Shown here in pieces: positions 1 through 64,000 of a stretch of 64,000 bases of DNA (the first letter of the stretch is position 1; each line of letters opens with the position of its first letter). The notes beneath the pieces are model-generated. The model did not search any database, was not told where the DNA came from, and saw nothing but the letters and a program-made list of their open reading frames with translations. The translations under genes and the position numbers were made by a program. Origin of the DNA: Cyanobacteriota bacterium (GTDB lineage: Bacteria > Cyanobacteriota > Cyanobacteriia > PCC-6307 > Cyanobiaceae); contig JAPLIB010000096.1 of NCBI GenBank assembly GCA_026389335.1, positions 1-64,000 of the forward strand. The letters run 5' to 3'.

Positions 1-336
1 CTGTTCCGTACGGTCAAGTACCGGCCCGACTACCCCAGCCGGCCGTTTGGCAGCAAAGGCGAGGCATGCGAGTGGGTGGCGGCCTTTGTCGATTGGTACA
101 ACCACCGGCACCGCCACAGCGGCATCAAATTCGTGACGCCCTATCAGCGTCACAGTGGATCCGCCACGGCAATTTGCCAGCAGCGAGCTGATGTCTACGA
201 GACAGCCCGCCAGGCAAATCCAACGCGCTGGAGCCGAAGCACCCGCTGCTGGCGTTAACCCGAAGAAGTGTGGATCAACAAGCCAACAGAGGAGCCAGAT
301 CTGATCATGGCGCTACAATTGATGGAGGCCGCCTGA
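1..336 (+). pseudogene. IS3-family transposase, C-terminal remnant
   Basis: The frame is open from base 1 and reads as the C-terminus of an IS3/IS150-type OrfB integrase: FVDWYNHRHRHSGIKFVTP is the end of the DDE domain, with the WYN and HSGIxxVTP signature of this family. A TAA at 256-258 interrupts the frame. The same frame continues with PEEVWINKP, the usual tail of these transposases, to a TGA at 334. The stop is therefore an internal nonsense mutation and not the natural end. The 5' part lies outside the window. I could not confirm a terminal inverted repeat. The copy is probably dead. Confidence 0.8.
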
Positions 337-961
337 GTGGCAGCCAAGGAGTGACATCTTTCCTGAAAGTCACCACCATCTGCGCCATCAGCACCAGGTG
401 GCGCTGGTCAGCGAACCGACTGTGTTGACGCAACAGGCCGAGCAGCTCAGCATCGAGCCGGGTCTGGGAGAAGACTGGGGTTTGGTTTAGTCAGAAAACC
501 CCCAACTCCCATAACTCCCTGTCCACCTAATGACTTGAAACCCATACTCTCGCAATAGTTCTCGAACTTGTGTCCGTCAGCCAGCGACTGGACTCGCATT
601 CGAGGCTGAGCACATTGGCCGTGGTGGTCACACCAAAATTGGCGTCAATGATCCGAATACCGGCATAAGAAACTATACTGAACTACCTGGCTTCACCCTG
701 AACCAGCTCGTAGGCGCCGAAGCGATAACGCAGGGCCAGATCGGCTGCGGTACCTCGGGCGTGCAGGACGGCCGTTCAGCTGGCAGCCGTCCTGCAGTTG
801 GCGAAACGCTACTGCGTCGATGCCCCGGGGCCCGATAGGCGCAAGCGGCAGGCCTGAATCGAGCGACAGATGGCGGCGCTCGGCACCCCCGGCCTACCTG
901 TCAGGATGGAGTTTACTGTCAGGATGGTGTTGAAAGATCTCGCCCGGAATGCGGGGGCTTC
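337..961. other. Gap with unrecognised coding debris
   Basis: I recognise no intact gene here. A frame without a start codon is open at about 539-838 on the plus strand and contains GRGGHTKIGVNDPNTGIRN and GFTLNQLVGAEA. It reads like protein but I cannot assign it to a family. Bases 480-560 are richer in A and T than the surroundings. The stretch sits between a dead transposase and a monooxygenase that may be foreign, so it is probably debris from insertion and deletion. Confidence 0.35.
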
Positions 962-2428
962 ATGACCACGACCACCCGCATTGCCGTCATCGGCGCCGGG
1001 CACTCCGGGCTCTGCATGGGCATGCAGCTCAAGCGCGCCGGGATCGACGATTTCGTGATCCTCGAGAAGGGGGCCACGCTTGGTGGCACCTGGCGCGACA
1101 ACACCTATCCCGGCGCTTCCTGCGACGCGCCCTCCTACCTGTACAGCTTTTCCTTCAACCAGAAGGGCGACTGGAGCCGCCGCTTCGCCTGGCAGCCAGA
1201 GCTGCTCGCCTATGCGGTCGAGTGCGCGGTGCGCTCCGGCCTGCTGCCACACATGCGGTTCAAGGCCGAGGTCGTGGCCGCGCGCTTCGACGAGAACCGC
1301 AGTCTCTGGCGAGTCGAGCTGGCTGGCGGCGAGGTGGTCGAGGCGCAGTTCCTGGTCACGGGCGTCGGCCAGCTGCACCGGCCGGCGACCCCGGCGATCG
1401 CCGGGGTCGCCGGCTTCAAGGGCTCGCAATTCCACTCGGCGCGCTGGGACCACGGCGTGGACCTCGCCGGCAAGCGCATCGCCGTGATCGGCAACGCAGC
1501 GAGCGCGGTGCAGTTCGTGCCGCAGATCGCACCGCTCGCGGCCGAGCTCACGATCTTCCAGCGCTCGGCCAACTGGCTCCTGCCGCGCAAGGACCGCCTC
1601 TACACGCCCGGTGAACAGCGCCGTCGCAACCGCTGGCGGTGGCTCGCCCGGCTGCACCACAAGGCCCAGTGGTTCTTCATCGGCGAGCTGCAGCTCACAC
1701 CGCTGATGAAGCAAGTGCGGATCGTGCAGTGGCTGGCGACGTACAAGTCCTTGGGGCACCTGCGGCGGCAGGTGCGCGACCCCGCGCTGCGGGCAAAGCT
1801 GGTGCCCGACTACCCGATCGGCGCCAAGCGCGTGCTGTTCAACGACGTCTACTATCCCACGCTCGGCCGCGACAACGTCCGGCTGGTGACGAGATCGATC
1901 GAACGCATCGAGCCCGACGGAGTGCGCACGCACGACGGCGAGCTCGTGCCCGTCGATGTGATCGTGTTCGCGACGGGATTCCACGCCACCGACTTCCTCG
2001 CGCCCATGGTCATCACCGGCGCGGGCGGGCGCGAACTTCGCGAGGAGTGGCGCGCCGGCGCCCACGCCTACCTCGGCGTGACCGTAAGCGGCTTCCCGAA
2101 CCTCTTCATGCTTTACGGCCCGAACACCAACCTCGGCCACAACAGCATCCTCGTGATGATCGAGGTGCAGGTGAGCTACATCCTCGACGCCATCCGCCAG
2201 ATGGATGCGCGCGGGCTACGGCGCATCGACGTCAGGCGCGAGGTCATGGACGAATACAACAGGGGCCTGCAGCGCGACCTCGCGAAGTCCGTCTGGTCAG
2301 CCGACAAGCAGAGCTGGTACAAGCTCGCCGACGGCACCATCACTAACAACTGGCCACACGGCACCATCCGCTACCGGCGCCTGCTGCGCCGCGCCGACCT
2401 CGAGGCTTACGACACGGCGGGCGCCTGA
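962..2428 (+). CDS. Flavin-containing / Baeyer-Villiger-type monooxygenase
   Basis: This 488-residue protein is probably an FAD- and NADPH-dependent oxygenase acting on ketones or similar small organics. An N-terminal FAD Rossmann motif GAGHSG lies at about residues 11-16, followed by GGTWRDNTYPG. The Baeyer-Villiger fingerprint FxGxxxHxxxW[P/D] is met by FKGSQFHSARWD near 151-162. A second nucleotide motif, VIGNAASA, lies near 175, and FATGFHATDF follows towards the C-terminus. The length is normal for the family. No clear Shine-Dalgarno precedes the ATG. The gene lies between a transposase remnant and a broken SOD gene, which suggests acquisition by transfer. The substrate is unknown. Confidence 0.85.
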   Translation: MTTTTRIAVIGAGHSGLCMGMQLKRAGIDDFVILEKGATLGGTWRDNTYPGASCDAPSYLYSFSFNQKGDWSRRFAWQPELLAYAVECAVRSGLLPHMRFKAEVVAARFDENRSLWRVELAGGEVVEAQFLVTGVGQLHRPATPAIAGVAGFKGSQFHSARWDHGVDLAGKRIAVIGNAASAVQFVPQIAPLAAELTIFQRSANWLLPRKDRLYTPGEQRRRNRWRWLARLHHKAQWFFIGELQLTPLMKQVRIVQWLATYKSLGHLRRQVRDPALRAKLVPDYPIGAKRVLFNDVYYPTLGRDNVRLVTRSIERIEPDGVRTHDGELVPVDVIVFATGFHATDFLAPMVITGAGGRELREEWRAGAHAYLGVTVSGFPNLFMLYGPNTNLGHNSILVMIEVQVSYILDAIRQMDARGLRRIDVRREVMDEYNRGLQRDLAKSVWSADKQSWYKLADGTITNNWPHGTIRYRRLLRRADLEAYDTAGA

Positions 2429-2504
2429 ACTCGACGCACGCCCACGGCCTGGATCCTTCAACCACCCTTTGCGATTGCATCGCCCTGAACATTGCGTTCG
2501 TGGC

Positions 2505-2863
2505 CGTGGAGACCTCGGTCGGCTGGCGGGTCGGCTCGATGACGATTCACCACGATCGCCACCACGGGGCCTATATGGCCAATCTCAATGCCCAGATCAA
2601 GGCCAACCTGAAACTGGCCAACCTCAGCCTGGAGGCCCTGCAGGGCCAGGTGTCTGCCTTCCCCATGGCGGTACGCGACAACGGCTGTGGACATTGGAAC
2701 CACAGCCAGTTCTGGACCGTGATGGCTGCCGCTGCTGGGACTGGACGTGTGGGAGCATGCCTACTACCTCAACTACCAGAACCGCCGACCAGACAACATC
2801 ACAGCCTGGTGGCCGCTGCTGAACTGGAAAGAGGTCAACCGTCGCTATGGCGAAGCAGGCTGA
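2505..2863 (+). pseudogene. Fe/Mn superoxide dismutase with central deletion
   Basis: The 5' part reads IHHDRHHGAYMANLNAQI and then GHWNHSQFW, which are the N-terminal metal-ligand helices of Fe/Mn-SOD. At about 2720 the frame changes to [20 protein letters not shown], the C-terminal metal-site block with the ligands of DVWEHAY, and continues through [15 protein letters not shown] to a TGA at 2861. The 60-70 residues that normally separate the two blocks are missing and the join is out of frame. The gene cannot make a functional enzyme. A further short open stretch (2871-2965, ending RLQFDIEA) follows; I could not identify it. Confidence 0.85.
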
Positions 2864-3028
2864 ACTATCCTGAATCAGGCTCTGGAACAAGCCAACTTCA
2901 TGGCTCACAGCCATTTCGTAGCCAACAGAAACCCGCGCCGGCTGCAGTTCGACATCGAGGCTTGATCTCTCCAGCGCTTGGGGTGCTCGGGCCCTCAGCT
3001 TGGGCAGCGGCACCCCACCCCAAACACC

Positions 3029-3775
3029 TCAGCCCAGGTAGGGATCCAGAAAGCTGAGCGGCCTGGCCATGGTGGCTGAAAAGCCGAGGATGCCCCGGTC
3101 CCGGTGGCTGTAGAGCAGGGTGTCGTCCCTCTCCAGCAGGAAGGTGCCACCCCGCTGGGTGAGGTAGTCGTCGGCCGGCACGTAGGTGCGCCAGTGGCCG
3201 AGGACTTCGGTCATGTTGCGCAGGCGGACCGTGGCCAGCTCGAAGGGCCGTTGGAAGCCGCTGCCACCGGCTCGCGCAAAGAACGACCCCAGAATTGGCG
3301 GTAGCGGCCCGGCCTGGATCGTTTCATCGTCGGTGATGCGCTGGGGGGCGGTGCGATCTCCCGTGTAGCCACGAAGCACTTCGGCCAGGGTGCCGGGAGA
3401 GCCGATGCCGGCACACATCAACAGCAGGTTGGGCCAGGGTCCACCGACCTGCTGCAGGCCTGAGTAGAGGCCCAGGGCCCGATGCAGCTGCGGCACCGCA
3501 TCCACCACCAGGCGCTCGCTGGGGAAGTGGGTGAAGGCACAGAAGCGTTGGCGGCTCACCTCGTTGCCAATGCCGATCGCCAACACCGCGATAGAAGCGG
3601 ACTGCAGTTGCGGCAGCACCGGCACCAGCGCTTGGGCGTATTCAAGGCTGTCGAAATCCCCCAGCTGCGGCAGCAGCAGCACCAGGCGACGCTGGCCCCG
3701 CCCCATGCCGGCCTCCTGCTCCAGGCGCTCCAGCAAACTCACTGGCGCTGTCGCATCGACTTCGGTGCTGGGCAT
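3029..3775 (-). CDS. Peroxiredoxin-like (AhpC/TSA family) protein
   Basis: This 248-residue protein resembles the cyanobacterial AhpC/TSA-like family (PF13911-type). It has LVLLLPQLGDFDSLEYAQAL near the N-terminus and the conserved C-terminal block RGGTFLLERDDTLLYSHRDRGILGFS. The classical peroxidatic PxxxTxxC motif is not evident. The nearest cysteine is in RFCAFTHFP, so peroxidase activity is uncertain. It is the last gene of a minus-strand operon with two photolyase-family genes (15-bp gap to the upstream gene), which suggests a role in light or oxidative stress. Confidence 0.65.
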   Translation of the reverse strand: MPSTEVDATAPVSLLERLEQEAGMGRGQRRLVLLLPQLGDFDSLEYAQALVPVLPQLQSASIAVLAIGIGNEVSRQRFCAFTHFPSERLVVDAVPQLHRALGLYSGLQQVGGPWPNLLLMCAGIGSPGTLAEVLRGYTGDRTAPQRITDDETIQAGPLPPILGSFFARAGGSGFQRPFELATVRLRNMTEVLGHWRTYVPADDYLTQRGGTFLLERDDTLLYSHRDRGILGFSATMARPLSFLDPYLG

Positions 3776-3790
3776 GGACAGGGCGATGGC

Positions 3791-5344
3791 TCAGGGCCGC
3801 ACCATCGTGGCGCGCTCGAGGAACATTTCGGCGGCGGCGGCCATGCTCTGGCGCCGAGCCGGCTCGATCCGCTCCAGCAAGCTCACCATCATCGACAGGC
3901 GTGGATTGGCGCGGAAGAACTCCCGATGGCGATCAATGAAGCGCCAATAGAGGCCATCCCAGATCTCGCACCATGGCCCCCGCTTATAATCCCCCATTTT
4001 CAGAATATAATTGGAGCCACAGATGTAGGGCTTGGTGGCAAAGATACCGCCGTCACTCATCTGGCCCATGCCATACACGTTCGGACCCATCACCCATTCA
4101 TAGGAATCCAGGTAGTGCTCCATGAACCAGCGATGTACTTCTCTGGGCTGGATTTCACAGAGCAGCATCAGGTTGCTGATCACCATCAGCCGTTCGATGT
4201 GGTGGTTGTAGCCCAGGCGGTTAACGCGCTTGATCGCCGCATCCAGGGGCGGCAGGCCGCTGCTGCCGTCGTTCCAGCAGGGGGCCAGCTGGCGCTGGTG
4301 ATTCCAGAAATTACTGCTGGCCTGGCGTTCGCCATAGGCCCGATGGATGCCCCGCATAAACTCCCGCCAGCCGATCAGCTGGCGCAAAAACCCCTCCAGC
4401 GAGGCGATCGGGATCGGCAGGCCGCTCTGCGGCTGGCCGTGTTGGTTCGTGGCACAGGCCATGGTGGCCGCAAGCACCGTCGCCGGGGTCAGCAGGCCGA
4501 GGTTGATCAGCGGCGACAACAGCGAGTGGTGCAGGCTGTCGTGGTGTTGGCTGAGGGCGTCCTCGTAGGGGCCGAAGCCGTCGAGACGCTCCGCCAGGAA
4601 CTGCTCCAGCCAGGCATCAGCACCGGCATGATCAAAGGGAATCCAGAGCGGTCCCAGTTCTCCTGGGTGGTCGGCGAAGTGGCTGGCGATCAATTGCCGC
4701 ACCGCCGGCTCATGGCGGCTGGCCGCCACGACCGGCAGACGTGGTTCGCGGTAGTCCTTCGGCAACCGGCGACGGTTTTCGGCATCGAAGCTCCAGCGGC
4801 CGCCGGTGGGGGTGCCATCGGCTTCGAGCAGCAGCCCCAGTCGCCGCCGTTGCCGCTGATAAAACGACGCCATCCGCGGCCGCCGTTGGGCTGCAAACCA
4901 GCTCTGGCTCTCGGCGGCGGTTTCGAGGAAGGCGGGGGAGGGCAACACGGAGAGCGCCACCGCCTGCTGCTGGCAGAAACGCAGCAGCGCCGCCTCGAAG
5001 CTGGCATCGGCGATGGCGGCGACCCGCAGTTCCCGCTCCTGCCCCTGCTGGCTGTCAGCCAGCTCCAGGGCCAGCCGCTCCCAGAACGACACCCCTGCTG
5101 AGGCCGGCAACTCGAAATAGCGCACCGCGATGCCCTGTTGCCGCAGGGTGTCGCAGAAGCTGCGCATCGCCACGAATGTGTGGAGCAATCGCAACTTGTG
5201 GTAGCGATAGGTGGCAGCCACCGCCAGGTCTTCGATCATCAGCACCCGGCTATCGGTGCCGAGCTGCAAGGGCGAAGGTTTGAACCAGTCAGCGTGCAGC
5301 TGATCACCAAGGATCAGGGTGAGAACCATCGGCTTCAGGACCAT
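3791..5344 (-). CDS. Cryptochrome/photolyase of the FeS-BCP (PhrB-like) group, cluster cysteines missing
   Basis: This 517-residue protein belongs to the deoxyribodipyrimidine photolyase-related group that includes bacterial (6-4) photolyases. It starts LTLILGDQLHADW. It has the FAD-domain blocks HHIERLMVISNLML, SYEWVMGPNVYGMGQMSDGG and TKPYICGSNYILKMGDYKRG. Known PhrB enzymes bind a 4Fe-4S cluster through one cysteine before the HHxxRLM block and three near YCDTC...C. Here the first position reads PPLDAAI, and the later region has a single cysteine (GPWCEIWDGLYW). The start overlaps the upstream cryptochrome gene by 10 bases; a second Met at 5329 would remove the overlap. Family membership is firm but the repair specificity is not. 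Confidence 0.85.
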   Translation of the reverse strand: MVLKPMVLTLILGDQLHADWFKPSPLQLGTDSRVLMIEDLAVAATYRYHKLRLLHTFVAMRSFCDTLRQQGIAVRYFELPASAGVSFWERLALELADSQQGQERELRVAAIADASFEAALLRFCQQQAVALSVLPSPAFLETAAESQSWFAAQRRPRMASFYQRQRRRLGLLLEADGTPTGGRWSFDAENRRRLPKDYREPRLPVVAASRHEPAVRQLIASHFADHPGELGPLWIPFDHAGADAWLEQFLAERLDGFGPYEDALSQHHDSLHHSLLSPLINLGLLTPATVLAATMACATNQHGQPQSGLPIPIASLEGFLRQLIGWREFMRGIHRAYGERQASSNFWNHQRQLAPCWNDGSSGLPPLDAAIKRVNRLGYNHHIERLMVISNLMLLCEIQPREVHRWFMEHYLDSYEWVMGPNVYGMGQMSDGGIFATKPYICGSNYILKMGDYKRGPWCEIWDGLYWRFIDRHREFFRANPRLSMMVSLLERIEPARRQSMAAAAEMFLERATMVRP

Positions 5345-6549
5345 CGTTGGCGGTGCGTCTGCAGAGGGTCATACCTCTGCTCCTGCCGCTCTAGATCGAA
5401 GCGGCGTGGACTGCCGCCGAAGCTGCGGGGGTCGGAGCCGACGCCGGCCAGGTAGGCCCAGTTGCCCGTATTGAGGGCGGGCTGGGCGTCGATCAAGGCC
5501 CATTCAAAAAAGCGGGCACCCCAGATCCAGGGCAGGCGCAGCTCCTGCACGAAGTGGGAGGCCACCCACTGGCGGCCGCGATTGGAGAGATAGCCCGTGG
5601 CCAGCAGTTCGCGCAGCTGGGCATCGATCAGGGGATGGCCGCTGTCGGCCCTGGTCCAGCGGGCGAACAACTGCCGATCCTCGTGCCATTCGGGCGGCCG
5701 TGCCTGGATCCCACCCGGTGCATGGAAGGCAGCGCCGTGATGCTGCTCCGACCAGAGAAAGAACTCACGCCAGAGCAGTTCCTGCTGCATCCATGTGGAG
5801 CCTTCATCGGCGCCATGCAGGGCCTGGTAGCGGAGCACCGCATCCCAGATGCGCCGCACCGACAGGGAACCGATCGCCAGAAACGGGGAGAATTTGGCGG
5901 AGAACTCCGTTCCCACCAGCCCATTGCGGCTGGCCTTGTAGTGGCGCAAGCCGTCGCTGTCGAACACGTAGTGCTGCAGCCGCGCCAGGGCGCTGGGTTC
6001 ATCGCCCCGGAAGGGGAAGGCGCTGCGGCGATCCCCGCCCTGGAACATCGGCAGCGGGCAGGCGGTCGGGGGCTGCAGCCAGGCCCGGGGCCAGTCCTGC
6101 AGGCCGGCGCCAAGGCCGGAGAGTTCGGCCGCTGCCAGCGGCGGCAGCGGCGCTTGGTTCAAGCCACGGCGGAAATCGGCGAACACCCGTGGAAACGCGG
6201 CAGGCCTGATCGGCCAATCGTCAAAGAGCCGGCTTTCACCGCAGGACAGCACCGCTTCGGGGCGCAGCAGATCACGATGGGCGCTCAGCGCCGCCTCGGT
6301 GCTGAGCTGGGGGAACTGGAGCAGGGGAATCCCCGCCGCCGTCAGGCGGGATTGCAACGAGGCCAGGGCCTGCGCCTCCAGCTGCCGTTGGTAGCGGCCG
6401 CGCAGCCGCTGGGTCGGGGGCCTGCAGGCCAGCACAATCAGATGGCCACCGTGCTGGCGGGCCAGGGCCGCAGCGACGTGAAAGGCGGGCTGGTCATCGA
6501 GGCGCAGCTGCCCCTCCAGGGACAGGGCGATGGTGATAGCGCCCGCCAT
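5335..6549 (-). CDS. Cryptochrome DASH-like FAD-binding photolyase
   Basis: This 404-residue flavoprotein is probably a blue-light-driven DNA repair enzyme or photoreceptor of the Cry-DASH type. The N-terminal photolyase domain starts ITIALSLEGQLRLDDQPAF. The FAD domain carries YKASRNGLVGTEFSAKFSPF, LLWREFFLW and NRGRQWVASHFVQELRLPW, and the C-terminus has NTGNWAYLAGVGSDPR, all typical of the group. It is shorter than the usual 480-500 residues, mainly in the linker. It is the first gene of the operon that includes the FeS-BCP-like photolyase and the peroxiredoxin-like gene. Confidence 0.85.
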   Translation of the reverse strand: MAGAITIALSLEGQLRLDDQPAFHVAAALARQHGGHLIVLACRPPTQRLRGRYQRQLEAQALASLQSRLTAAGIPLLQFPQLSTEAALSAHRDLLRPEAVLSCGESRLFDDWPIRPAAFPRVFADFRRGLNQAPLPPLAAAELSGLGAGLQDWPRAWLQPPTACPLPMFQGGDRRSAFPFRGDEPSALARLQHYVFDSDGLRHYKASRNGLVGTEFSAKFSPFLAIGSLSVRRIWDAVLRYQALHGADEGSTWMQQELLWREFFLWSEQHHGAAFHAPGGIQARPPEWHEDRQLFARWTRADSGHPLIDAQLRELLATGYLSNRGRQWVASHFVQELRLPWIWGARFFEWALIDAQPALNTGNWAYLAGVGSDPRSFGGSPRRFDLERQEQRYDPLQTHRQRWS

Positions 6550-6895
6550 GGTGCCTGCCTGCAGCGGCGCCAGCCTGGCAGAACTGAGCCAGGCCTGCGC
6601 TCAGCCCAGCTGGCTGGCTAGATCCAATACAGTTGTTGAAGCTCTGATCCAGCCACTGCTTTCGACCCAGGTCAGGCTTGCCGGCGCCTGCGACCGTCCA
6701 GAGGTTGCAACAGGTTGCGACTGTCCAGATGCGCTGTCGCAACAGCGAGATCCAGAATCCAACGGCCCGAGAGCCGGGTGATGCTGACGTACTGCCGCAG
6801 AAGTGCTGCTTTCCGAGCGGTTATTTCCTATCTTTTCAGTCTGGACAAGGCCCAACCATATGCGAATATATGCCTTAAGTTTTTAACTTGCGACC
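6550..6895. promoter_or_regulatory. Divergent intergenic region, cry-DASH / abrB
   Basis: About 345 bases separate the minus-strand photolyase operon from the plus-strand AbrB gene, so promoters for both must lie here. The 3' end is locally AT-rich (6815-6890) and is the likely AbrB promoter. I could not define -10 and -35 boxes with confidence, and I see no gene. Confidence 0.4.
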
Positions 6896-7264
6896 ATGTT
6901 CACCGGTCCCGATCTGCTCGCTAAGCTCAAGGAGCTCGGCGATGTCTCCAAGTCCGATCTCGTCCGTGCTACGGGCTATTTCAGTACCAAAAAAGACGGC
7001 TCGGAGCGGCTTAATTTCACAGCGTTCTACGAAGCGCTGTTGGAAGCCAAGGGCGTGAGCCTCGGGGATAGCAGCAGCCGTGGTCCCAAGCGGCCGGGTC
7101 GTCATCTGAGCTATGCCACCAAGGTGCAGTTCAACGGCAATTTGATGGTGGGCAGCGCTTATACTTCTGTGCTGGGACTGCAGCCCGGCGATCAGTTTGA
7201 AATCAAGCTGGGCCGCAAGCAGATCCGGTTGGTTCCTGTCGGTGGGGTGGATGACGAGGAGTGA
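6896..7264 (+). CDS. Cyanobacterial AbrB-like transcriptional regulator
   Basis: This 122-residue DNA-binding regulator is of the cyAbrB type; its Synechocystis relatives act in carbon-nitrogen balance and hydrogenase control. The N-terminal half starts MFTGPDLLAKLKELGDVSKS. The C-terminal AbrB-like domain reads LSYATKVQFNGNLMVGSAYT and LQPGDQFEIKLGRKQIRLV. Unlike Bacillus AbrB, the cyanobacterial family carries its DNA-binding domain at the C-terminus, as here. It appears monocistronic. Cyanobacteria usually have two or more paralogues; I cannot say which one this is. Confidence 0.85.
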   Translation: MFTGPDLLAKLKELGDVSKSDLVRATGYFSTKKDGSERLNFTAFYEALLEAKGVSLGDSSSRGPKRPGRHLSYATKVQFNGNLMVGSAYTSVLGLQPGDQFEIKLGRKQIRLVPVGGVDDEE

Positions 7265-7449
7265 GCCTCGCCGTTGGCTTTCCAATGGAGTTCGGTCTGT
7301 GCCGTCTTGGTCAGGGTGCGAGAAGCTGAGGCCCCCATGGGACGACCCCTGAAATCGGGATGCCGTCGCCACATGCAGCCTCGCCGGATTTGCTCCCTAT
7401 CGGCCGCAGGCTTGCACGGCGGTGGAGGGCGGCCGCAGCTAAGTCCTGA

Positions 7450-8076
7450 TCAGACCTGATCAGATCCGTCCAGGGCGGTAGGGACGGGGCCTGGGGTCTG
7501 CAGACGCCACAGCGCCAGACCACCGCCGCGCCCCCGAGCCGCCAGCCAGCCCGACGGATCGCGATCAATCAGGGCAAAAAACGGCAGGCGCCGCGGCGGC
7601 GGGCTCGGCAGCGACCGCTGCAGCAGCAGGCGGTTTGCCAGGCGCAGCTCGAAGCGCTCAAACCAGAACTCCAATCGCGGCCGGGAGCCCACCAGCTGCC
7701 CCGGTCCATGGAAGCGCAGCTCCAGGGCTCCCAATGTCACGGCATTGCACAGTTGCAGGGCTCCATTGGCGTCCCCAATCTCCAGCCGCGCTCCCAGGCC
7801 CCGCAGCAGCAGACCACTGAAGGCGGAAGCACGGCTGCTGCCCTTGGGCCACACCTGATCCAGTTGCCAGCTGCCGTGCAGATCAGCCGCATTCAAGCCG
7901 GTGCCACCGTGGCGCACCTGCCGTTCGCGAGCCAGCAACTCCGCTCCACTGGGCAGCTCGGACGGCAAGGGGGGAGAAAAGGCCACGGAGCCGTGAAGGG
8001 GTGCAGCGGCATGGTGGCGTATCCATGGCGGCTCAGGCGTTGAAGTCTCCTTGTGGCTCCCCCTTGAGTCCGCCAT
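7450..8076 (-). CDS. Conserved picocyanobacterial protein, function unknown
   Basis: This 208-residue protein matches a family I recall from marine and freshwater Synechococcus. The core reads ARERQVRHGGTGLNAADLHG, then GALELRFHGPGQL, FWFERFELRLANRLLLQR and RGRGGGLALWRL. The layout of beta strands resembles small lipid-binding (PAP/fibrillin-like) proteins, but this is a guess. I chose the ATG at 8076 because the longer open frame extends through the upstream antitoxin region and loses conservation. No catalytic motif is visible. Confidence 0.65.
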   Translation of the reverse strand: MADSRGSHKETSTPEPPWIRHHAAAPLHGSVAFSPPLPSELPSGAELLARERQVRHGGTGLNAADLHGSWQLDQVWPKGSSRASAFSGLLLRGLGARLEIGDANGALQLCNAVTLGALELRFHGPGQLVGSRPRLEFWFERFELRLANRLLLQRSLPSPPPRRLPFFALIDRDPSGWLAARGRGGGLALWRLQTPGPVPTALDGSDQV

Positions 8077-8230
8077 GGGGCCGAGTGAGGCCAGTCGATG
8101 GCGACTCGCGCGATCGCTGCCATTCGCTGCCCTTGCTGCTGCTGGAGCCCAACCCTGGAGCAACGGCGATAGGGGCGATTCCGGAAAGCCTTTGTCATGG
8201 ACTAAACCAAGCAAGATTCGTTTGATTGCC

Positions 8231-8566
8231 GTGGAAGGGAACCCTGCAGGGCGACTGCCAGGCCAGCAGCGGATCGTCAACGTCCACCAGGCCAAAACCC
8301 ACCTCTCGCGCCTGATCGATGCCGCCCATGGCGGCGAGACGATCCTGCTGGCCAAGGCCGGCAAACCCTGGGCCCGTCTGGCGCCGTTGGAGTCCGAAGC
8401 GCCCCTGCGGGTTACGGGACGCCTGCGCCACCTGGGCTCCCGGAGCCAACCGGATCTGCTGCTCGAACCGATCACGCCAGAGGAGTTGGCGGACTGGGAG
8501 TCCGGCCCAGCCGGGCCCCTGGAAGATGGTTCCCTGGAAGACCGTTCCCTGGCCGCACTGGAGTGA
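8231..8566 (+). CDS. Phd/YefM-family antitoxin
   Basis: This small DNA-binding antitoxin of about 111 residues contains the Phd N-terminal signature IVNVHQAKTHLSRLIDAA followed by GETILLAKAGKPWARLAPLE. In this family that region forms the operator-binding fold and the C-terminal tail neutralises the toxin. A GTG at 8231 is preferred; a TTG at 8222 or a longer upstream frame is possible. It overlaps the PIN-toxin frame by four bases (GTGA), the usual coupled arrangement. The toxin is broken, so the antitoxin now stands alone. Confidence 0.75.
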   Translation: MEGNPAGRLPGQQRIVNVHQAKTHLSRLIDAAHGGETILLAKAGKPWARLAPLESEAPLRVTGRLRHLGSRSQPDLLLEPITPEELADWESGPAGPLEDGSLEDRSLAALE

Positions 8567-8876
8567 ACGGCTCAGACGGCTACCTGCTCGACAGCCACAC
8601 CCTGCTTTGGTGGTGGTTCGAACCGGACCGCCTCTCCAGCACCGTGGCGAACCTGTTGCAAGACTCCGGCACGCCCGTTCATGTGAGTGCCGCCAGCATC
8701 TGGGAGCTGAACCTCAAACACCACCGCGGCCGCTTGCCCCAGCTAACGGCAGTGATCGGCAGGCGCACCGCGATCCCTTTGATCGGATGCTGGCCGCCCA
8801 GGCGGAGCTGGAGCCACTGGTGCTGCTCCCCGCCGACTTCCAGCTGCGGGCCTTCCCCTGCCAGACCCTCTGGTGA
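8563..8876 (+). pseudogene. VapC-like PIN-domain toxin, frameshifted
   Basis: The first frame reads YLLDSHTLLWWWFEP, with the first PIN acidic residue (D in LLDSH), and continues through VSAASIWELNLKHHRGRLPQ with the second acidic position. The C-terminal block HRDPFDRMLAAQAELEPLVL, with the third acidic residue, then appears in another frame and ends at TGA 8874. About 35 residues between the blocks are missing and the join is out of frame. The ribonuclease is therefore inactive. In intact systems this enzyme cleaves RNA and is held by the preceding Phd-type antitoxin. Confidence 0.8.
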
Positions 8877-9431
8877 CTGGCTGGCGACTGCGCGAACACA
8901 CCTCCGTGAACGCGGTGGCAAGCCATGACCGCTTCGCCCTCTCCCCACTGGCGTGCCGTGCATGCGCAGGCCCGTTGTGTGCACCCGCGACTCCGACCAG
9001 GCCCTGACCACGGCGAAGGCGGTGCTGGCCTGGGTGGAGCAGCTCGATCAGCCGCACGGCTGAAACCTCGAGTCAGGGTCGATCACCAACCTGATTCTTG
9101 GTGCCCACCAGCTGGCGATCTCGGAACAACTCAGCTGGTTCGATGCCTGATCGCCGAGGCCGCGATCCGCAGCCGCTGCATCGTTCTCGACATTGTTCTC
9201 GACTCGGAAGATTTCGGCCACGGGCGCAGGATCGCCGGTCTGGACGGGGTCAATCCCCTGAGGGGTTGAGACAAAGCCAAAAGGGCGGACGAGCTTCACC
9301 GACGGGCGCCTTGACCAACGGCCTGATCCAGAGAGCTACTTCGATCCGGATCGGAAGCCTGCCTGGGCTCCCGCGAGGCGTCCGATTAATAATGATGAGG
9401 GAGACGATGCTGGGCGCGGGGTGCGCCGCCC
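8877..9431. other. Gap with unidentified coding remnants
   Basis: No intact gene is supported. One frame from an ATG at 8962 reads RPVVCTRDSDQALTTAKAVL to a TGA at about 9061 and continues in the same frame with SITNLILGAHQLAISEQLSW to a TGA near 9148, so it may be a decayed gene of unknown family. The rest shows no motif I know. The stretch lies between two damaged toxin-antitoxin loci, consistent with an erosion hotspot. Confidence 0.35.
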
Positions 9432-9809
9432 ATGAACAACCCCGCTGCCGTGGCATGCAATGGCGGCATCCAGGTCGACAACCTCCCGGAAGCTCTGCGG
9501 GAGCAGTTACTGCCGGCCCTGGAGACCCTGGTGCAGCAGGTGGACCCGGAAGGCCTCTGGCTGTTCGGCAGCTGGGCACGGGGTACGGCCAGCCGGCGGT
9601 CGGATGTGGATCTTCTGGTGATGAGCCTTGAGCACTGCCGCGTGCTCGATGCCTATGACGCGGTGCTGGAGGCGTTGCAGAGCTGCCGGTTGCCGTTGCA
9701 GCCGCTGGTGGCCACGCCGCAGCTGCTGGCCCGCCATGGCGACACCCCCTTCTGGCGCACGGTGCGCCTGGAGGCGATTCCCCTGCTGGCAGGCAGCCAC
9801 TTCCCATGA
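9432..9809 (+). CDS. MNT-type nucleotidyltransferase (minimal, HEPN-associated)
   Basis: This 125-residue protein has the minimal nucleotidyltransferase core: GSWARG at 46-51 and D58-x-D60 in SRRSDVDLLVM, matching the GSx10DxD motif of the DNA polymerase beta superfamily. In MNT-HEPN modules this protein is the antitoxin that adenylylates the HEPN ribonuclease. The next gene starts inside its stop codon (ATGA at 9806), so the pair is translationally coupled. The catalytic residues look intact. Confidence 0.85.
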   Translation: MNNPAAVACNGGIQVDNLPEALREQLLPALETLVQQVDPEGLWLFGSWARGTASRRSDVDLLVMSLEHCRVLDAYDAVLEALQSCRLPLQPLVATPQLLARHGDTPFWRTVRLEAIPLLAGSHFP

Positions 9810-9973
9810 GACTGGAGAGCGCTCGCCTGCTCGACAAGCTCTACGCCCCCACGCGCTATTCGGATGCCCTCGGCGATGAGCTGCCGGCCGATGTGTTCGG
9901 CCCCGAGGACGCCGCCGCCGCCTTAGAAGCAGCGACCGCATTGCTCGACTGGGCGGGCGAACAACTGACCTGA
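9806..9973 (+). CDS. Truncated HEPN-domain partner
   Basis: This 55-residue frame starts at the ATGA overlap with the nucleotidyltransferase. It matches only the C-terminal part of a HEPN protein: LLDKLYAPTRYSDALGDELP, then a helix ending ALLDWAGEQLT. The N-terminal helices and the RxxxxH ribonuclease motif of active HEPN toxins are absent. Either the gene lost its 5' half cleanly, with the overlap rebuilt, or it is a naturally short non-toxic partner. Confidence 0.6.
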   Translation: MRLESARLLDKLYAPTRYSDALGDELPADVFGPEDAAAALEAATALLDWAGEQLT

Positions 9974-10131
9974 GACTGTCCCGCGGAGCGTGAGTCCGCA
10001 CCCCCTGGAAACACCCTTCCTCCCGCGACGACGCCCTGACCGCCGTTGACAAGCCGGCACAAACCCAGGGGACCGCCTACCCGCAGCTAGTGGGCCAATT
10101 ATTCAACCGGCACGGCGTCACAGCCACTTTC

Positions 10132-10140
10132 GGGGGGGGG
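10132..10140 (+). repeat. Poly-G tract (G9) ahead of the PEP-CTERM-type gene
   Basis: Nine consecutive G residues lie 20 bases before the putative TTG start at 10160. Homopolymers of this length are prone to slippage and could alter promoter spacing or an upstream frame. A functional role is inference only. Confidence 0.6.
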
Positions 10141-10159
10141 CAGCATATTTGCTGCAAAC

Positions 10160-10828
10160 TTGTTGCTTCCAGTGGCCCCTATTCAATCCTTGATCAAAGC
10201 ACCGCTGGCCTCCGTGGTACCTCCGTCGAGTCAAGATTCAGCGAAGCCATCACGCTCCTCTGACCTCAGGCAACTGATCGGCCGTGCCGCCTTCGGCGGC
10301 GCGCTGCTGATGAGCTGCCTCCAAGCCGGAGCCGCCTCAGCACTTAGCTTCAATTTTAGCTTTTCAGGGAGCGGCTGACCTCAGAGTCCAACAACAGTCA
10401 CAGGAATCGTCGATGGCCTAGTTGACAATCAGGCCGGCCAAACAAGCGGTCTTACTTTTACCATTACCTCGGCAACGAACACTCCCACCCCTGGTTGGTC
10501 TGCATTTAACAGTTATGTAGCCGGCCAAGGCATTGATGTGTTCGGAGGCCAGGTTACTGGCGCAGATGTGTTTTTCAAAAACAACGTTGATGGCGGCCAA
10601 GACTTGTTTCTAGGGAATCAAGGCAATATCAATCCAGAACTTTCTTCCGCTAGTTCTTCTGATAGTATTTTTTATTTTAACTTTGACTCTGTTACCTCTT
10701 CAGCGAATACTCTCCTCTTCACTGCCGCCTCTCCTGCTTCGGTCCCAGGCCCTCTGCCCCTCTTCGGCGCCGGTGCAGCTTTCGGTTGGAGTCGTCGGCT
10801 GAGGCGCAGGATCAAGTCTCCGGCTTGA
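10160..10828 (+). pseudogene. PEP-CTERM-like surface protein interrupted by TGA
   Basis: The two open parts lie in the same frame. The first encodes a basic leader and a signal-like segment (LIGRAAFGGALLMSCLQAGA) and stops at TGA 10376-10378 after FSFSGSG. Reading through gives PQSPTTVTGIVDGL, a Thr/Ser/Asn-rich body, and a C-terminus VPGPLPLFGAGAAFGWSRRL with RRRI, the cyanobacterial version of the PEP-CTERM sorting tail (VPxPLP, hydrophobic stretch, basic end). Such proteins are normally exported and processed by an exosortase. A single-base nonsense change explains the break. The gene is richer in A and T than its neighbours, which suggests transfer. Confidence 0.7.
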
Positions 10829-10850
10829 ATCGAGGCTCGATGCAACACCC

Positions 10851-10880
10851 AGCCCTTCTCTCCCGGAGAGGGGCTTTTTA
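10851..10880 (+). terminator. Rho-independent terminator
   Basis: AGCCCTTCTC pairs with GAGAGGGGCT (one bulge) around a short CCCG loop and is followed by a run of T. It lies 22 bases after the PEP-CTERM-type gene, the expected place for that transcript to end. Confidence 0.8.
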
Positions 10881-10938
10881 TCAGCGTTCTTGTCAGCTGA
10901 ACACTTCTCTGATGTCTCACCTGTCCTGATTTCGCCCG

Positions 10939-11787
10939 ATGCCTGCCAGCTTTGAGCCTTCGCTATCGCTGCCCTCCTCGATCGCCCGTGGCGTTGGCCT
11001 GGCGGGGATGGTGTTGATCGTGCTGTTTCTGACGATCCTCTCCACCTCACTGCTGCCGGTGCGTCTGCTCGATGCGGCCTGGCAGCTGCGGGTCGGCGGG
11101 GCGCTGATCAATGCCTCCCCCTTCCCCTTGATCGGCCTGGTGCTGCTCCATCTCGCCGCCAGCCTGGATCCCCAGGATCCGCTGCTGCTGCAACGTCGTC
11201 GCTTCGCCGCCCAGCTGGCGTCGGCCGTGGCGATCGGCTATCTGCTGCTTGCTCCGCTGCTGGCCACCGCCAACCTGCAACGCCAGCAGGGCCAGGCCCT
11301 GGCCTCAAGCAGCGGCCTGCGTCGTGCCACGGAGCGCTTGCAGCAGATGCGCCAGGTGGTGAGCAGCGCCAGCAGCATCCCGGAGCTGGAGCAGCGGCTG
11401 GCCCCCCTGGACGGTCCCCGCCTCGATGCGGCCGATCGCACCTTGCCCCTGCCGCTGCTGCGCAGTCGGATCGCATCCGTTCTCGATCAGGCCGCCGCCC
11501 GGCTCGAGCGCGCCCGTAGCAGCGCCCCGCCCGCCAGCCCCTGGGCCTTGGTGGGCGACATCGTCCGCACCAGCGTGGCCTGCCTAGCGTTGGCCGCCGG
11601 CTTCGCCGGGTTGGCCCGGTCTCCAGGCAGTGAGCTTTCGCTGCTGGAGGAGCTACAGGTGAGCTGGGATCACTTGCGCTACCGCAAGGCAAATCTCCGA
11701 CGGGGTTCGGGCCCGGGTGGTGCTGATGCCGACTTTTTTCGGCAACTCAGTGAACAGGCGGAAGCCGAAGACGAACAGCGGCGGTGA
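10939..11787 (+). CDS. hpsJ: HpsJ-like membrane protein
   Basis: This 282-residue protein resembles the HpsJ family, named from the hormogonium polysaccharide locus of Nostoc. It has two or three N-terminal membrane segments (GLAGMVLIVLFLTILSTSLL, ASPFPLIGLVLLHLAA, ASAVAIGYLLLAPLLA), a predicted coiled region (RATERLQQMRQVVSS onwards) and another hydrophobic segment (TSVACLALAAGFAGLA) before a charged tail. In unicellular relatives the role is undefined. The stop overlaps the start of the YoeB toxin gene (TGATG). Confidence 0.65.
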   Translation: MPASFEPSLSLPSSIARGVGLAGMVLIVLFLTILSTSLLPVRLLDAAWQLRVGGALINASPFPLIGLVLLHLAASLDPQDPLLLQRRRFAAQLASAVAIGYLLLAPLLATANLQRQQGQALASSSGLRRATERLQQMRQVVSSASSIPELEQRLAPLDGPRLDAADRTLPLPLLRSRIASVLDQAAARLERARSSAPPASPWALVGDIVRTSVACLALAAGFAGLARSPGSELSLLEELQVSWDHLRYRKANLRRGSGPGGADADFFRQLSEQAEAEDEQRR

Positions 11788-12038
11788 TGGCTTGGTGCGG
11801 TGGAATTGGCGAGGATTATGTCTCCTGGCAGGGGCAGGAACGCCGGCAATTGCGGCGCATCAACCAGCTGCTTCAAGCCTGCCTGCGGGATCCAGTTATC
11901 GGCATCGGCAAGCCGGAACCCCTACGCGCCAACCTGGCGGGCTGCTGGTCACGCCGCATCGATGACAGTCATCGTCTCGTCTATCGATTGGAGGGTGAGC
12001 TGCTGGTGATCATCGCCTGCCGTTATCACTACAGTTGA
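11787..12038 (+). CDS. yoeB: YoeB/Txe-family toxin without a visible antitoxin
   Basis: This 83-residue RelE/YoeB-superfamily protein would cleave mRNA on the ribosome. It has RRINQLLQACLRDP, GIGKPEPLR, WSRRIDDSHRLVYR and the C-terminal CRYHYS that carries the catalytic histidine region. The first residues (MAWCGGIGEDYVSW) differ from the usual first strand, KLxFSxxAWEDY. The ATG overlaps the HpsJ-like stop. No YefM antitoxin is encoded upstream or in the next 110 bases. Confidence 0.85.
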   Translation: MAWCGGIGEDYVSWQGQERRQLRRINQLLQACLRDPVIGIGKPEPLRANLAGCWSRRIDDSHRLVYRLEGELLVIIACRYHYS

Positions 12039-12148
12039 GCTCATCGCTGAGCCAAGCGAGAAGCCGGATCTTCCTCAACAGAGCGGGTCTCGGTCGGGCT
12101 CCATCAACGTCCCCATGATCACTTCTTTCATGGACAGGTTCACCAAGG

Positions 12149-13027
12149 TCACCCCTGCCCAGCCGCCAGTTCATCCAGCCGGAGGCGCAGCAGCCTGAGG
12201 TCCTGCAGGGTGCGCCATTTCGGGCTTCCTTCCAGGCCAGAAGGATTGCGCAGCAGATAGGAAGGATGGAGCAGAGGCATCAGGGCGATGGGCTGCAGGT
12301 TGCTGGGCTGAATAGCGATCGTCTGCCGGTTGATGGCCTCAGGATTGTTCGCTGGCTGGTTCGGCCGATGGTTCGGCAGATCCCCGATCTGATGGGTGGT
12401 CCGGGGCTGGTCTTGTTGCTGCGGGACCTGAGCGACATTGTGAGTTTCCGGCGTGGACAGGAACGAACCCGCCAGCGGCTCCAGCCACTGGCCGCGCAGT
12501 TTGGTGATGCCGCCCTTGAGGCCCAGCAGCGCCTCCAGGGCCGTGGCGCCCAGGAGTCCGATCAGCGCCGGCCGCTGACGGGCGATCTGCTGCTCCAGCC
12601 AGGGCAAGCAGGCGGCGATCTCGGCGCGGCTGGGCTTGCGGTTGCCGGGCGGGCGGCACTTGATCACGTTGGCGATGTAGAGGTCGCGCTTGCTGTCGAG
12701 GCCGGCCTCCGCCAGCAGCTGCTCCAGCAGGCGGCCGGCCCGACCCACAAACGGCTGGCCGCTGGCATCCTCCTCAGCGCCGGGGGCTTCGCCGATCAAC
12801 AGCAGCCGGGCGGCTGGATTGCCCCGGCCCACCACCACCTGCTGGCGGCTCGCCGCCAACTCGCAGCGCTGGCACTGGCCACAGCTCGCTGCCAGATCCG
12901 CCGTCAGGTCGGTGCCAGCCGGTACAGGCTGGGAGCGGGACAGGTGCGCCGGCATCGGGACTGGCATCGGGGGCTGGCAGAGATGGCTTGGGGCTGATGC
13001 GTGCAGCTGTCCGTTTCTCTCTGACAA
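12149..13027 (-). CDS. Type 4 uracil-DNA glycosylase with internal insertion
   Basis: This 292-residue DNA repair enzyme removes uracil from DNA. It has the 4Fe-4S cysteines of family 4 (C52/C55, C124 in KCRPPGNRKP, C140), the catalytic GEAPGAEED near 79-87, FVGRAG, and HPSYLLRNPS near 254. About 55 Gln/Asn/Pro-rich residues (roughly 190-247) lie between the core strand and the HPSYLL block, where relatives have a few residues. The N-terminus is also extended and proline-rich. The core looks active and the insertion is probably a surface loop. Confidence 0.85.
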   Translation of the reverse strand: MSERNGQLHASAPSHLCQPPMPVPMPAHLSRSQPVPAGTDLTADLAASCGQCQRCELAASRQQVVVGRGNPAARLLLIGEAPGAEEDASGQPFVGRAGRLLEQLLAEAGLDSKRDLYIANVIKCRPPGNRKPSRAEIAACLPWLEQQIARQRPALIGLLGATALEALLGLKGGITKLRGQWLEPLAGSFLSTPETHNVAQVPQQQDQPRTTHQIGDLPNHRPNQPANNPEAINRQTIAIQPSNLQPIALMPLLHPSYLLRNPSGLEGSPKWRTLQDLRLLRLRLDELAAGQG

Positions 13028-13365
13028 GCCGCAGCTGGGCTGTCGACCAGCGAATGATTGAGCCAGTCTGCGTCCATGGCTTTGCCCAGCCTGGTGGCTC
13101 CCGCGGCTGGCGACTTCCCGTGGCAGCCAGCAGGGGCGGATCGCCCCAGGCGCACCGCCATTGGGCCTGGCCAGGGCAGTCCAACCAACCTCGCACCCCT
13201 GGCGGCGCGAGCCAGCCCGGCGCAGGCCCGGTCCGCTTGCCGTTCCAGCAGGGAACCCTGCCGGCGCGCCGCTGAACCCTTCCCCCGTTTGTTGCGCACT
13301 TGAACCTATGGCGGTTCAACCGTGCGTCAGGATGAAAGTGTGATCCACGCGACGAGTCCGCCACG
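13028..13365. other. Divergent intergenic region with a perfect inverted repeat
   Basis: This 338-base gap between the glycosylase and the aminotransferase has no credible gene. TTGAACC (13300-13306) and GGTTCAA (13313-13319) form a perfect 7-bp inverted repeat with a 6-base spacer, about 46 bases before the aminotransferase start. No T-run follows, so it looks more like an operator or transcript-start hairpin than a terminator. Confidence 0.45.
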
Positions 13366-14598
13366 ATGCCGGCCCCGCTGACACCGGTGACGACGGCAGC
13401 TCCGTCCTCCCCCAGCACCCCCATGCAATTCCTGAGCCTGGCTTCAAGGGCCCAGCAGTTGCAACCTTCCCTCACCCTGGCGATCACCGCCAAGGCCCGT
13501 CAGTTGCGCGCCGAGGGCCGCAATGTCTGCAGCCTCAGTGCCGGTGAACCGGATTTCGATACACCTGCCTTCATCCGCGCCGCCGCTTCTCAAGCCCTCG
13601 AGGCCGGTCACACCCGCTACGGCCCGGTGGCCGGCGAACCGCTGCTGCGGGAGGCCATCGCCGCCAAACTCAGCAGCGAAAACGGCTGGCCCACCAAGGC
13701 CGATCAGGTGCTGGTCACCAATGGCGGCAAGCAGGCGCTCTACAACCTGTTTCAGGTGCTGCTCAATCCCGGCGATGAGCTGCTATTGCCTTCGCCCTAC
13801 TGGCTGAGCTATCCGGAGATGGCCGGCCTGGCCGGGGCGCGGGTCAGTGTGTTGCCCAGTGATGCCGCCACCGGCTTCCGGCTGCGGGCGGAGCAGCTGG
13901 AGGCGGCGATCACCCCCGCCAGCCGCCTGCTGGTGCTCAACACCCCCTCCAACCCCACCGGCATGGTGCTCAGCCGCGCTGAGCTCGAAGCGATCGCCGC
14001 CGTGCTGCGCCGTCATCCGCGCGTGGCCGTCGTCTGCGATGAGATCTACGAATACCTGCTGGCCCCGGGCCACAGCCATCACAGCCTGGCGGCCGTCGCT
14101 CCGGATCTGGCCGATCGGATGTTCATCGTCAACGGCTTTGCCAAGGGCTGGGCGATGACCGGCTGGCGCATCGGCTGGTTGGCCGGCCCTCGCCACGTGG
14201 TGGCCGCCGCCAGCGCCCTGCAGAGCCAGAGCACCAGCAATGTCTGCAGTTTCGCCCAATTCGGTGCCCTGGCCGCCATCACCGGTTCCAGGGATTGCGT
14301 GCTGGCGATGGCACACCATTTCAATCAGCGCCGCGCCTTGCTCACCGAGGGGTTGATGGGGCTGGACGGCATTCGCCTGCTGGCCCCGGAAGGCGCCTTT
14401 TATGCCTTCCCGGATGTGAGTGCCTGGGGCCTGGATTCGATGACCCTCTGCAACCGGCTGCTCGATGAAGTGGGCCTGGCGGTGGTGCCGGGGGTGGCCT
14501 TCGGCGACGATCGCTGCATCCGCCTCTCCTGTGCCGCTTCACCGGCCACGATCGAGGACGGTCTGGAGCGCCTGGCCCGCTTTCACGCGGCTCTCTGA
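13366..14598 (+). CDS. aspC: Class I/II PLP-dependent aminotransferase (AspC-like)
   Basis: This 410-residue enzyme is probably an aspartate/prephenate aminotransferase of subgroup Ib. It has the substrate loop SLSAGEPDFDTP, LVTNGGKQALYNLFQVL, LNTPSNPTGMVLS with the cofactor-binding Asn, CDEIYEYL, and the Schiff-base lysine in GFAKGWAMTGWRIGWL (usually SK.xAMTGWR). The C-terminal FGDDRCIRLSCAAS carries the carboxylate-binding Arg. An extra 20 residues precede the core; a later Met (MQFLSLASRAQQL) could be the real start. The SGNH hydrolase gene follows after 61 bases. Confidence 0.9.
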   Translation: MPAPLTPVTTAAPSSPSTPMQFLSLASRAQQLQPSLTLAITAKARQLRAEGRNVCSLSAGEPDFDTPAFIRAAASQALEAGHTRYGPVAGEPLLREAIAAKLSSENGWPTKADQVLVTNGGKQALYNLFQVLLNPGDELLLPSPYWLSYPEMAGLAGARVSVLPSDAATGFRLRAEQLEAAITPASRLLVLNTPSNPTGMVLSRAELEAIAAVLRRHPRVAVVCDEIYEYLLAPGHSHHSLAAVAPDLADRMFIVNGFAKGWAMTGWRIGWLAGPRHVVAAASALQSQSTSNVCSFAQFGALAAITGSRDCVLAMAHHFNQRRALLTEGLMGLDGIRLLAPEGAFYAFPDVSAWGLDSMTLCNRLLDEVGLAVVPGVAFGDDRCIRLSCAASPATIEDGLERLARFHAAL

Positions 14599-14659
14599 GC
14601 TGGGCTGATTCGCCTTTCAGGCAGGATCACTGCGCATCACCACCGATGGGACGGCACCA

Positions 14660-15337
14660 ATGGCCCTGGCCATTCCCCGAAAGCTGGTGGTGCTTGGCGA
14701 TAGCGGCGTCTATGGCTGGGGGGATCCCGACCACGGTGGCTGGTGTGAGCGGCTGCGGCGCCACTGGATGGGTCTGCCCCAGGGGCCGGTGCTCTACAAC
14801 CTCGGCGTCCGTGGCGACGGGCTGGAACGGGTTTCTGCCCGCCTGCCGACGGAGGTGGGCTGTCGCGGCGAACTGCGGCGCCAACGTCCCCAGGGCATCC
14901 TGTTGGCGGTGGGTCTCAACGACAGCGCCAGGGTGGGACGGGCCGACGGCCGACCGCAACTGGCTCCGGAGGCTTTCCTGTTTGGTCTGCAGCAACTGCT
15001 GCGCCAGGCCAGCGCCATCGCACCGGTGTTGGTGCTGGGGCTCACCCCGGTGGACGACGCCGTGATGCCCCTGGCCGATGTGCTCTGGTACCAACTGGAC
15101 ACGGTGCGCCACTACGAGGCCCTGCTGGAGGAGGCCTGCCTCGAGGCCGATGTGCCCTTCTTGCCCTTGCTCGAAAGTGTCCTGGCGGATCCCTTTTGGC
15201 TGCAGCGCCTTGATGCCGATGGCGTGCATCTCAGCAGCGAAGGTCATGCCCTGGTGTACGAAAAGGTGCGCCAATGGCCGGCCCTGTTGCGCTGGGCCCA
15301 GCTGGAAACCCTGGGGCTGGCCCAGCCATCGCGCTGA
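14660..15337 (+). CDS. GDSL/SGNH-family hydrolase
   Basis: This 225-residue lipase- or esterase-like hydrolase has block I LVVLGDSGVYGWG (catalytic Ser), Asn-containing GLND, and the C-terminal DGVHLSSEGH, whose Asp and His complete the triad. No signal peptide is evident, so it is likely cytoplasmic. It probably shares a transcript with the aminotransferase. The substrate cannot be predicted. Confidence 0.85.
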   Translation: MALAIPRKLVVLGDSGVYGWGDPDHGGWCERLRRHWMGLPQGPVLYNLGVRGDGLERVSARLPTEVGCRGELRRQRPQGILLAVGLNDSARVGRADGRPQLAPEAFLFGLQQLLRQASAIAPVLVLGLTPVDDAVMPLADVLWYQLDTVRHYEALLEEACLEADVPFLPLLESVLADPFWLQRLDADGVHLSSEGHALVYEKVRQWPALLRWAQLETLGLAQPSR

Positions 15338-15541
15338 TTCAGGCCGCTGCTGCTGGAGGCGGGGTCAGATGCTGGCGCAGAAGGCGCGCGAAGCAAGATG
15401 GTCTGCCAGCAAGTGCCCACATGAAGCGGCAAAATGTATGGATGATTACGCAATTCCTGGTATCTGTAACAGGTGATGAAGCTCACCGATTACGAAATCA
15501 GCCGCCAGTGACACGGTGCCTGCAAGGTATGCCCCAGTGCG

Positions 15542-16675
15542 ATGAATCCGGCTCGAACCAAGTCCTACCCCCCAGCACCTGAGCGGCCTGGGAGCGGCGA
15601 AGGTCCTTCCCGCAACCAACGCAACCGGCTCGCCCTCACCAAGCTGGCCAGCCATGGCGATCCTGCCCTGTGGCGCCGCCAGCGTGATGCGCTGGTGCGC
15701 GACAACCTGCCGCTCGTCTATGCGATTGCCGGTCGCATGAGCCGCCTCGTGAACCTGCCCTTCGAGGATCTCAGCCAGGTGGGCAGCCTTGGCCTGCTGC
15801 GGGCGATCGAGGCCTTCAAGCCCAGCAAGGGTCGCAGCCTCAGCAGTTTTGCGGTGCCCTACATCCGCGGGGCGATGCAGCACGAACTGCGGGATCGGCA
15901 CAGCCTGATGAAAATCCCCCGGGAGCTCTGGGAACTGCGGCGCCAGGCCACGGTGCTGCAGGAGCGCCGCCGCCAGGAGCGCAGCACCCCCCTGGCCCTC
16001 CCTGAACTGGCCCAGGCCCTGGGCTGCTCAGTGCTGAAACTGCAGGAGGCCCTGAGCCTGCATCGCATCACGGACATGCGCAGCCTCGATGCCCCCGCTC
16101 GCAGGGATGCCGGGGCGATGGAATCGAGCGCCAGCTTGCTGGAGAGCCTGGCTGATCCGGCCAGCCTCGATCAGGGCGCCGGCAGCCCGGAATCCACGGC
16201 CGATTCCGCCGAGTGCTCGGCGGGCGCTGGTCCCAACGGCGGGCAATGGCGCTGGTTGCGCCAGCAGCTGGCGGCCTTGCCCCAGCTGGAGCAGGCACTG
16301 ATCTGCGGCCATCTGAACACCGGTGCCACCTGGGTGGACCTGGGCGCAGAGCTGGGCCTGCATCCGCGTCAGGCCCAGCGCCGCTATCAGGCCGCCGTGA
16401 ATGAGTTGTGCCAGCGGGCCGCCAGCCACTGGCCCGACGCTCCAACGGCGACAGGTCCAGGCGATGACGCTTCTGCCCTGGCAGCAGCACTGGCCCCGCC
16501 AGCAGTCCCGGTTCCGGCAGAAGTCCTGGTTCCGGCAACAGCCACTGCCCCGACAACAGCCATTGCCCCGGCAACAGCCCCGGCCCGGCTGGAGACTCTC
16601 AGCCCAGGTGAATCAGGCCCAGCGCCACCGGCAGCATGGCAAGGGCTGCCGCCAGCAACGTCTGCAGGCCGTTGA
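15542..16675 (+). CDS. Group 3 sigma-70 family sigma factor
   Basis: This 377-residue alternative sigma factor has regions 2.1-2.4 (NLPLVYAIAGRMSRLVNLPF, EDLSQVGSLGLLRAIEAF, SSFAVPYIRGAMQHELRD), region 3 (LALPELAQALGCSVLKLQEA) and a degenerate region 4 (TWVDLGAELGLHPRQAQRR). It is closest to the SigB/F/G group. A tail of about 80 residues is low complexity (VPVPAEVLVPATATAPTTA), is encoded by repeats of CCCCGGCAACAGCC-like sequence, and runs 77 bases into the convergent DUF92 gene. The tail is probably a recent extension. A 204-base leader contains a small hairpin (GGTGA/TCACC at 15472-15487). Confidence 0.85.
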   Translation: MNPARTKSYPPAPERPGSGEGPSRNQRNRLALTKLASHGDPALWRRQRDALVRDNLPLVYAIAGRMSRLVNLPFEDLSQVGSLGLLRAIEAFKPSKGRSLSSFAVPYIRGAMQHELRDRHSLMKIPRELWELRRQATVLQERRRQERSTPLALPELAQALGCSVLKLQEALSLHRITDMRSLDAPARRDAGAMESSASLLESLADPASLDQGAGSPESTADSAECSAGAGPNGGQWRWLRQQLAALPQLEQALICGHLNTGATWVDLGAELGLHPRQAQRRYQAAVNELCQRAASHWPDAPTATGPGDDASALAAALAPPAVPVPAEVLVPATATAPTTAIAPATAPARLETLSPGESGPAPPAAWQGLPPATSAGR

Positions 16676-17360
16676 CCAGTTCGTTGCTGAGCCAGTGCCA
16701 GCGGCGCTGCAGGGTGGCGCCGATCAGGCTTTCGAGCAGGGTGGCCAGCAGCCCTACCCCCAGCACCAGCAGCCCGGCCCGCCAGCCGCTGATCAGGCCC
16801 AGGCTCAGCATCACCAGCGCCATCAGGCCGCTGCCGGCCAGGCTGGCGGCGGTGCCCTCGAGGCTGATCGCCCCCTCCGTTCCCGCTGTCACCGCCCGTA
16901 GGCTGGTTATCAACACGGTGTGGCGCCCCCAGCGTTTACCGATCTCACTGCCGAACGTATCCGCCAACTTGGCGGCGAAACTGGCGGCAAAGCCCAGTAG
17001 CAGCAGCGCCTGCAGCGGTGGTGCTGCCGCCGGCACCAGCAGGGCCAGCACCGTGCCCACCAGGGCCGAACCCCAGACATTTTCCGGACCGCGGCGCCCC
17101 CCCCGCGCCTCCGCCAGTCCGCTGTCCAGCTTGCGCTGATAGCCCAGCCGCGTCACCAGGGAGCCCAGCAGCAGATAGAGCACCACCGCCAGCCAACCGG
17201 GCCAGCCCAGAGTTCCCCACAGCAGGGTGCCCAGCACTCCGGCATGGATCCAGCCGGCCCGGGTGAGCAGGGGCAACCGCTGCGCCAGGCTGATCAGAAT
17301 GGCATTGAGAGCCAGGGCCAGCAGCCAGTGGCCGCTGTCCTGGGGTGGCACCAGCAGCAC
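16599..17360 (-). CDS. DUF92 / VTE6-like membrane protein (phytyl-phosphate kinase candidate)
   Basis: This 253-residue polytopic membrane protein belongs to the DUF92/TIGR00297 family, whose plant member VTE6 phosphorylates phytyl phosphate for tocopherol and phylloquinone synthesis. Conserved blocks are RAGWIHAGVLGTLLWGTLGW, GRRGPENVWGSALVG, AKLADTFGSEIGKRWG and SLRAVTAGTEGAISLEGTAA. About six hydrophobic segments are visible. Its 3' end overlaps the tail of the sigma factor gene on the other strand. Confidence 0.8.
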   Translation of the reverse strand: MLLVPPQDSGHWLLALALNAILISLAQRLPLLTRAGWIHAGVLGTLLWGTLGWPGWLAVVLYLLLGSLVTRLGYQRKLDSGLAEARGGRRGPENVWGSALVGTVLALLVPAAAPPLQALLLLGFAASFAAKLADTFGSEIGKRWGRHTVLITSLRAVTAGTEGAISLEGTAASLAGSGLMALVMLSLGLISGWRAGLLVLGVGLLATLLESLIGATLQRRWHWLSNELVNGLQTLLAAALAMLPVALGLIHLG

Positions 17361-17453
17361 GGCGGAACCCTTTCGTGTTGCACAGATCTAAGACAGGCCG
17401 CTGCAGCAGCAGCTGGCCCGGATAATGGCGCCATCGGTCCTCGATGCAGCGCC

Positions 17454-17849
17454 ATGATCTTCAAGCCCAAGTTCTTCCTTGATCTCGGCGGCGCTGATCA
17501 GCAGAAACCGGCCGTCGTCGCCCCGGTGAGGGTGGTGCCTGCCGCGGCAGAGCCAGACCCAGCGGCTGCCGCTCAGGCTGCTGCACCCAGCCTGCCAGTG
17601 GCCATTCAGGCCACGCCAGCCCAGGCAGGGACTGCCGAGAGCGCTCCGGCGGCGGTCACCACGCTCACCACCGCTGAAGCGATGGTGGCGGAGCTGGCGG
17701 CGGCCCAGGCCAATCGCCCTGCCCCGAGCAAGGCCACCTTCGCGCCCGATTGCGTCACCGCCGGCGGCGCCACCCCGATGAAGCGCCGCACTGGCGGCGC
17801 CAACCTGGCCGGCTTCAAGGAGATGGCGAAGGGCATGATGCGCAGCTGA
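17454..17849 (+). CDS. Conserved picocyanobacterial protein, function unknown
   Basis: This 131-residue protein starts MIFKPKFFLDLGGADQQKP, has an Ala/Pro/Val-rich middle and ends in a conserved block FAPDCVTAGGATPMKRRTGG followed by ANLAGFKEMAKGMMRS. I recognise the N- and C-terminal blocks from other Synechococcus genomes, but no function is known to me. The ATG at 17454 is chosen because conservation starts there. Its last 35 bases overlap the convergent rsmE gene. Confidence 0.7.
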   Translation: MIFKPKFFLDLGGADQQKPAVVAPVRVVPAAAEPDPAAAAQAAAPSLPVAIQATPAQAGTAESAPAAVTTLTTAEAMVAELAAAQANRPAPSKATFAPDCVTAGGATPMKRRTGGANLAGFKEMAKGMMRS

Positions 17850-18633
17850 GCGCTCGCCAGCTCGCCAGCCGGCTGATGCCGGCGATGGCCGCTGTGGCGG
17901 TGCGCAGAATCGGCTCCCCCAGCGAGACGGCCCGCCAGCCGGCCGCTGCTGCTGTGGCGAGCTCCAGCTCCGACCAGCCGCCCTCCGGGCCGATGGCCAG
18001 ACTCACCCGCAGGAGCGGGGCCATTGCCGCCCTTGCGGGTTGAGTTGCTGACAGCTCAGCCAGCAGCTCTTCCAGCAGGGTCAGGCCCGCGTGGCGCGTG
18101 GTGGCGATCAACCCCACACCCTCGGGCCTAGTCCCGAGCAGTGCCAGGGCGCTGCAGGGTGCCTCCAGCTGGGGCAGCCAGAGGCGTTCGCACTGTTCGG
18201 TGGCCTCTTGCACAATGGTGCGCCAGCGTTCCAGCGGCCACTTCTGCTGCGGCTGCTCGCGCCCCTGGCTGCGCTCGCCCACCAGGGGCTGGAGCTGATC
18301 AACGCCGATCTCGGTGGCCATGCGCCACACCAGCTCGCCATCACGGCGCGGCAGGGCCATGGCCAGTGCCAGTGCTGGCAGCAGCGGCGCGCCATGCTGC
18401 AAAGGTGTCGCCAGGGGCTGCTGCAGCAGCAGCGCGGCGTCGGCTGTCAATTCGGCCGTCCACAGTTGCCCGCGGCCGTTCACCACCGCCACCGGATCAC
18501 CAGGGCCCAGCCGCAGCACCCGGCGCAGATAGTGGGCCTCGGGCTTGGTGATCACCAGCCGTGGAGGCTCCTCAGCCGCTACAGCCCGTAACCGCTCGGG
18601 ACTGATCAGCAGCCGGCGCAGCTCCTTGGCCAT
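17815..18633 (-). CDS. rsmE: 16S rRNA (uracil-1498-N3)-methyltransferase
   Basis: This 272-residue SPOUT-class enzyme methylates U1498 of 16S rRNA in the decoding centre. It has the N-terminal PUA-like part (HYLRRVLRLGPGDPVAVVNG), the SAM knot segment LAIGPEGGWSELEL, and LGEPILRTATAAI where most homologues have LGxRILRTETA. It follows the DUF3531 gene after 8 bases on the same strand, so the two form an operon. Start and length are normal. Confidence 0.9.
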   Translation of the reverse strand: MAKELRRLLISPERLRAVAAEEPPRLVITKPEAHYLRRVLRLGPGDPVAVVNGRGQLWTAELTADAALLLQQPLATPLQHGAPLLPALALAMALPRRDGELVWRMATEIGVDQLQPLVGERSQGREQPQQKWPLERWRTIVQEATEQCERLWLPQLEAPCSALALLGTRPEGVGLIATTRHAGLTLLEELLAELSATQPARAAMAPLLRVSLAIGPEGGWSELELATAAAAGWRAVSLGEPILRTATAAIAGISRLASWRALSCASCPSPSP

Positions 18634-18641
18634 GGCAAAGA

Positions 18642-19103
18642 TCAGGCTTCGGAATCGGAGAAGGGGCTTTCAGGCTCCTCCTCGATCGGCCAGTCTTCGT
18701 TGAGCCCGCCGATCACCAGCTCCTCGATCAGCAGCACGTCCTGATTGAGCCGGCCCAGGGTGTTGATCAGCACATCGAGGGCGAAGGCATCACTGGTGCC
18801 CAGATCCAGCCAGCAGCGAGCCCAGTTGTCCTGGTATTCCATCGGACCCATGTTGTGCATCAGGGCCGGCAGGGCATGGTCGCCCTGGTCCTCATCCCAC
18901 ACCAGCCAGCTGAGCTCGGCACCGGCCTCGTGGGCCTGGAGATTCTCGGCATTGAAGCCCCCCAGTTTGCCGAGAAAAAACCAGCTGTCGAACGCGGTTT
19001 CCACATAGCTGCGCTCGGTGGAGCCCGGCATATCCAGGAAGCGCAACCAGATCCAGCAGTTGAACGGATCGACTTCGCGAAAGCGAACCTCCATGGCATT
19101 CAC
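18642..19103 (-). CDS. DUF3531 family protein
   Basis: This 153-residue cyanobacterial and plastid-lineage protein has unknown function. It is recognised by EVRFREVDPFNCWIWLRFLD, SYVETAFDSWFFLGKLGGFN and MEYQDNWARCWLDLGTSDA. A second Met four residues in (MEVRFREVDPF) is an equally good start. It lies directly upstream of rsmE in a two-gene unit; a link to ribosome function is only suggested by this position. Confidence 0.8.
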   Translation of the reverse strand: MNAMEVRFREVDPFNCWIWLRFLDMPGSTERSYVETAFDSWFFLGKLGGFNAENLQAHEAGAELSWLVWDEDQGDHALPALMHNMGPMEYQDNWARCWLDLGTSDAFALDVLINTLGRLNQDVLLIEELVIGGLNEDWPIEEEPESPFSDSEA

Positions 19104-19193
19104 ACTCGCTGGGACGGCACAACCCCCTCATGCAATCACGGAGACCGCACCACCGGCGCCCACAGGGTGGCCGCTGGCCTTCATGCTGGGGCA

Positions 19194-19838
19194 ATGCTCG
19201 AGTTGCAGGCCCTCTCGTACCACCCCGCCACGGCCGCCTCGCCGGTGTTGGCGGGGGTGTCGTTGCAGCTCTGCACTGGTGAAGCCGCCCTGGTGGCGGG
19301 CCGCAGTGGCAGCGGTAAAACCACCCTGCTGGAGTTGATCAGTGGCCTGGCCGAACCTGATGGCGGCCGGATGTTCTGGGCTGGCGAACCGCTCACGGCC
19401 CGCCAGCGGCGCTGGCTCTGCGGCCTGGTGTTCCAGTTCCCGGAACGCCATTTCCTCGGGCTGAGCGTGGGTCAGGAACTGCGGCTTGGCCAGCGGCGCT
19501 TTGATTCTCAGCGGGCCAGCCGGGTGCTGGAGCAGGTGGGGCTGGGCGCCATCTCCCTGCAGCAGGCACCGGAGCGGCTCAGCGGCGGCCAGCAGCGCCG
19601 ACTCTCCCTGGCGGTGCAGTTGTTGCGCGATCCGAAGGTGCTGCTGCTGGATGAACCCACCGCCGGCCTCGACTGGAGCGTGCGCGATGAGGTGTTGGCG
19701 TTGCTGCAGGAGCTGGGGCGGGAGCGGGCCCTGTTGATCGTCACCCATGAACCGGAACTGTTTCGCGGCGTCGTGCAGAAAGCCTGGCGCCTGGAGCAGG
19801 GGCGTCTCCTTACGATGCTGCCAGATGCGATGGGGTGA
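19194..19838 (+). CDS. ABC transporter ATP-binding protein, ECF/CbiO-like
   Basis: This 214-residue ATPase subunit has Walker [10 protein letters not shown], the Q-loop [13 protein letters not shown] (the FPE sequence is typical of energy-coupling-factor and cobalt-type ATPases), signature [12 protein letters not shown], Walker [13 protein letters not shown] and the H-loop VTHEPE. No permease is adjacent, so the substrate and partner are unknown. The ATG at 19194 gives MLELQALSY, the normal N-terminus. The stop overlaps the Hsp33 start by four bases. Confidence 0.85.
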
Positions 19839-20752
19839 TGGCCGATCAGCTACTGCGAGCCACCGCTGCCGGTGGCGGCATCCGCCTGGTGGCGGTCACC
19901 ACCACGGCCACCTCCGAGGAGGCCCGGCAACGCCACGGGTTGTCGTTTCTCACCACCACCCTCCTGGGGCGGGCGATGGGCGCCGCGCTGCTGCTGGCCA
20001 GCTCGATGAAGGTGGCCCACGGCCGCGTCAATCTGCGTATCCAGTCCGATGGACCCCTGCGGGGCTTGATGGTGGATGCCGGTCGCGACGGCAGCGTGCG
20101 AGGCCATGTGGGCAACCCGGGTCTGGAACTGCCGCTGGTGAACGGTGCGGCCGGCAGCGCCCAGTTCGATCTGCAGCGGGCCACCGGCATCGGCTATCTG
20201 CATATGGTGCGCGACATCGGCCAGGGGGAACCGTTCAGCAGCACGGTGGAACTGGTGAGCGGCGGCATCGGCGAGGACGTGGCCTCCTACCTGTTGCACT
20301 CCGAGCAAACCCCTTCGGCGCTGTTTGTGGGCGAGCAGATCGATAGCCGGGGGGTGCGCTGCAGCGGGGGTGTGCTCGTGCAGGTGCTGCCCAAGGCGGC
20401 GCACGAACCGGCGCTGGTGGCCCTGCTGGAGGAGCGTTGCCGCGAGATCAGCGGCTTCAGCCAGCACCTGGCTGCCCATGCCGATGATCTGCAGACCCTG
20501 CTGGAGGAGATCTTCCCCGACCTCGATCCCCAGCCTCTGGAGTCCGGGGCCCGGATCACCCCGGTGCGGTTCCACTGTCCCTGCAGCCGCAGCCGCAGCG
20601 TCGGCGCGTTGAAGTTGCTGGGGCGCGATGAGCTCGGCGCCATGCTGCGCGAAGACGGCCAAGCTGAAGTTACCTGCCACTTCTGCAACATGGTGTATCG
20701 GGTGGAGGCGGATGAACTGCTGGAGCTCATCCGCGAGCTGGAGCCGGCCTAG
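19835..20752 (+). CDS. hslO: Hsp33 redox-regulated chaperone
   Basis: This 305-residue cytoplasmic holdase is activated by oxidation. The N-terminal domain has [20 protein letters not shown] and GHVGNP. The C-terminal zinc and redox switch is intact as CPC (FHCPCSRSR) and CHFC (TCHFCNMVY). It is coupled to the preceding ABC ATPase gene by a four-base overlap and faces the CPP1-like gene with a 5-base gap. Confidence 0.95.
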
Positions 20753-20757
20753 CTGGC

Positions 20758-21459
20758 TTAGGCGATCAGCAAGCTGCCGAGCAAGAGCAGCAGCAGCGCC
20801 GGCAGGCTCTGCACCTGAATCGGCCCGATCGGCAGACCCAGGGGCAAGGCGGGATTGATCGGTGCCAGCAGCAAGCCCCCCAGCACCAGACCGACGCTCA
20901 ACAGCGCCAGGCTCCAGCCGACGGCCTGCAAAAAGCGGCCATTGCGCCGCTGCAGGCTGTAAACGGTCACCAGGGTGGCCAGGGCCAGCAGCAGCTCGGC
21001 CGGCGCCGCCTGCACGGTGAACAGCAGAACCAGCAGGGCCCCGGTCACCCCCAGGGGCAACCAGAAGTCGCGGCCACTGGCCAGCACCAGCGAAGGCAAC
21101 GCCAGCTTGGTGCGGCCCAGGCCGGGAGCCTGAATCTGGGGCAACCGCGGCAGGGAACTGAGCGCCGGGCGACTGGGTGGCGGCGACACCTGTTCGCGTT
21201 GGGAGGCACTGCGTGCGGCCGTGCTCACCCGTCCCTGCTGGCGCTCCTTGAGCCGGTCCATGAGGATGGCGTCGTAGGCCGCATCAATACGGGAGCGCGC
21301 CATCGGGTCATCCGGCACCTCGGCCAACAGGGAATCCCGCCGCGCCTGGATGAGATCGAAGGAGGCATCCGACTCGACACCGAGACGCTCGTAGGGCGTG
21401 CCAGCAGTGGGCTCAGAAGACCTGGAGGGATCGGAAGCTGGATCGTTGCCGTGATTCAT
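20758..21459 (-). CDS. CPP1-like family protein (DUF3353)
   Basis: This 233-residue membrane protein is related to the plastid chaperone-like protein of POR1. A degenerate J-like domain (TPYERLGVESDASFDLIQAR) is followed by RSRIDAAYDAILMDRLKERQ and three or four hydrophobic segments in the C-terminal half. In plants the homologue stabilises protochlorophyllide oxidoreductase; a similar chaperone role in pigment synthesis is inferred. It is downstream of a short conserved gene on the same strand (24-base gap). Confidence 0.85.
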   Translation of the reverse strand: MNHGNDPASDPSRSSEPTAGTPYERLGVESDASFDLIQARRDSLLAEVPDDPMARSRIDAAYDAILMDRLKERQQGRVSTAARSASQREQVSPPPSRPALSSLPRLPQIQAPGLGRTKLALPSLVLASGRDFWLPLGVTGALLVLLFTVQAAPAELLLALATLVTVYSLQRRNGRFLQAVGWSLALLSVGLVLGGLLLAPINPALPLGLPIGPIQVQSLPALLLLLLGSLLIA

Positions 21460-21483
21460 GCCCTAAAGCGTACCGAGGCTGGC

Positions 21484-21765
21484 TTAAAAGAGGGGTTCAC
21501 TGCGGTGATATCCGTCTTCCTGCTGCAACCGGCGCTGGCAAGCCTCGGCTTCCGCCGGCGCCAGTTTCAAGCGGCGCTTGAGCAGCGGCATCTGGGGCGG
21601 CAGATGACTGCCGAGTCGAATCTCCACCAAGGAGCCGGCTGCCGCCGCCAAGGCTGGCATGAAACTCACGTAATCACTGCCGCCATCACTGCGCGGACGC
21701 ACCAGCCACAGGGGCGCCGAACTGAGATTGATCTGGGTCGTCGGGGCCGACATCACGGGCACCAT
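21484..21765 (-). CDS. Conserved small cyanobacterial protein, function unknown
   Basis: This protein of 93 residues (or 89 from the second Met) contains APLWLVRPRSDGGSDYVSFM and SLVEIRLGSHLPPQMPLLKR. I recall similar short proteins in other Synechococcus genomes but no function. It has no signal or membrane segment. It probably heads a two-gene unit with the CPP1-like gene. Confidence 0.6.
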   Translation of the reverse strand: MVPVMSAPTTQINLSSAPLWLVRPRSDGGSDYVSFMPALAAAAGSLVEIRLGSHLPPQMPLLKRRLKLAPAEAEACQRRLQQEDGYHRSEPLF

Positions 21766-21911
21766 GGGTAGCAGCGTGACGAAATATTGCGTTGATTCTG
21801 GCCCGGTCCAGCCGCTTCCGTGGCCCGGCCGCGGCCGTGATCACCGTCAGAATCTTCGCTGCACCCAGCGGTCAGGGCCGGCGGCCTAGCCCAGCTCCGG
21901 TGCCCCTGGGC

Positions 21912-23597
21912 TCAGAGGGCGATCGGCTCCACACCGCTGACCACCGGGGCCACGGCACTGAGTTCCAGGGCCGGATGGTCCTCGCTCAGCTGGTTGAGGT
22001 TCCAGTCGTTGCGGAACAGCAGCACTGGCCGGTCCCAGGGATCGCGCACCGTCTTGCAGTTGAAGATGCGGCCCACCTGCTCCAGGGCCGGCCAGCCGCC
22101 GCAGACCCAGCGGGCCACACTGAACTCCATCGGTTCAATCCGGGTTTTGACGCCGTATTCGTGCTCAAGCCGGTATTGCACCACCTCCAGCTGCAGCTGG
22201 CCCACGGCCGCCAGGATCGGATCGCGCTTGCTGGCATCGGTGTCATAAAGCACCTGCACCGCCCCCTCCTCGCGCAGCTCATTCACTCCTTTGCGGAAAC
22301 TCTTGAAGGCCGAGGGGTTGGGATTGCGCAACCAGGCGAAGAGCTCAGGGGTGAAGCAGGGGATTCCCTCGAATTCCACCCGGCTGCCGGTATAGAGCGT
22401 GTCGCCGATGGCAAACATGCCGGGATTGTTGAGGCCGATCACATCACCCGGGTAGGCATCGTCCACCACCTCCCGCTCCTGGCCGAACAGCTTCTGCGGC
22501 CGCGAGAGGCGAATGCTGCGGCCGCTGCGGGCATGGCGCACGGTCATGTCCTTCTCGAACTTGCCTGAGCACACCCGCACAAAGGCCACCCGATCGCGAT
22601 GACGCGGATCCATGTTGGCCTGGAGTTTGAACACGAAGCCGCTGAACTCCGGTCGCAGCGGATCAATCACACCCTCGTGGCTAAGCCGGGCCGTCGGTTT
22701 CTGGGCCAACTCCAGAAAGGCATCGAGGAAGGGGCGCACACCGAAGTTGGTCATGGCCGAACCGAAGAACACCGGACTCAGCTCACCGGCATGCACCAGC
22801 TCCAGGTCGAGGTCGGCACCGGCACCATCGAGCAGCTCCAGTTCCTCCAGGGCCGTCGCCAGCAGCTCCGGTTCCACCAGCTCACTGCGCGCGGCTTCCG
22901 TCACCGAAAGGATTCGCTCCTGGCTCTGGCGTCCCCGCTCGGCCCGCTGAAACAGAATCACCTCGCGGCTGCGGCGATCGATCACGCCGCGGAAGCGATC
23001 GCCGCTGCCGATCGGCCAGTTCACCGGCCAGCAGGCCAGGCCCAGTTCCTGTTCGATTTCATCGAGCAGTTCCAGCGGCTCACGGCCGGGCCGGTCCATC
23101 TTGTTGATGAACGTGAAGATCGGGATCTTGCGCATCCGGCAGACCTCGAACAACTTGCGCGTCTGCGGTTCAAGGCCCTTGGCGGCGTCCTCCAGCATCA
23201 CCGCATTGTCGGCAGCGGCCAGGGTGCGGTAGGTGTCCTCGGAAAAGTCCTGGTGGCCGGGTGTATCGAGCAGATTGATCGTGCTGCCGGCGTAGTCGAA
23301 CTGCAACACGGTGGAGGTGATCGAGATGCCGCGCTGCTTCTCCAGCTCCATCCAGTCGGAGGTCACCTTGCGCTGTTCGCCCTTGGCCTTCACCGCCCCG
23401 GCCTGCTGGATTGCCCCGCCGTAGAGCAGCAGTTTCTCGGTGAGGGTGGTCTTGCCGGCATCCGGGTGCGAAATGATCGCGAAATTGCGGCGACGCGCCA
23501 CCGCCGCCACCAGGGCGAGGTGCGCCAGTTCGGCACTGGGATCAGGGGCCTGCACGGCGTTGGGGCCGGAGCCGCCGGGGGTCGAAGCACTGGTCAT
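21912..23597 (-). CDS. prfC: Peptide chain release factor 3
   Basis: This 561-residue translational GTPase recycles RF1 and RF2. It has G1 [10 protein letters not shown], switch 1 [15 protein letters not shown]3 [14 protein letters not shown] and G4 FINKMDRPG, followed by domains typical of RF3 ([19 protein letters not shown] near the C-terminus). Length and start are normal. It follows a methyltransferase gene on the same strand after 29 bases. Confidence 0.95.
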
Positions 23598-23626
23598 CGA
23601 GCCAGCCTGACAGGTGGGCCGGGGCC

Positions 23627-24307
23627 TCAGGCCAGCCGCCCGCGCACCTCCAGATAACGATCCTCACGGGCCTCCACCCCCAGGCCCCCAAGGCCGGCCT
23701 GCGCCAGTTGCGTCTGCACCTCCTCGATCCGGAAGGCGGCCCGCAGCGAGGCGGCGTAGTCGCGGCGCAGCAGGGGATCACAACCGCTGGCGTAGCTTTG
23801 TATCAGCACGTCCAGGGCCGCTGGATGCTGCGGCCGGCGCAGATCGTGGATGTGCACCAGGGCGCCGGGGGCGGCCAGCAAGCGCAGGGTTTGCCACAGC
23901 ACGGCTGGATTGTGCAGGTGATGCAACAAGCTGTTGCTGACGATCGCCGTGCAGCGGCCGGCCAGGCCCCCCAGATCGCCACTGGTCAGAGGCAGCGACA
24001 GGCAGCGAAAGCTGAGGCGGGGCCAGCGCTCGGCAGCGGCCTGCCGCCGCTGCTCGGCCAGAGCGAGCATCGCGTAAGAACCATCCAGGCCCACCAGCTC
24101 TGCCGCCGGAAAGCGCTCCGCCAGCCGGAAGCTGATATTGCCGGGGCCGCAACCGAGATCCACCAGCTTCGATCCCAGGCCCTCAGGAGCCGCCAAAGCG
24201 ACGATGCGCTCCACCAGAGCGGCGTCGCTGACGGCGAAATCGGCCTCGGCGTAGACGCGGGCCTGCTCGGGATCGTCCATCAGCTCCGGTTCGCAGATCC
24301 GTTCCAT
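23627..24307 (-). CDS. Class I SAM-dependent methyltransferase
   Basis: This 226-residue protein has motif [20 protein letters not shown], motif II around [16 protein letters not shown], and the post-motif [11 protein letters not shown]. The N-terminus [20 protein letters not shown] is typical of a cyanobacterial subfamily and fixes the ATG at 24307. The substrate is unknown. It is upstream of prfC, but a target on release factors would be speculation. Confidence 0.8.
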
Positions 24308-24477
24308 CGCCGCTGCTCCAGCTCCCGCGCTCACCAGCCTCGCCCAGGGCCTAGGTCTCGAGCCGGAGGCGCGTCGCTGCTGCCGCCTACGCTCGCGCCG
24401 CGGATTCAACGCTGCGGTGATCCACTGGCGACAGCGCTGGCATCCGCCGCTCCTCCACCTGTAGCTCCGGTAGTGCG

Positions 24478-25104
24478 ATGACCGCTTCAACTCCTGCGCC
24501 CCTGCCCCAAGGGGCTCCGGCGCTCCATCCGAATGAAGCGTCGTCGCGGTTGCCGCCGCTCGCCAGCAGCGCGCTGAGCGCAGCGATGCTGAGCACCCTG
24601 GAACGCATCCCCGGGGATGGACTCAAGGGATCGGGCTTTCCGCACCACGTGCTCGGACAACTGCTGCACAGCCCGGATTTGCTGGAGCCCTTCCTGGAGT
24701 GGTGGGTACGCGCCAAGTCGGCCATGGCCCTGTCGGTGCGCGAGCAGGAGCTGGTGATTTTGCGCATGGGCTGCCTTTATGCCAGCGACTACGTCTGGAA
24801 GCACCACGTGCCGGTGGGGCACGAATTCGGCATCGACGCCACTGAACTGGCGGCCATCCGCAACGGCGCCTACGCCATTTTCATGCAACAGGAGCGGGCC
24901 TTGCTTGTGCTCACCGACGAGATGGTGGAACGGCGCACGGTTTCGCCAGCCACCTGGGCGCAGCACGGCCGGCAGCTGCAGCCACAGATGGTGGTGGACC
25001 TGATCGCGCTGATTGCCCAGTACGTGCTGTTCGCCCTCACCAACAACGTGCTGCAGGTGCCGCTCGAGCCGGCGCTGGCGAACCAACCGGGCCTGGCCGA
25101 CTGA
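24478..25104 (+). CDS. Carboxymuconolactone decarboxylase-like (AhpD fold) protein
   Basis: This 208-residue protein of the CMD family has REQELVILRMGCLYASDYVW and KHHVPVGHEFGI, matching the non-thiol branch in which the CxxC of AhpD is lost (here C-L-Y-A). The enzymatic role is unclear. It is divergent from the methyltransferase and 124 bases ahead of nrdJ. Confidence 0.75.
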   Translation: MTASTPAPLPQGAPALHPNEASSRLPPLASSALSAAMLSTLERIPGDGLKGSGFPHHVLGQLLHSPDLLEPFLEWWVRAKSAMALSVREQELVILRMGCLYASDYVWKHHVPVGHEFGIDATELAAIRNGAYAIFMQQERALLVLTDEMVERRTVSPATWAQHGRQLQPQMVVDLIALIAQYVLFALTNNVLQVPLEPALANQPGLAD

Positions 25105-25228
25105 CGGCGCTCACTCTTGCCTGGCTGGTGGCCCGGCTGCCGACCAGTCCACAGCCATGGTGCCGTCCCGAACACTCGACACCACAGCTGGTGGTGGGTA
25201 GGGTCAGAGCACCGTATGGCCGTGACTC

Positions 25229-27643
25229 GTGACCCTTTCCGCCCAACGTCCCCAGGCCACCGAGAACGAGCCGGGCTCCGGAAAGTCGCCGATCGACACC
25301 GGCCTGCAGGCTGTTGGCAGCGGCGCAGCGGTTAACGGCGCCCCAGGCACCAGCGCAACAGAAGCCGCCCCCGACAGTTTCCCGGCCACTGCGCCCGCCG
25401 CCAATCCGGTCTTCTATCGCACCTACAGCCGCAAAACCGCCACCGGACGGGAAAGCTGGCATGAGGTGGCTGAACGTAATCTCGAAGGTCTGCGGCGGCT
25501 TGGTCACCTCAGCGACGACGAGGTGAGCCTGCTGCGGCGCATGCAGCAGCAACAAAAGGCCCTGCCCTCCGGTCGCTGGCTGTGGATCGGTGGCACCGAC
25601 TGGATTGAGCGGCCCGAAAACTTTTCCGGCGCTTATAACTGCACCTCCACCAATCTGGTGGACTGGGAAGCCTTCGCCTTGATGATGGACCTGGCGATGA
25701 TGGGCTGCGGCACCGGCGCCGTCATCGAACCCCACCTGATTGAAAGGCTGCCGGTGATCCGCAATCAGCTGGTGGTGGAGGTGATCAGCGATATCGGCAT
25801 CACCCCGGCGGATCAACGCCAGGAGACCACCAGCCACAGCATCGACGACCACCGGGTGCGGATCAAGGTGGGTGACACCCGCGGCGGCTGGGTGGAGAGC
25901 TACCGGCTGCTGCTGCAGCTCTGCAGCGATCCCCGCTTCAGCGCCCCGATCCAGATTCAGGTGGACCTGGCCGATGTGCGCCCCGTGGGCGAAGGCCTCA
26001 AGGGATTCGGCGGCATGGCCAATCCGGTGAAGCTCAAGGATCTCTACGGGCGGGTGGCCCAGCTGCTCAACCAGGCCCGCGGCCGCCAGCTCAGCTCGGT
26101 GGAATGCTGTCTGCTGATTGATGAGGCCGCCGTCACGATCGTGGCCGGCAACATTCGCCGCAGCGCCGGGATGCGCCAGTTCGCCGCCGACGATGTCGCC
26201 GCCTCCAAGGCCAAGGACAATCTTTGGCAGCAGGACGGCGATGGCAACTGGCGCATTGATCCGGAGCGCGATGCCCTGCGCATGGCCAACCACACCCGGG
26301 TGTTCCACACCAGGCCCAGCCGCGAGGTGGTGCTGGAGGCGGTCAACAAACAGTTCCAGTCCGGCGAAGGGGCGATTCAGTTCGCCCCCGAGGCGATCGC
26401 CCGCTCCAATGCCGATCTGTTGCCCACCCCGGAGCTGCGCGAGGAGTTCATCGGCATCTACTGCGACCAGGGCAAGGAGGAAGCCGGCCGCTGGTTGCAA
26501 CTGCACCATCCCGGGGTCGAAGCCGCCGAGCTGGAGCATCGCCTTGGCCGCTATGGCCTCAATCCCTGCGGCGAAATCCTCGGTGCCGATTTTCACTGCA
26601 ATCTGGCCGAGATCCATCTCAATCAGATCGATCCCCACGACTACCGCGCCCAGGACGAAGCCTTCACCGCCGCCGGCATCGCCGTGGCCTGCCTGCTCAA
26701 CCATCGCTTTGAAGTGGAGCGCTATCGCCAGAGCCGCGCCTGGGATCCGATCGTGGGGGTGAGCTTCACCGGTCTGTTCGACTTCTTCGTGCATGCCTTC
26801 GGTACGCCCTGGCTGCAGTGGTGGGAAGCGGGCCGACCTGACAGCGAAGAAGGCCGGGCCTTCCGGGCTGAAGAAGCCCGCTACCTGGGCCGCTGGAAGG
26901 AGATCGTCAACCAGGCGGTGGGCGAATACTGCGATCGCCATGGCATCCGCCGCCCTAATCGCTGCACCACCGTGCAACCGGCCGGCACCAAGAGCCTGCT
27001 CACCGGCGCCAGCCCCGGCTGGCATCCCCCCAAGGCCCAGCGCTTCATCCGTCGCATCACCTTCCGCAAGAACGATCCGGTGGCTCTGGCCTGCATGGAC
27101 TACGGCTACACCATCGTGCCCAGTCAGTCGGATAAAGATGAGCAAGGGCGGCTCCTGGATGATCCGTTTGATCCCCGCTGCACCGAATGGCTGGTGGAGA
27201 TTCCCACGGAAGTGAGCTGGGCCAAAATTCCCGGAGCCGACAAGGTGGAAATCAACAACTTCTCTGCCCTGGCCCAATTTGACTTCTACATGCAAGTGCA
27301 GCAGCACTACACCGCTCATAACACCTCGGCCACGGTTGAATTCCGCGAGCATGAAATCGAGGGCCTGGCCGATGCCATCCATCGCGCCATCGACAACGGT
27401 CAGGGCTACATCTCTGCGGCCCTGCTGGCCCGCTTTGATGCCAACGCCACCTTCCCGCGGCTCCCGTTTGAACCGATCGATGAGGCTACCTATGCGCGCC
27501 TGACAGCCGAGGTGGTGGCACGGCGATGCACACCCGACTTCTTCGAGGCCCTGCGCCGCTATGACCGCGGTGAACTGATGGAAGCCGGGCCGGCCGGATG
27601 CGATTCCGATAAGTGCTTGCTGCCGCTAGCCCAGCCCTCCTGA
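25229..27643 (+). CDS. nrdJ: Adenosylcobalamin-dependent ribonucleotide reductase, class II monomeric
   Basis: This 804-residue enzyme reduces ribonucleotides using vitamin B12, as in Lactobacillus leichmannii and most picocyanobacteria. Landmarks are NPVFYRTYSRKTATGRESW, YNCTSTNLVDW with the first active-site Cys, GRYGLNPCGEILGADFHCNL (radical Cys and Glu, near residue 445), CTTVQPAGTKSLLTGASPGW, and the C-terminal Cys pair CDSDKC. The GTG at 25229 is used; the first 45 residues are low complexity, and the core begins near SFPATAPAANPVFY. Growth therefore depends on cobalamin. Confidence 0.95.
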   Translation: MTLSAQRPQATENEPGSGKSPIDTGLQAVGSGAAVNGAPGTSATEAAPDSFPATAPAANPVFYRTYSRKTATGRESWHEVAERNLEGLRRLGHLSDDEVSLLRRMQQQQKALPSGRWLWIGGTDWIERPENFSGAYNCTSTNLVDWEAFALMMDLAMMGCGTGAVIEPHLIERLPVIRNQLVVEVISDIGITPADQRQETTSHSIDDHRVRIKVGDTRGGWVESYRLLLQLCSDPRFSAPIQIQVDLADVRPVGEGLKGFGGMANPVKLKDLYGRVAQLLNQARGRQLSSVECCLLIDEAAVTIVAGNIRRSAGMRQFAADDVAASKAKDNLWQQDGDGNWRIDPERDALRMANHTRVFHTRPSREVVLEAVNKQFQSGEGAIQFAPEAIARSNADLLPTPELREEFIGIYCDQGKEEAGRWLQLHHPGVEAAELEHRLGRYGLNPCGEILGADFHCNLAEIHLNQIDPHDYRAQDEAFTAAGIAVACLLNHRFEVERYRQSRAWDPIVGVSFTGLFDFFVHAFGTPWLQWWEAGRPDSEEGRAFRAEEARYLGRWKEIVNQAVGEYCDRHGIRRPNRCTTVQPAGTKSLLTGASPGWHPPKAQRFIRRITFRKNDPVALACMDYGYTIVPSQSDKDEQGRLLDDPFDPRCTEWLVEIPTEVSWAKIPGADKVEINNFSALAQFDFYMQVQQHYTAHNTSATVEFREHEIEGLADAIHRAIDNGQGYISAALLARFDANATFPRLPFEPIDEATYARLTAEVVARRCTPDFFEALRRYDRGELMEAGPAGCDSDKCLLPLAQPS

Positions 27644-27906
27644 GGGCTACGGGCGAATTGTCTGAGGGGCGATTATCCGGCGATAACGCACCCGGAGCCT
27701 GGCCACCAACAAAGCCACAGCCATCAATCGAACCGTGCTGACCCGCGCTTTGTTAGCCCAGCAAGATCACAGCCTGATATCGAATCAGCCAGCCTGAAAT
27801 ACTGGACATCAAGCAACCTCAGCGACGATTGGAGCCACCGATCGCGCTGTATTTATTGACCTGACAACAGGGTGCGACCCTCAAGCTGCCGCCCTTCTAC
27901 GATGCT

Positions 27907-27922
27907 GTGAGTAAATGCTCAC
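27907..27922 (+). promoter_or_regulatory. Palindrome at the start of the EmrA-like gene, operator candidate
   Basis: GTGAGTAAATGCTCAC has GTGAG and CTCAC arms, a 5-bp inverted repeat with a 6-base centre. It ends 5 bases before the ATG at 27928. A TetR-family regulator is encoded 3 kb downstream, and such efflux operons are often repressed through a palindrome at the promoter or start. No second copy was seen near the tetR gene. The match to TetR-type operators is inference. Confidence 0.4.
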
Positions 27923-27927
27923 TTCTG

Positions 27928-29118
27928 ATGGTGGCCGCTCCCGCCGAGGGCTCGCAGCAACGCAACGCCGAGAAACTCTCCGTAGCCGCCGGCGACAACA
28001 GCAATGCCGGCACGCCCGAGGTGACAGGCTCCAGCGCAGCCCAAGCGGCCTTGACCAATCCGCCGCGACCTGGAGGCAATCCCCAGGGCCGCAAACTGCT
28101 GCTGGCGGTGCTGGCCCTGCTGGCTGCCGGTGGCGTGGGTGGTTGGCTTATCAGCCACTGGGGCCTCGAAGAAACCGACAACGCTCAGTTGCAGGCCAAT
28201 CTCACTGAGATCTCCAGCCGCGTGCCGGGCACCATCGTGCGCGTGCCCGTCCAGGACAACCAGGAGGTGCAACGCGGCGATCTGCTGGTGAGCCTCGATC
28301 CGCGCGATGCCCGAGCGCGGCTGCTGCAGGCCCAGGCCGATCTGGTGGTGGCCGAACGGGAGGCCCAGGCGATGCGCGCCCAGGCCGGTTCCACCGCCAG
28401 TCGCGCCGCTGCTGCGGGCAATGAGGCCCTGGCGGCCCAGCAGAGCGCCAGGGGCGAACTGACCAGGGCCGCCGCCGATCTACGCCGGCTGGAGTTCCTG
28501 GTGAAACAGGGGGGCGTTTCCCAGCAGGACCTCGAACAGGCCCGGGCCACCTTCCTCAAAGCCCAGGGGGATTGGACCAGCAGCCGTGCCAGCGGCCAGA
28601 GCGCCCAGGCCAGTCTCAGCGAGGTGGGGGTTGACGTGCAGAAGGCGGCAGCGGCCACCGCCAAGGTGCAGCAGGCCGCCGCCGCCCTTGCCCGCGCCCG
28701 GCTTGAGCTCTCCTACGACCAGATGCTGGCGCCCACGCCTGGTCGGGTCGGGGCGCGCACGGCTGAACCCGGCCGACAGGTGCAACCGGGCCAACCGCTG
28801 ATGACCCTGGTGAGCAGCACTCCCTGGGTGGAGGCCAACTTCAAGGAAACGCAGTTGCAAGCGCTCTATCCAGGCCAGAGCGCCGAAGTGCGCCTCGATG
28901 CCTTCCCCGGCCGGGTGCTGCAGGGGCGGGTGGTCAGCCTGGCGCCAGCCTCGGGGGCTCGGTTTGCCCTGCTGCCGCCGGAAAACGCCACCGGCAACTT
29001 CACCAAGGTGGTGCAGCGTGTCACCGTGCGAATCGCCCTCGATCCCCGCATCGATCCGGCGATCAAGGCCCAGCTGGTGCCCGGCCTCTCCGCCAATGTG
29101 CGTGTGCAGCGCCGATGA
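27928..29118 (+). CDS. HlyD/EmrA-family periplasmic adaptor of an efflux pump
   Basis: This is an inner-membrane-anchored adaptor of about 396 residues. One membrane segment (LLLAVLALLAAGGVGGWLIS) is followed by the lipoyl half-motif NLTEISSRVPGTIVRVPVQD, long alpha-helical hairpin segments with Ala/Gln-rich coiled coil, and the second lipoyl half and beta barrel (MLAPTPGRVGARTAEPGRQV). A GTG at 27907 would add seven residues but lies inside a palindrome. The stop overlaps the transporter start (ATGA). With EmrB-like DHA2 transporters these proteins export drugs or fatty-acid-like compounds. Confidence 0.85.
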   Translation: MVAAPAEGSQQRNAEKLSVAAGDNSNAGTPEVTGSSAAQAALTNPPRPGGNPQGRKLLLAVLALLAAGGVGGWLISHWGLEETDNAQLQANLTEISSRVPGTIVRVPVQDNQEVQRGDLLVSLDPRDARARLLQAQADLVVAEREAQAMRAQAGSTASRAAAAGNEALAAQQSARGELTRAAADLRRLEFLVKQGGVSQQDLEQARATFLKAQGDWTSSRASGQSAQASLSEVGVDVQKAAAATAKVQQAAAALARARLELSYDQMLAPTPGRVGARTAEPGRQVQPGQPLMTLVSSTPWVEANFKETQLQALYPGQSAEVRLDAFPGRVLQGRVVSLAPASGARFALLPPENATGNFTKVVQRVTVRIALDPRIDPAIKAQLVPGLSANVRVQRR

Positions 29119-30737
29119 GCGGTGCCGCTCTGAATGGGGTCCCGCTGAACGGGAGCGCGCTGCATGGGGCAGGTCCTGAGCTCCCCAACCAGCTCACCCT
29201 GCGCCAGTGGTTGATCATCCTCACCGCCTCAATCGGCGCCCTGCTGGAGATCATCGACGTCAGCATCACCAACGTGGCGCTGATCCAGATCCAGGCCAAT
29301 CTCGGCGCCACCTTGGCCGAGGTGGGCTGGGTGGTCACCGGCTATGCCATGGCCAGTGTGATCATGATTCCGTTGAGTGAATGGCTCGGGGAGCTGTTCG
29401 GCCAGCGCAACTACTTCGTCTTCTGTCTGCTCGGCTTCACCGGCGCTTCGGTGCTCTGTGGCCTGGCCCCGAATCTGACCGTGCTGGTGCTGGCCCGGAT
29501 CCTGCAGGGGCTGCTGGGGGGGGGGCTGCTGCCCAAGGCCCAGGCGATCATCTTCCGCACCGTGCCCAAACAGCTGCAGGGCGTCGGTCAGGCGGTGTTC
29601 GGCATCGTCGTGCTGGCCGGCCCGGCCCTCGGCCCCACCCTGGGCGGCCTGCTCACCGACCTGCTCGGCTGGCGCTGGATCTTCTTCATCAATGTGCCCT
29701 TCGGCCTGCTCACCGTGGTGATGGCGCTGGCCTTCATGGAACAGGATCAGGGCCGCGAGCCCTCCGGCCGCTATGGCGGCCGCATCGACTGGTCCGGCAT
29801 TGCCCTGATGGCGATGAGCCTGGGCAGCCTGCAGCTGGTGCTTGAACAGGGCCATCAATACGACTGGTTTGACAATCAGGGCATCCGCCAGCTGGCCCTG
29901 CTGGCGGCGATCGGCCTGCCGCTGTTTGTGTGGTGGGAACTGCGCTGTCTCAATCCAGCGGTGGATCTGCGGGTGCTGCGACACCGCTCTCTGGCGGCCG
30001 GCAGCGTGTTCTCGTTTGTGCTCGGAATCGGCCTCTACGGCACGGTATTCGTGGTGCCGATCTTCGCCCAGTCGGTGCTCGGCTACACCGCCACCCAGAC
30101 CGGCCTGCTGATGTTGCCGGGCGCCCTCGCCTCGGCGGTAACGATGGCGTTACTGGGGAAAGTGATCAATCGCTTCGACCCCCGCCTGCTGATCGCCGTG
30201 GGAGCCCTGTTGATGGTGCTCACCATGACCAGCCTGGCGACGATCGGCCCGGATACGGGCGAGCGCAGTCTGTTCTGGCCCCTGATCATGCGCGGCTCCA
30301 CCACCGTGATGATGTTTCTGCCGCTGAGCCTGGCCACCCTCGGGCCCTTGCCCAAGCATGACGTCGGTTCTGGCAGCGGCTTCTACAACCTCACTCGCCA
30401 GCTCGGGGGAACCTTCGGCATCGCCGTGCTCACCGTGGTGCTCGACCATCAGCAGGCCGTGCATCGGGCCCAGCTGCTGGAGCATCTGGGCAACACCAAC
30501 CCGATGGTGGTCCAGCACCTGCTTCGGTTGCGGGAATTTCTGGCGGTCCGGGGAATGATGCGTGGCCAGGGGGATCAGCAGGCCCTGGAAATCCTCAGCC
30601 GCCAGGTGGATCTGCAGGCGGCGCTACTGGCCTTCGGCGATGTCTTCCGTCTCGTGGCATTGGTGTTCCTGTTGGCGATTCCCCTGGTGCTGCTGCTGGG
30701 CCGGCCGGAGCCGGCCCGCTCCTACCCCGGTCACTGA
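29115..30737 (+). CDS. DHA2-family MFS multidrug transporter (EmrB-like)
   Basis: This 540-residue proton-driven exporter has about 14 membrane segments. It has LLEIIDVSITNVALIQIQAN (motif D1 region), GWVVTGYAMASVIMIPLSEW with the motif A-type loop, and GPALGPTLGGLLTDLLGWRW (motif C). A run of ten G residues at 29516-29525 encodes part of LLGGGLLPK. It is coupled to the EmrA-like gene. A convergent TetR regulator follows after about 160 bases of repeats. Confidence 0.9.
   Translation: MSGAALNGVPLNGSALHGAGPELPNQLTLRQWLIILTASIGALLEIIDVSITNVALIQIQANLGATLAEVGWVVTGYAMASVIMIPLSEWLGELFGQRNYFVFCLLGFTGASVLCGLAPNLTVLVLARILQGLLGGGLLPKAQAIIFRTVPKQLQGVGQAVFGIVVLAGPALGPTLGGLLTDLLGWRWIFFINVPFGLLTVVMALAFMEQDQGREPSGRYGGRIDWSGIALMAMSLGSLQLVLEQGHQYDWFDNQGIRQLALLAAIGLPLFVWWELRCLNPAVDLRVLRHRSLAAGSVFSFVLGIGLYGTVFVVPIFAQSVLGYTATQTGLLMLPGALASAVTMALLGKVINRFDPRLLIAVGALLMVLTMTSLATIGPDTGERSLFWPLIMRGSTTVMMFLPLSLATLGPLPKHDVGSGSGFYNLTRQLGGTFGIAVLTVVLDHQQAVHRAQLLEHLGNTNPMVVQHLLRLREFLAVRGMMRGQGDQQALEILSRQVDLQAALLAFGDVFRLVALVFLLAIPLVLLLGRPEPARSYPGH
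29516..29525 (+). repeat. Poly-G tract (G10) inside the EmrB-like gene
   Basis: Ten consecutive G residues span three Gly codons. Slippage by one base would truncate the transporter after about 135 residues, so the tract could act as a switch. In the sequence given the frame is intact. Confidence 0.7.
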
Positions 30738-30764
30738 AGCCGCGGTCGGCTTCAGCTCAGCCAC

Positions 30765-30890
30765 CTTCAAACTCCGATCCTCTTCATCCTGTCCTCTTCA
30801 AACTCTGGCCCGCTTCAACCTCCCGCCAGATTCAAACTCCAGCCATGGTCATGCTCCAGCGATGGTCAAGCTCCAGCCAGGTTCAGACGT
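30765..30890. repeat. Degenerate short direct repeats between emrB-like and tetR genes
   Basis: The spacer repeats TTCAAACTCC-like words: TTCAAACTCC, TTCAAACTCT, TTCAACCTCC and again TTCAAACTCC, followed by related GGTCATGCTCC and GGTCAAGCTCC. It lies between convergent genes. No hairpin with a T-run is seen, so termination would have to be by another route. Confidence 0.6.
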
Positions 30891-30899
30891 TGATCGGGT

Positions 30900-31526
30900 T
30901 CAACAGCCCACTCTTGGCAGCAGCAACGGCAGGGCCTCGCGGGTGCGCGTCGTCAGCTCCGCGAGGGTGCCGTGAACAAGGGCCTGCAGCATCAACCCCT
31001 CGCAGCAGGCCAGCAACAGATTGGCAAGGGCCGCCTCCGGCAGCGGCGAGCGCAGCATCCCCTGCGACACAGCCACCGCCAGCAGCACGCTGAGCCGCTG
31101 GCGGAAGCGGGCCATGAAGGCCCTGGCCTCCTCCCGTGCTGGGCTCGGCTGGGGGCGCTGCAATTCCGCGAAAAACATGCGCAGCAGGCCGGGGTACTGC
31201 CGCACGAAGTCCCCGTGCAGCAGCAGCAGTTGCTCCACCTCGTGCAGCGGATCAACCCCGCCCTGGGCGGCGAGGGCCGTGAAGCGTTGCTCCAGCTCAT
31301 CCGTGGCCCAGCGCACCGATTCGGCCCAGAGCGCATCGCGGCTGGGGAAATGGCGAAACAAGGCGGCGTGGCTGGTGCCCATGCGCAGGGCAATGGCCGC
31401 CGTGCTGATCTGATCAGGCGCGGTTTCAGCCGCGAGCTCAACCAAGGCCTGCACCGCCAGGTTCCGGCGTTCGGCGGCGGGAAGCGCGGCGGCCCTGGGC
31501 ACAGCGTCGTCCGAATCAGCTCGCAA
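30900..31526 (-). CDS. TetR/AcrR-family transcriptional regulator
   Basis: This 208-residue regulator has the helix-turn-helix ISTAAIALRMGTSHAALFRHF preceded by NLAVQALVELAAETAPDQ. The C-terminal ligand domain is helical, with FVRQYPGLLRMFFAEL. It is convergent with the efflux operon and divergent from the secreted protein and ABC exporter genes, so it could control either. The candidate operator at 27907 favours the efflux pump. Confidence 0.85.
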   Translation of the reverse strand: MRADSDDAVPRAAALPAAERRNLAVQALVELAAETAPDQISTAAIALRMGTSHAALFRHFPSRDALWAESVRWATDELEQRFTALAAQGGVDPLHEVEQLLLLHGDFVRQYPGLLRMFFAELQRPQPSPAREEARAFMARFRQRLSVLLAVAVSQGMLRSPLPEAALANLLLACCEGLMLQALVHGTLAELTTRTREALPLLLPRVGC

Positions 31527-31690
31527 TCTAGGCAGCTTGGCCGATTTACCCTGTCAGCCCGGCCCCTTCGCGGGCCAGCCGCCCGCTTTCCGCCATCGAT
31601 TGGCCTCGCCCCAACCGTTTCCGTGCCAGCCAGGGCCGCCGATCGATCCTGAGCCTCAGCTTCGCCTCCCTTACCGCCGCCCTGGCGCTG

Positions 31691-32119
31691 GTGCTGTCTT
31701 CCCCGGCGCTGGCCCTGGAGCTGAGCCGCTGCCGAGCGCTGCGCGAACAACGGGAGGCCCTGGCCAGCAAGGCCATGGCGGCCGAGCTGATCCTGGTGCG
31801 CCAGGTGCGCGAGCGGATCTGCGGCCAACTCAGCCGCCAGGCAGACCGGGCGAATGCCAATGAACTGCCACTGGCGGTTGGCGGCGGCGAGCCCGCCACG
31901 GACTACCAGGCCTGGATCCAGTGCCGGCAGCAGTCGGAACAGGTGCTGAAGGCCAGTCACCCGGTTCGCTATCGCAATCGCCTTGGCTTCACCTACTACA
32001 CCACCAGCGGGGCCTCTCTGGCACGCCGCGCCGATGACGTGCAGCGCAGCTTGCTGGCCGAGGCCTGTCCGGCCTGGCTGCGCGGGGAGCCCGAACCCGC
32101 CAGCGCGCCCCCCAGATGA
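31691..32119 (+). CDS. Small exported protein, function unknown
   Basis: The conserved part reads ALELSRCRALREQREALASK, with four cysteines in the mature region, and YRNRLGFTYYTTSGASLARR. The in-frame sequence upstream of the GTG at 31691 encodes a good signal peptide (SILSLSFASLTAALALVLSS then PALA), but no ATG, GTG or TTG precedes it in that frame back to the TAG at 31529. The true start may be an unusual codon, or there may be a 5' frameshift. It overlaps the ABC exporter start by four bases, so the two are coupled. Confidence 0.5.
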   Translation: MLSSPALALELSRCRALREQREALASKAMAAELILVRQVRERICGQLSRQADRANANELPLAVGGGEPATDYQAWIQCRQQSEQVLKASHPVRYRNRLGFTYYTTSGASLARRADDVQRSLLAEACPAWLRGEPEPASAPPR

Positions 32120-34497
32120 CCCCCTCCCTGAGCCGCTTCATCGGCGACTTCGCCGCCCTCAGCGATGGCTTTCTGCTGCCGCCGGTCCGGAGCCGGCGCT
32201 GGCGCCACTGGCTGCGTCTGCTGCCCACGGCCGCCGGCGTTGCCCTGGGCACGGCGGTGCTACAGCTGGGCGCCTTCATCCTGGCGGCGCAAGTCCTGCT
32301 GGGGATGGATCGCCTCAGCCTCGCCTTCCCCTATCTGCAGCCGGCCTTGGATCTGTTTCTGCAGGATCGGCACTGGCTGCTGGCGCTGCTGCTCACGGTC
32401 CTCAGCCTGGGGGGACTACTGCTGCAACTGGGCGCCATGGCCCCGCCGCTGCGCCATCGCTGGCTGGCCCTGGCAGTGCTGCTGGGCCTGCTGGTGCTTA
32501 CGACGGCCGTGGATGTGGCGTTCACCGAGGGCAACGGCGCCGTGATGGATGCTCTCAACCGCCGCAGTGCCGACGCCTTCTGGGGTACGGCGGCCGGACT
32601 GGTGGCTATCTATCTGCTCACCCTACCAATCCAGTTCCTCAACATCTACGGCCAGCAGCGCTTCGCCCTCGCCTGGCGCGATGCCAGTACCAACGCCATG
32701 GCTCGGAGCTATCTGCAGGGGCTCAACTACTACCGCCTTGAAGCGGAGGGGCCGCTGCTGGATCGACTCGACAATCCCGACCAACGCATCGCCGAGGACA
32801 TCCAGCGCAGTGTGGCCAGCTCCACCGACCTGGCCTTCGGCTTCAGCGCTTCGCTGCTGGCTCTGGCCGCCTACATCGTGGTGTTGATCGGCATCAGCAA
32901 CACCCTGGTGGTCACCCTGCTGATCGCCACCTTGATCGGCAACGGCGTGATCGTGAAGCTGGTGCGCCGGCTGGCGGGTCTCAACTTCCATCAGCAGGCC
33001 CTGGAAGCGGAGTTCCGCTTTGCGTTGGTGCACATCCGCAACAACGCCGAGAAGATTGCCTTTTTGCGCGGCGAACAACCGATTGGCCTGGAATTGCGCC
33101 GGCGCTTCAACCGCCTGCTTTTCAATCTCGAACGCCTGATCCGCTGGCGCGCCCTGGTGGCCCAAAGCAGTGGCCTATATGCCTTTCTGATGCAGTTCGT
33201 GCCTTATCTGGTGCTGTCGGTGGCCTACTTCGCCGGCCGTGTCAGCCTGGGACAGCTCACCGTGGCCAGCATCGCCTTCAGCCAGGTGCAGTCTTCCCTG
33301 TCTTTCCTGATCGATCGCGCCGACAGCTTCGCCGGACTGTTCGCCAGCATCGAGCGGATCGGCAGCCTCAGTCAGGCACTGGGCCACGGCCTCGAAACCC
33401 TGGGCGATCCCGCCAGTCTCCAGGGTAAGAAGACCCCGGCACCTATCAGCGTGCGGGGGATCGGCCCGGAAAGCAGCGCCGGTGCCTTGGTTGCCGAGCC
33501 ACCCAACCAGCAGCCCCGCCTTGAAGAGCCGCTGATAGGCGACCAGCCCAGCGAAGGGCCATCCATTGACACGCCACTGCTCGGCGGGCGACGGATCGAT
33601 CAATCCCCCACCGCCGAGCCAGCGAGCAACAGGCCACCGGCTGACAGTCCACCAGCTGACAGTCCAGCGATCAAAACGCCGCAGTTCGCTAGACAACGAT
33701 TAAATGGGGAACGGAGCGAAGAGCTGCCCAACGCCCAGTCAGTCATCCCCAGAACGGAGATCCAACCGACAGGTGAACCGCCTGCTGTGCTTCGGCTCAA
33801 CGGGCTGACGGTCACCCCGCCGAACGGAACCGCCGCCCTGATCCGCCAGCTGAATCTGGTGATCGAGCCCGGCGATCGGCTGTTGATCACCGGCCCCAGC
33901 GGCTGCGGCAAAACCAGCCTGCTAAGGGTGCTCAGTGAGCTGGCCCCCGCCGCCGCCGGCTCGATCGAGCGCAGCGACACCCTGGCGATGCTGGTGTTGC
34001 CCCAGGCCCCGTACATGACCCTGGGCAGCCTCCGGCAGCAGATCCTCTTTCCCGGCGTCGCTGATACCAGAACCGTTACCGATAGCGGTCCCCATGGCCA
34101 TCCCGATGCCGCCGGCGGCGGAGCCGGTGCCGGAGTCATCGACGACACCCAGCTGCGCGCCATCCTGCGCCAGGTGCGCCTGGACAGCCTCGAGCAGCGC
34201 CATCCGGATCTAGCTGAAATCAGCGACTGGTCGCGGGTGCTTTCGGGCGGCGAACAGCAGCGCCTGGGCTTTGCCCGATTGCTGCTGCATCGGCCGACTC
34301 TGGCGGTGCTTGATGAGGCCACGAGCGCCCTCGATCTGGCCAGTGAAGCCCAGCTCTACGGCGATCTTGTTGCCCGCGGTTGCACCTTGATCAGTGTTGG
34401 CCATCGCACCAGCCTGCGGGCCTTCCACCAGCGGGAGCTGCGGTTCGATGGCCAGGGTGGCTGGACCCTGCAGCAGATCGCCTCAGATGGGCCATAA
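32116..34497 (+). CDS. ABC exporter, ABCD/SbmA-YddA type (fused permease-ATPase)
   Basis: This 793-residue half-transporter resembles the SbmA/BacA and YddA group, which moves peptides, B12 or very-long-chain acyl compounds. The membrane domain of six or more segments contains FWGTAAGLVAIYLLTLPIQF and EFRFALVHIRNNAEKIAFLR, the family EAA-like block. The ATPase domain has Walker A TGPSGCGKTS (about 593), signature LSGGEQQRLGFARLLL (about 710) and Walker B LAVLDEATSALD. An unusual linker of about 130 residues rich in Pro, Ser and Glu (roughly 435-565), with a PPADSPPADSP repeat, joins the domains. A second insert (GPHGHPDAAGGGAGAG) lies between the Q-loop and the signature. Confidence 0.85.
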   Translation: MTPSLSRFIGDFAALSDGFLLPPVRSRRWRHWLRLLPTAAGVALGTAVLQLGAFILAAQVLLGMDRLSLAFPYLQPALDLFLQDRHWLLALLLTVLSLGGLLLQLGAMAPPLRHRWLALAVLLGLLVLTTAVDVAFTEGNGAVMDALNRRSADAFWGTAAGLVAIYLLTLPIQFLNIYGQQRFALAWRDASTNAMARSYLQGLNYYRLEAEGPLLDRLDNPDQRIAEDIQRSVASSTDLAFGFSASLLALAAYIVVLIGISNTLVVTLLIATLIGNGVIVKLVRRLAGLNFHQQALEAEFRFALVHIRNNAEKIAFLRGEQPIGLELRRRFNRLLFNLERLIRWRALVAQSSGLYAFLMQFVPYLVLSVAYFAGRVSLGQLTVASIAFSQVQSSLSFLIDRADSFAGLFASIERIGSLSQALGHGLETLGDPASLQGKKTPAPISVRGIGPESSAGALVAEPPNQQPRLEEPLIGDQPSEGPSIDTPLLGGRRIDQSPTAEPASNRPPADSPPADSPAIKTPQFARQRLNGERSEELPNAQSVIPRTEIQPTGEPPAVLRLNGLTVTPPNGTAALIRQLNLVIEPGDRLLITGPSGCGKTSLLRVLSELAPAAAGSIERSDTLAMLVLPQAPYMTLGSLRQQILFPGVADTRTVTDSGPHGHPDAAGGGAGAGVIDDTQLRAILRQVRLDSLEQRHPDLAEISDWSRVLSGGEQQRLGFARLLLHRPTLAVLDEATSALDLASEAQLYGDLVARGCTLISVGHRTSLRAFHQRELRFDGQGGWTLQQIASDGP

Positions 34498-36913
34498 GCG
34501 CTTGCCCAGTCTTGGTGTCCTGGAGCCCACCAACCTGCTGCTGCTGGCCTGTGCCGTGATCTACGGCCTGATCGGCGAACCCGTGGATGGCGCGATCCTG
34601 CTGATGTTCGTGGTGGGCATCAGCCTGCTCGATGGCCTACAGCAACTGCGCAGCAACCGCGCCCTGGCCGAACTGGCCCGGCTGTCGGCGCCGCGGGCCC
34701 GGGTGCGACGTGGCGATACCGAGCTGGAGCTGGCTGCTGCCGAGCTGCAGCTCGGCGACCTGCTGCGGCTCGAGGAGGGGGATCGGGTGGCGGCCGACGC
34801 CGAGCTGTGTCAAAGCGAGCTGCAGCAGTCCGTGGGGCTGTGGCTGGATGAATCGCTGCCGGTGCGCCGCGAGGCCGCCGGGGAGCGGATTCTGGCCGGC
34901 TCGCTGGTGACGAGCGGCCGCGGTTGGGCCGAAGTGACGGCGATCGGTGCAGCGAGCGAACTGGGCCGGATCGGTCGCAGCCTGGCCACGGTGGAACCAC
35001 CCCCCACCCGGCTGCAGCGCCACACCCGCCGGCTCACCGCCCGCCTCACCCTGCTGGCCCTCGCCCTGTGTGCCGGCCTGGCGTTGATCCAGGGAAGCCT
35101 CAGCGGCGATTGGCCGCGGGCCCTGCTGGCGGCCCTGGCCCTGGCCCTGGCGGTGCTGCCCAACGAAATCCCGGTGGTGCTGAGTCTGTTCTTGGCGCTG
35201 GGGTCCCTGCGACTGGCCCGCATTGGCGTTCTGGCCCGCTGGCCAGCGGCGGTGGAAAGCCTTGGCAGTGCCACCGTGCTCGCCGTCGATAAGACCGGCA
35301 CGCTCACCGAAAACCGCATGGCGGTGCAGTGCCTGCTGAGCTGGCCGCAGCAGGCCCCCTGGCAGGCCGGCGAGCCGCTCAGCGAACCCCTGCACGAGCT
35401 GTTGGAAATGGCGGTGTTGGCCAGCCGTGGTGATCCGGTGGATGCGATGGAGCGGGCAATCCAGCGGCTGGCGAGCGAGCAGCTGGGCGGCAGCGAACAC
35501 TTGCACCCCGATTGGCCGCTGCAGCGTGAATACCCCCTGCAGAGCGATCTGCTGGTGTTCTCCCGCCTCTGGAAAGACAGCGGTGGCAGCTGGTGTCTGG
35601 CGGCCAAGGGAGCCCCGGAGGCCATCGTCGATCTCTGCCATCTGGATGGCGATGAGCGGCAGGCGCTGCTGAACGCCGTCAGCCAGCTGGCCGGCCAGGG
35701 GCTGCGGGTGCTGGCGGTGGCCCGCGGCCTCGATGGCGAAGCCCTCGGTGAGGGTCATCGCAGCCTCGCCGCCCAGGGACCACCGGAGCGACTGCATGAT
35801 GTGCCGTTTGCGCCGCTGGGCCTGATCGGTCTGGCCGACCCGCTGCGGCCGGAGGTGCCCGAAGCGATCCGTGCTGCCCAGGGCGCCGGTGTGCGGGTGG
35901 TGATGATCACCGGTGATGGACCGCTCACCGCCCGCTCGATCGCCGATCGGGCCGGCCTGCCACCGGGCCCGGTACTCTGCGGCGACGATCTGGAGCTGAT
36001 GACGGCGGCGGCGTTGGCATCGGCGACGGAGCGCATCAGCGTGTTTGCCCGGGTGATGCCGCAGCAGAAGCTGGCTCTGGTGCGGGCCCTGCAGCAGCGC
36101 GGCGAGGTGGTGGCGATGACCGGCGATGGCGTCAACGACGCCCCGGCCCTCAAGGCCGCCGACATCGGTGTGGCCATGGGCCGCCGCGGTACAGCGGTGG
36201 CTCGCGAAGCGGCTGATCTGGTGCTGCTCGATGACACCTTCGCCGCCCTGGTGGCGGCCCTGGCCCTGGGCCGCCGCATCGATAGCAACCTGCACCGCGC
36301 CCTGGGGTACACCCTGGCGATCCACCTGCCGATTGCCGCCCTCGGCCTCCTGCCCTTGCTGGTTCCTGGCCAACCCCTGCTGCTGTTGCCGGTGCATATC
36401 GCCCTGCTGCATCTGGTGATTGATCCGGCCTGCACGCTCGTGTTTGAAGCCCTGCCGGGCGATGCCGCGCTGATGCGGGTGCCGCCACGGCCGCCGCAGG
36501 CTCCCCTGTTCGGGCCCCGGCTCTGGCGCCGGGCCGTGATCCAGGGCACGGCGGTGATGCTCGTCGCCGCCGGTTTGCTGATCTGGGCGACAATCCGACC
36601 TGGCCTGGCGGTGCCCGCAGACACCGTGGCGATCCAGCGCAGCATGGTGTTTGCGCTGCTGTTGCTCACCAGTGGCGGTCTGGTGTGGTTGAACGCCGAA
36701 CGGCGCAGCGCCCTCACACTCGCAGGAGCCGGCATCGGCCTGGGTCTGTGGCTGCTGACGCTCTGCCTGCCCGGGCTGCAGCAGCTGCTCGGCCTGGTGC
36801 CCTTGCCGGCCTCCCTGAACCTGTTGGTGTTGCTGGCCAGCGCCCTCAGCCTGCTGCTGGCGGCCGCAGCGCCCCGTGGAGGCCGACAGCGCCACGCGGC
36901 CGGCGAGGGGTGA
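34487..36913 (+). CDS. P-type cation-transporting ATPase with short N-terminus
   Basis: This is an ion pump of about 808 residues. It has the phosphorylation motif DKTGTLTENRMA near residue 267, MITGDGPLTARSIADRAGLP, and the hinge TGDGVNDAPALKAADIGVAMG near 544. Membrane segment 4 reads LAVLPNEIPVVLSLFLALGS; related pumps usually have LPEEFPVVLT, so the first acidic residue of the ion site is Asn here. The protein starts at LGVLEPTNLLLLACAVIYGL, in the first transmembrane hairpin, and lacks the usual cytoplasmic N-terminus of about 50 residues. The ATG at 34487 overlaps the ABC gene by 11 bases. The transported ion is unknown. Confidence 0.85.
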   Translation: MGHKRLPSLGVLEPTNLLLLACAVIYGLIGEPVDGAILLMFVVGISLLDGLQQLRSNRALAELARLSAPRARVRRGDTELELAAAELQLGDLLRLEEGDRVAADAELCQSELQQSVGLWLDESLPVRREAAGERILAGSLVTSGRGWAEVTAIGAASELGRIGRSLATVEPPPTRLQRHTRRLTARLTLLALALCAGLALIQGSLSGDWPRALLAALALALAVLPNEIPVVLSLFLALGSLRLARIGVLARWPAAVESLGSATVLAVDKTGTLTENRMAVQCLLSWPQQAPWQAGEPLSEPLHELLEMAVLASRGDPVDAMERAIQRLASEQLGGSEHLHPDWPLQREYPLQSDLLVFSRLWKDSGGSWCLAAKGAPEAIVDLCHLDGDERQALLNAVSQLAGQGLRVLAVARGLDGEALGEGHRSLAAQGPPERLHDVPFAPLGLIGLADPLRPEVPEAIRAAQGAGVRVVMITGDGPLTARSIADRAGLPPGPVLCGDDLELMTAAALASATERISVFARVMPQQKLALVRALQQRGEVVAMTGDGVNDAPALKAADIGVAMGRRGTAVAREAADLVLLDDTFAALVAALALGRRIDSNLHRALGYTLAIHLPIAALGLLPLLVPGQPLLLLPVHIALLHLVIDPACTLVFEALPGDAALMRVPPRPPQAPLFGPRLWRRAVIQGTAVMLVAAGLLIWATIRPGLAVPADTVAIQRSMVFALLLLTSGGLVWLNAERRSALTLAGAGIGLGLWLLTLCLPGLQQLLGLVPLPASLNLLVLLASALSLLLAAAAPRGGRQRHAAGEG

Positions 36914-36947
36914 AGATGATTGCCATTGTCAACACCGATTTCAACCC

Positions 36948-37361
36948 TTGAGCCCCCTGGTCGCCGCAGCCACGATCCATGGGCAGGGGGGCGGAGCGGC
37001 CTATCTGGTTGCCCTTGGCGCCGTGCCGGGTGCCTGGTTGCGCTTTCGCATGGTGAACCATTTCGAGCCGATGCTGCCGCGGCGCCACTGGGGCACCCTG
37101 ACGGTCAACCTGCTGGCCAGTTTCATGCTCGGGTTGCTGGTGAGCCTGGAGGCGAGCTGTGGCGGGGGCTCCCGGCGTTTGCTGCTGCTGCTGGGTACGG
37201 GGTTCCTTGGCAGTTTCAGCACCTTTTCAAGTTTCATCGGTGAACTTCATGCGGTGCTGCGTCAGCGCCAGCTAGCCGAAGCCCTGCTGTTGGTGGGTAG
37301 CTCCGTCATCGGCGGCCTGCTGGCCATGGCGCTCGGCATCAGCCTCGGGGGGGCGCCATGA
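36948..37361 (+). CDS. crcB: Fluoride channel subunit CrcB/FluC (first copy)
   Basis: This fluoride-exporting membrane protein has about 137 residues and four segments. It has AYLVALGAVPGAWLRFRMVN (the conserved GGxxGAxxRY-like start), GTLTVNLLASFMLGLL with the pore Asn, and GFLGSFSTFSSFIGE with the Phe-box and Na+ site. A TTG at 36948 is the only start that keeps the first helix. Between the ATPase stop and this start lies an 11-codon ORF (36916-36951, MIAIVNTDFNP) whose stop overlaps the TTG. It is coupled to a second crcB by ATGA. Confidence 0.85.
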   Translation: MSPLVAAATIHGQGGGAAYLVALGAVPGAWLRFRMVNHFEPMLPRRHWGTLTVNLLASFMLGLLVSLEASCGGGSRRLLLLLGTGFLGSFSTFSSFIGELHAVLRQRQLAEALLLVGSSVIGGLLAMALGISLGGAP

Positions 37362-37774
37362 AGCGGGAGCTGTTGTGGCGGGAGGCATGGGATCTGGGCC
37401 TGGTGGCTGCGGGGGCCATCCCTGGGGCGCTGTTGCGCTGGCGCCTGGAAATGATCACCGATCAGGCCCTCCCCGGGTTGCGTGGTCTGGTTGAAGCCGA
37501 TCTGCTTGCCAACCTGATCGGCTGCCTGGTGTTCGGTGCCCTGTTGGCCCAGCCGCCCCGCCGGGCTCGCTTGTTTCTCTGGGGAGCCATCGGCTTTTGT
37601 GGCTCCCTCACCACTTTCTCCTCCTGGATGCTGGAGCTCACCCGGGCATTGCAGCTCGGCCGGGCACTGCCAGCGATCTCGGTGCTGCTGGTGAGCCTGG
37701 TGGGCGGCCTGCTGCTCACGACCCTCGGCTATGAGCTGGCCCAACGTTGCCTCCGCCCCACGTCCAGATCCTGA
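37358..37774 (+). CDS. crcB: Fluoride channel subunit CrcB/FluC (second copy)
   Basis: This 138-residue partner of the preceding gene has AAGAIPGALLRWRLEMITDQ, VEADLLANLIGCLVFGALL and GFCGSLTTFSSWMLE. Tandem unequal crcB genes usually make a heterodimer in which each subunit keeps half of the pore. Here the pore Asn is kept (LLANLIG), as is TFSS. The genes follow a P-type ATPase, suggesting an ion-homeostasis operon. Confidence 0.85.
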   Translation: MKRELLWREAWDLGLVAAGAIPGALLRWRLEMITDQALPGLRGLVEADLLANLIGCLVFGALLAQPPRRARLFLWGAIGFCGSLTTFSSWMLELTRALQLGRALPAISVLLVSLVGGLLLTTLGYELAQRCLRPTSRS

Positions 37775-37780
37775 TCCAGT

Positions 37781-37802
37781 GCCTGGGGTCTGATCCCCAG
37801 GC
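37781..37802 (+). repeat. Perfect inverted repeat after crcB
   Basis: GCCTGGGG (37781-37788) pairs perfectly with CCCCAGGC (37795-37802) around a 6-base loop, just after the crcB stop. No T-run follows, so it may be an mRNA 3' hairpin more than a classical terminator. A short GCTACT repeat follows at about 37819-37836. Confidence 0.6.
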
Positions 37803-37867
37803 CCCTGGATCGGATCCGGCTGCTACTGCTACTGCTACGGCTGCTGCCTCCCAACGGCCAGGCCACC

Positions 37868-38119
37868 ATGGGAGCACCTGCCTGCCCACCGATGCCCCTG
37901 ATCGGCCTGCTGCTGGCCCTGGTGCTTGCCGGGGTGTTGATGTTCCGTCTGCTCCCGTCGACGCCAGTGGCCCAACCCAGGCAGGGAGCGGCCCCCAGCC
38001 CAACGCCGCAGACCCAGGCCCAAAGGGCGGCCGCTGCGGCTTCCCAGGCTGATCCTCAGCGGCTGAAGGATGCGCTGGATGGCCTCAACAGCAACAGCAT
38101 CAGCAACGACAAACCCTGA
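37868..38119 (+). CDS. Small single-span membrane protein, function unknown
   Basis: This 83-residue protein (75 if started at the second in-frame ATG, MPLIGLLL) has one hydrophobic segment PLIGLLLALVLAGVLMFRLL, then a Pro/Gln/Ala-rich region and QADPQRLKDALDGLNSNSIS. Similar small anchored proteins occur in cyanobacteria, but I cannot name a family. It may be the last gene of the crcB transcript. Confidence 0.5.
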   Translation: MGAPACPPMPLIGLLLALVLAGVLMFRLLPSTPVAQPRQGAAPSPTPQTQAQRAAAAASQADPQRLKDALDGLNSNSISNDKP

Positions 38120-38153
38120 GCTTGCTCTGAGAGCAAGTTCTGAGAGCAAGCTC
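38119..38153. terminator. Nested inverted repeats between convergent genes
   Basis: GAGCTTGCTC (38119-38128) is perfectly complementary to GAGCAAGCTC (38144-38153), and a second overlapping hairpin CTTGCTC-TGA-GAGCAAG occupies 38121-38137. The region separates the small membrane protein gene from the convergent TerB-like gene and may end both transcripts. The lack of a T-run lowers confidence. Confidence 0.45.
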
Positions 38154-38189
38154 TGAGCTCAGATCCTGGGCAAACCGGCGCCGCCCAGT

Positions 38190-38618
38190 TCAGCTGGAGA
38201 CGAGCACATCTGCATGGAGCAGATCCATGACAGCCAGTACCTGGCTGGTTTCCTCGCTGGCGAGATTGAGTGTGGTCGCCAGATTGGTCAGAATGTTGTG
38301 TTCGTCAGCCTCCAGGGGACCATCGGAGCGCATGATCTCAGCCGCGACGGCATAGGCGGTGGAACGCTGGGCTTGGTCGAGGGCCTGGGCGGCCTCCACC
38401 ATCAGATGCTGGGGGCCCTTCTGGCGCAGTTCAATCAGCAAGGTGTTCATCATCTGCACCATCTTTTCGTCGCCGTAGTTCTGAAACGGCAGGCGATAGT
38501 CAAGGGAATGACGCAGAGCACGGGAGCCGGCCATCGTCAAGGTGCCGTCCCAGGAGACGGCGGCGAGGGCAATGGCCGCAAAGGCTGTCGCGGCATCCAT
38601 GGAAACGGTGGTGAGCAT
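38190..38618 (-). CDS. TerB-like family protein
   Basis: This 142-residue all-helical protein resembles tellurite-resistance TerB-type proteins of cyanobacteria: AAVSWDGTLTMAGSRALRHS, QNYGDEKMVQMMNTLLIELR, AYAVAAEIMRSDGPLEADEH and ILTNLATTLNLASEETSQVL. The acidic DGPLEADE stretch fits the metal-binding or signalling site of the fold. The ATG at 38618 is chosen because upstream residues are not conserved. Its cellular role is not established. Confidence 0.75.
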   Translation of the reverse strand: MLTTVSMDAATAFAAIALAAVSWDGTLTMAGSRALRHSLDYRLPFQNYGDEKMVQMMNTLLIELRQKGPQHLMVEAAQALDQAQRSTAYAVAAEIMRSDGPLEADEHNILTNLATTLNLASEETSQVLAVMDLLHADVLVSS

Positions 38619-39283
38619 GAATCGAGAAACAGAGGAAAAATGGACCCGAGTGGGGCTCGCTGGGCAGCGGATATGGAAGGGGAGGAAGCCGCCCGAGGAT
38701 CCGGCCCCCAGACGTTCACCAACAAAAGCCAGCACGGTCCGATCGGCGGTAGCTGATCACACCGGAGAGTGCCCTTGAGGATTCCTACCTAGGAGTGTCC
38801 GGCGTCTGGAGCACTGGCTGACGGTACTGGCCCAGTCCTTCAGCTCAATCAGGTACGCCTTTTCAACCCCGATCAAAACGCACTGATCCTGGAATGCTGA
38901 CCAATCTCCCACTTGGGTGGCCGGGTGCTGGTGTGTCGCGGATGCGCCGGGGCGGTCTGGACTCCCGCCGCCTCGCAATCAGCTGTTCCTTGCCTGCACG
39001 GCCCTGGTCATCGCAGCGGATTTGATGCATTTCTATTTGACGATGGAAAGCTGATGTTCAGGAGGCATCTGAGGGCAATCCAGCTCCTCTGGCGCCTGGA
39101 TCGCCACGGCTGTTCGCCGAAGCTGCTTGGAAGCGATGGAGCAGGCGATCGGCGGCACTGATTGTGCCTGTCTGGGAGTCCGATGGGATTTCAGTTGTGA
39201 TGGCTTCGCCTACGACGATCGTCAATTCAGGTGCAGGCCGGACCAGAATGGGTCCTTGCCCATCGGTCTCTCTTGCGGTCACC
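38619..39283. other. Gap with no confident gene
   Basis: Bases 38619-38760 are the leader of the TerB-like gene. The rest has no supported gene. A minus-strand frame at 38757-38978 contains VLIGVEKAYLIELKDWA, which resembles the core of NERD nuclease-like domains, but the frame is short and ends in basic, unconserved sequence. Promoters for the plus-strand membrane protein gene should lie near 39200-39280. Confidence 0.4.
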
Positions 39284-39775
39284 ATGTCCCCATTGATCGA
39301 CCATGGTCTGCGGTTACGCCACCTCTGGATCGCCTACCTGCTGGCGATGCTGTTTCACGTGGAGCTGGGACTGATGCCCCTGTTTCATGGGCAATCAGCC
39401 CAGATTGAAAGTGCGGTGAATCCTGCCAGGCTTGCGATGGTGTTCTGGGGAATGCTGCTCTATTTCCTGATCCCCATGGCCAGTCTGTTATTGATCACCT
39501 ATGCCACCGGTGATGCCCATCACTGCCGCCGCTGGTGCCCCTGGCGGCATCTTCATTTCTGGATCAGCATTGTCTATACGGTCACCAATGTGGGGCATTT
39601 AATTGCTGACATCGTGATTCCCGATTCCCGAGCAGATCAGGTGTTCCTGATGGCTGTTCTTTTACTGATTGGTTTCCTGATCAACCGTGAATCCTGGTGC
39701 TGGTGGCGGCAACCCCTTCCTCCAGCGGCAATGCCTGCCATTTCGCCCACAGCAGCCACTCGGTCAATGGATTAA
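39284..39775 (+). CDS. Multi-span membrane protein, function unknown
   Basis: This 163-residue protein has four hydrophobic segments: LWIAYLLAMLFHVELGLMPL, MVFWGMLLYFLIPMASLLL, HFWISIVYTVTNVGHLIADI and VFLMAVLLLIGFLI. It also has a CRRWCPWRH motif between segments 2 and 3. Histidines within or near the membrane segments (MLFHVELG, NVGHLIAD) could bind a metal or heme. The ATG at 39284 is chosen at the first helix; the longer frame adds non-conserved residues. The lipase-like gene follows 25 bases later. Confidence 0.6.
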   Translation: MSPLIDHGLRLRHLWIAYLLAMLFHVELGLMPLFHGQSAQIESAVNPARLAMVFWGMLLYFLIPMASLLLITYATGDAHHCRRWCPWRHLHFWISIVYTVTNVGHLIADIVIPDSRADQVFLMAVLLLIGFLINRESWCWWRQPLPPAAMPAISPTAATRSMD

Positions 39776-39800
39776 ATTAACTTCTTGCAATTTTTTGGCC

Positions 39801-40601
39801 ATGGGGCAACTTGAGCCTCACTCCGGTGGCAAAACGTTTCCGCCTCAGGGCCCAGTCTCACCGCCGGCGGGCCTGGGTCAGCCGATTCTTGTGCTAGGTG
39901 GCTTCCTGATCAGCGCCGAGGCCTACAAGCCGATGGCGGAAGAACTGCAGCGGCTCAGCCAGCAGGAGGTGGCTGTGGTGCCGGTGAGCAAGTTTGACTG
40001 GCTGCTGACGGTCTTTGCCTTCGGCTGGGCCCGCATCCTTGATCGGGTGGCGGCGGCGGTGCAGGAACTGGCGGCAGGCTCGGCCACGGGCAAGGTGACC
40101 CTGATCGGCCATAGCTCCGGTGGCATCATGCTGCGCCTGTTCCTCGCTGATGGTCCGTTTGAGCGGCGCCACTACCGCGGCCGTGAACAGGCCGACACGC
40201 TGGTGATGCTGGGTAGTCCGCACACCGCGATCAAGGCCACGCCGTTGCGTCAGCTGGTGGCGCAGCAGCTGCCAGGCGCCTGGTTTGGCCGGGCGACGGA
40301 GAGTCATGCGGTGCGCTACTTCTCGGTGGCCGGCGACCTGCGGCTCGACGATCCCGGTGTCAACGCCACGGCCAGGCGCCTGGCACCGACGGCTTACCGC
40401 AACAGCACGGGGCGCAGCGACGACCACGGTGATGGCTTGGTGCCGGTGCGCTCCGCGCTGCTGGAGGGTTCCGAGACCCTGGTGTTATCTGCTGTGGCCC
40501 ATGGCGGTGCCTTCGGTTGCCGCTGGTATGGCAGCCCCGACGTCGTGCGCCTGTGGTGGCAGCAGCTGGCCCAGCCAAGGCTGAGTGATCCGCCGGCTTG
40601 A
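39801..40601 (+). CDS. Alpha/beta-hydrolase, lipase-like
   Basis: This 266-residue enzyme has an oxyanion strand ILVLGGFLISAEAYKPM, the nucleophile elbow LIGHSSGGIMLRLF, a C-terminal acidic site in DDHGDGLVPVRSALL and the catalytic His in SAVAHGG. The pattern resembles triacylglycerol lipase/PGAP1-like esterases. No signal peptide is seen. It is 9 bases from the convergent acyltransferase pseudogene, in a cluster of lipid-related genes. Confidence 0.8.
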   Translation: MGQLEPHSGGKTFPPQGPVSPPAGLGQPILVLGGFLISAEAYKPMAEELQRLSQQEVAVVPVSKFDWLLTVFAFGWARILDRVAAAVQELAAGSATGKVTLIGHSSGGIMLRLFLADGPFERRHYRGREQADTLVMLGSPHTAIKATPLRQLVAQQLPGAWFGRATESHAVRYFSVAGDLRLDDPGVNATARRLAPTAYRNSTGRSDDHGDGLVPVRSALLEGSETLVLSAVAHGGAFGCRWYGSPDVVRLWWQQLAQPRLSDPPA

Positions 40602-40610
40602 AGCCAAGGC

Positions 40611-42115
40611 TCAGATCAAGGCCTGCTTAAACGACCGGCTCAAGGCCTCGCTCAGCTCGACCAGCAGCTGGCGGCGCTCTCCCTTGCCGCGGCCGCGTCG
40701 GCATTCCGTCACCGAAATCGGGCTGCCGATGCTGATCCTCGCCCGGCGGGCCCCGAGCCGGGGCCGGGCCGGCAACCCCTCCGCGTAGATCCGGGCCAGG
40801 GCATCGTGGATCAGCAGGGTGGTTACCGTGTAGCGCTCGAAACTCGGACGCTCCGCCCCGTAGGAGCCGGAGACCGCCACCAAGGTTTCGGCCAAACGCA
40901 TCGGCAGCAGCGCCAGTGCGGCCCCATGGGCGGCCCGATCCGCCAGGGCCCGCTTGAGGCGCGCGAGCTGGGGGCGAGGCTGCAGATCCTCGCGGTAGAT
41001 CCAGCGCCAGCTCTGCTCCTCCAGCCGCCGGCAGCGTTGCGCGGTCGTTCCGGTTGACGGGCAGTGGAAATGGCCCTCAGCCAGGAGCAGGCAGCGTTCC
41101 ACCAACCGCTCCAGACGGCAGGCCAGCGCTGGCGGCTCGGATTGGACTGCTGGGCCGAATTGTTCGCAAGGCTGGCTCGGCGGGAGCGGTTCGATCGATG
41201 CCGAAGGCTCGCGGACCTGGTAGGCGCCGCCTGTTGTTGCGCCGGCAGTGGCCGTAGCGCCTGGGAGCCGGCCGGATCAAGCCAATCCCTGGGGAACGGC
41301 AACGCTGGAGTGTTCCCAAAGAAGCGCTCCAGCCGATCCAGAAACGCCTCGCTGATCCGCAGCAGTCGCCCGTAGGGTTCGTCTACGGCTGCGGCCTCGC
41401 CCGTGCGAGGGCCCCCAACCTCGCCAGCGGCAGGGATCGGAGGCGTCTTCTGCTCGGGAGCCGCCAGACCAATCGAGGCCTCAAGGCTTGCCATCAATGT
41501 CGCCAGCCGCGGCCAGTCCGCCCTGCTGTAGCTGTACTGAATCGCGATCGGCAGCAGCAGCACCTCCTCGCTGCGGCCAGCCTGGTGCAGGTCGTCCATA
41601 CACCAGAGGGCAAGCCGGGCTACACCAGGCTCGAGCGGGCCGATGCGTTCGCTATGGCCATTAGTGGCCCCTTCCGGAGCCACCGCGAAGGGGAAACAGC
41701 CCCCCAGCACCAACTGGCGGGCCTGGCGCAGGGCCTTCCAGTCCGGCTGGCGCCCGTGTCGCAGCGACACCCCGCCGAAACTCGCCAACAGTCAGCCCAG
41801 GAGACGACCGCCCCAGAGCGGCATGCCGCGGTCGAAGAGGAACTGGGGGTGAAAAGGTACAGGCAGCTTGAGCCCGAGCTTCGCCGCCCGGCGCGGCAAC
41901 ACCCGGGAGAACAGGTGCAGGCCCAGTAGGGGGTCATCCACCTCCACGTGGCGAAAGGCCAGGATCAGCCGCGCCTGGCCGCTACCGAAGCGGTGCCAGC
42001 AACGGGCCAGGGTGTCGTCGCCTTCCACATCGATCCGGGTGATCGCCGCCGGCAACCAGGCAAAGATCCGCAGCCGCAGCAGCAGGGGCAGCAGTGCCTG
42101 CACCATCGCCAGCAC
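40611..42115 (-). pseudogene. Lysophospholipid acyltransferase, nonsense plus frameshift
   Basis: The N-terminal part has the acyltransferase HX4D motif in FRHVEVDDPLLG and ends at RLLG followed by TGA (41792-41794). The same frame continues LLASFGGVSLRHGRQPDW and the block III motif VAPEGATNGHSERI, so the TGA most likely replaces TGG (Trp). Between about 41105 and 41275 the frame then shifts to LERLVERCLLLAEGHFHC and RCRRLEEQSWRWIYREDL, which continue to the natural C-terminus. Two lesions make a functional 1-acyl-glycerol-phosphate acyltransferase-like product unlikely. Confidence 0.75.
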
Positions 42116-42182
42116 CCAGGAGCGGAAAGCTGGGGGGATGGGGCCGGGGCTGGCTGGACGCCTTCAATCATGGGGCCAATGC

Positions 42183-43124
42183 TTACAACGGCTGAAGCGC
42201 CGCCTCCTTACACCTGATTCCCGCACGGCTACCCACCCTTCGCCAGTCCCAACCCGATGTGGCGTTCCAGCCACTCCAGCAGATCAGCGAAGACCTGATC
42301 ACGGTCGAGGTCGTCGTACACTCGTGATATCTCTCGGGGTACTGCCGCCAGGTCTTGTCCGTGCTGCCGGCGGCGGCGAAGAAGCGTTGGGCTCCGGCTC
42401 CCGGGGTGACCTGGTCGGCACCGCTCTGGAGCAGCAGCAGCGGCAGCTGCAGGGCGGAAGCCGCCTGCCGCAGGCGATCGCTGGTGGCTAGAAACTCGCT
42501 GCCGAGCCGGGCCGAACAACGGCTGTGGCGCCAGGGATCGGCCGCCCGCTGAGCCAGCACCAGCGGATCGCGGCTGGCTGCCGTGTCGGCGATGCCGGTC
42601 GCAAGGGTGAAGGCCGGCCACAGCCAGGAGAGCAGCCGCGCCAACAGCAGGCGCCAGGTTGCGATCCCGGCGGGATCAAGGGCCGGATTGGAGAGGATCA
42701 GTCCCCGCACCTCAAGCCGTTGCAGCGCTTCCGGCTCTTCCAGGGCCAGATCGAGCACCACAGTTCCCCCCATGCTGTGACCCACGAGGACCCAGGGGAT
42801 CCCTGGGAATCGGGCGACCCCGTCGACCAGGAACGCCAGCACGGCCCCGCGCCAATCGCTCCAGCGCCCCATGGCGCCGCGCCGCCCTGGCGAGTGGCCA
42901 TGACCAGGCAGGTCCAGGGCTTCCACTGCATAACCGTGGGGCATCAAGGCCTGGGCGAGGCGCTCAAAGCTGCCGCCGTGGCCGCCGATGCCATGGACGC
43001 AGAGCAGCCGCGCCCGAGGCCGGCCCACGGGACTCCAATGCCGGTAGGCCAGGGGGCCAGCAACCGAGCTCAGCAGCGTTGCCAGCTGTGGCTGAGGCTT
43101 GGTATCGGGTTCACGGGCGTTCAT
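42183..43124 (-). CDS. Alpha/beta-hydrolase (monoglyceride lipase-like), frameshifted tail
   Basis: This hydrolase has LLCVHGIGGHGGSFERLAQA, the elbow VLVGHSMGGTVVLDLAL, the acid LLQSGADQVTPG and the His in QYPERYHE. Just after the His, near 42320, a missing G (GAGTG for GAGGTG) shifts the frame. The original C-terminus VYDDLDRDQVFADLLEWLER is still readable in another frame, ending at 42229. As written, the protein has 313 residues with an aberrant tail of about 40. All triad residues precede the shift, so partial function is possible. Confidence 0.75.
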   Translation of the reverse strand: MNAREPDTKPQPQLATLLSSVAGPLAYRHWSPVGRPRARLLCVHGIGGHGGSFERLAQALMPHGYAVEALDLPGHGHSPGRRGAMGRWSDWRGAVLAFLVDGVARFPGIPWVLVGHSMGGTVVLDLALEEPEALQRLEVRGLILSNPALDPAGIATWRLLLARLLSWLWPAFTLATGIADTAASRDPLVLAQRAADPWRHSRCSARLGSEFLATSDRLRQAASALQLPLLLLQSGADQVTPGAGAQRFFAAAGSTDKTWRQYPERYHECTTTSTVIRSSLICWSGWNATSGWDWRRVGSRAGIRCKEAALQPL

Positions 43125-43187
43125 TACCCCATGATGAAGTAGCAGGCTTGGCCTGCGGCACCAGGGAATCAGGAGCGGGCTGCTGAG

Positions 43188-43290
43188 AACTCAGTTTCGG
43201 AGCACTCAGCTTGTGGGAGCACTGAGTTTCGAAGCACTGAGTTTCGCAGGATCCAAATTCAAAGTAATCAGTTTCGAAGCAACCAGCTGC
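43188..43290. repeat. Degenerate tandem repeats, GAGCACTGAGTTTCG-type
   Basis: Four or five imperfect copies of a 15-20 base word (CACTGAGTTTCGAAG and variants) lie in the spacer between the divergent hydrolase and VOC genes. Word order alternates between CACTCAG and CACTGAG, so short inverted pairings are also possible. No gene is present. Confidence 0.65.
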
Positions 43291-43333
43291 CTGGCGTCCG
43301 CACCTAGGTTGAGTTCTATGTGGATGGGGTGTC

Positions 43334-43777
43334 ATGGAGCTGTTGCAGTTCCATCTTTCGATTCCCTGCCGGGATCTGGAACAAACCAAACGCTGGTATG
43401 TCGATGGCCTCGGCTGCAACACCGGCCGCCGCAGCGAGCAGGCATTGATTCTCAATCTGGGGGGCCATCAGCTGGTGGCCCAATTGCTGCCCCCCGGCAG
43501 CTCCGATGGCGAGCAACCAGGGATCTATCCCCGCCATTTCGGCCTGGTGTTTGCATCAGCCCAGCCTTGGCAGGAGCTGCTGCAGCGGGCGCGGATCCAG
43601 GGGCTGCGCTTCGGCGTTGAGCCAAAATGCCGCTTCCGCGATCAACCGCTGGAGCACCAGACTTTTTTTCTGATTGATCCCAGTGGCAATTGGCTGGAGT
43701 TCAAGCATTACCGCGATCCCGAAGCCGCCCTGGGACGGCAGGAGTGCCACCAAGTGGGCGATGCCGAGCTGCGCTGA
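43334..43777 (+). CDS. VOC-family (glyoxalase/dioxygenase fold) protein
   Basis: This 147-residue protein has two beta-alpha-beta3 modules. Possible metal ligands are His in LQFHLSIPCRDL, His in RHFGLVFA and Glu in GNWLEFKHY, the usual H/H/E pattern. DPSGNWLEFKHYRDPEAAL is typical of cyanobacterial VOC proteins. The function may be lactoylglutathione lyase-like or ring cleavage; the sequence does not decide. It converges with the YbaY/META gene with a 4-base gap. Confidence 0.8.
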   Translation: MELLQFHLSIPCRDLEQTKRWYVDGLGCNTGRRSEQALILNLGGHQLVAQLLPPGSSDGEQPGIYPRHFGLVFASAQPWQELLQRARIQGLRFGVEPKCRFRDQPLEHQTFFLIDPSGNWLEFKHYRDPEAALGRQECHQVGDAELR

Positions 43778-43781
43778 ACGC

Positions 43782-44579
43782 TTACGGACTGACGGCCGGA
43801 GCCTCAGCGGCTGGCTGCGGCCGGGTTTCAAACCTCAGCAGCATGATACCGGCGTCATCCAGCAGCTCGAAGTGGCGATCGACGAAGCGCCAGCGCCGTA
43901 CCCGCTGCAGATCGCTCAGGAAGCGGCGCTCATCGGCCATCACTTCGGGCTCGCACTGAAGGATGGTGCTATCCAGCTGGCCGAAGCTGAGCCGATTGTC
44001 CTCCAGGCGGTAGGTGCCTTCCAATCGATTGCAGTCGCCGCTGCCGCTCACGGTGGGGCTGATCGGATCAAGCCGCAGCTGCACCTCCTGACGCGCCGCC
44101 TCGGGGGAAGCCGGCACGCTGGCGGCGGGAGCCTGGAGCCAGGTCACACCACGCAGGGGCGCATCCCCCACCGGGATCATCTGCAGCAACAGAGGAGTGG
44201 CAGGATCTGCAATCACAGGCTGAACCGTGTCGGTGCTGAACAGCAGGCGGCCGGCTTCGCTGATCACGGCTCTCACTCTGTAGCGATGACCGGATTTCAC
44301 CATGCCATCGACATAGGGAATGCGGAAGTGGAATGGCGCCCCTGAGGCCGCCTTGAACCTGGCCTTACCGAGCAAGACAGCAGGGGCATCGGCAACACCG
44401 ATTTCCTGCAACTGGGCTTCGAAAATGGCGTCGGGTGGTACCGGTAGGGGCAGCTTCAGCGTCGCCGTGCCTTCCAGGGATCCAGCCAGAGCTGGCGATG
44501 CAATCCCCACCAGAATGGCCAGCAGCGATCCCATCGCCAGCAGGGCAGCGCCATGGGATCGACGACGGCAGACCATCAA
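43782..44579 (-). CDS. YbaY-like plus META-domain exported protein
   Basis: This 265-residue exported protein has a signal peptide (ALLAMGSLLAILVGIASPAL then AG). A YbaY-type barrel domain follows (SLEGTATLKLPLPVPPDAIF, FRIPYVDGMVKSGHRYRVRA, FSTDTVQPVIAD), and then a META/HslJ-like domain (ISPTVSGSGDCNRLEGTYRL, ERRFLSDLQRVRRWRFVDRH). META domains occur in heat-shock and outer-membrane proteins. No lipobox Cys follows the signal peptide, so it is probably soluble in the periplasm. It lies 52 bases after the oxygenase gene on the same strand. Confidence 0.75.
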   Translation of the reverse strand: MMVCRRRSHGAALLAMGSLLAILVGIASPALAGSLEGTATLKLPLPVPPDAIFEAQLQEIGVADAPAVLLGKARFKAASGAPFHFRIPYVDGMVKSGHRYRVRAVISEAGRLLFSTDTVQPVIADPATPLLLQMIPVGDAPLRGVTWLQAPAASVPASPEAARQEVQLRLDPISPTVSGSGDCNRLEGTYRLEDNRLSFGQLDSTILQCEPEVMADERRFLSDLQRVRRWRFVDRHFELLDDAGIMLLRFETRPQPAAEAPAVSP

Positions 44580-44631
44580 CGCAGCACCTGGTTGGGAAGC
44601 GTGATTTCAGGCTAAGGGGCTCGGCAGATCC

Positions 44632-45594
44632 CTAGCTGGCGGGTTCGAGCAAATTGATGCGGTAGAGCACATCTTCGAGAGCGGCAGCGGCGCTGATGGC
44701 GCTGTAGCGCTGGGGGTTGGCGGGGCTGCAGCAGCTGGCCAGGGGCGAGAGCACCGTCCAGGGGCGGGGATGGCAGAACTGCACCACGCTGTAGCGCTCG
44801 TCGCTGGCTGCCTCAGGGGCCACCACCCGATGCCAGCCCGCCGGGATCAGCCCATTGCTGAGGCGCTCAAGCATCAAGCCGGTGTTGATGATGACGCGCC
44901 CCTGGGGCGGCAGGGCGTCGACCCAGCGGCCGTCCACCTGCACCTGCAGCCCGGCAGCGGTGGCCCTCGGCAGCGCCGTGATCAGGTTGATGTCAGCGTG
45001 GGCTGCGGCCCAGACATGGCCCTTGGCCGGAGCGGCCGCCATCGGCGGGTAGCGGATGGCCCGGGTGAGGGTGGGGGCATCGGCTGTCATCTCCTCAAAG
45101 AAGCTTTCGGCGACGCCAAGGCTGAGCGCAATGATGCGCAGAAAGCGAGCTTGCAGGGCGGCCACGGCCTGGTGAAAGGTGCCCAGCACCGCCGTGATCC
45201 CCGGCACCACCGCCTCCGGCAACAGCTGTTCGGGGTAGCTGGCCGGATAGTGCCGGCGCAGTGGATGGGCTGCCGCAATCGGCACGGACCAATTGAGCAT
45301 CTCCTTCCAGTCGGCCTGGGCGCTGCCGGCCGCCGTTTCCACCAGCAATCCGGTGTATCCGGTCTGGCCGTTGGTTCCGGTAGCCACAAAGTGCTGCTTG
45401 ATCGATGACTCCAGCGCGAAGAAGCGGGCCAACATGCCGTAGGCCGTATCCAGCAGGTCTTCCGGAAGATCGCAACTGGTGTAGACGAAACCCGTCTGCA
45501 GGCTGCGACGCACGCCATCCACCACCGCGGTGCGGGCCGCCTCGCCACCACGCTCGAAGGCCAGCAGATCGACATCAAGGATGGAAGGCGTCAT
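44632..45594 (-). CDS. Isopenicillin N synthase-family 2-oxoglutarate/Fe(II) oxygenase
   Basis: This 320-residue non-heme iron enzyme has the metal triad His and Asp in AAHADINLITALP and the distal His in GWHRVVAP. The 2-oxoglutarate-binding RxS appears as RYSVVQF. The N-terminal DIOX_N-type domain contains RSLQTGFVYTSCDLPEDLL. Members of this family make ethylene, antibiotics or plant hormones, and the substrate here is unknown. The ATG at 45594 (MTPSILDVDLLAF) is preferred to the longer frame. Confidence 0.85.
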   Translation of the reverse strand: MTPSILDVDLLAFERGGEAARTAVVDGVRRSLQTGFVYTSCDLPEDLLDTAYGMLARFFALESSIKQHFVATGTNGQTGYTGLLVETAAGSAQADWKEMLNWSVPIAAAHPLRRHYPASYPEQLLPEAVVPGITAVLGTFHQAVAALQARFLRIIALSLGVAESFFEEMTADAPTLTRAIRYPPMAAAPAKGHVWAAAHADINLITALPRATAAGLQVQVDGRWVDALPPQGRVIINTGLMLERLSNGLIPAGWHRVVAPEAASDERYSVVQFCHPRPWTVLSPLASCCSPANPQRYSAISAAAALEDVLYRINLLEPAS

Positions 45595-46195
45595 ACGAAA
45601 CTGGCTGCTGAGCTGACACGGCTGGACCATGACATTCGCAAGCCCTCGCTTCAGGAACCCTAAGAGCTGACATAAAAACGCTTCAGGCACCCTTGCCGCC
45701 GCTGAGGCTGCCGTCGATGAAGCCGATGCTGACTGGCGTTCTGGAGATCACCCAGCCCGATCGATTGGCTTCCGCACAGGGTTTTCAGCCGTCTCCCAAC
45801 AGACCGCGAATCCCAGCAGCAGCCAGTTCAGGCGGCGCGCTCCTCGTCGGTTGAGCTCCAGTTCGGCGTTGATTGGCAGCATTGTCAACACAGGCGGCTT
45901 GCCCGTCGAATCGCCTTCCGTGCCGTGGGGCTCGCTGGCGCGGTTGCAGTGAGCCCTTTCAAAGCTGCGGAACACCTGGCGCCCATGACCTGACACCCTC
46001 CGGCACCACAAGCTGATGGACACGACAAGCTGATCAACAGAGCGCTCAGCAACAGAACGGTCTGGATACGCTCAACCTCTCGCCACCTCCTGGTCAAGGG
46101 CCCATCACCCAGTTCCAGGGTCCCGGGCCCGCCTTCCCCCCTGTTCCTCTTCATGCGGTCATGACACCGACACCATCGCAGCCCAGGACCAGTCC
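45595..46195. other. Divergent gap, no confident gene
   Basis: About 600 bases separate the oxygenase from the protease operon. A minus-strand frame ending at 45748 contains MLPINAELELNRRGARRLNW and LLLGFAVCW, which could be a short one-span peptide of 44 residues, but I have no support beyond the open frame. The rest shows no coding signal or repeat. The protease-operon promoter should lie in 46000-46190. Confidence 0.35.
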
Positions 46196-46744
46196 ATGAC
46201 GAAACTGCCCTTTTCGCTGCTGCTGCCGCCACTTCTGCTGGCCATCGCCTGGGGTCAGGAACTGATCGACCAACTGCTTTTCGCTGGTCATTGGAATCTG
46301 GCGATGCTGCCGGGGGGATCGATCCTGGGCGTCCTCACCGCCCCCTTCAGCCATGGCGGGTTTGGCCATCTGATCAGCAACAGCCTCTGGTTCCTGCCCC
46401 TCTCCTGGCTCGTGCTGGCCAAAGGACGTCGCGATTACCTGGCGGTCTGGATCGGCGTCTATGCCACGGCCCTTCCGGTCTGGCTGTTCTGGCCGGTGGG
46501 TAGCCACGGCCTCTCCGGGGTGATCTACGGCCTGCTGGGCTATCTGCTGGTGATCGGCTGGCTGGAGAAGCGGCCGCTGTCGCTGTTGTTGTCGTTGGGC
46601 TGTCTCCTGCTCTATGGCGGCATGTTGCCGGCTCTGTTGCCCCTGCTGAGCCCCGCCGGAGTGAGCTGGATCGGTCATGCCTCCGGCTTTGTCGGCGGCG
46701 TTCTCGCCGCCCTGGCCATCCATCGCGAACCCTCCCCTGCCTGA
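46196..46744 (+). CDS. Rhomboid-family intramembrane serine protease
   Basis: This 182-residue membrane protease has about six segments. It has the HxxxN block H58-LIS-N62 (GGFGHLISNSLWFLPLSW), the catalytic Ser107 in GSHGLSGVIYG (GLSG in place of the usual GxSG with Ala) and the catalytic His161 in IGHASGFVGG. All active-site elements are present. It is the first of three overlapping or closely spaced protease-family genes and is 17 bases ahead of the retropepsin-like gene. Confidence 0.9.
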   Translation: MTKLPFSLLLPPLLLAIAWGQELIDQLLFAGHWNLAMLPGGSILGVLTAPFSHGGFGHLISNSLWFLPLSWLVLAKGRRDYLAVWIGVYATALPVWLFWPVGSHGLSGVIYGLLGYLLVIGWLEKRPLSLLLSLGCLLLYGGMLPALLPLLSPAGVSWIGHASGFVGGVLAALAIHREPSPA

Positions 46745-46761
46745 GCGCCGAGGTCCTGTCC

Positions 46762-47883
46762 ATGCTCCCGCCCCTGCTGTTGGCCCTGGTCGCCGCCCTG
46801 ATCCAACTCAGGGGCCAGCCGCTTGCGGGGGGGATCCTCAGCGGTAGCGCCAGCTTCCGTCTGGAGCGGGCCAGCGGCGGCGACACGCCAGTGCTGACCC
46901 TGAACAGTCCCGGCGGCGTGGTGCGGCTGTTGCTCGACAGTGGGGCCTCTTCCACGATGGTGACCCCAGCTTTGGCCCACAGGCTGGGGCTGAGCAGCCA
47001 GGTCCTGTCCAACCAGGAGCTGGAACTGGCTGCTGGTGGTTCAGGTTGCGCCGCCCTGAGGCCCCGCCGCACCCGCCTGCCTCCCCTGGAGTTGGCCAGC
47101 CTGGAGCAGGTGGGTCAGCTGCGACTGAGCGGCATCGAGGCCCTGCTGCTGCCAGTGGCAGCCCTGCCGCCTGGGATTGACGGCGTACTTGGGATTCCCA
47201 GTCTGCGGCAGCTGCCTTTCTGGATCGATCCCCAGCGCCACCGGCTCGCCCTGGGAGCCGCGGCCCTGCAGGCCGCCCGCGATCATGACTCCTGGGCTCG
47301 TGGTCCACGGGGTCCTCTCTCCCAGGTTCCCGTTTCCCACAACTCTGACTCCCAGAACCCCCTATCCCGTGGCGCCTTCGGGAATGGTTCCATCACGACT
47401 GGCCCCATCGGGACAGACCCCATCACAGCTGGCCCCCATGGGGCTGGCCTCCTCAGCGCTGGCAGCGTCAGGATCGCCAGTGAGCAGGCCCAGGTCATTC
47501 CCTTGCGCTGGCGGCGCGGCGTCCCGCTGTTGGACTTGAACAGCCCGGGCGGAACCGTGGCCGCGCTGGCTGACACCGGCGCCGAGGGCTTGTTCATCAG
47601 CCCGGCCCTGGCGGCCAGGCTGCAGCCCCAGAGCCCTGGCCAATCCCTGCGATTGACTGGTTTCTGCGGTGAGCAGGACGTGGAGTTGCGGCGCTACGCC
47701 GGCCTGGCAATGCCTGGAAATGGCAGACCGCCAAACCAGCCAGCGGTCCTCGAGGCCATTCGCATCGAGAATCCGATTTTTGCCCAACTCGGGGTGGAGG
47801 CGATCGTGGGTCAGGAACTACTGCGCAGCCGGCCCCAGCTCTGGCGGCTGGAGAGCAAACCACCCCGGCTGGAGCTGCGATGA
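46762..47883 (+). CDS. Two-domain retropepsin-like aspartic protease, exported
   Basis: This 373-residue protein has an N-terminal hydrophobic signal or anchor (PPLLLALVAALIQL). It has two retropepsin-like halves: VRLLLDSGASSTMVTPALA with DSG at 59-61 and VAALADTGAEGLFISPALA with DTG at 271-273. The halves match each other, like a single-chain pepsin-type pair. Between them (about 172-240) lies a low-complexity region rich in Gly, Pro, Ser and Thr (GPIGTDPITAGPHGAGLLS) that looks like a repeat expansion. The stop overlaps the CPBP gene start (ATGA). Confidence 0.85.
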   Translation: MLPPLLLALVAALIQLRGQPLAGGILSGSASFRLERASGGDTPVLTLNSPGGVVRLLLDSGASSTMVTPALAHRLGLSSQVLSNQELELAAGGSGCAALRPRRTRLPPLELASLEQVGQLRLSGIEALLLPVAALPPGIDGVLGIPSLRQLPFWIDPQRHRLALGAAALQAARDHDSWARGPRGPLSQVPVSHNSDSQNPLSRGAFGNGSITTGPIGTDPITAGPHGAGLLSAGSVRIASEQAQVIPLRWRRGVPLLDLNSPGGTVAALADTGAEGLFISPALAARLQPQSPGQSLRLTGFCGEQDVELRRYAGLAMPGNGRPPNQPAVLEAIRIENPIFAQLGVEAIVGQELLRSRPQLWRLESKPPRLELR

Positions 47884-48443
47884 GCCTGATCCCCCTGCTG
47901 TGGAACCGCCTCGTCGAAGCCGTGATGGTCCCCTTTGCGCCGCTGCAACTGCTGATCGTGCTGGGCCTGTTGGGGCTCTATGGGCTGCTGGCCCTTCCAC
48001 TGGCCTGGGGGTCGGGCCTGCTGCGGCGCCCCTGGCGCCAGTTGACACGACGGCGCTGGCTGCGGTTAGGGGCCAGCCTGGTGCTGATGCCGGCGTTGCT
48101 TGAGGAAGGGATCTTCCGGGTGTTGCTGCTGCCCAGAGCGTTGCTGGATCTGGCACCCCTGACCCAGGCGACCTGGGCTGCCTTGAGTGTGGGACTTTTT
48201 GTGCTCTATCACCCCTTATCCGGCAGGTTGTGGTATGCCCCGGGGCGCCGGCTGTTTGAACAAGCCCGCTTTCTACTGCCCTGCAGCCTACTTGGGGCCG
48301 CCTGTGTGTTCGCCTATGTCAGCACCGGAGCGCTCTGGGCACCGGTGCTGATCCACTGGGTCACGGTGCTGATCTGGCTGGGCCCCGGCGATGGGACCAA
48401 AGATCTCATGGATAGGCATTCGGCACAAAGAACTGCTCATTGA
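47880..48443 (+). CDS. CPBP-family glutamic-type intramembrane protease
   Basis: This 187-residue membrane protein has the Abi/CPBP motifs: EExxxR at E75-E76...R80 (LMPALLEEGIFRVLLLP), the second motif His111 (LYHPLSG), and His159 in GALWAPVLIHWVTVLIW. In this family the Glu and His residues form the active site. It overlaps the preceding aspartic protease gene, and its last 38 bases overlap the convergent ppk2 gene. Confidence 0.85.
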   Translation: MSLIPLLWNRLVEAVMVPFAPLQLLIVLGLLGLYGLLALPLAWGSGLLRRPWRQLTRRRWLRLGASLVLMPALLEEGIFRVLLLPRALLDLAPLTQATWAALSVGLFVLYHPLSGRLWYAPGRRLFEQARFLLPCSLLGAACVFAYVSTGALWAPVLIHWVTVLIWLGPGDGTKDLMDRHSAQRTAH

Positions 48444-49311
48444 GCGGCGGGCGCTGATAGTCGCCACCGCTCTTGCGGGGCGGGAGTTTGATCGCCTTGG
48501 GCGTCATGTCCTCGTAGGGCACCTTGGAGAGCAGGTGGCGGATGCAGTTGAGACGGGCCCGCCGTTTGTCGTCGGCTTCAACGGTGAACCAGGGCGCCTC
48601 GGGAATGTTGGTGTGGGCGAACATCGCATCCTTGGCCCTGGAAAATTCTACCCAGCGATCGCGGGATTCCAGATCCATCGGACTGAGTTTCCAGCGCCGC
48701 GCCGGATCTTTGAGGCGGGAGCGGAAGCGTATTTCCTGCTCTTCATCGCTCACCGAGAACCAGTATTTGATCAGGGTGATACCACTGCGCACCAACATGC
48801 GCTCAAATTCGGGACAGGAGTGTAGGAACTCATCCGCCTGGGAGGGTGTACAGAACCCCATCACCTTTTCCACGCCAGCGCGATTATACCAGCTGCGGTC
48901 GAAGATGACAATCTCGCCGGCAGCCGGGAAATGCTCTACATAGCGCTGGAAATACCACTGGCTTTTCTGTTGATCCGATGGGGTGCCAAGGGCTACCACA
49001 TTGCAACCGCGGGGATTGAGTGGCTCGGTGATGCGCTTGATCGTGCCCCCCTTGCCGGCAGCATCTCGCCCTTCAAAGATCACGATCAAGCGGTAGCCGG
49101 TGTCTTTGATCCAGTACTGCATTTTCACCAACTCCACCTGGAGCCGGATCAATTCTTTCTCATAAAGACGACGATCCAGGCGCCCTGAGCCGGCACCGGA
49201 GGTCTCAGCATTCAGATCCTCAAGCGTGGCAGAGGGATGGTACTGGTCGCCATTGAGGTCAGTCGCTGGCACCTGCTTGCCATGATTCTCGCCAGATTTG
49301 TGCTTACCCAT
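48406..49311 (-). CDS. ppk2: Polyphosphate kinase 2
   Basis: This 301-residue PPK2-family enzyme moves phosphate between polyphosphate and nucleotides. It has Walker A FEGRDAAGKGGTIKRI (81-89), the lid region NPRGCNVVALGTPSDQQKSQ, and Walker B IVIFDRSWYNRAGVEKVMGF with D138-R139. The length fits class I (one domain, mainly making ATP or GTP from polyphosphate). A conserved 52-residue protein is encoded 36 bases upstream on the same strand and may share the transcript. Confidence 0.95.
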   Translation of the reverse strand: MGKHKSGENHGKQVPATDLNGDQYHPSATLEDLNAETSGAGSGRLDRRLYEKELIRLQVELVKMQYWIKDTGYRLIVIFEGRDAAGKGGTIKRITEPLNPRGCNVVALGTPSDQQKSQWYFQRYVEHFPAAGEIVIFDRSWYNRAGVEKVMGFCTPSQADEFLHSCPEFERMLVRSGITLIKYWFSVSDEEQEIRFRSRLKDPARRWKLSPMDLESRDRWVEFSRAKDAMFAHTNIPEAPWFTVEADDKRRARLNCIRHLLSKVPYEDMTPKAIKLPPRKSGGDYQRPPLNEQFFVPNAYP

Positions 49312-49347
49312 GGCGTACCCGTTTCAGGCGTGCGGCCCAAGCCTGAC

Positions 49348-49506
49348 TCAGGCCAGGGCCGCACCCCCGGGTGCCCACTGGGCGATCAGCTGCTCCATCC
49401 GCACCAGCTGGTAACGGCTCTGCTCGTTGGGTTGACTCACGTAGTCACGGCGCAGGCTGTCCAACTGAAGCTTCAGAGCCGTCAGCACCGGATTGTTTTC
49501 GTCCAC
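49348..49506 (-). CDS. Conserved small cyanobacterial protein upstream of ppk2
   Basis: This 52-residue ORF from a GTG reads MDENNPVLTALKLQLDSLRR, then DYVSQPNEQSRYQLVRMEQL and IAQWAPGGAALA. I recall similar short acidic helical proteins in Synechococcus and Prochlorococcus. It is predicted to be two helices. It is 36 bases upstream of ppk2 in the same orientation. Function is unknown. Confidence 0.65.
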   Translation of the reverse strand: MDENNPVLTALKLQLDSLRRDYVSQPNEQSRYQLVRMEQLIAQWAPGGAALA

Positions 49507-49674
49507 AAGCGTTCCTCAGACGTTCAAAGCTTAATCGATTCTGGAAATCTGCACCATGGCGCTCAGAAGCCCGTCGAGCTATGGGCCTGGACGCATCGAT
49601 GGCCGCATGTTGCGCCCCAGTCACAACCGAGGTCAGCGCCAGATAGGTTGTCGCCGATGGATCCCGGCCAATGC

Positions 49675-50361
49675 ATGGATCTGACCCCGTTCCTCGACTC
49701 GCTCGAAGGCGGCAGACTCGATCATCTGTTGCTGTCAGCCTGTGTCAGCGGCAGGGTGGCGTTTGCCATGAAAGGCCGTTTTTTACTGCGCTCGTTTTGC
49801 GAAAGCTTCCAGGACCGCAGCCTGATCGGCTGCGCCGTCACCGATGAAGCCGCCTGTCTGCAATATCTGGCCAAGGAACCCTATGAGCTGCTGATCTGCA
49901 CCGACCATCTCGAAGGCGGCAATGGCTTTGAGCTGGCCCGCAAGGCTCGCCAGGCCCACCGCAGCCTGAAGGTGGTGGTGCTGGCTCTCGGCGATGTGAT
50001 TCCAGTGGAATACGCCGAAGCCCCCTGGCTGGAGGCGGTGGTGGCCGAAGCGGATGTGGTTGACGATCAAAGGCCCCTGCAAGCTGCCGTGATGGCGGTG
50101 ATCGGCCACCACGTCTACCGCAGTCCCTCCCTGCGCGGCGGCAGCCTGCCCTACCTGAGCTGTCCGCGGCTCACTCCGAGGGAATACGAAGTGCTCGATT
50201 TGCTGGCCAGTGGACTCAGCGATCGTGAGATTGCCCGCAGCCTGGTGATCAGCGAAGCGACAGCGCGCACCTACACCAAGCGGCTGCTGCAGACCCTGAG
50301 CGTGAACAATCGCCTTCAGGCCGTTCTCAAAGGGATGCGTTGCGGCATGGTGAAACTCTGA
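49675..50361 (+). CDS. Response regulator with LuxR-type DNA-binding domain
   Basis: This protein has about 228 residues. An N-terminal receiver-like domain has an Asp in LLICTDHLEGGNGFELARKA where the phospho-acceptor is expected, but no clear conserved Lys after VVVLALGDV, so phosphorylation is uncertain. The LuxR helix-turn-helix is LTPREYEVLDLLASGLSDRE with SEATARTYTKRLLQTLSVNN. An alternative ATG is at 49657. It is divergent from the ppk2 unit, so one intergenic region could serve both. Confidence 0.8.
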   Translation: MDLTPFLDSLEGGRLDHLLLSACVSGRVAFAMKGRFLLRSFCESFQDRSLIGCAVTDEAACLQYLAKEPYELLICTDHLEGGNGFELARKARQAHRSLKVVVLALGDVIPVEYAEAPWLEAVVAEADVVDDQRPLQAAVMAVIGHHVYRSPSLRGGSLPYLSCPRLTPREYEVLDLLASGLSDREIARSLVISEATARTYTKRLLQTLSVNNRLQAVLKGMRCGMVKL

Positions 50362-50454
50362 GCTCCCATCCACCGCCAATGTCCCCGGATGGGGGGATCG
50401 CCAGGGGCGCCGGACGACCGAGATTATCAAGGCAGCTCCAGGTCCGATCGAGCG

Positions 50455-50775
50455 ATGCCGTTCATCAGTTCCGCTTCCCAGCAGACGGCCAGCCTTCCCG
50501 TGACGGAACGGCCGCAACCGACGCCGTCCAAGGTCACGATCGGTGAACTGGAGGCTGGCTATTCGATGTATTGCAAGGCCATGCGATTGTTGATCCGCGA
50601 AGGCCGCAGTCTCAGCAAGATTCAGCGCACCGTCTGCTGGCAGCGCCTGGCCCAACTGCATGAATGTCTGCCTGGCCAATACAGGGATCCGGACTACCTC
50701 TACGTGCTGCTGCGCCGGGAGCACGCCCCAGCCGAGCGGGATCGGAGCGGAACAGGCGTTGCCGGCGCCCGGTGA
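50455..50775 (+). CDS. Conserved picocyanobacterial protein, function unknown
   Basis: This 106-residue protein has a core LEAGYSMYCKAMRLLIREGR, SKIQRTVCWQRLAQLHECLP and QYRDPDYLYVLLRRE. I recognise this helical core from other Synechococcus genomes. Two Cys residues (CWQRLAQLHEC) could pair. The first 30 and last 15 residues are low complexity. It follows the LuxR-type regulator in the same direction. Confidence 0.65.
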   Translation: MPFISSASQQTASLPVTERPQPTPSKVTIGELEAGYSMYCKAMRLLIREGRSLSKIQRTVCWQRLAQLHECLPGQYRDPDYLYVLLRREHAPAERDRSGTGVAGAR

Positions 50776-50867
50776 ATCGGCGTGGCCGGAGGACGACTGA
50801 CTGTCCAGGTTGAACAGAGCCTGGCCCGCCAGCCCCCGAAAATGCAGGCATAAACAGCGTTGGCAGT

Positions 50868-51929
50868 GTGACAGCGGCATCCCAACGGCCCCGGGTTTCC
50901 AAGCCACACACCGGAGCAGCCACGGCTGACTTGCTCAGTGCTGCCCAACTCGTTCAGCTCAATGAACGGCGTGATGCCCCCGGTCTGAGGCAACTGACCG
51001 GCCATGGGGCCGTTTTGCTGGTGGGTGCCCTGCTCTGGGGCCTGCCCCTGGCCGGCTATGAGCCCGCCGCTCAGTTGATCCCCTGGCCCCTGCGGCTGCT
51101 GGGGTTGCTGCTGCTGGGCCTGGGCCTGGCCTTCGGCTTCTGCGCGATGCATGAGAGCGGTCATCGCACCGCCTTCGCCAGCCTCCAGCTCAATGAAAGC
51201 GTGGCCTGGTGGGCTGGGGTACTGAGTTTCTACAACGCCGATTTCTATCGCCGCTATCACCAGTGGCACCATCGCTATACCCATCTCCCCGGCCTTGATC
51301 CGGAGCTGGAGGACAGCCCCCCCAGCGATCTGACCAGCTACCTGCTCGAGCTCAGTGCGATCCCCTGGTGGATTGGCAAAATCCAAGGCCATTGGGCCGG
51401 AATCCGGGGTGATTTCGCTGGCCGGCCCTACATCTCAAGCGAGGCGGTACCGGCCGTGCGTCGTTCGATCCAACTTCAGTTCGTTGTCTATGGGGTGCTG
51501 TTGCTGGCCTCCATCCCTGCCGGCAATGGCATGCTGTTTTGGTTGTGGCTGCTGCCGCTGGCCGTGGCCCAGCCCCTGCTGCGCTTTGTGCTGATGGCGG
51601 AACACGGCGGCTGCCCCTTTGCGCCGGACGGCCTGCGCAACACCCGCACCACCCTCACCCTGGCGCCGCTGCGGCTGTTGATGTGGCAGATGCCCTTCCA
51701 CGCCGAACACCATCTCTATCCCTCCTTGCCCTTCCATGCCTTGGCCAGGGCCCACGGGCTGCTCGCGGCTCGCATCGAGCACGTCGAGCGCGGTTACCTG
51801 GCAGTTCACCGCCGTTTTAGGGCCGATCTCAGCGCCCTCGGCCTGCCATCCCTGGCCGAGCAGTCGCTGGCCGATCAGGCTGCGGCAGCGGAGTCTCCTG
51901 AGCAGGCGAGCGCCAGGGAACCGTTCTGA
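50868..51929 (+). CDS. Membrane fatty acid desaturase-family protein
   Basis: This 353-residue di-iron membrane enzyme has the three histidine boxes HESGH (95-99), HQWHH (131-135) and HAEHH (about 278-282), with long hydrophobic segments between them. The family includes acyl-lipid desaturases and carotenoid hydroxylases or ketolases, and the sequence alone does not choose. The C-terminal 30 residues are Ala/Glu-rich. It may act on membrane lipids together with the nearby hydrolases. Confidence 0.85.
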   Translation: MTAASQRPRVSKPHTGAATADLLSAAQLVQLNERRDAPGLRQLTGHGAVLLVGALLWGLPLAGYEPAAQLIPWPLRLLGLLLLGLGLAFGFCAMHESGHRTAFASLQLNESVAWWAGVLSFYNADFYRRYHQWHHRYTHLPGLDPELEDSPPSDLTSYLLELSAIPWWIGKIQGHWAGIRGDFAGRPYISSEAVPAVRRSIQLQFVVYGVLLLASIPAGNGMLFWLWLLPLAVAQPLLRFVLMAEHGGCPFAPDGLRNTRTTLTLAPLRLLMWQMPFHAEHHLYPSLPFHALARAHGLLAARIEHVERGYLAVHRRFRADLSALGLPSLAEQSLADQAAAAESPEQASAREPF

Positions 51930-52012
51930 TGTCAACCCAGTTCCTGGCCAGAAGATTGCTGCCACCTGATTTCACGCCGAAAGTTCAGAAGCCGGAACCA
52001 GCCGCTGCTGCT

Positions 52013-52068
52013 GATTGGCCTATCGATTGGCCTACCGGTTGGCCTACAGAGGGGCCTACAAAGGGGCC
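52013..52068 (+). repeat. 12-bp tandem repeat abutting the MetX-like start codon
   Basis: Units are GATTGGCCTATC, GATTGGCCTACC, GGTTGGCCTACA, GAGGGGCCTACA and a partial AAGGGGCC, ending exactly at the ATG 52069. In frame, the array encodes LAYRLAYRGAYKGA-like residues. Since 12 is a multiple of 3, changes in copy number would keep the frame while altering the leader length. Confidence 0.85.
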
Positions 52069-53109
52069 ATGAGTTCGCTCCCCTCCGCTGCGGCGATCGA
52101 TCAGTGTTTTCGGCTCGCTGACCTGGTGCTGCAGAGCGGCGAGGTCCTGGCCGAAGCCAGGCTGGCTTACCGGGTGTACGGGCAACTCAATCAGGTCCGC
52201 TCGAATCTGGTGCTCTATCCCAGTTCCTACGGCGCCTGGCCCGAGGACCTCGCCTGGGTGGTGGGCCCGATCCTGGATCCCGCACGCTGGTGCATCGTGC
52301 TGGTCAGCCAGTTCGGTAACGGCCGTTCCAGCAGTCCGAGCCAGGGTGGCCCAGCTCTGCAGGCCGGCGGCTGGCCCGTCAGCCACGCCGACAACGTCAG
52401 GGCCCAACGGCGCCTGCTGGAGGAGTGCTTCGGGGTTGAGAGCCCGGCCCTGATCTACGGCTGGTCGATGGGAGCCCAGCAGGCTTACCACTGGGGTGTC
52501 CTGGAACCGGAGCGCAGCCAGCGCCTCTGCTGCATCTGCGGCACCGCCCGCACCACCCCCCACAGCCGCCTGTTCCTGCTGAGCCTGCGCCAGGCCCTCA
52601 CTGCCGATCCGGCCTGGAACGGCAGCGGTTTTGATGGCATGCCCGAACGGGGTCTGCGCAGTTTTGCCTTGATCTATGCCAGCTGGGCCGCCAGCCAGCC
52701 CTTCTACCGGCGCGGTGGCCATCGGGATCTGGGTTATGCCGATGTCGAGAGCTATGTGGAACAGGCCTGGCTGCCCGCCTACCGCCGCCACGATCCCCGT
52801 GATCTGATCGCCATGCTCGATGTCTGGCTGGCATGTGATGTGGCGGCCGCCGCCGGCATCGTCAGCGATGAACCAGACGCCGATCTCGCCGCCGCCCTCG
52901 GCCGGATCCGGGCCCGCTGCGCCGTGGTTGCCGGTCGCCACGACCTCTACTTCCCACCTGCTGACTGCGCTGCCGAGGCGGCCCTGATCCCCCAGGCCCG
53001 CATGCAGGTGCTCGAATCCGACCTGGGCCACCGGGCCGGTAATCCCCGCGACAGCCCCGTTGAGCAGGCCCAGTTGCGCGCCGTGGTGGAGGCGTTGTGC
53101 CAGAGCTGA
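52069..53109 (+). CDS. MetX-like alpha/beta-hydrolase (homoserine acetyltransferase family)
   Basis: This protein of about 346 residues has LVLYPSSYGAWPEDLAWVVG, the nucleophile elbow LIYGWSMGAQQAYHWGVLEP, the acid VVAGRHDLYFPPAD and the His in LESDLGHRAGNP. This is the homoserine O-acetyltransferase fold. True MetX has other substrate-site motifs that I could not confirm, so a different acyltransferase or hydrolase is possible. A longer start within the upstream 12-bp repeat would add 18 residues of LAYR-type repeats. Confidence 0.8.
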   Translation: MSSLPSAAAIDQCFRLADLVLQSGEVLAEARLAYRVYGQLNQVRSNLVLYPSSYGAWPEDLAWVVGPILDPARWCIVLVSQFGNGRSSSPSQGGPALQAGGWPVSHADNVRAQRRLLEECFGVESPALIYGWSMGAQQAYHWGVLEPERSQRLCCICGTARTTPHSRLFLLSLRQALTADPAWNGSGFDGMPERGLRSFALIYASWAASQPFYRRGGHRDLGYADVESYVEQAWLPAYRRHDPRDLIAMLDVWLACDVAAAAGIVSDEPDADLAAALGRIRARCAVVAGRHDLYFPPADCAAEAALIPQARMQVLESDLGHRAGNPRDSPVEQAQLRAVVEALCQS

Positions 53110-53414
53110 ACATTGCCAGCCAGCATCCTGCAACCCCGAAGTCGTGATTCGGCCCACCCTGAACCTGAAACAGTGCCGGATCGCCCTAGACCCACCCTCG
53201 CAGCTCTTGCCACCGACCTGGCGTTCAACTCCATCGCCTCGCAGTTGAGCTGCAGCGGCTCGACTGCGGCTCCACCAGCCGCTGTTCAAACCTGACGCCC
53301 ATCTGGTGCGATCTCCAGCCCAAGTGGCCTTGCGGCTGCCCAGGGCTGCCGATCCAGCAAGGGTCAGCCAGTCCCCAGCCACCCCGCCTTCCCACGCCAG
53401 CACCGCCTGTCCCG
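53110..53414. other. Intergenic, nothing recognised
   Basis: The 305 bases between the MetX-like gene and the GlnT-like gene carry no open frame with family features. I see no strong hairpin with a T-run. Promoter elements for the downstream gene could not be defined. Confidence 0.4.
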
Positions 53415-54665
53415 ATGACCGACCTGGCCACCTTCGCCGCCGACCGCGGCATTCGCCATTTCCTGTTTTCCTTCGCCGATCTGTTCGGGGTGCAGCGGGC
53501 CAAGCTCGTGCCCGCCGCCGCCGTGGCCGAACTGGCTGCCAATGGTGCCGGTTTCGCCGGCTTTGCCGCCTGGCTGGCGATGACCCCAGCAGATCCGGAT
53601 GTGCTGGCCCGTCCCGATCCGGCCAGCCTGATGGTGCTGCCCTGGCAACGGGAGGTGGCCTGGGTGGCCACCGATCTGTCGGTGGAAGGAGTGCCGCTGG
53701 AGCAGGCGCCCCGTCGGGTGCTGCAGCGGCAGCTGCAGCGGGCTGCAGCCCTGGGGTTTGAGTTCCGCAGCGGCGTCGAAGCGGAGTTCTTCCTGCTCGA
53801 TCCGCTGCAGGGCGGCGTGGCCGATCGGCTGGATCACCAACCCAAACCCTGCTACGACCAGTTGGCCCTGATGCGCCGCTATCCGCTGATCAGTGAGCTG
53901 ATGGGCGCCATGGAAGAGCTGGGCTGGGGTCCTTATCAGGCCGACCACGAAGACGCCAACGGCCAGTTCGAACTCAACTGGACCTACGCCGAAGCCCTCA
54001 CCACCGCCGATCGCCATGCCTTCTTCAAGGTGATGGCTGCCACCCTGGCTGAGCAGCATGGCTGCGCGGTGAGCTTCGATCCCAAGCCGATCACCGGGCT
54101 CACCGGCAACGGTGCCCATCTGCATGGGTCGCTGTGGGATGGCAACGGCCGCAACCTGTTCCATGACCCCAGCGGCGAGAAAGGCCTTTCGCCCTTGGCC
54201 TACCGCTTTCTGGCAGGGCTGCTGGCCCACGCCCCGGCCCTCTGCGCCCTCACCAATCCGGTGCCCGCCAGCTACCGCCGCCTGGCCCGCGCCGACACCA
54301 CGTCGGGTTCCACCTGGTCACCGGCCTGGATCAGCTACGGCGGCAACAACCGCACCCACATGGTGCGCATCCCGGATGACCAACGGCTCGAACTACGGCT
54401 CGCCGATGGCGCCGCCAACCCCTACCTGCTGCAGGCGGCGGTGCTGGCGGCGGGGCTCGATGGCATCGAGCGGGGCCTCGAGCCCGGCCCCCGCAGCGAT
54501 GCCAACACCTACACCGATCCCCCCGCCGCCGGCACGGCCCGGCCGCTGCCCGCCAGCCTGGAGGAGGCCCTTGAGGCCTTCCGCCAGGATCAGGTGCTGC
54601 GGGACAGCCTGGGCGAATCCTTCGCTCAGGCCTACGAAACTCTGGCGGCCAGGCGTTCGGGCTGA
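53415..54665 (+). CDS. GlnT-type glutamine synthetase-family ligase
   Basis: This 416-residue member of the glutamine synthetase superfamily is of the short GlnT (type III glutamate-ammonia ligase in some databases) kind. It has FSFADLFGVQRAKLVPAAAV at the N-terminal beta-grasp, GVEAEFFLLD with metal Glu, DHEDANGQFELNWTYAEA, GNGAHLHGSLWDGNGRNLF with the His ligand, and YGGNNRTHMVRIP with substrate Arg. Such enzymes may make glutamine or gamma-glutamyl amides. A much larger GSIII gene starts at 62151, so this is not the only ligase of this fold here. Confidence 0.8.
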   Translation: MTDLATFAADRGIRHFLFSFADLFGVQRAKLVPAAAVAELAANGAGFAGFAAWLAMTPADPDVLARPDPASLMVLPWQREVAWVATDLSVEGVPLEQAPRRVLQRQLQRAAALGFEFRSGVEAEFFLLDPLQGGVADRLDHQPKPCYDQLALMRRYPLISELMGAMEELGWGPYQADHEDANGQFELNWTYAEALTTADRHAFFKVMAATLAEQHGCAVSFDPKPITGLTGNGAHLHGSLWDGNGRNLFHDPSGEKGLSPLAYRFLAGLLAHAPALCALTNPVPASYRRLARADTTSGSTWSPAWISYGGNNRTHMVRIPDDQRLELRLADGAANPYLLQAAVLAAGLDGIERGLEPGPRSDANTYTDPPAAGTARPLPASLEEALEAFRQDQVLRDSLGESFAQAYETLAARRSG

Positions 54666-54669
54666 GCAA

Positions 54670-54688
54670 CTCGCCAGAGGCGAGGTTT
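54670..54688 (+). terminator. Short hairpin between convergent genes
   Basis: CTCGCC (54670-54675) pairs with GGCGAG (54679-54684) around AGA, followed by GTTTG. It lies between the convergent GlnT-like and ackA stops. The stem is short and the T-run weak. Confidence 0.4.
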
Positions 54689-54703
54689 GAGCGCGAGCCG
54701 GGT

Positions 54704-55831
54704 TCAGCCTGCGGCCAGGGCCGCCAGGCAGCTGCGGGCCACCATCCCCTCCTCATCGGCGGGCACCACCAGCAGCTCAAAAGCTGGCAGCCAGGCCAGG
54801 GCGGTCGCCAGCTCAGCACGCAGCTCAGCATCGTGTTCGCCGATGCCGCCGGTGAGCGCCAGCACATCCACGCCCTGCAGGCTGGCGGCCATGGCGCCGA
54901 TCCCCTGGAGCAGCCGTTGCCGGAAGACGGCAATCGCCAGGCTGGCGTCCGGATCGGCGCGCTCGTGATTCCCAGCTGCGCTCAGCCGCCGCAACGTGCG
55001 CATATCGGCCGTGCGGCCGGAAAGGCCGAGCAGGCCACCTTCGTGATTGAGAGCCCGATCCAGGTCGGCCAGGCTCAGCCCTTGGCGCAGCTGATGCAGC
55101 AGCAGGCCGGGATCGATCGAACCGCAGCGGCTGGCCATCACCAGGCCCTCCAGCGGTGTGAAGCCCATGGTGGTGGCCACGCTGCGGCCTGCGGCAATGG
55201 CGCAGAGAGAGCAGCCGGCGCCGAGATGGGCGCTGATCAGCCGCGGTGAAGCGGGCCGGCCGGCCTCGCTCCAGCGGCGCTGCACCAGCTCACTGACGTG
55301 CTGATGGTTGAGGCCATGGAACCCGAAGCGGCGCAGACCCTGACGGCGCCAGCTGGCCGGAATGGCGTAGGTGTACTCCTCGGGCTTCAGGCTGGCGTGA
55401 AAAGCCGTGTCGAAACAGGCCCACTGGGGCAGGGCCGGCTGCCAGTCCTGCAGCCAGCGCATCAGCCTTAGGGCCACGGCGTTATGCAGTGGCGCCAGCG
55501 GCACCAGCTCCTCAATCGCCGCCAGCACGGCGGCATCAATGGGCGTGGCCTCGGTGAAGCGCAATCCACCATGCACCACCCGATGGCCGGCCAGGTGCAG
55601 CTCCAGACTCCCGGCCACCAGCCAGGGCGCCAGGGCCTGGGGCAGCCAGGTCTGCAGCAACCGCTCCAGGCCAAGCTCCTGGGTGCGGGTTTCGGACCAG
55701 TCGCGCTGCTCTCGCCGCAGCACAGCGCCATCCCTGCCGATCACTGCAAGCTTGAGGCTGGAGCTGCCGGCATTGAGCACCAGCACCGGCCAGGACGCCC
55801 TGTCGCGGCGGCCTGCCGCTTCAATCCGCAT
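54704..55831 (-). CDS. ackA: Acetate kinase
   Basis: This enzyme of about 375 residues converts acetyl phosphate and ADP to acetate and ATP. It has VLVLNAGSSSLKLAVIG (phosphate 1), AGHRVVHGG, FDTAFHASLKPEEYTYAIP, RFGFHGLNHQHVSE, SAHLGAGCSLCAI, GFTPLEGLVMASRCGSIDPG and LTGGIGEHDAELR. The ATG at 55831 overlaps the phosphoketolase stop by one base (TGATG) with GAGGA before it, so the genes are translationally coupled. A longer frame to 55864 exists. Confidence 0.95.
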   Translation of the reverse strand: MRIEAAGRRDRASWPVLVLNAGSSSLKLAVIGRDGAVLRREQRDWSETRTQELGLERLLQTWLPQALAPWLVAGSLELHLAGHRVVHGGLRFTEATPIDAAVLAAIEELVPLAPLHNAVALRLMRWLQDWQPALPQWACFDTAFHASLKPEEYTYAIPASWRRQGLRRFGFHGLNHQHVSELVQRRWSEAGRPASPRLISAHLGAGCSLCAIAAGRSVATTMGFTPLEGLVMASRCGSIDPGLLLHQLRQGLSLADLDRALNHEGGLLGLSGRTADMRTLRRLSAAGNHERADPDASLAIAVFRQRLLQGIGAMAASLQGVDVLALTGGIGEHDAELRAELATALAWLPAFELLVVPADEEGMVARSCLAALAAG

Positions 55832-58284
55832 CAGTCCTCGCCCGCCGGCAGGCTCCAGCGCCATTCGGTGACCTCGGGTGCATCGGTGCCGTGGGTGTGG
55901 GCATAGGCACGGTGAAACAGGATTGCTTCCTTCATCCGTTCTTTGACATGGGCCGCCTTGGAACCGAGGCGCGGCACCCGATCGATCACGTCAATCACCA
56001 GATTGAAGCGATCAATCTGATTGTTCATTGCCAGCTCCAGTGGCGTGTTGATATTGCCTTTCTCCTTGTAGCCGCGCACGTGGAAGTTGGCGTGGTTGGT
56101 ACGGCGATAGGTGAGGCGGTGAATCAGCCAGGGATAGCCATGGAAGTTGAAGATCACCGGCCGGTCAACGGTGAACAGGGTGTCAAAGTCACGATCGCTA
56201 AGGCCATGGGGATGTTCTTTCGGTTCGGTGAGGGCGAACAGCTTCACCACATTGAGCACACGGATCCGCAGGCTGGGGATCTCACGCCGCAAGATCTCGA
56301 CGGCGGCCAGGGTTTCCTTGGTGGGGATGTCGCCGGCGCAGGCCATCACCACATCGGGCTCATCGGCTTCGCTGCCGTGATGATCGTTGCTGGCCCAGCT
56401 CCACAGGCCGATGCCCTTGGCCACATGCTGGCGGGCCTGTTCCAGCGTGAGGTATTGCAGATGCTTCTGCTTGTCGGAAACGATGATGTTGCAGACATTG
56501 GTTTCCACCAGTGCCTCCTCGGCCACCGCCAGCAGGGCATTGGCATCGGCGGGTAGATACACACGCACCACCTCGCCACTCTTGTTACCGGCCAGGTCGA
56601 TGAAGCCCGGATCCTGGTGGGTGAAACCATTGTGGTCCTGGCGCCAGACGGTGGAGGAAATCAGACAGTTCCAGGCGCCAATCGAAGCGCGCCAGGGGGC
56701 ATGGTGCAGACAGCTCTCCAACCATTTGGCGTGCTGGTTGAACATCGAGGCGATCACATGGGCAAAGGCTTCGTAGGTATGGAAAAAGCCATAGCGACCG
56801 GTAAGGAGATAGCCCTCCATCATTCCCACCAGGGTGTGCTCCGACAGCATCTCCACCACGCGCCCCTCCCGAGACAAGGCACCGCCGTCGGCGTCCTCCG
56901 GCAACAGCTCCTCCATCCACACTTTGCGGCTGCGCTCGTAGATCGCCTGCAAGCGATTGGAAGCCGTTTCATCGGGTCCGAAAACCCGCAGCGAGTTCGG
57001 GTTGCGATCGATCGCATCACGCAACAGGGCGCCAAGCGGCGCGGTGTTCTCCGCCTCCCCCGCGCCCGGCCGCTCCAGGGTGACGGCATAGGCCTCCACC
57101 GGCGGTAGTTTCAGCTTGCGGCGCAACAGGCCCCCATTGGCATGGGGATTGGAGCCCATCCGTCGATTCCCCTGGGGAGCCAGGGCCTGCAGCTCTGGCA
57201 CCAGCGTGCCGTTCTGATCGAACAGCTCCTCCGGCCGGTAGCTACGCAGCCACTGCTCCAGCATTTGCAGCTGTTCGGGCTGGCTGGACGGGGCCGGTAG
57301 CGGCACCTGGTGGGAACGCCAGGACCCCTCCAGCTTGTGGCCGTGGAGTTCGGCCGGACCGGTCCAGCCCTTGGGCGAACGCAGCACGATCATTGGCCAG
57401 GCCGGTCTGCGGGCCACTCCACTGGCACGGCATTCGGCCTGGATCGAGCGGATGCGGGCGATGGCCCCATCCATGGCCGCTGCCATCGCCCGATGCATCG
57501 CCATCGGTTCATGGCCTTCCACGAACAGTGGCTCCCAGCCATAGCCGCTCATCAGGTTGGCCAGCTCCTCGCGGGGAATGCGGGCCAGCAGGGTGGGGTT
57601 GGCAATTTTGTAGCCGTTCAGGTGCAGAACCGGCAGCACGGCCCCATCACCGATCGGGTTGAGAAACTTGTTGATGTGCCAGGAGGTGGCCAGGGGGCCG
57701 GTCTCCGCCTCGCCATCCCCCACACAGGCCAGGGCGATCAGATTCGGGTTGTCGAATACGGCACCGCAGGCATGGGACAACACGTAGCCGAGCTCGCCGC
57801 CCTCATGGATCGAACCGGGTGTCTCCGGCGTGCAGTGGCTGCCGATGTGGCCAGGGAAAGAGAACTGTTTGAAGAAGCGCCCCATTCCCTCGAGGTCCTG
57901 GGACTTGTCGGGGTAGAACTCGCTGTAGCTGCCATCGAGGTAGGTGGGAGCCAGCACCCCCGGAGCGCCATGGCCAGGGCCGGAGAGGTAGATCATCTCC
58001 AGCGCCTGCTGACGGATCAGGCGGTTGGCGTGGGTCCAGATGAAGGCCTGGCCTGGACTGGAGCCCCAGTGGCCAAGCAGCCTGGCTTTGATGTGCTCCG
58101 GTTTAAGCGTTTCCCGCAACAACGGGTTGCCCCGCAGGTAGATCATCCCCACCGCCAGGTAGTTGGCAGCCCGCCACCAGGCATCCAGATGCTGCAGCTC
58201 CTGCTCGCTCAAGCGTTCCGCCTCGGACTCCGGTTCGATGTTCAGTCCAGCCGGATGGTCGGCAGCAGTGGCGGAGAACACCAT
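55831..58284 (-). CDS. xfp: Xylulose-5-phosphate/fructose-6-phosphate phosphoketolase
   Basis: This 817-residue thiamine-diphosphate enzyme cleaves sugar phosphates to acetyl phosphate. Landmarks are [71 protein letters not shown] with the His residues of the active site, [15 protein letters not shown] (cofactor), and [20 protein letters not shown]. The ATG at 58284 ([13 protein letters not shown]) fits the usual length; the frame extends 30 residues further. Acetate kinase follows and uses its product, a carbon-saving fermentative or night-time branch. Confidence 0.95.
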
Positions 58285-58886
58285 GGTTTTGGCTCGTGAT
58301 CGGGGGAAGCCCAGGGCCAGGTCGGCTGTGGCTTGGCCCGTGGATACCTTCACTCGACACGATTTGGGCTCCAAGGGTCGCCTTTGTCAGCTGATGCCGA
58401 CATAACAGGCATGAATGCCTATGGCCATCCGCCGTATTCGCGGCAACAGTGAGGGCATCAACACGGGAGGTCCAGTGATGGCAGACACGCCACCCAATCG
58501 ACCGTCAGGAGTGCGCTGACCGCAAGCCCCTGCTCCAACAGTCTGATCTCGATCTGCGGTTTCCCGGTTCCTCAGCGAATCACCCGATGCGCCGTTCACC
58601 TCGGCCTGCTGGCTCCACCCCGGAGTTCTTCGTTGGCAGGCCGCAGCAGGTGCCCACGGGTTGATGGAAACCGATCCCATGGATCCCCGGCCCCAGGTGC
58701 CACCTTCGGCAGCTCCGCCCCAACCGAATCGTTCCGTTCCGATCTTGCTGACGACGTCTTGATGGCGAGTGCATGGCGGCTCACGGTCCAGTCTGGCCAA
58801 GCGCCAGTCCTTGGAGCGATCCGCATCACCCATCCCCGGCCCTGACGGGCCATTCGTCCCGATCCCTGTCTTGAGCCAATTCCACG
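58285..58886. other. Long gap before an isolated terminator, possible small RNA
   Basis: No protein gene is credible here. A minus-strand frame of 274 codons (58387-59211) has no family features and runs antisense through the next gene. The plus strand ends in a good terminator (58887-58914) although no plus-strand gene precedes it. A noncoding RNA or a long leader for the gene at 58930 would explain this. Signatures of tmRNA, RNase P RNA and SRP RNA were looked for and not seen. Confidence 0.4.
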
Positions 58887-58914
58887 AACCCGGCTCCTTG
58901 GGGTCGGGTTTTTT
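58887..58914 (+). terminator. Rho-independent terminator without an upstream gene
   Basis: AACCCG (58887-58892) and CGGGTT (58905-58910) form a stem around GCTCCTTGGGGT, followed by six T. It ends 15 bases before the ATG of the small gene at 58930. It would either end a small RNA from 58400-58900 or act as an attenuator for the following gene. Confidence 0.75.
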
Positions 58915-58929
58915 ATGGGGGCTAACGTC

Positions 58930-59142
58930 ATGCTGGAAGCCGAGATTGCCATGTTGATGGGTGAGGTGTTCCTTGAGGCCATGTCCACCGGCATCGTCAC
59001 CCAGGCTGAGATCGATTGGCTGACCACCCATCAAGCCCAGTTCAGCCGTGAAGAGGAGGCCAAGGCTCTCCAGCTCGGCCGCCTCCTGGACGCAGGTCAA
59101 CTTCAAATCGGTTGTCGCATCCTCGGCAACATTCCCGCCTGA
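58930..59142 (+). CDS. Small conserved helical protein, function unknown
   Basis: This 70-residue protein reads MLEAEIAMLMGEVFLEAMST, then GIVTQAEIDWLTTHQAQFSR and EEEAKALQLGRLLDAGQLQI, ending GCRILGNIPA. The pattern is three helices with a conserved DWLTTHQ centre. I recall similar short proteins in cyanobacteria without a function. The ATG at 58930 is preferred; one at 58915 abuts the terminator T-run. It converges with arsS (14-base gap). Confidence 0.65.
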   Translation: MLEAEIAMLMGEVFLEAMSTGIVTQAEIDWLTTHQAQFSREEEAKALQLGRLLDAGQLQIGCRILGNIPA

Positions 59143-59156
59143 ACCGCACCGCCTGA

Positions 59157-60173
59157 TCAGTTGAGCGCGCCCCCGCAGCTTGAACCGCTGCCGGCCGTGC
59201 AGCCCCAGCAATGATCCGCGACCCGCACCGCACCCCCAGCGGGATCCAGCTCCAGCAGATCACGCAGGTGGGCCGCGCTTGTTTCTCTGGAACCCTTGCC
59301 GCTGGTGGCAGTGGCGCCCAGGTCTTGCCGCGTGAGCCCTAGATCGAGCATCTGGTTGAAGTCGCAGTCGTGCAGCCGGCCCTGCCAGTCGACGCTGATC
59401 AGGTGGCGGCACATCACGCCCTCGAGATTGGCGGGCCGATGTTCACGCCGCAGCAACGCTTGGTAGGCCTCCAGCTCACCGCTCACCCGCAGTGCGGCCT
59501 CAAAACGGCGAATCGGCATGTTGGCCAGGGCGTACAGACCGGTGAACACCAGGCCATAGTCCCGGGCCAGCACCTGCCGGTAGGCGGCTTCCAGCGGTGC
59601 CTGGGGCGGAGGCAGCACGGGCCCCTGGGGATTGAACACCAGATACAGCTCCAGGCCGGAATCCGCCTGGCCGTAGCCAAGTGCGTTGAGCTGGCGCAAG
59701 CCCGCAAGGCTGCGCGCAAACACCCCATCGCCCCGCTGGCGATCGACGTTGCCTTCGAGATAACAGGGCAGGGAAGCCACCACCGTCACCTGCTCCCGGG
59801 CCAGGAAGGCGGCCAGATCTTCCTGGCCGGGCTCGCCCAGGATGGTGAGGTTGCAGCGATCAATCACCGCCGCGCCGGCGTGGCGCCCGGCCTGCACCAG
59901 ATCGCGGAAATCGGGATGGAGCTCGGGGGCGCCGCCGGTGATGTCGAGGCAGCGGATCCCCCTGGCCCTCAGCACCCGGGGAATCAGCTCCAGGGTCGGC
60001 TGGTCCATCATTTCCGTCCGGCTCGGCCCCGCCCCCACATGGCAGTGGCTGCAGCTCTGGTTGCAGCGGTAGCCCAGGTTCACCTGCAGGGTGGTGAGGG
60101 AGCCGCGGTGGACAGCCGGAAAAGCCAGGTTGGTGGAGGTCACCGGCGCGCAGAAGGGGACCGTCGTCGTCAT
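59157..60173 (-). CDS. arsS: Arsenosugar biosynthesis radical SAM protein
   Basis: This 338-residue radical SAM enzyme attaches an adenosyl or ribosyl group in arsenosugar formation. The cluster motif CNQSCSHC is at C37, C41 and C44 (VNLGYRCNQSCSHCHVGAGP). Other landmarks are LDITGGAPELHPDF, ASLPCYLEGNVDRQRGDGVF and the DUF3641-type C-terminus CRHLISVDWQGRLHDCDFNQ. The tail HCWGCTAGSGSSCGGALN is the Cys-rich end typical of this family, where some lineages have selenocysteine. The usual partner ArsM was not recognised nearby. The ATG at 60173 is chosen by alignment of the N-terminus. Confidence 0.9.
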   Translation of the reverse strand: MTTTVPFCAPVTSTNLAFPAVHRGSLTTLQVNLGYRCNQSCSHCHVGAGPSRTEMMDQPTLELIPRVLRARGIRCLDITGGAPELHPDFRDLVQAGRHAGAAVIDRCNLTILGEPGQEDLAAFLAREQVTVVASLPCYLEGNVDRQRGDGVFARSLAGLRQLNALGYGQADSGLELYLVFNPQGPVLPPPQAPLEAAYRQVLARDYGLVFTGLYALANMPIRRFEAALRVSGELEAYQALLRREHRPANLEGVMCRHLISVDWQGRLHDCDFNQMLDLGLTRQDLGATATSGKGSRETSAAHLRDLLELDPAGGAVRVADHCWGCTAGSGSSCGGALN

Positions 60174-60609
60174 CGCGTCACGGTAAACACCTTCGGTGCC
60201 CTGTGATCGCAGCGAACGCAATCCCGGCAGGGAGAGTCCGCCTGGCCCAGCCATGGCAGAGGTGTACAACCTCGATGGAGCCGGGTCGCAGCCTCAACGG
60301 CTCTGGCCTGGGAGAAACGGGATGGGCGCACTGACGCGCAACGAATCTGGTTCGGCATCCAGAACCAAGGAAAATCTTGGCCCCAGGACGGATCCCAGGG
60401 CGATGTCGCTCTGATCACGGCCTGCCGTTGTGTCGCTTGCGACCTGAAAGCAGGAGTCTCCGCGCAGCCCCAAGGCAGGCAAAAGTTGCCGGAGCTGGCA
60501 AGGTGAGCACTTGCGCTTGCCGCACTCGACGGAAGTAGCCAGACGGGTCTACAAGAGGTGCGGAAGTCCTTTCGATCGCTTCCCTTTGCTCCCACTCATT
60601 CCCCACCTG
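60174..60609. promoter_or_regulatory. Divergent region between arsS and flavin reductase
   Basis: This 436-base gap has no credible gene. It has two small adjacent hairpins on the plus strand: TGGTTC/GAACCA (60348-60367) and CCAAG/CTTGG (60365-60380), which share bases and so could be alternatives. This could be an untranslated leader element. I see no known riboswitch consensus. Confidence 0.35.
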
Positions 60610-61128
60610 ATGCGCACTGACCTGCTCGTGATCAGCGCCAGCAGTGGCGAAAACCTCCTGCTGGCCGAGCGCTTCGCCGCCTGCGCCCGCAGCCGGGCTC
60701 TCAGGGCCGAGGTGCTGGATCTCACCGAAGCGGCGTTGCCCCTGTTCACCCCCCGCCAGCACGCCGCCGCCGGCAGCCCTGCGGCAATTGGCGCGCTGAA
60801 TCAACGACTCGCGGCCGCTCCCCGCTGGGTGATCTGTGCGCCTGAATACAACGGTTCGATCCCGCCGGTACTCACCAATGCGATCGCCTGGCTGTCGGTG
60901 CAGGGGGATGACTTCCGCAGCCTGTTCAACGGCCGGCCGATTGTGATCGCCAGCCATTCGGGCAGTGGTGGCTACTCCGTGCTCGTGGCCCTGCGCCTCC
61001 AGCTGGCTTATCTCGGCGCCCATGTGTTGGGACGCCAGCTCGTGAGCAATCACAGCAAGCCGGCCAGCGAGGAAGGCATCGAGGATCTGATTGATCGCCT
61101 GCGCCAGCTGGAGCCGATTCAGCTCTGA
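60610..61128 (+). CDS. NADPH-dependent FMN reductase family protein
   Basis: This 172-residue flavodoxin-like enzyme has LLVISASSGENLLLAERFAA (phosphate loop), WVICAPEYNGSIPPVLTNAI (the family signature PEYNGS), and IVIASHSGSGGYSVLVALRL. It would reduce FMN, quinones or azo compounds. It is shorter than ArsH and lacks its extra N-terminus, so an arsenic role is not supported by sequence, although arsS is divergent. The ATG at 60610 is chosen at the conserved start. Confidence 0.85.
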   Translation: MRTDLLVISASSGENLLLAERFAACARSRALRAEVLDLTEAALPLFTPRQHAAAGSPAAIGALNQRLAAAPRWVICAPEYNGSIPPVLTNAIAWLSVQGDDFRSLFNGRPIVIASHSGSGGYSVLVALRLQLAYLGAHVLGRQLVSNHSKPASEEGIEDLIDRLRQLEPIQL

Positions 61129-61199
61129 GCGCGGTCTGCTTCTTATCGGGTGGGAAACCATGGCAAGGGACGTGAACCGCTGGACGGCTATGGGGGACC

Positions 61200-61601
61200 G
61201 TGGCCAAGCAGGATGGAGAGGTCGACCCCGATTCCATGGCCCGCCCCCTGGTACTGCTCAAGCCCCGGGATTCGATCCCCTGCCGCGATCTCGTCGTAGC
61301 CGCGGACGTTCCGGTGGACAGACTGGAAGTCCAGTTGGATCCCGGGATTCCAGAGCGGCTTGCTGTGATGCGGCTTGCTCATCGACACAAACGGCGGCCC
61401 CAACTGATGGCTGAGGCCCAGGCCAAGGCCGTGGACCCGATGCTGGCCCTGCTGCTGAGGCGTCTGGAGCCACTGGAATGCGCTGCTCCTCACAACCGGC
61501 TACGGCTCATCAATCTGCTGCAAGGGTCGGCCGTCACCATGACTGGGCTGGATCTGGTTTGCCGATCCGACCAGAGCAGCCCCCAAGCCGAGCGAGGCTG
61601 A
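61200..61601 (+). CDS. Uncertain ORF in a 478-base gap
   Basis: This 133-codon frame has no recognised domain. The part HRHKRRPQLMAEAQAKAVDP followed by LLLRRLEPLECAAPHNRLRL looks protein-like, but the N-terminal half does not. A minus-strand frame of 101 codons overlaps it. It ends 5 bases before the next gene. It could be a real fast-evolving protein, a decayed gene, or chance in high-GC DNA. Confidence 0.25.
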   Translation: MAKQDGEVDPDSMARPLVLLKPRDSIPCRDLVVAADVPVDRLEVQLDPGIPERLAVMRLAHRHKRRPQLMAEAQAKAVDPMLALLLRRLEPLECAAPHNRLRLINLLQGSAVTMTGLDLVCRSDQSSPQAERG

Positions 61602-61606
61602 ATCCG

Positions 61607-62047
61607 ATGTCCCCGATCAGCGTGCCGAGCCTCGGCTCCCTCTCCACTCCCGCCCAGCTCATCCCACCCCGGGGCTACCGCCCCCTTGCCTGGCTTGGCC
61701 TGGTCGCCAACGGGCTGACAATTCCCCTGGGACTAGCCTTGATCCTGCTGGATCCCACCTGGCGCATCACTCACATTGCCGTCGGTGCCGGCGCGGTGCT
61801 GCCATGTGCGGCGCTGGGCATCGTCGCCAGCGTCGCCTTGCTGCAATGGCGGCACTGGGGCCAGGTGGTGGCGATCGTGGCCCTGGCGATCAGCCTGGCG
61901 ATCAGCCTGGCCTACGGCATCGTGCGCCTCGTTCTGATCCCTGCCGACCGTCCCCTGGTGGCGGTACTGGCCGTGCTGCTCTGGGCTGGGAATGTGGCGG
62001 TTCTGGTGTACTGGTGCCGGCCCAGCGTGCGTCACTATCTGCGCTGA
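61607..62047 (+). CDS. Small multi-span membrane protein, function unknown
   Basis: This 146-residue protein has four hydrophobic segments: PLAWLGLVANGLTIPLGLAL, VGAGAVLPCAALGIVASVAL, VVAIVALAISLAISLAYGIV and LVAVLAVLLWAGNVAVLVYW. A nearly exact duplication of CTGGCGATCAGC encodes LAISLAIS. No catalytic motif is visible. It is about 100 bases upstream of glnN in the same direction but has no obvious link. Confidence 0.65.
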   Translation: MSPISVPSLGSLSTPAQLIPPRGYRPLAWLGLVANGLTIPLGLALILLDPTWRITHIAVGAGAVLPCAALGIVASVALLQWRHWGQVVAIVALAISLAISLAYGIVRLVLIPADRPLVAVLAVLLWAGNVAVLVYWCRPSVRHYLR

Positions 62048-62150
62048 GGCCGGGGGGCCGTTGGCTTGGCCCGGGATTGTTTTGTAGCAATGGCGCCATC
62101 AAGAGGGTCCATCAGGCACTTTGGATGGGTGACTACGCCGAGACTGTCCC

Positions 62151-64000
62151 GTGCCCAGCCCCCAACGCCTCGCCGTTTTGCAGACGATCCAGCAGCGGCA
62201 GCCCGTGGCCACCGCGCCGATCCAGAAGCTTGATGAGCTCTGGGCCAGCGATGTCTTCACCCTCGACCGCATGAAGGCGGCCCTGCCCAAGGACATCTAC
62301 AAGTCGGTGCAGTGCACCATCCAGACAGGTAGCAAGCTTGATGTGTCGGTGGCCAACGTGGTGGCCCAGGCGATGAAGGAGTGGGCCACTGCCCGCGGCG
62401 CTCTCTATTACTCCCACGTTTTTTATCCCCTCACCAATCTCACCGCCGAAAAGCACGACGGTTTCATCGCTCCCCAGGGTGATGGCAGCGCCATCGCCGA
62501 GTTCACCGGCAAGCTGTTGGTACAGGGGGAACCCGATGGCTCCTCCTTCCCTAACGGCGGTATCCGCTCCACATTTGAGGCCCGCGGCTACACAGCCTGG
62601 GATGTCACCAGCCCTGCCTACCTGATGGAGACACCGAACGGTGTCACCCTCTGCATTCCCACGGTGTTCGTCTCCTGGACTGGAGAGGCTCTCGATCACA
62701 AGACGCCGCTGTTGCGTTCCATCGCCGCTGTCAACAAGCAGGCTCAGCGGCTGTTACGTCTGTTGGGTGAAGTGGATGTGGCCCCGGTCAACTCCAGCTG
62801 CGGCGCCGAGCAGGAGTACTTCCTGATCGATAGTGCTTACGTACCGCTGCGCTCCGATCTGCTGCTGGCGGGCCGCACCCTGTTCGGCCGTCCCTCCGCC
62901 AAGGGCCAGCAATTCGATGATCACTACTTCGGTGCCATCCCTGAGCGGGTGCAGGTGTTCATGCAGGACGTGGAGCGCCAGCTTTACAAGCTCGGCATCC
63001 CCGCCAAGACCCGCCACAACGAAGTGGCACCGGGCCAGTTTGAAATTGCGCCTTACTTCGAGGCGGCCAACGTGGCCACCGATCACCAGCAACTCACCAT
63101 GACCATTCTTCGCAGCACGGCGAAGAAGCATGGTCTCAGTTGCCTACTGCATGAAAAGCCCTTTGCCGGCATCAATGGATCCGGCAAACATGTCAACTGG
63201 TCGATCGGCAATGCCACCCAGGGCAACCTGCTGGATCCCGGCCACACACCCCACGAGAACCTGCAGTTCCTGTTGTTCTGCGGTGCTGTGATTCGGGGGA
63301 TTCATCTCTATGGGCCGCTGTTGCGGGCGGCCATCGCCACGGCCAGTAATGATCACCGTCTGGGCGCCAACGAGGCTCCACCAGCCATCATCTCGGTGTA
63401 TCTGGGTAGCCAGCTGGAAGATGTCTTCAATCAGATCCGCGAGGGGCGCCTCACCGACTCCACGATCGGTGGCATTATGGAGTTTAGCGTCGATACGCTG
63501 CCTGAGTTTCCCAAGGATGCGGGTGATCGCAACCGCACATCACCTTTCGCCTTCACGGGTAACCGTTTTGAATTCCGTGCCGTGGGCTCGGGCCAGACCG
63601 TGGCTGTACCGCTGGTGGCACTCAACACCGTGATGGCCGACTCCATGGACTGGGTCGCCGCCCAACTGGAAGCCAAAGTGTCTGCCGGCGGTGCTGTGGA
63701 GAGCGGTGCTCTTGAAGTTCTGCAGGACGTGATGAAACAACACGGCGCCGTGATCTTCGGTGGCAATGGCTATTCGGAGGAATGGCATCAGCAGGCTGTG
63801 CAGGAACGGGGTCTGGAAAACCTGCGCACCAGCGCCGATGCCCTGCCGGTGCTCAAGCGCGACAATATTCGCGACCTGTTCTCTCGCACTGGCGTTCTCT
63901 CTCCGGTGGAACTGGAAAGCCGCTATGAGGTCTGCGCTGAGCAGTACATCCTGGCGATTGAGGTGGAGGCCAAGCTGGCGTTGCAGATCGCTCGCACCCA
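62151..64000 (+). CDS. glnN: Glutamine synthetase type III, 5' part
   Basis: This is the GSIII ligase (glutamate + ammonia + ATP to glutamine), cut by the window end after about 616 of the usual 720 or so residues. The frame is open from a GTG at 62151 (preceding codons are not conserved). Landmarks are [36 protein letters not shown] with metal Glu, [18 protein letters not shown], and [20 protein letters not shown] with the His and substrate loop. In cyanobacteria glnN is typically induced under nitrogen starvation by NtcA. I found no exact GTA-N8-TAC site in the 100 bases upstream. Confidence 0.95.

Follow-up and report, generated by a model that had tools for sequence, protein, structure and literature searches.

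Retropepsin-like and CPBP protease genes as a possible envelope-processing pair beside a rhomboid gene in picocyanobacteria

In the 64,000-nucleotide stretch that we analysed (hereafter the window; contig JAPLIB010000096.1 of a member of the Cyanobiaceae), genes for a rhomboid serine protease (RHOM), a retropepsin-like aspartic protease (RETRO) and a short glutamic intramembrane protease (CPBP) follow one another, and the last two look like a deeper unit than the trio. We tentatively propose that RETRO and CPBP form a pair that processes envelope proteins and that the rhomboid is a housekeeping protease and a genus-specific neighbour, a reading that we place narrowly ahead of the one in which the three genes are merely neighbours. 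RETRO would be an exported, single-chain pepsin-like enzyme with a disulfide between Cys96 and Cys302 joining its lobes, and its targets would be membrane-anchored proteins, cut on the outer face of the plasma or thylakoid membrane. Within the membrane, CPBP would cleave these substrates or related ones, the sharing of substrates and the order of cleavage being presumed, and the rhomboid would be an older protease with a housekeeping role, its gene having come to lie upstream of the pair in a single genus. The retropepsin-CPBP gene pair is a concrete genetic handle and is also found in Synechococcus and Cyanobium records that are not titled metagenome assemblies, for example in Cyanobium sp. 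Morenito 9A2 and Synechococcus sp. J7-Johnson.

The arrangement given in the preliminary description is borne out by the open reading frames and by Pfam: the three families stand head to tail on the plus strand, with a gap of 17 bases between RHOM and RETRO and an ATGA overlap between RETRO and CPBP (Table 1). RHOM scored 58.6 bits against Rhomboid PF01694 (cut-off 22.6), RETRO scored 57.6 bits against Asp_protease_2 PF13650, above the cut-off and in two stretches, and CPBP scored 40.8 bits against the Rce1-like PF02517 (cut-off 22.4). The catalytic residues, which had been reported as all visible, are complete in the window and nearly always conserved among aligned relatives. The GxSG serine and the distal histidine of RHOM are kept in all sufficiently long rows of 46 (window included) except the frame-broken row of G025, the rows of G005 and G036 being cut by contig ends, and the EExxxR, FxxxH and C-terminal His motifs of CPBP are kept in 30 of 30 rows (window included). 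In RETRO, the D[ST]G and hydrophobic-hydrophobic-Gly motifs of each lobe are conserved in 31 rows (window included) with three exceptions, namely G023, which has DTA in lobe 2, G040, which has no lobe 2, and G021, in which the last motif is lost at a frame break. A hydropathy scan (19-residue window, cut-off 1.5) gave five segments for CPBP and four for RHOM, against the six membrane spans expected for RHOM from its family.

Table 1 Features of the protease cluster and its downstream neighbour (positions in the window)
Feature	Position	Strand	Remarks
RHOM, rhomboid serine protease	46196..46744	+	182 aa; Ser107 (GLSG, a GxSG motif), His161, H58/N62; Pfam, alignment
RETRO, two-lobed single-chain retropepsin/pepsin-like aspartic protease (predicted fold)	46762..47883	+	373 aa, hydrophobic N-terminus; Pfam, alignment, AlphaFold2
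RETRO lobe 1	46843..47256	+	residues ~28-165; D59-S-G, Cys96, DGVLG; approximate boundaries
RETRO inter-lobe linker	47299..47490	+	residues ~180-243; low pLDDT, length varies, almost missing in G011
RETRO lobe 2	47491..47880	+	residues ~244-373; D271-T-G, Cys302, EAIVG; approximate boundaries
CPBP, short glutamic intramembrane protease (Rce1-like)	47880..48443	+	187 aa; E75E76xxxR80, F107xxxH111, H159
PPK2, polyphosphate kinase	48406..49311	-	convergent; bounds the slot at its distal end; outside the protease unit

Genes of the three families were sought in 99 genomes, comprising that of the window, 41 further ones of the same genus and 57 more distant ones, and RHOM was matched in 81, CPBP in 53 and RETRO in 32. 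Within the genus RHOM is present in all 42 genomes, CPBP in 37 and RETRO in 26; outside it, RHOM occurs in 39 of the 57 irrespective of RETRO and CPBP. The full trio was found in 12 of the 42 genus genomes, 11 of them with the short CPBP (G000, G007, G011, G015, G016, G017, G021, G028, G031, G032 and G033) and one, G034, with a long form, and in none of the 57 genomes searched outside the genus. The trio of G028 is split over two contigs, the RHOM contig stopping within the first 47 residues of RETRO, and those of G007 and G021 contain frame breaks, due perhaps to decay or to errors of assembly. RHOM adjoins RETRO in 19 of the 26 genus genomes with RETRO; in another 16 genus genomes it is followed directly by the long CPBP gene, without RETRO, and in seven it lies beside neither. 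Among these last cases, the contigs of G023 and G026 break off no more than 0.4 kb away, and in G027 only a fragment of the N-terminal domain of the long CPBP protein is left.

The preliminary description had suggested that the three proteases act stepwise at the membrane to release, for example, an anti-sigma factor, a signal peptide or a pheromone. The chemistries are compatible, the genes form one apparent operon, and the trio recurs in the genus as described; however, RHOM is there regardless of the other two, RETRO and CPBP are separable, and the selective regimes differ. Against relatives of the window's clade, dN/dS was 0.08-0.10 for RHOM (four comparisons), 0.24-0.44 for RETRO (five comparisons) and 0.20-0.41 for CPBP (five comparisons). 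Thus all three genes are under purifying selection, with dN/dS below 0.45 each, and RETRO and CPBP evolve about equally fast, roughly 3-4 times as fast as the far more constrained RHOM. A conserved substrate gene upstream of RHOM was not found either: the 505 bases there (45691-46195) hold six open reading frames of at least 25 codons, five of which match the window alone. We therefore consider an obligate three-step regulated intramembrane proteolysis highly improbable. An antisense frame at 45885-46232 was rejected as a gene, its matches being confined to two close relatives, each under two locus identifiers, in pieces of 17-20 residues at 75-82% over the RHOM start and of 40-60 residues at 45-50%. 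Scans for promoters and terminators gave no sigma-70-like site and three terminator-like sites, against 1.9 in shuffled sequences.

It is quite possible, instead, that these are three independent quality-control or processing proteases in a shared slot, kept together by operon inertia and having no joint function. The slot runs from RHOM through variable content to PPK2 and holds RETRO with short CPBP, RETRO with long CPBP, long CPBP alone or RETRO alone, depending on the species; a convergent PPK2 lies downstream in 29 of the 42 genus genomes and a LuxR-type gene takes its place in eight others. RETRO and CPBP occur together in 22 genus genomes, RETRO only in four (G010, G019, G037, G039), CPBP only in 15, and neither in one (G027). 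There is thus no sign that either needs the other, since RETRO occurs without this CPBP in 4 of 26 genomes and CPBP without RETRO in 15 of 37, single absences being unsure because many of the surveyed genomes are incomplete drafts. In addition, RETRO lies apart from RHOM in 7 of the 26 genomes.

Two observations speak against mere neighbourhood and for the pair. RETRO and CPBP share a 4-base ATGA-type overlap in six genomes of the window's clade (the window and five sisters), start codons of relatives being picked by a nearest-position rule, and their linkage recurs among loci that have no or one other gene in common. RETRO adjoins CPBP in 12 of the 22 genus genomes having both; in the six genomes with RETRO beyond the genus, those of the families that were found are far from one another or on separate contigs, and in none of these genomes are RETRO and CPBP close. 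Among named genomes, 67 RETRO loci were found, of which 38 are of Synechococcus/Cyanobium type (L136-L173, some titled only 'cyanobacterium') and 29 are others. A CPBP-bearing gene lies downstream of RETRO on the same strand in 21 of the 38 picocyanobacterial loci, including L140 with its interrupted long gene and the frame-broken L137 and L139, and no CPBP gene was found in the examined flanks of RETRO at the 29 named loci outside the picocyanobacteria; these counts are not independent of the genus counts, because some genomes belong to both sets. At L169 and L170, RETRO stands beside a paralogue of the long protein that lacks CPBP. With the start codons chosen, RETRO and CPBP are separated by 10 bases in both L153 and L158 and overlap each other in L165.

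Flanks of up to 10 kb a side were compared for 14 of the 67 named loci (blastp E 1e-15, at least 35% identity over 80 residues). The window-type locus L138, with RETRO and a CPBP gene, shares no other open reading frame with L143, L144, L164, L165 or L168, and L154 shares none with these five or with L158 and L170; a 2-oxoglutarate oxygenase gene is common to L138 and L158. Because the flanks turn over almost completely between loci, the RETRO-CPBP linkage has outlived its surroundings. The RETRO tree agrees with this order of depth, as CPBP adjacency is scattered over its picocyanobacterial part and RHOM adjacency falls within one subclade of 18 rows (97/96). The alignment behind it (A2) comprised the window and 49 loci picked for diversity from the other 63, L139, L173, L174 and L184 having been set aside earlier, and the tree used 36 of its 50 rows (L186 and above dropped), with L170 counted as adjacent to a long gene despite its CPBP-less neighbour. 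Nevertheless, adjacent genes may persist through closeness alone, which counts against the pair. The record behind L139 (CALPNT020000061.1) is titled 'Bifidobacterium breve' and has the gene content and order of the window's cyanobacterial clade; it is probably a mislabelled MAG.

The view of RETRO as a two-domain protease, with a D[ST]G motif in each lobe, was confirmed. Its AlphaFold2 model (mean pLDDT 84.1, pTM 0.80; weak at the first 8 residues and the linker) predicts a single-chain, two-lobed pepsin-like fold. The model superposed on 9iy9, a putative endopeptidase of Bacteroides fragilis that is likewise single-chain and two-lobed, over 254 residues spanning both lobes (VIA Z 20.9, rmsd 3.1), on pepsins with Z of about 15, and on tethered HIV protease with TMt 0.60-0.70. 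9iy9 was also the best PDB sequence match of RETRO, over lobe 1 (E 3.2e-9), although it comes from a different phylum and is only 15% identical. The linker is rich in Gly, Pro, Ser and Thr and is long in the window and, judged by protein length, also in G028 and G007; a repeat check did not explain it by tandem repeats.

The signal or anchor that had been assigned to RETRO is less firm. The hydrophobic N-terminus has only about 14 residues, lacks a lipobox and a basic n-region, and continues into a conserved ALIQL segment that is part of the fold; signal peptides can be recognised by eye in some relatives. A further indication of location comes from the cysteines. Cys96 and Cys302 lie 37 and 31 residues past the catalytic Asp of their lobes, a spacing that we take to correspond to the flap position in such aspartic proteases. 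Of 50 rows, 45 have both, five have neither and none has a single one, and 36 of the 45 rows with both carry no further Cys. Since the two are retained or lost jointly, they probably form a disulfide between the lobes, which would place the enzyme in an oxidising compartment and hence make it an exported one. The five rows without them are all from Nostocaceae, where the loss was probably one event. RloA and RimB of Pseudomonas are examples of the same retropepsin chemistry in bacteria, and RloA carries a disulfide close to its flap as well as a signal peptide; however, both are dimers of one-lobe subunits, whereas RETRO has two catalytic lobes in one chain, and in the main text of that article the RloA operon parallels RimB-RimK and the word 'rhomboid' is absent (PMC12239564).

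The short CPBP of the window has longer relatives. In 22 of the 37 genus genomes having this CPBP, the domain forms the C-terminal end of a protein with about 800-940 residues, and 15 more distant CPBP loci comprised eight long and seven short forms. In a tree of 59 of 71 domains (after removal of duplicates and of sequences shorter than 150 residues), all 44 picocyanobacterial domains form one group (99/95), and the short form of the window lies inside it with eight other short forms (93/75). The junction with PPK2 was checked at 12 loci: CPBP and PPK2 overlap tail to tail by 38 bases at five loci of the window's clade (48406-48443 in the window, and four sister genomes), by 10 bases at four long-type loci and at the short-type L092, and not at all at two loci (18-base gap). 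Because the 10-base junction is common to both forms, and from the tree, the CPBP of the window is likely the C-terminal domain of an ancestral protein of about 820 aa, from which some 600 N-terminal residues were stripped at the same site. The N-terminal domain may have been lost more than once, since the tree requires four changes between short and long; it does not settle how the short forms branch in detail (93/75). In G031 and G033 the domain is a separate gene elsewhere in the genome, and in the window genome there is just a paralogue of 1006 residues, on another contig (G000:C142; 43% identity in the best-scoring stretch).

The cluster thus points to a cyanobacterial protein domain without a family, which occurs in fusion either with a protease or with a hydrolase-like region. 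Its roughly 600 residues (about residues 45-640 of the protein encoded at L143:12239-14674) gave only chance-level matches in Pfam and NCBIfam, a profile search of the PDB at E 0.1 found nothing for the long protein, and an AlphaFold2 model of the long protein from 11 rows (mean pLDDT 48.9) was too poor for use. H356, H377, Y400, N407, C489, Q491 and D492 are invariant among the eight relatives aligned, of which two are close kin, and we presume from the order of His377 before Cys489, as a conjecture, something like a permuted papain/LRAT-like hydrolase or acyltransferase. One could speculate that the trio is the remnant of an undescribed cyanobacterial system of envelope processing that in more complete form consists of RHOM, RETRO and a fusion of this domain with CPBP, as in L154 (G034), the domain being a putative third catalytic activity and RETRO being gated by the Cys96-Cys302 disulfide across its two flaps, which would tie processing to redox state; as a whole this is rather unlikely.

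Searches of the open-licence PMC literature gave nothing on a system of rhomboid, retropepsin and CPBP, of which the preliminary description likewise knew no example, and no named substrate of a cyanobacterial retropepsin or CPBP protease was found there. For CPBP, a precedent is the myxosortase MrtX, a glutamic intramembrane protease that acts on exported proteins; its substrates are MYXO-CTERM proteins, and the available text mentions no retropepsin partner (PMC11980579). AMR4 and AtSco4, of a cyanobacterial/plastid CPBP clade, have an uncharacterised role like the CPBP of the window, again with no retropepsin partner mentioned in the available text, and a plastid protein descended from a cyanobacterial CPBP is required for biogenesis of the organelle, its substrate being reported as still unidentified (PMC7542359). 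The known system nearest to RHOM is the rhombosortase RssP of the GlyGly-CTERM system, also an intramembrane protease of the rhomboid family, from a bacterium with an envelope (PMC3237569, PMC6219818).

These sorting enzymes (MrtX, PMC11980579; RssP, PMC6219818) suggest another explanation, in which a rhombosortase-like RHOM and a myxosortase-like CPBP would trim C-terminal anchors and RETRO would trim the products further in the periplasm. RHOM shows a weak likeness to rhombosortase TIGR03902 (26.8 bits), but this is below the cut-off of 84, and the search for GlyGly-CTERM proteins gave no match in the window genome or in any of 14 control genomes and is hence uninformative; we regard such a system as quite unlikely. 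A defence or bacteriocin-immunity cassette seems extremely improbable. CPBP proteins are frequently annotated as 'abortive infection', and this name is what favours it, but PADLOC at E 0.01 gave no match for the three proteins and two long relatives, and presence in the genus is widespread and apparently vertical.

Several neighbouring genes may be recorded here. The paralogue of the N-terminal domain has a GFSGGG stretch that by eye resembles the nucleophile elbow of hydrolases, and a relative matched Lipase_3 at 11.8 bits, below the cut-off of 22. In the window genome (L225:4165-7849, G000:C142), a gene for a 251-aa membrane-type protein precedes that of the 1006-aa protein with GFSGGG and N-terminal domain, and in G083 (L230) a 1292-aa version of the latter is followed by the long protein with N-terminal domain and CPBP; CPBP aside, the proteins of L225 and L230 matched no named family above the cut-off. 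At L143:10911-12242, in Synechococcus sp. RedBA-s, a 443-aa membrane protein with a zinc-ribbon-like C-terminus (25.8 bits against a cut-off of 27.3) is encoded between RETRO and the long CPBP gene, and the distance between RETRO and CPBP in L144, L146, L150, L155 and L168 is similar in size. Near the cluster in the window, a gene with META and YscW-type domains lies on the opposite strand (43782-44579), and another META-domain gene is found directly upstream of RETRO in L143, whose neighbourhood otherwise differs.
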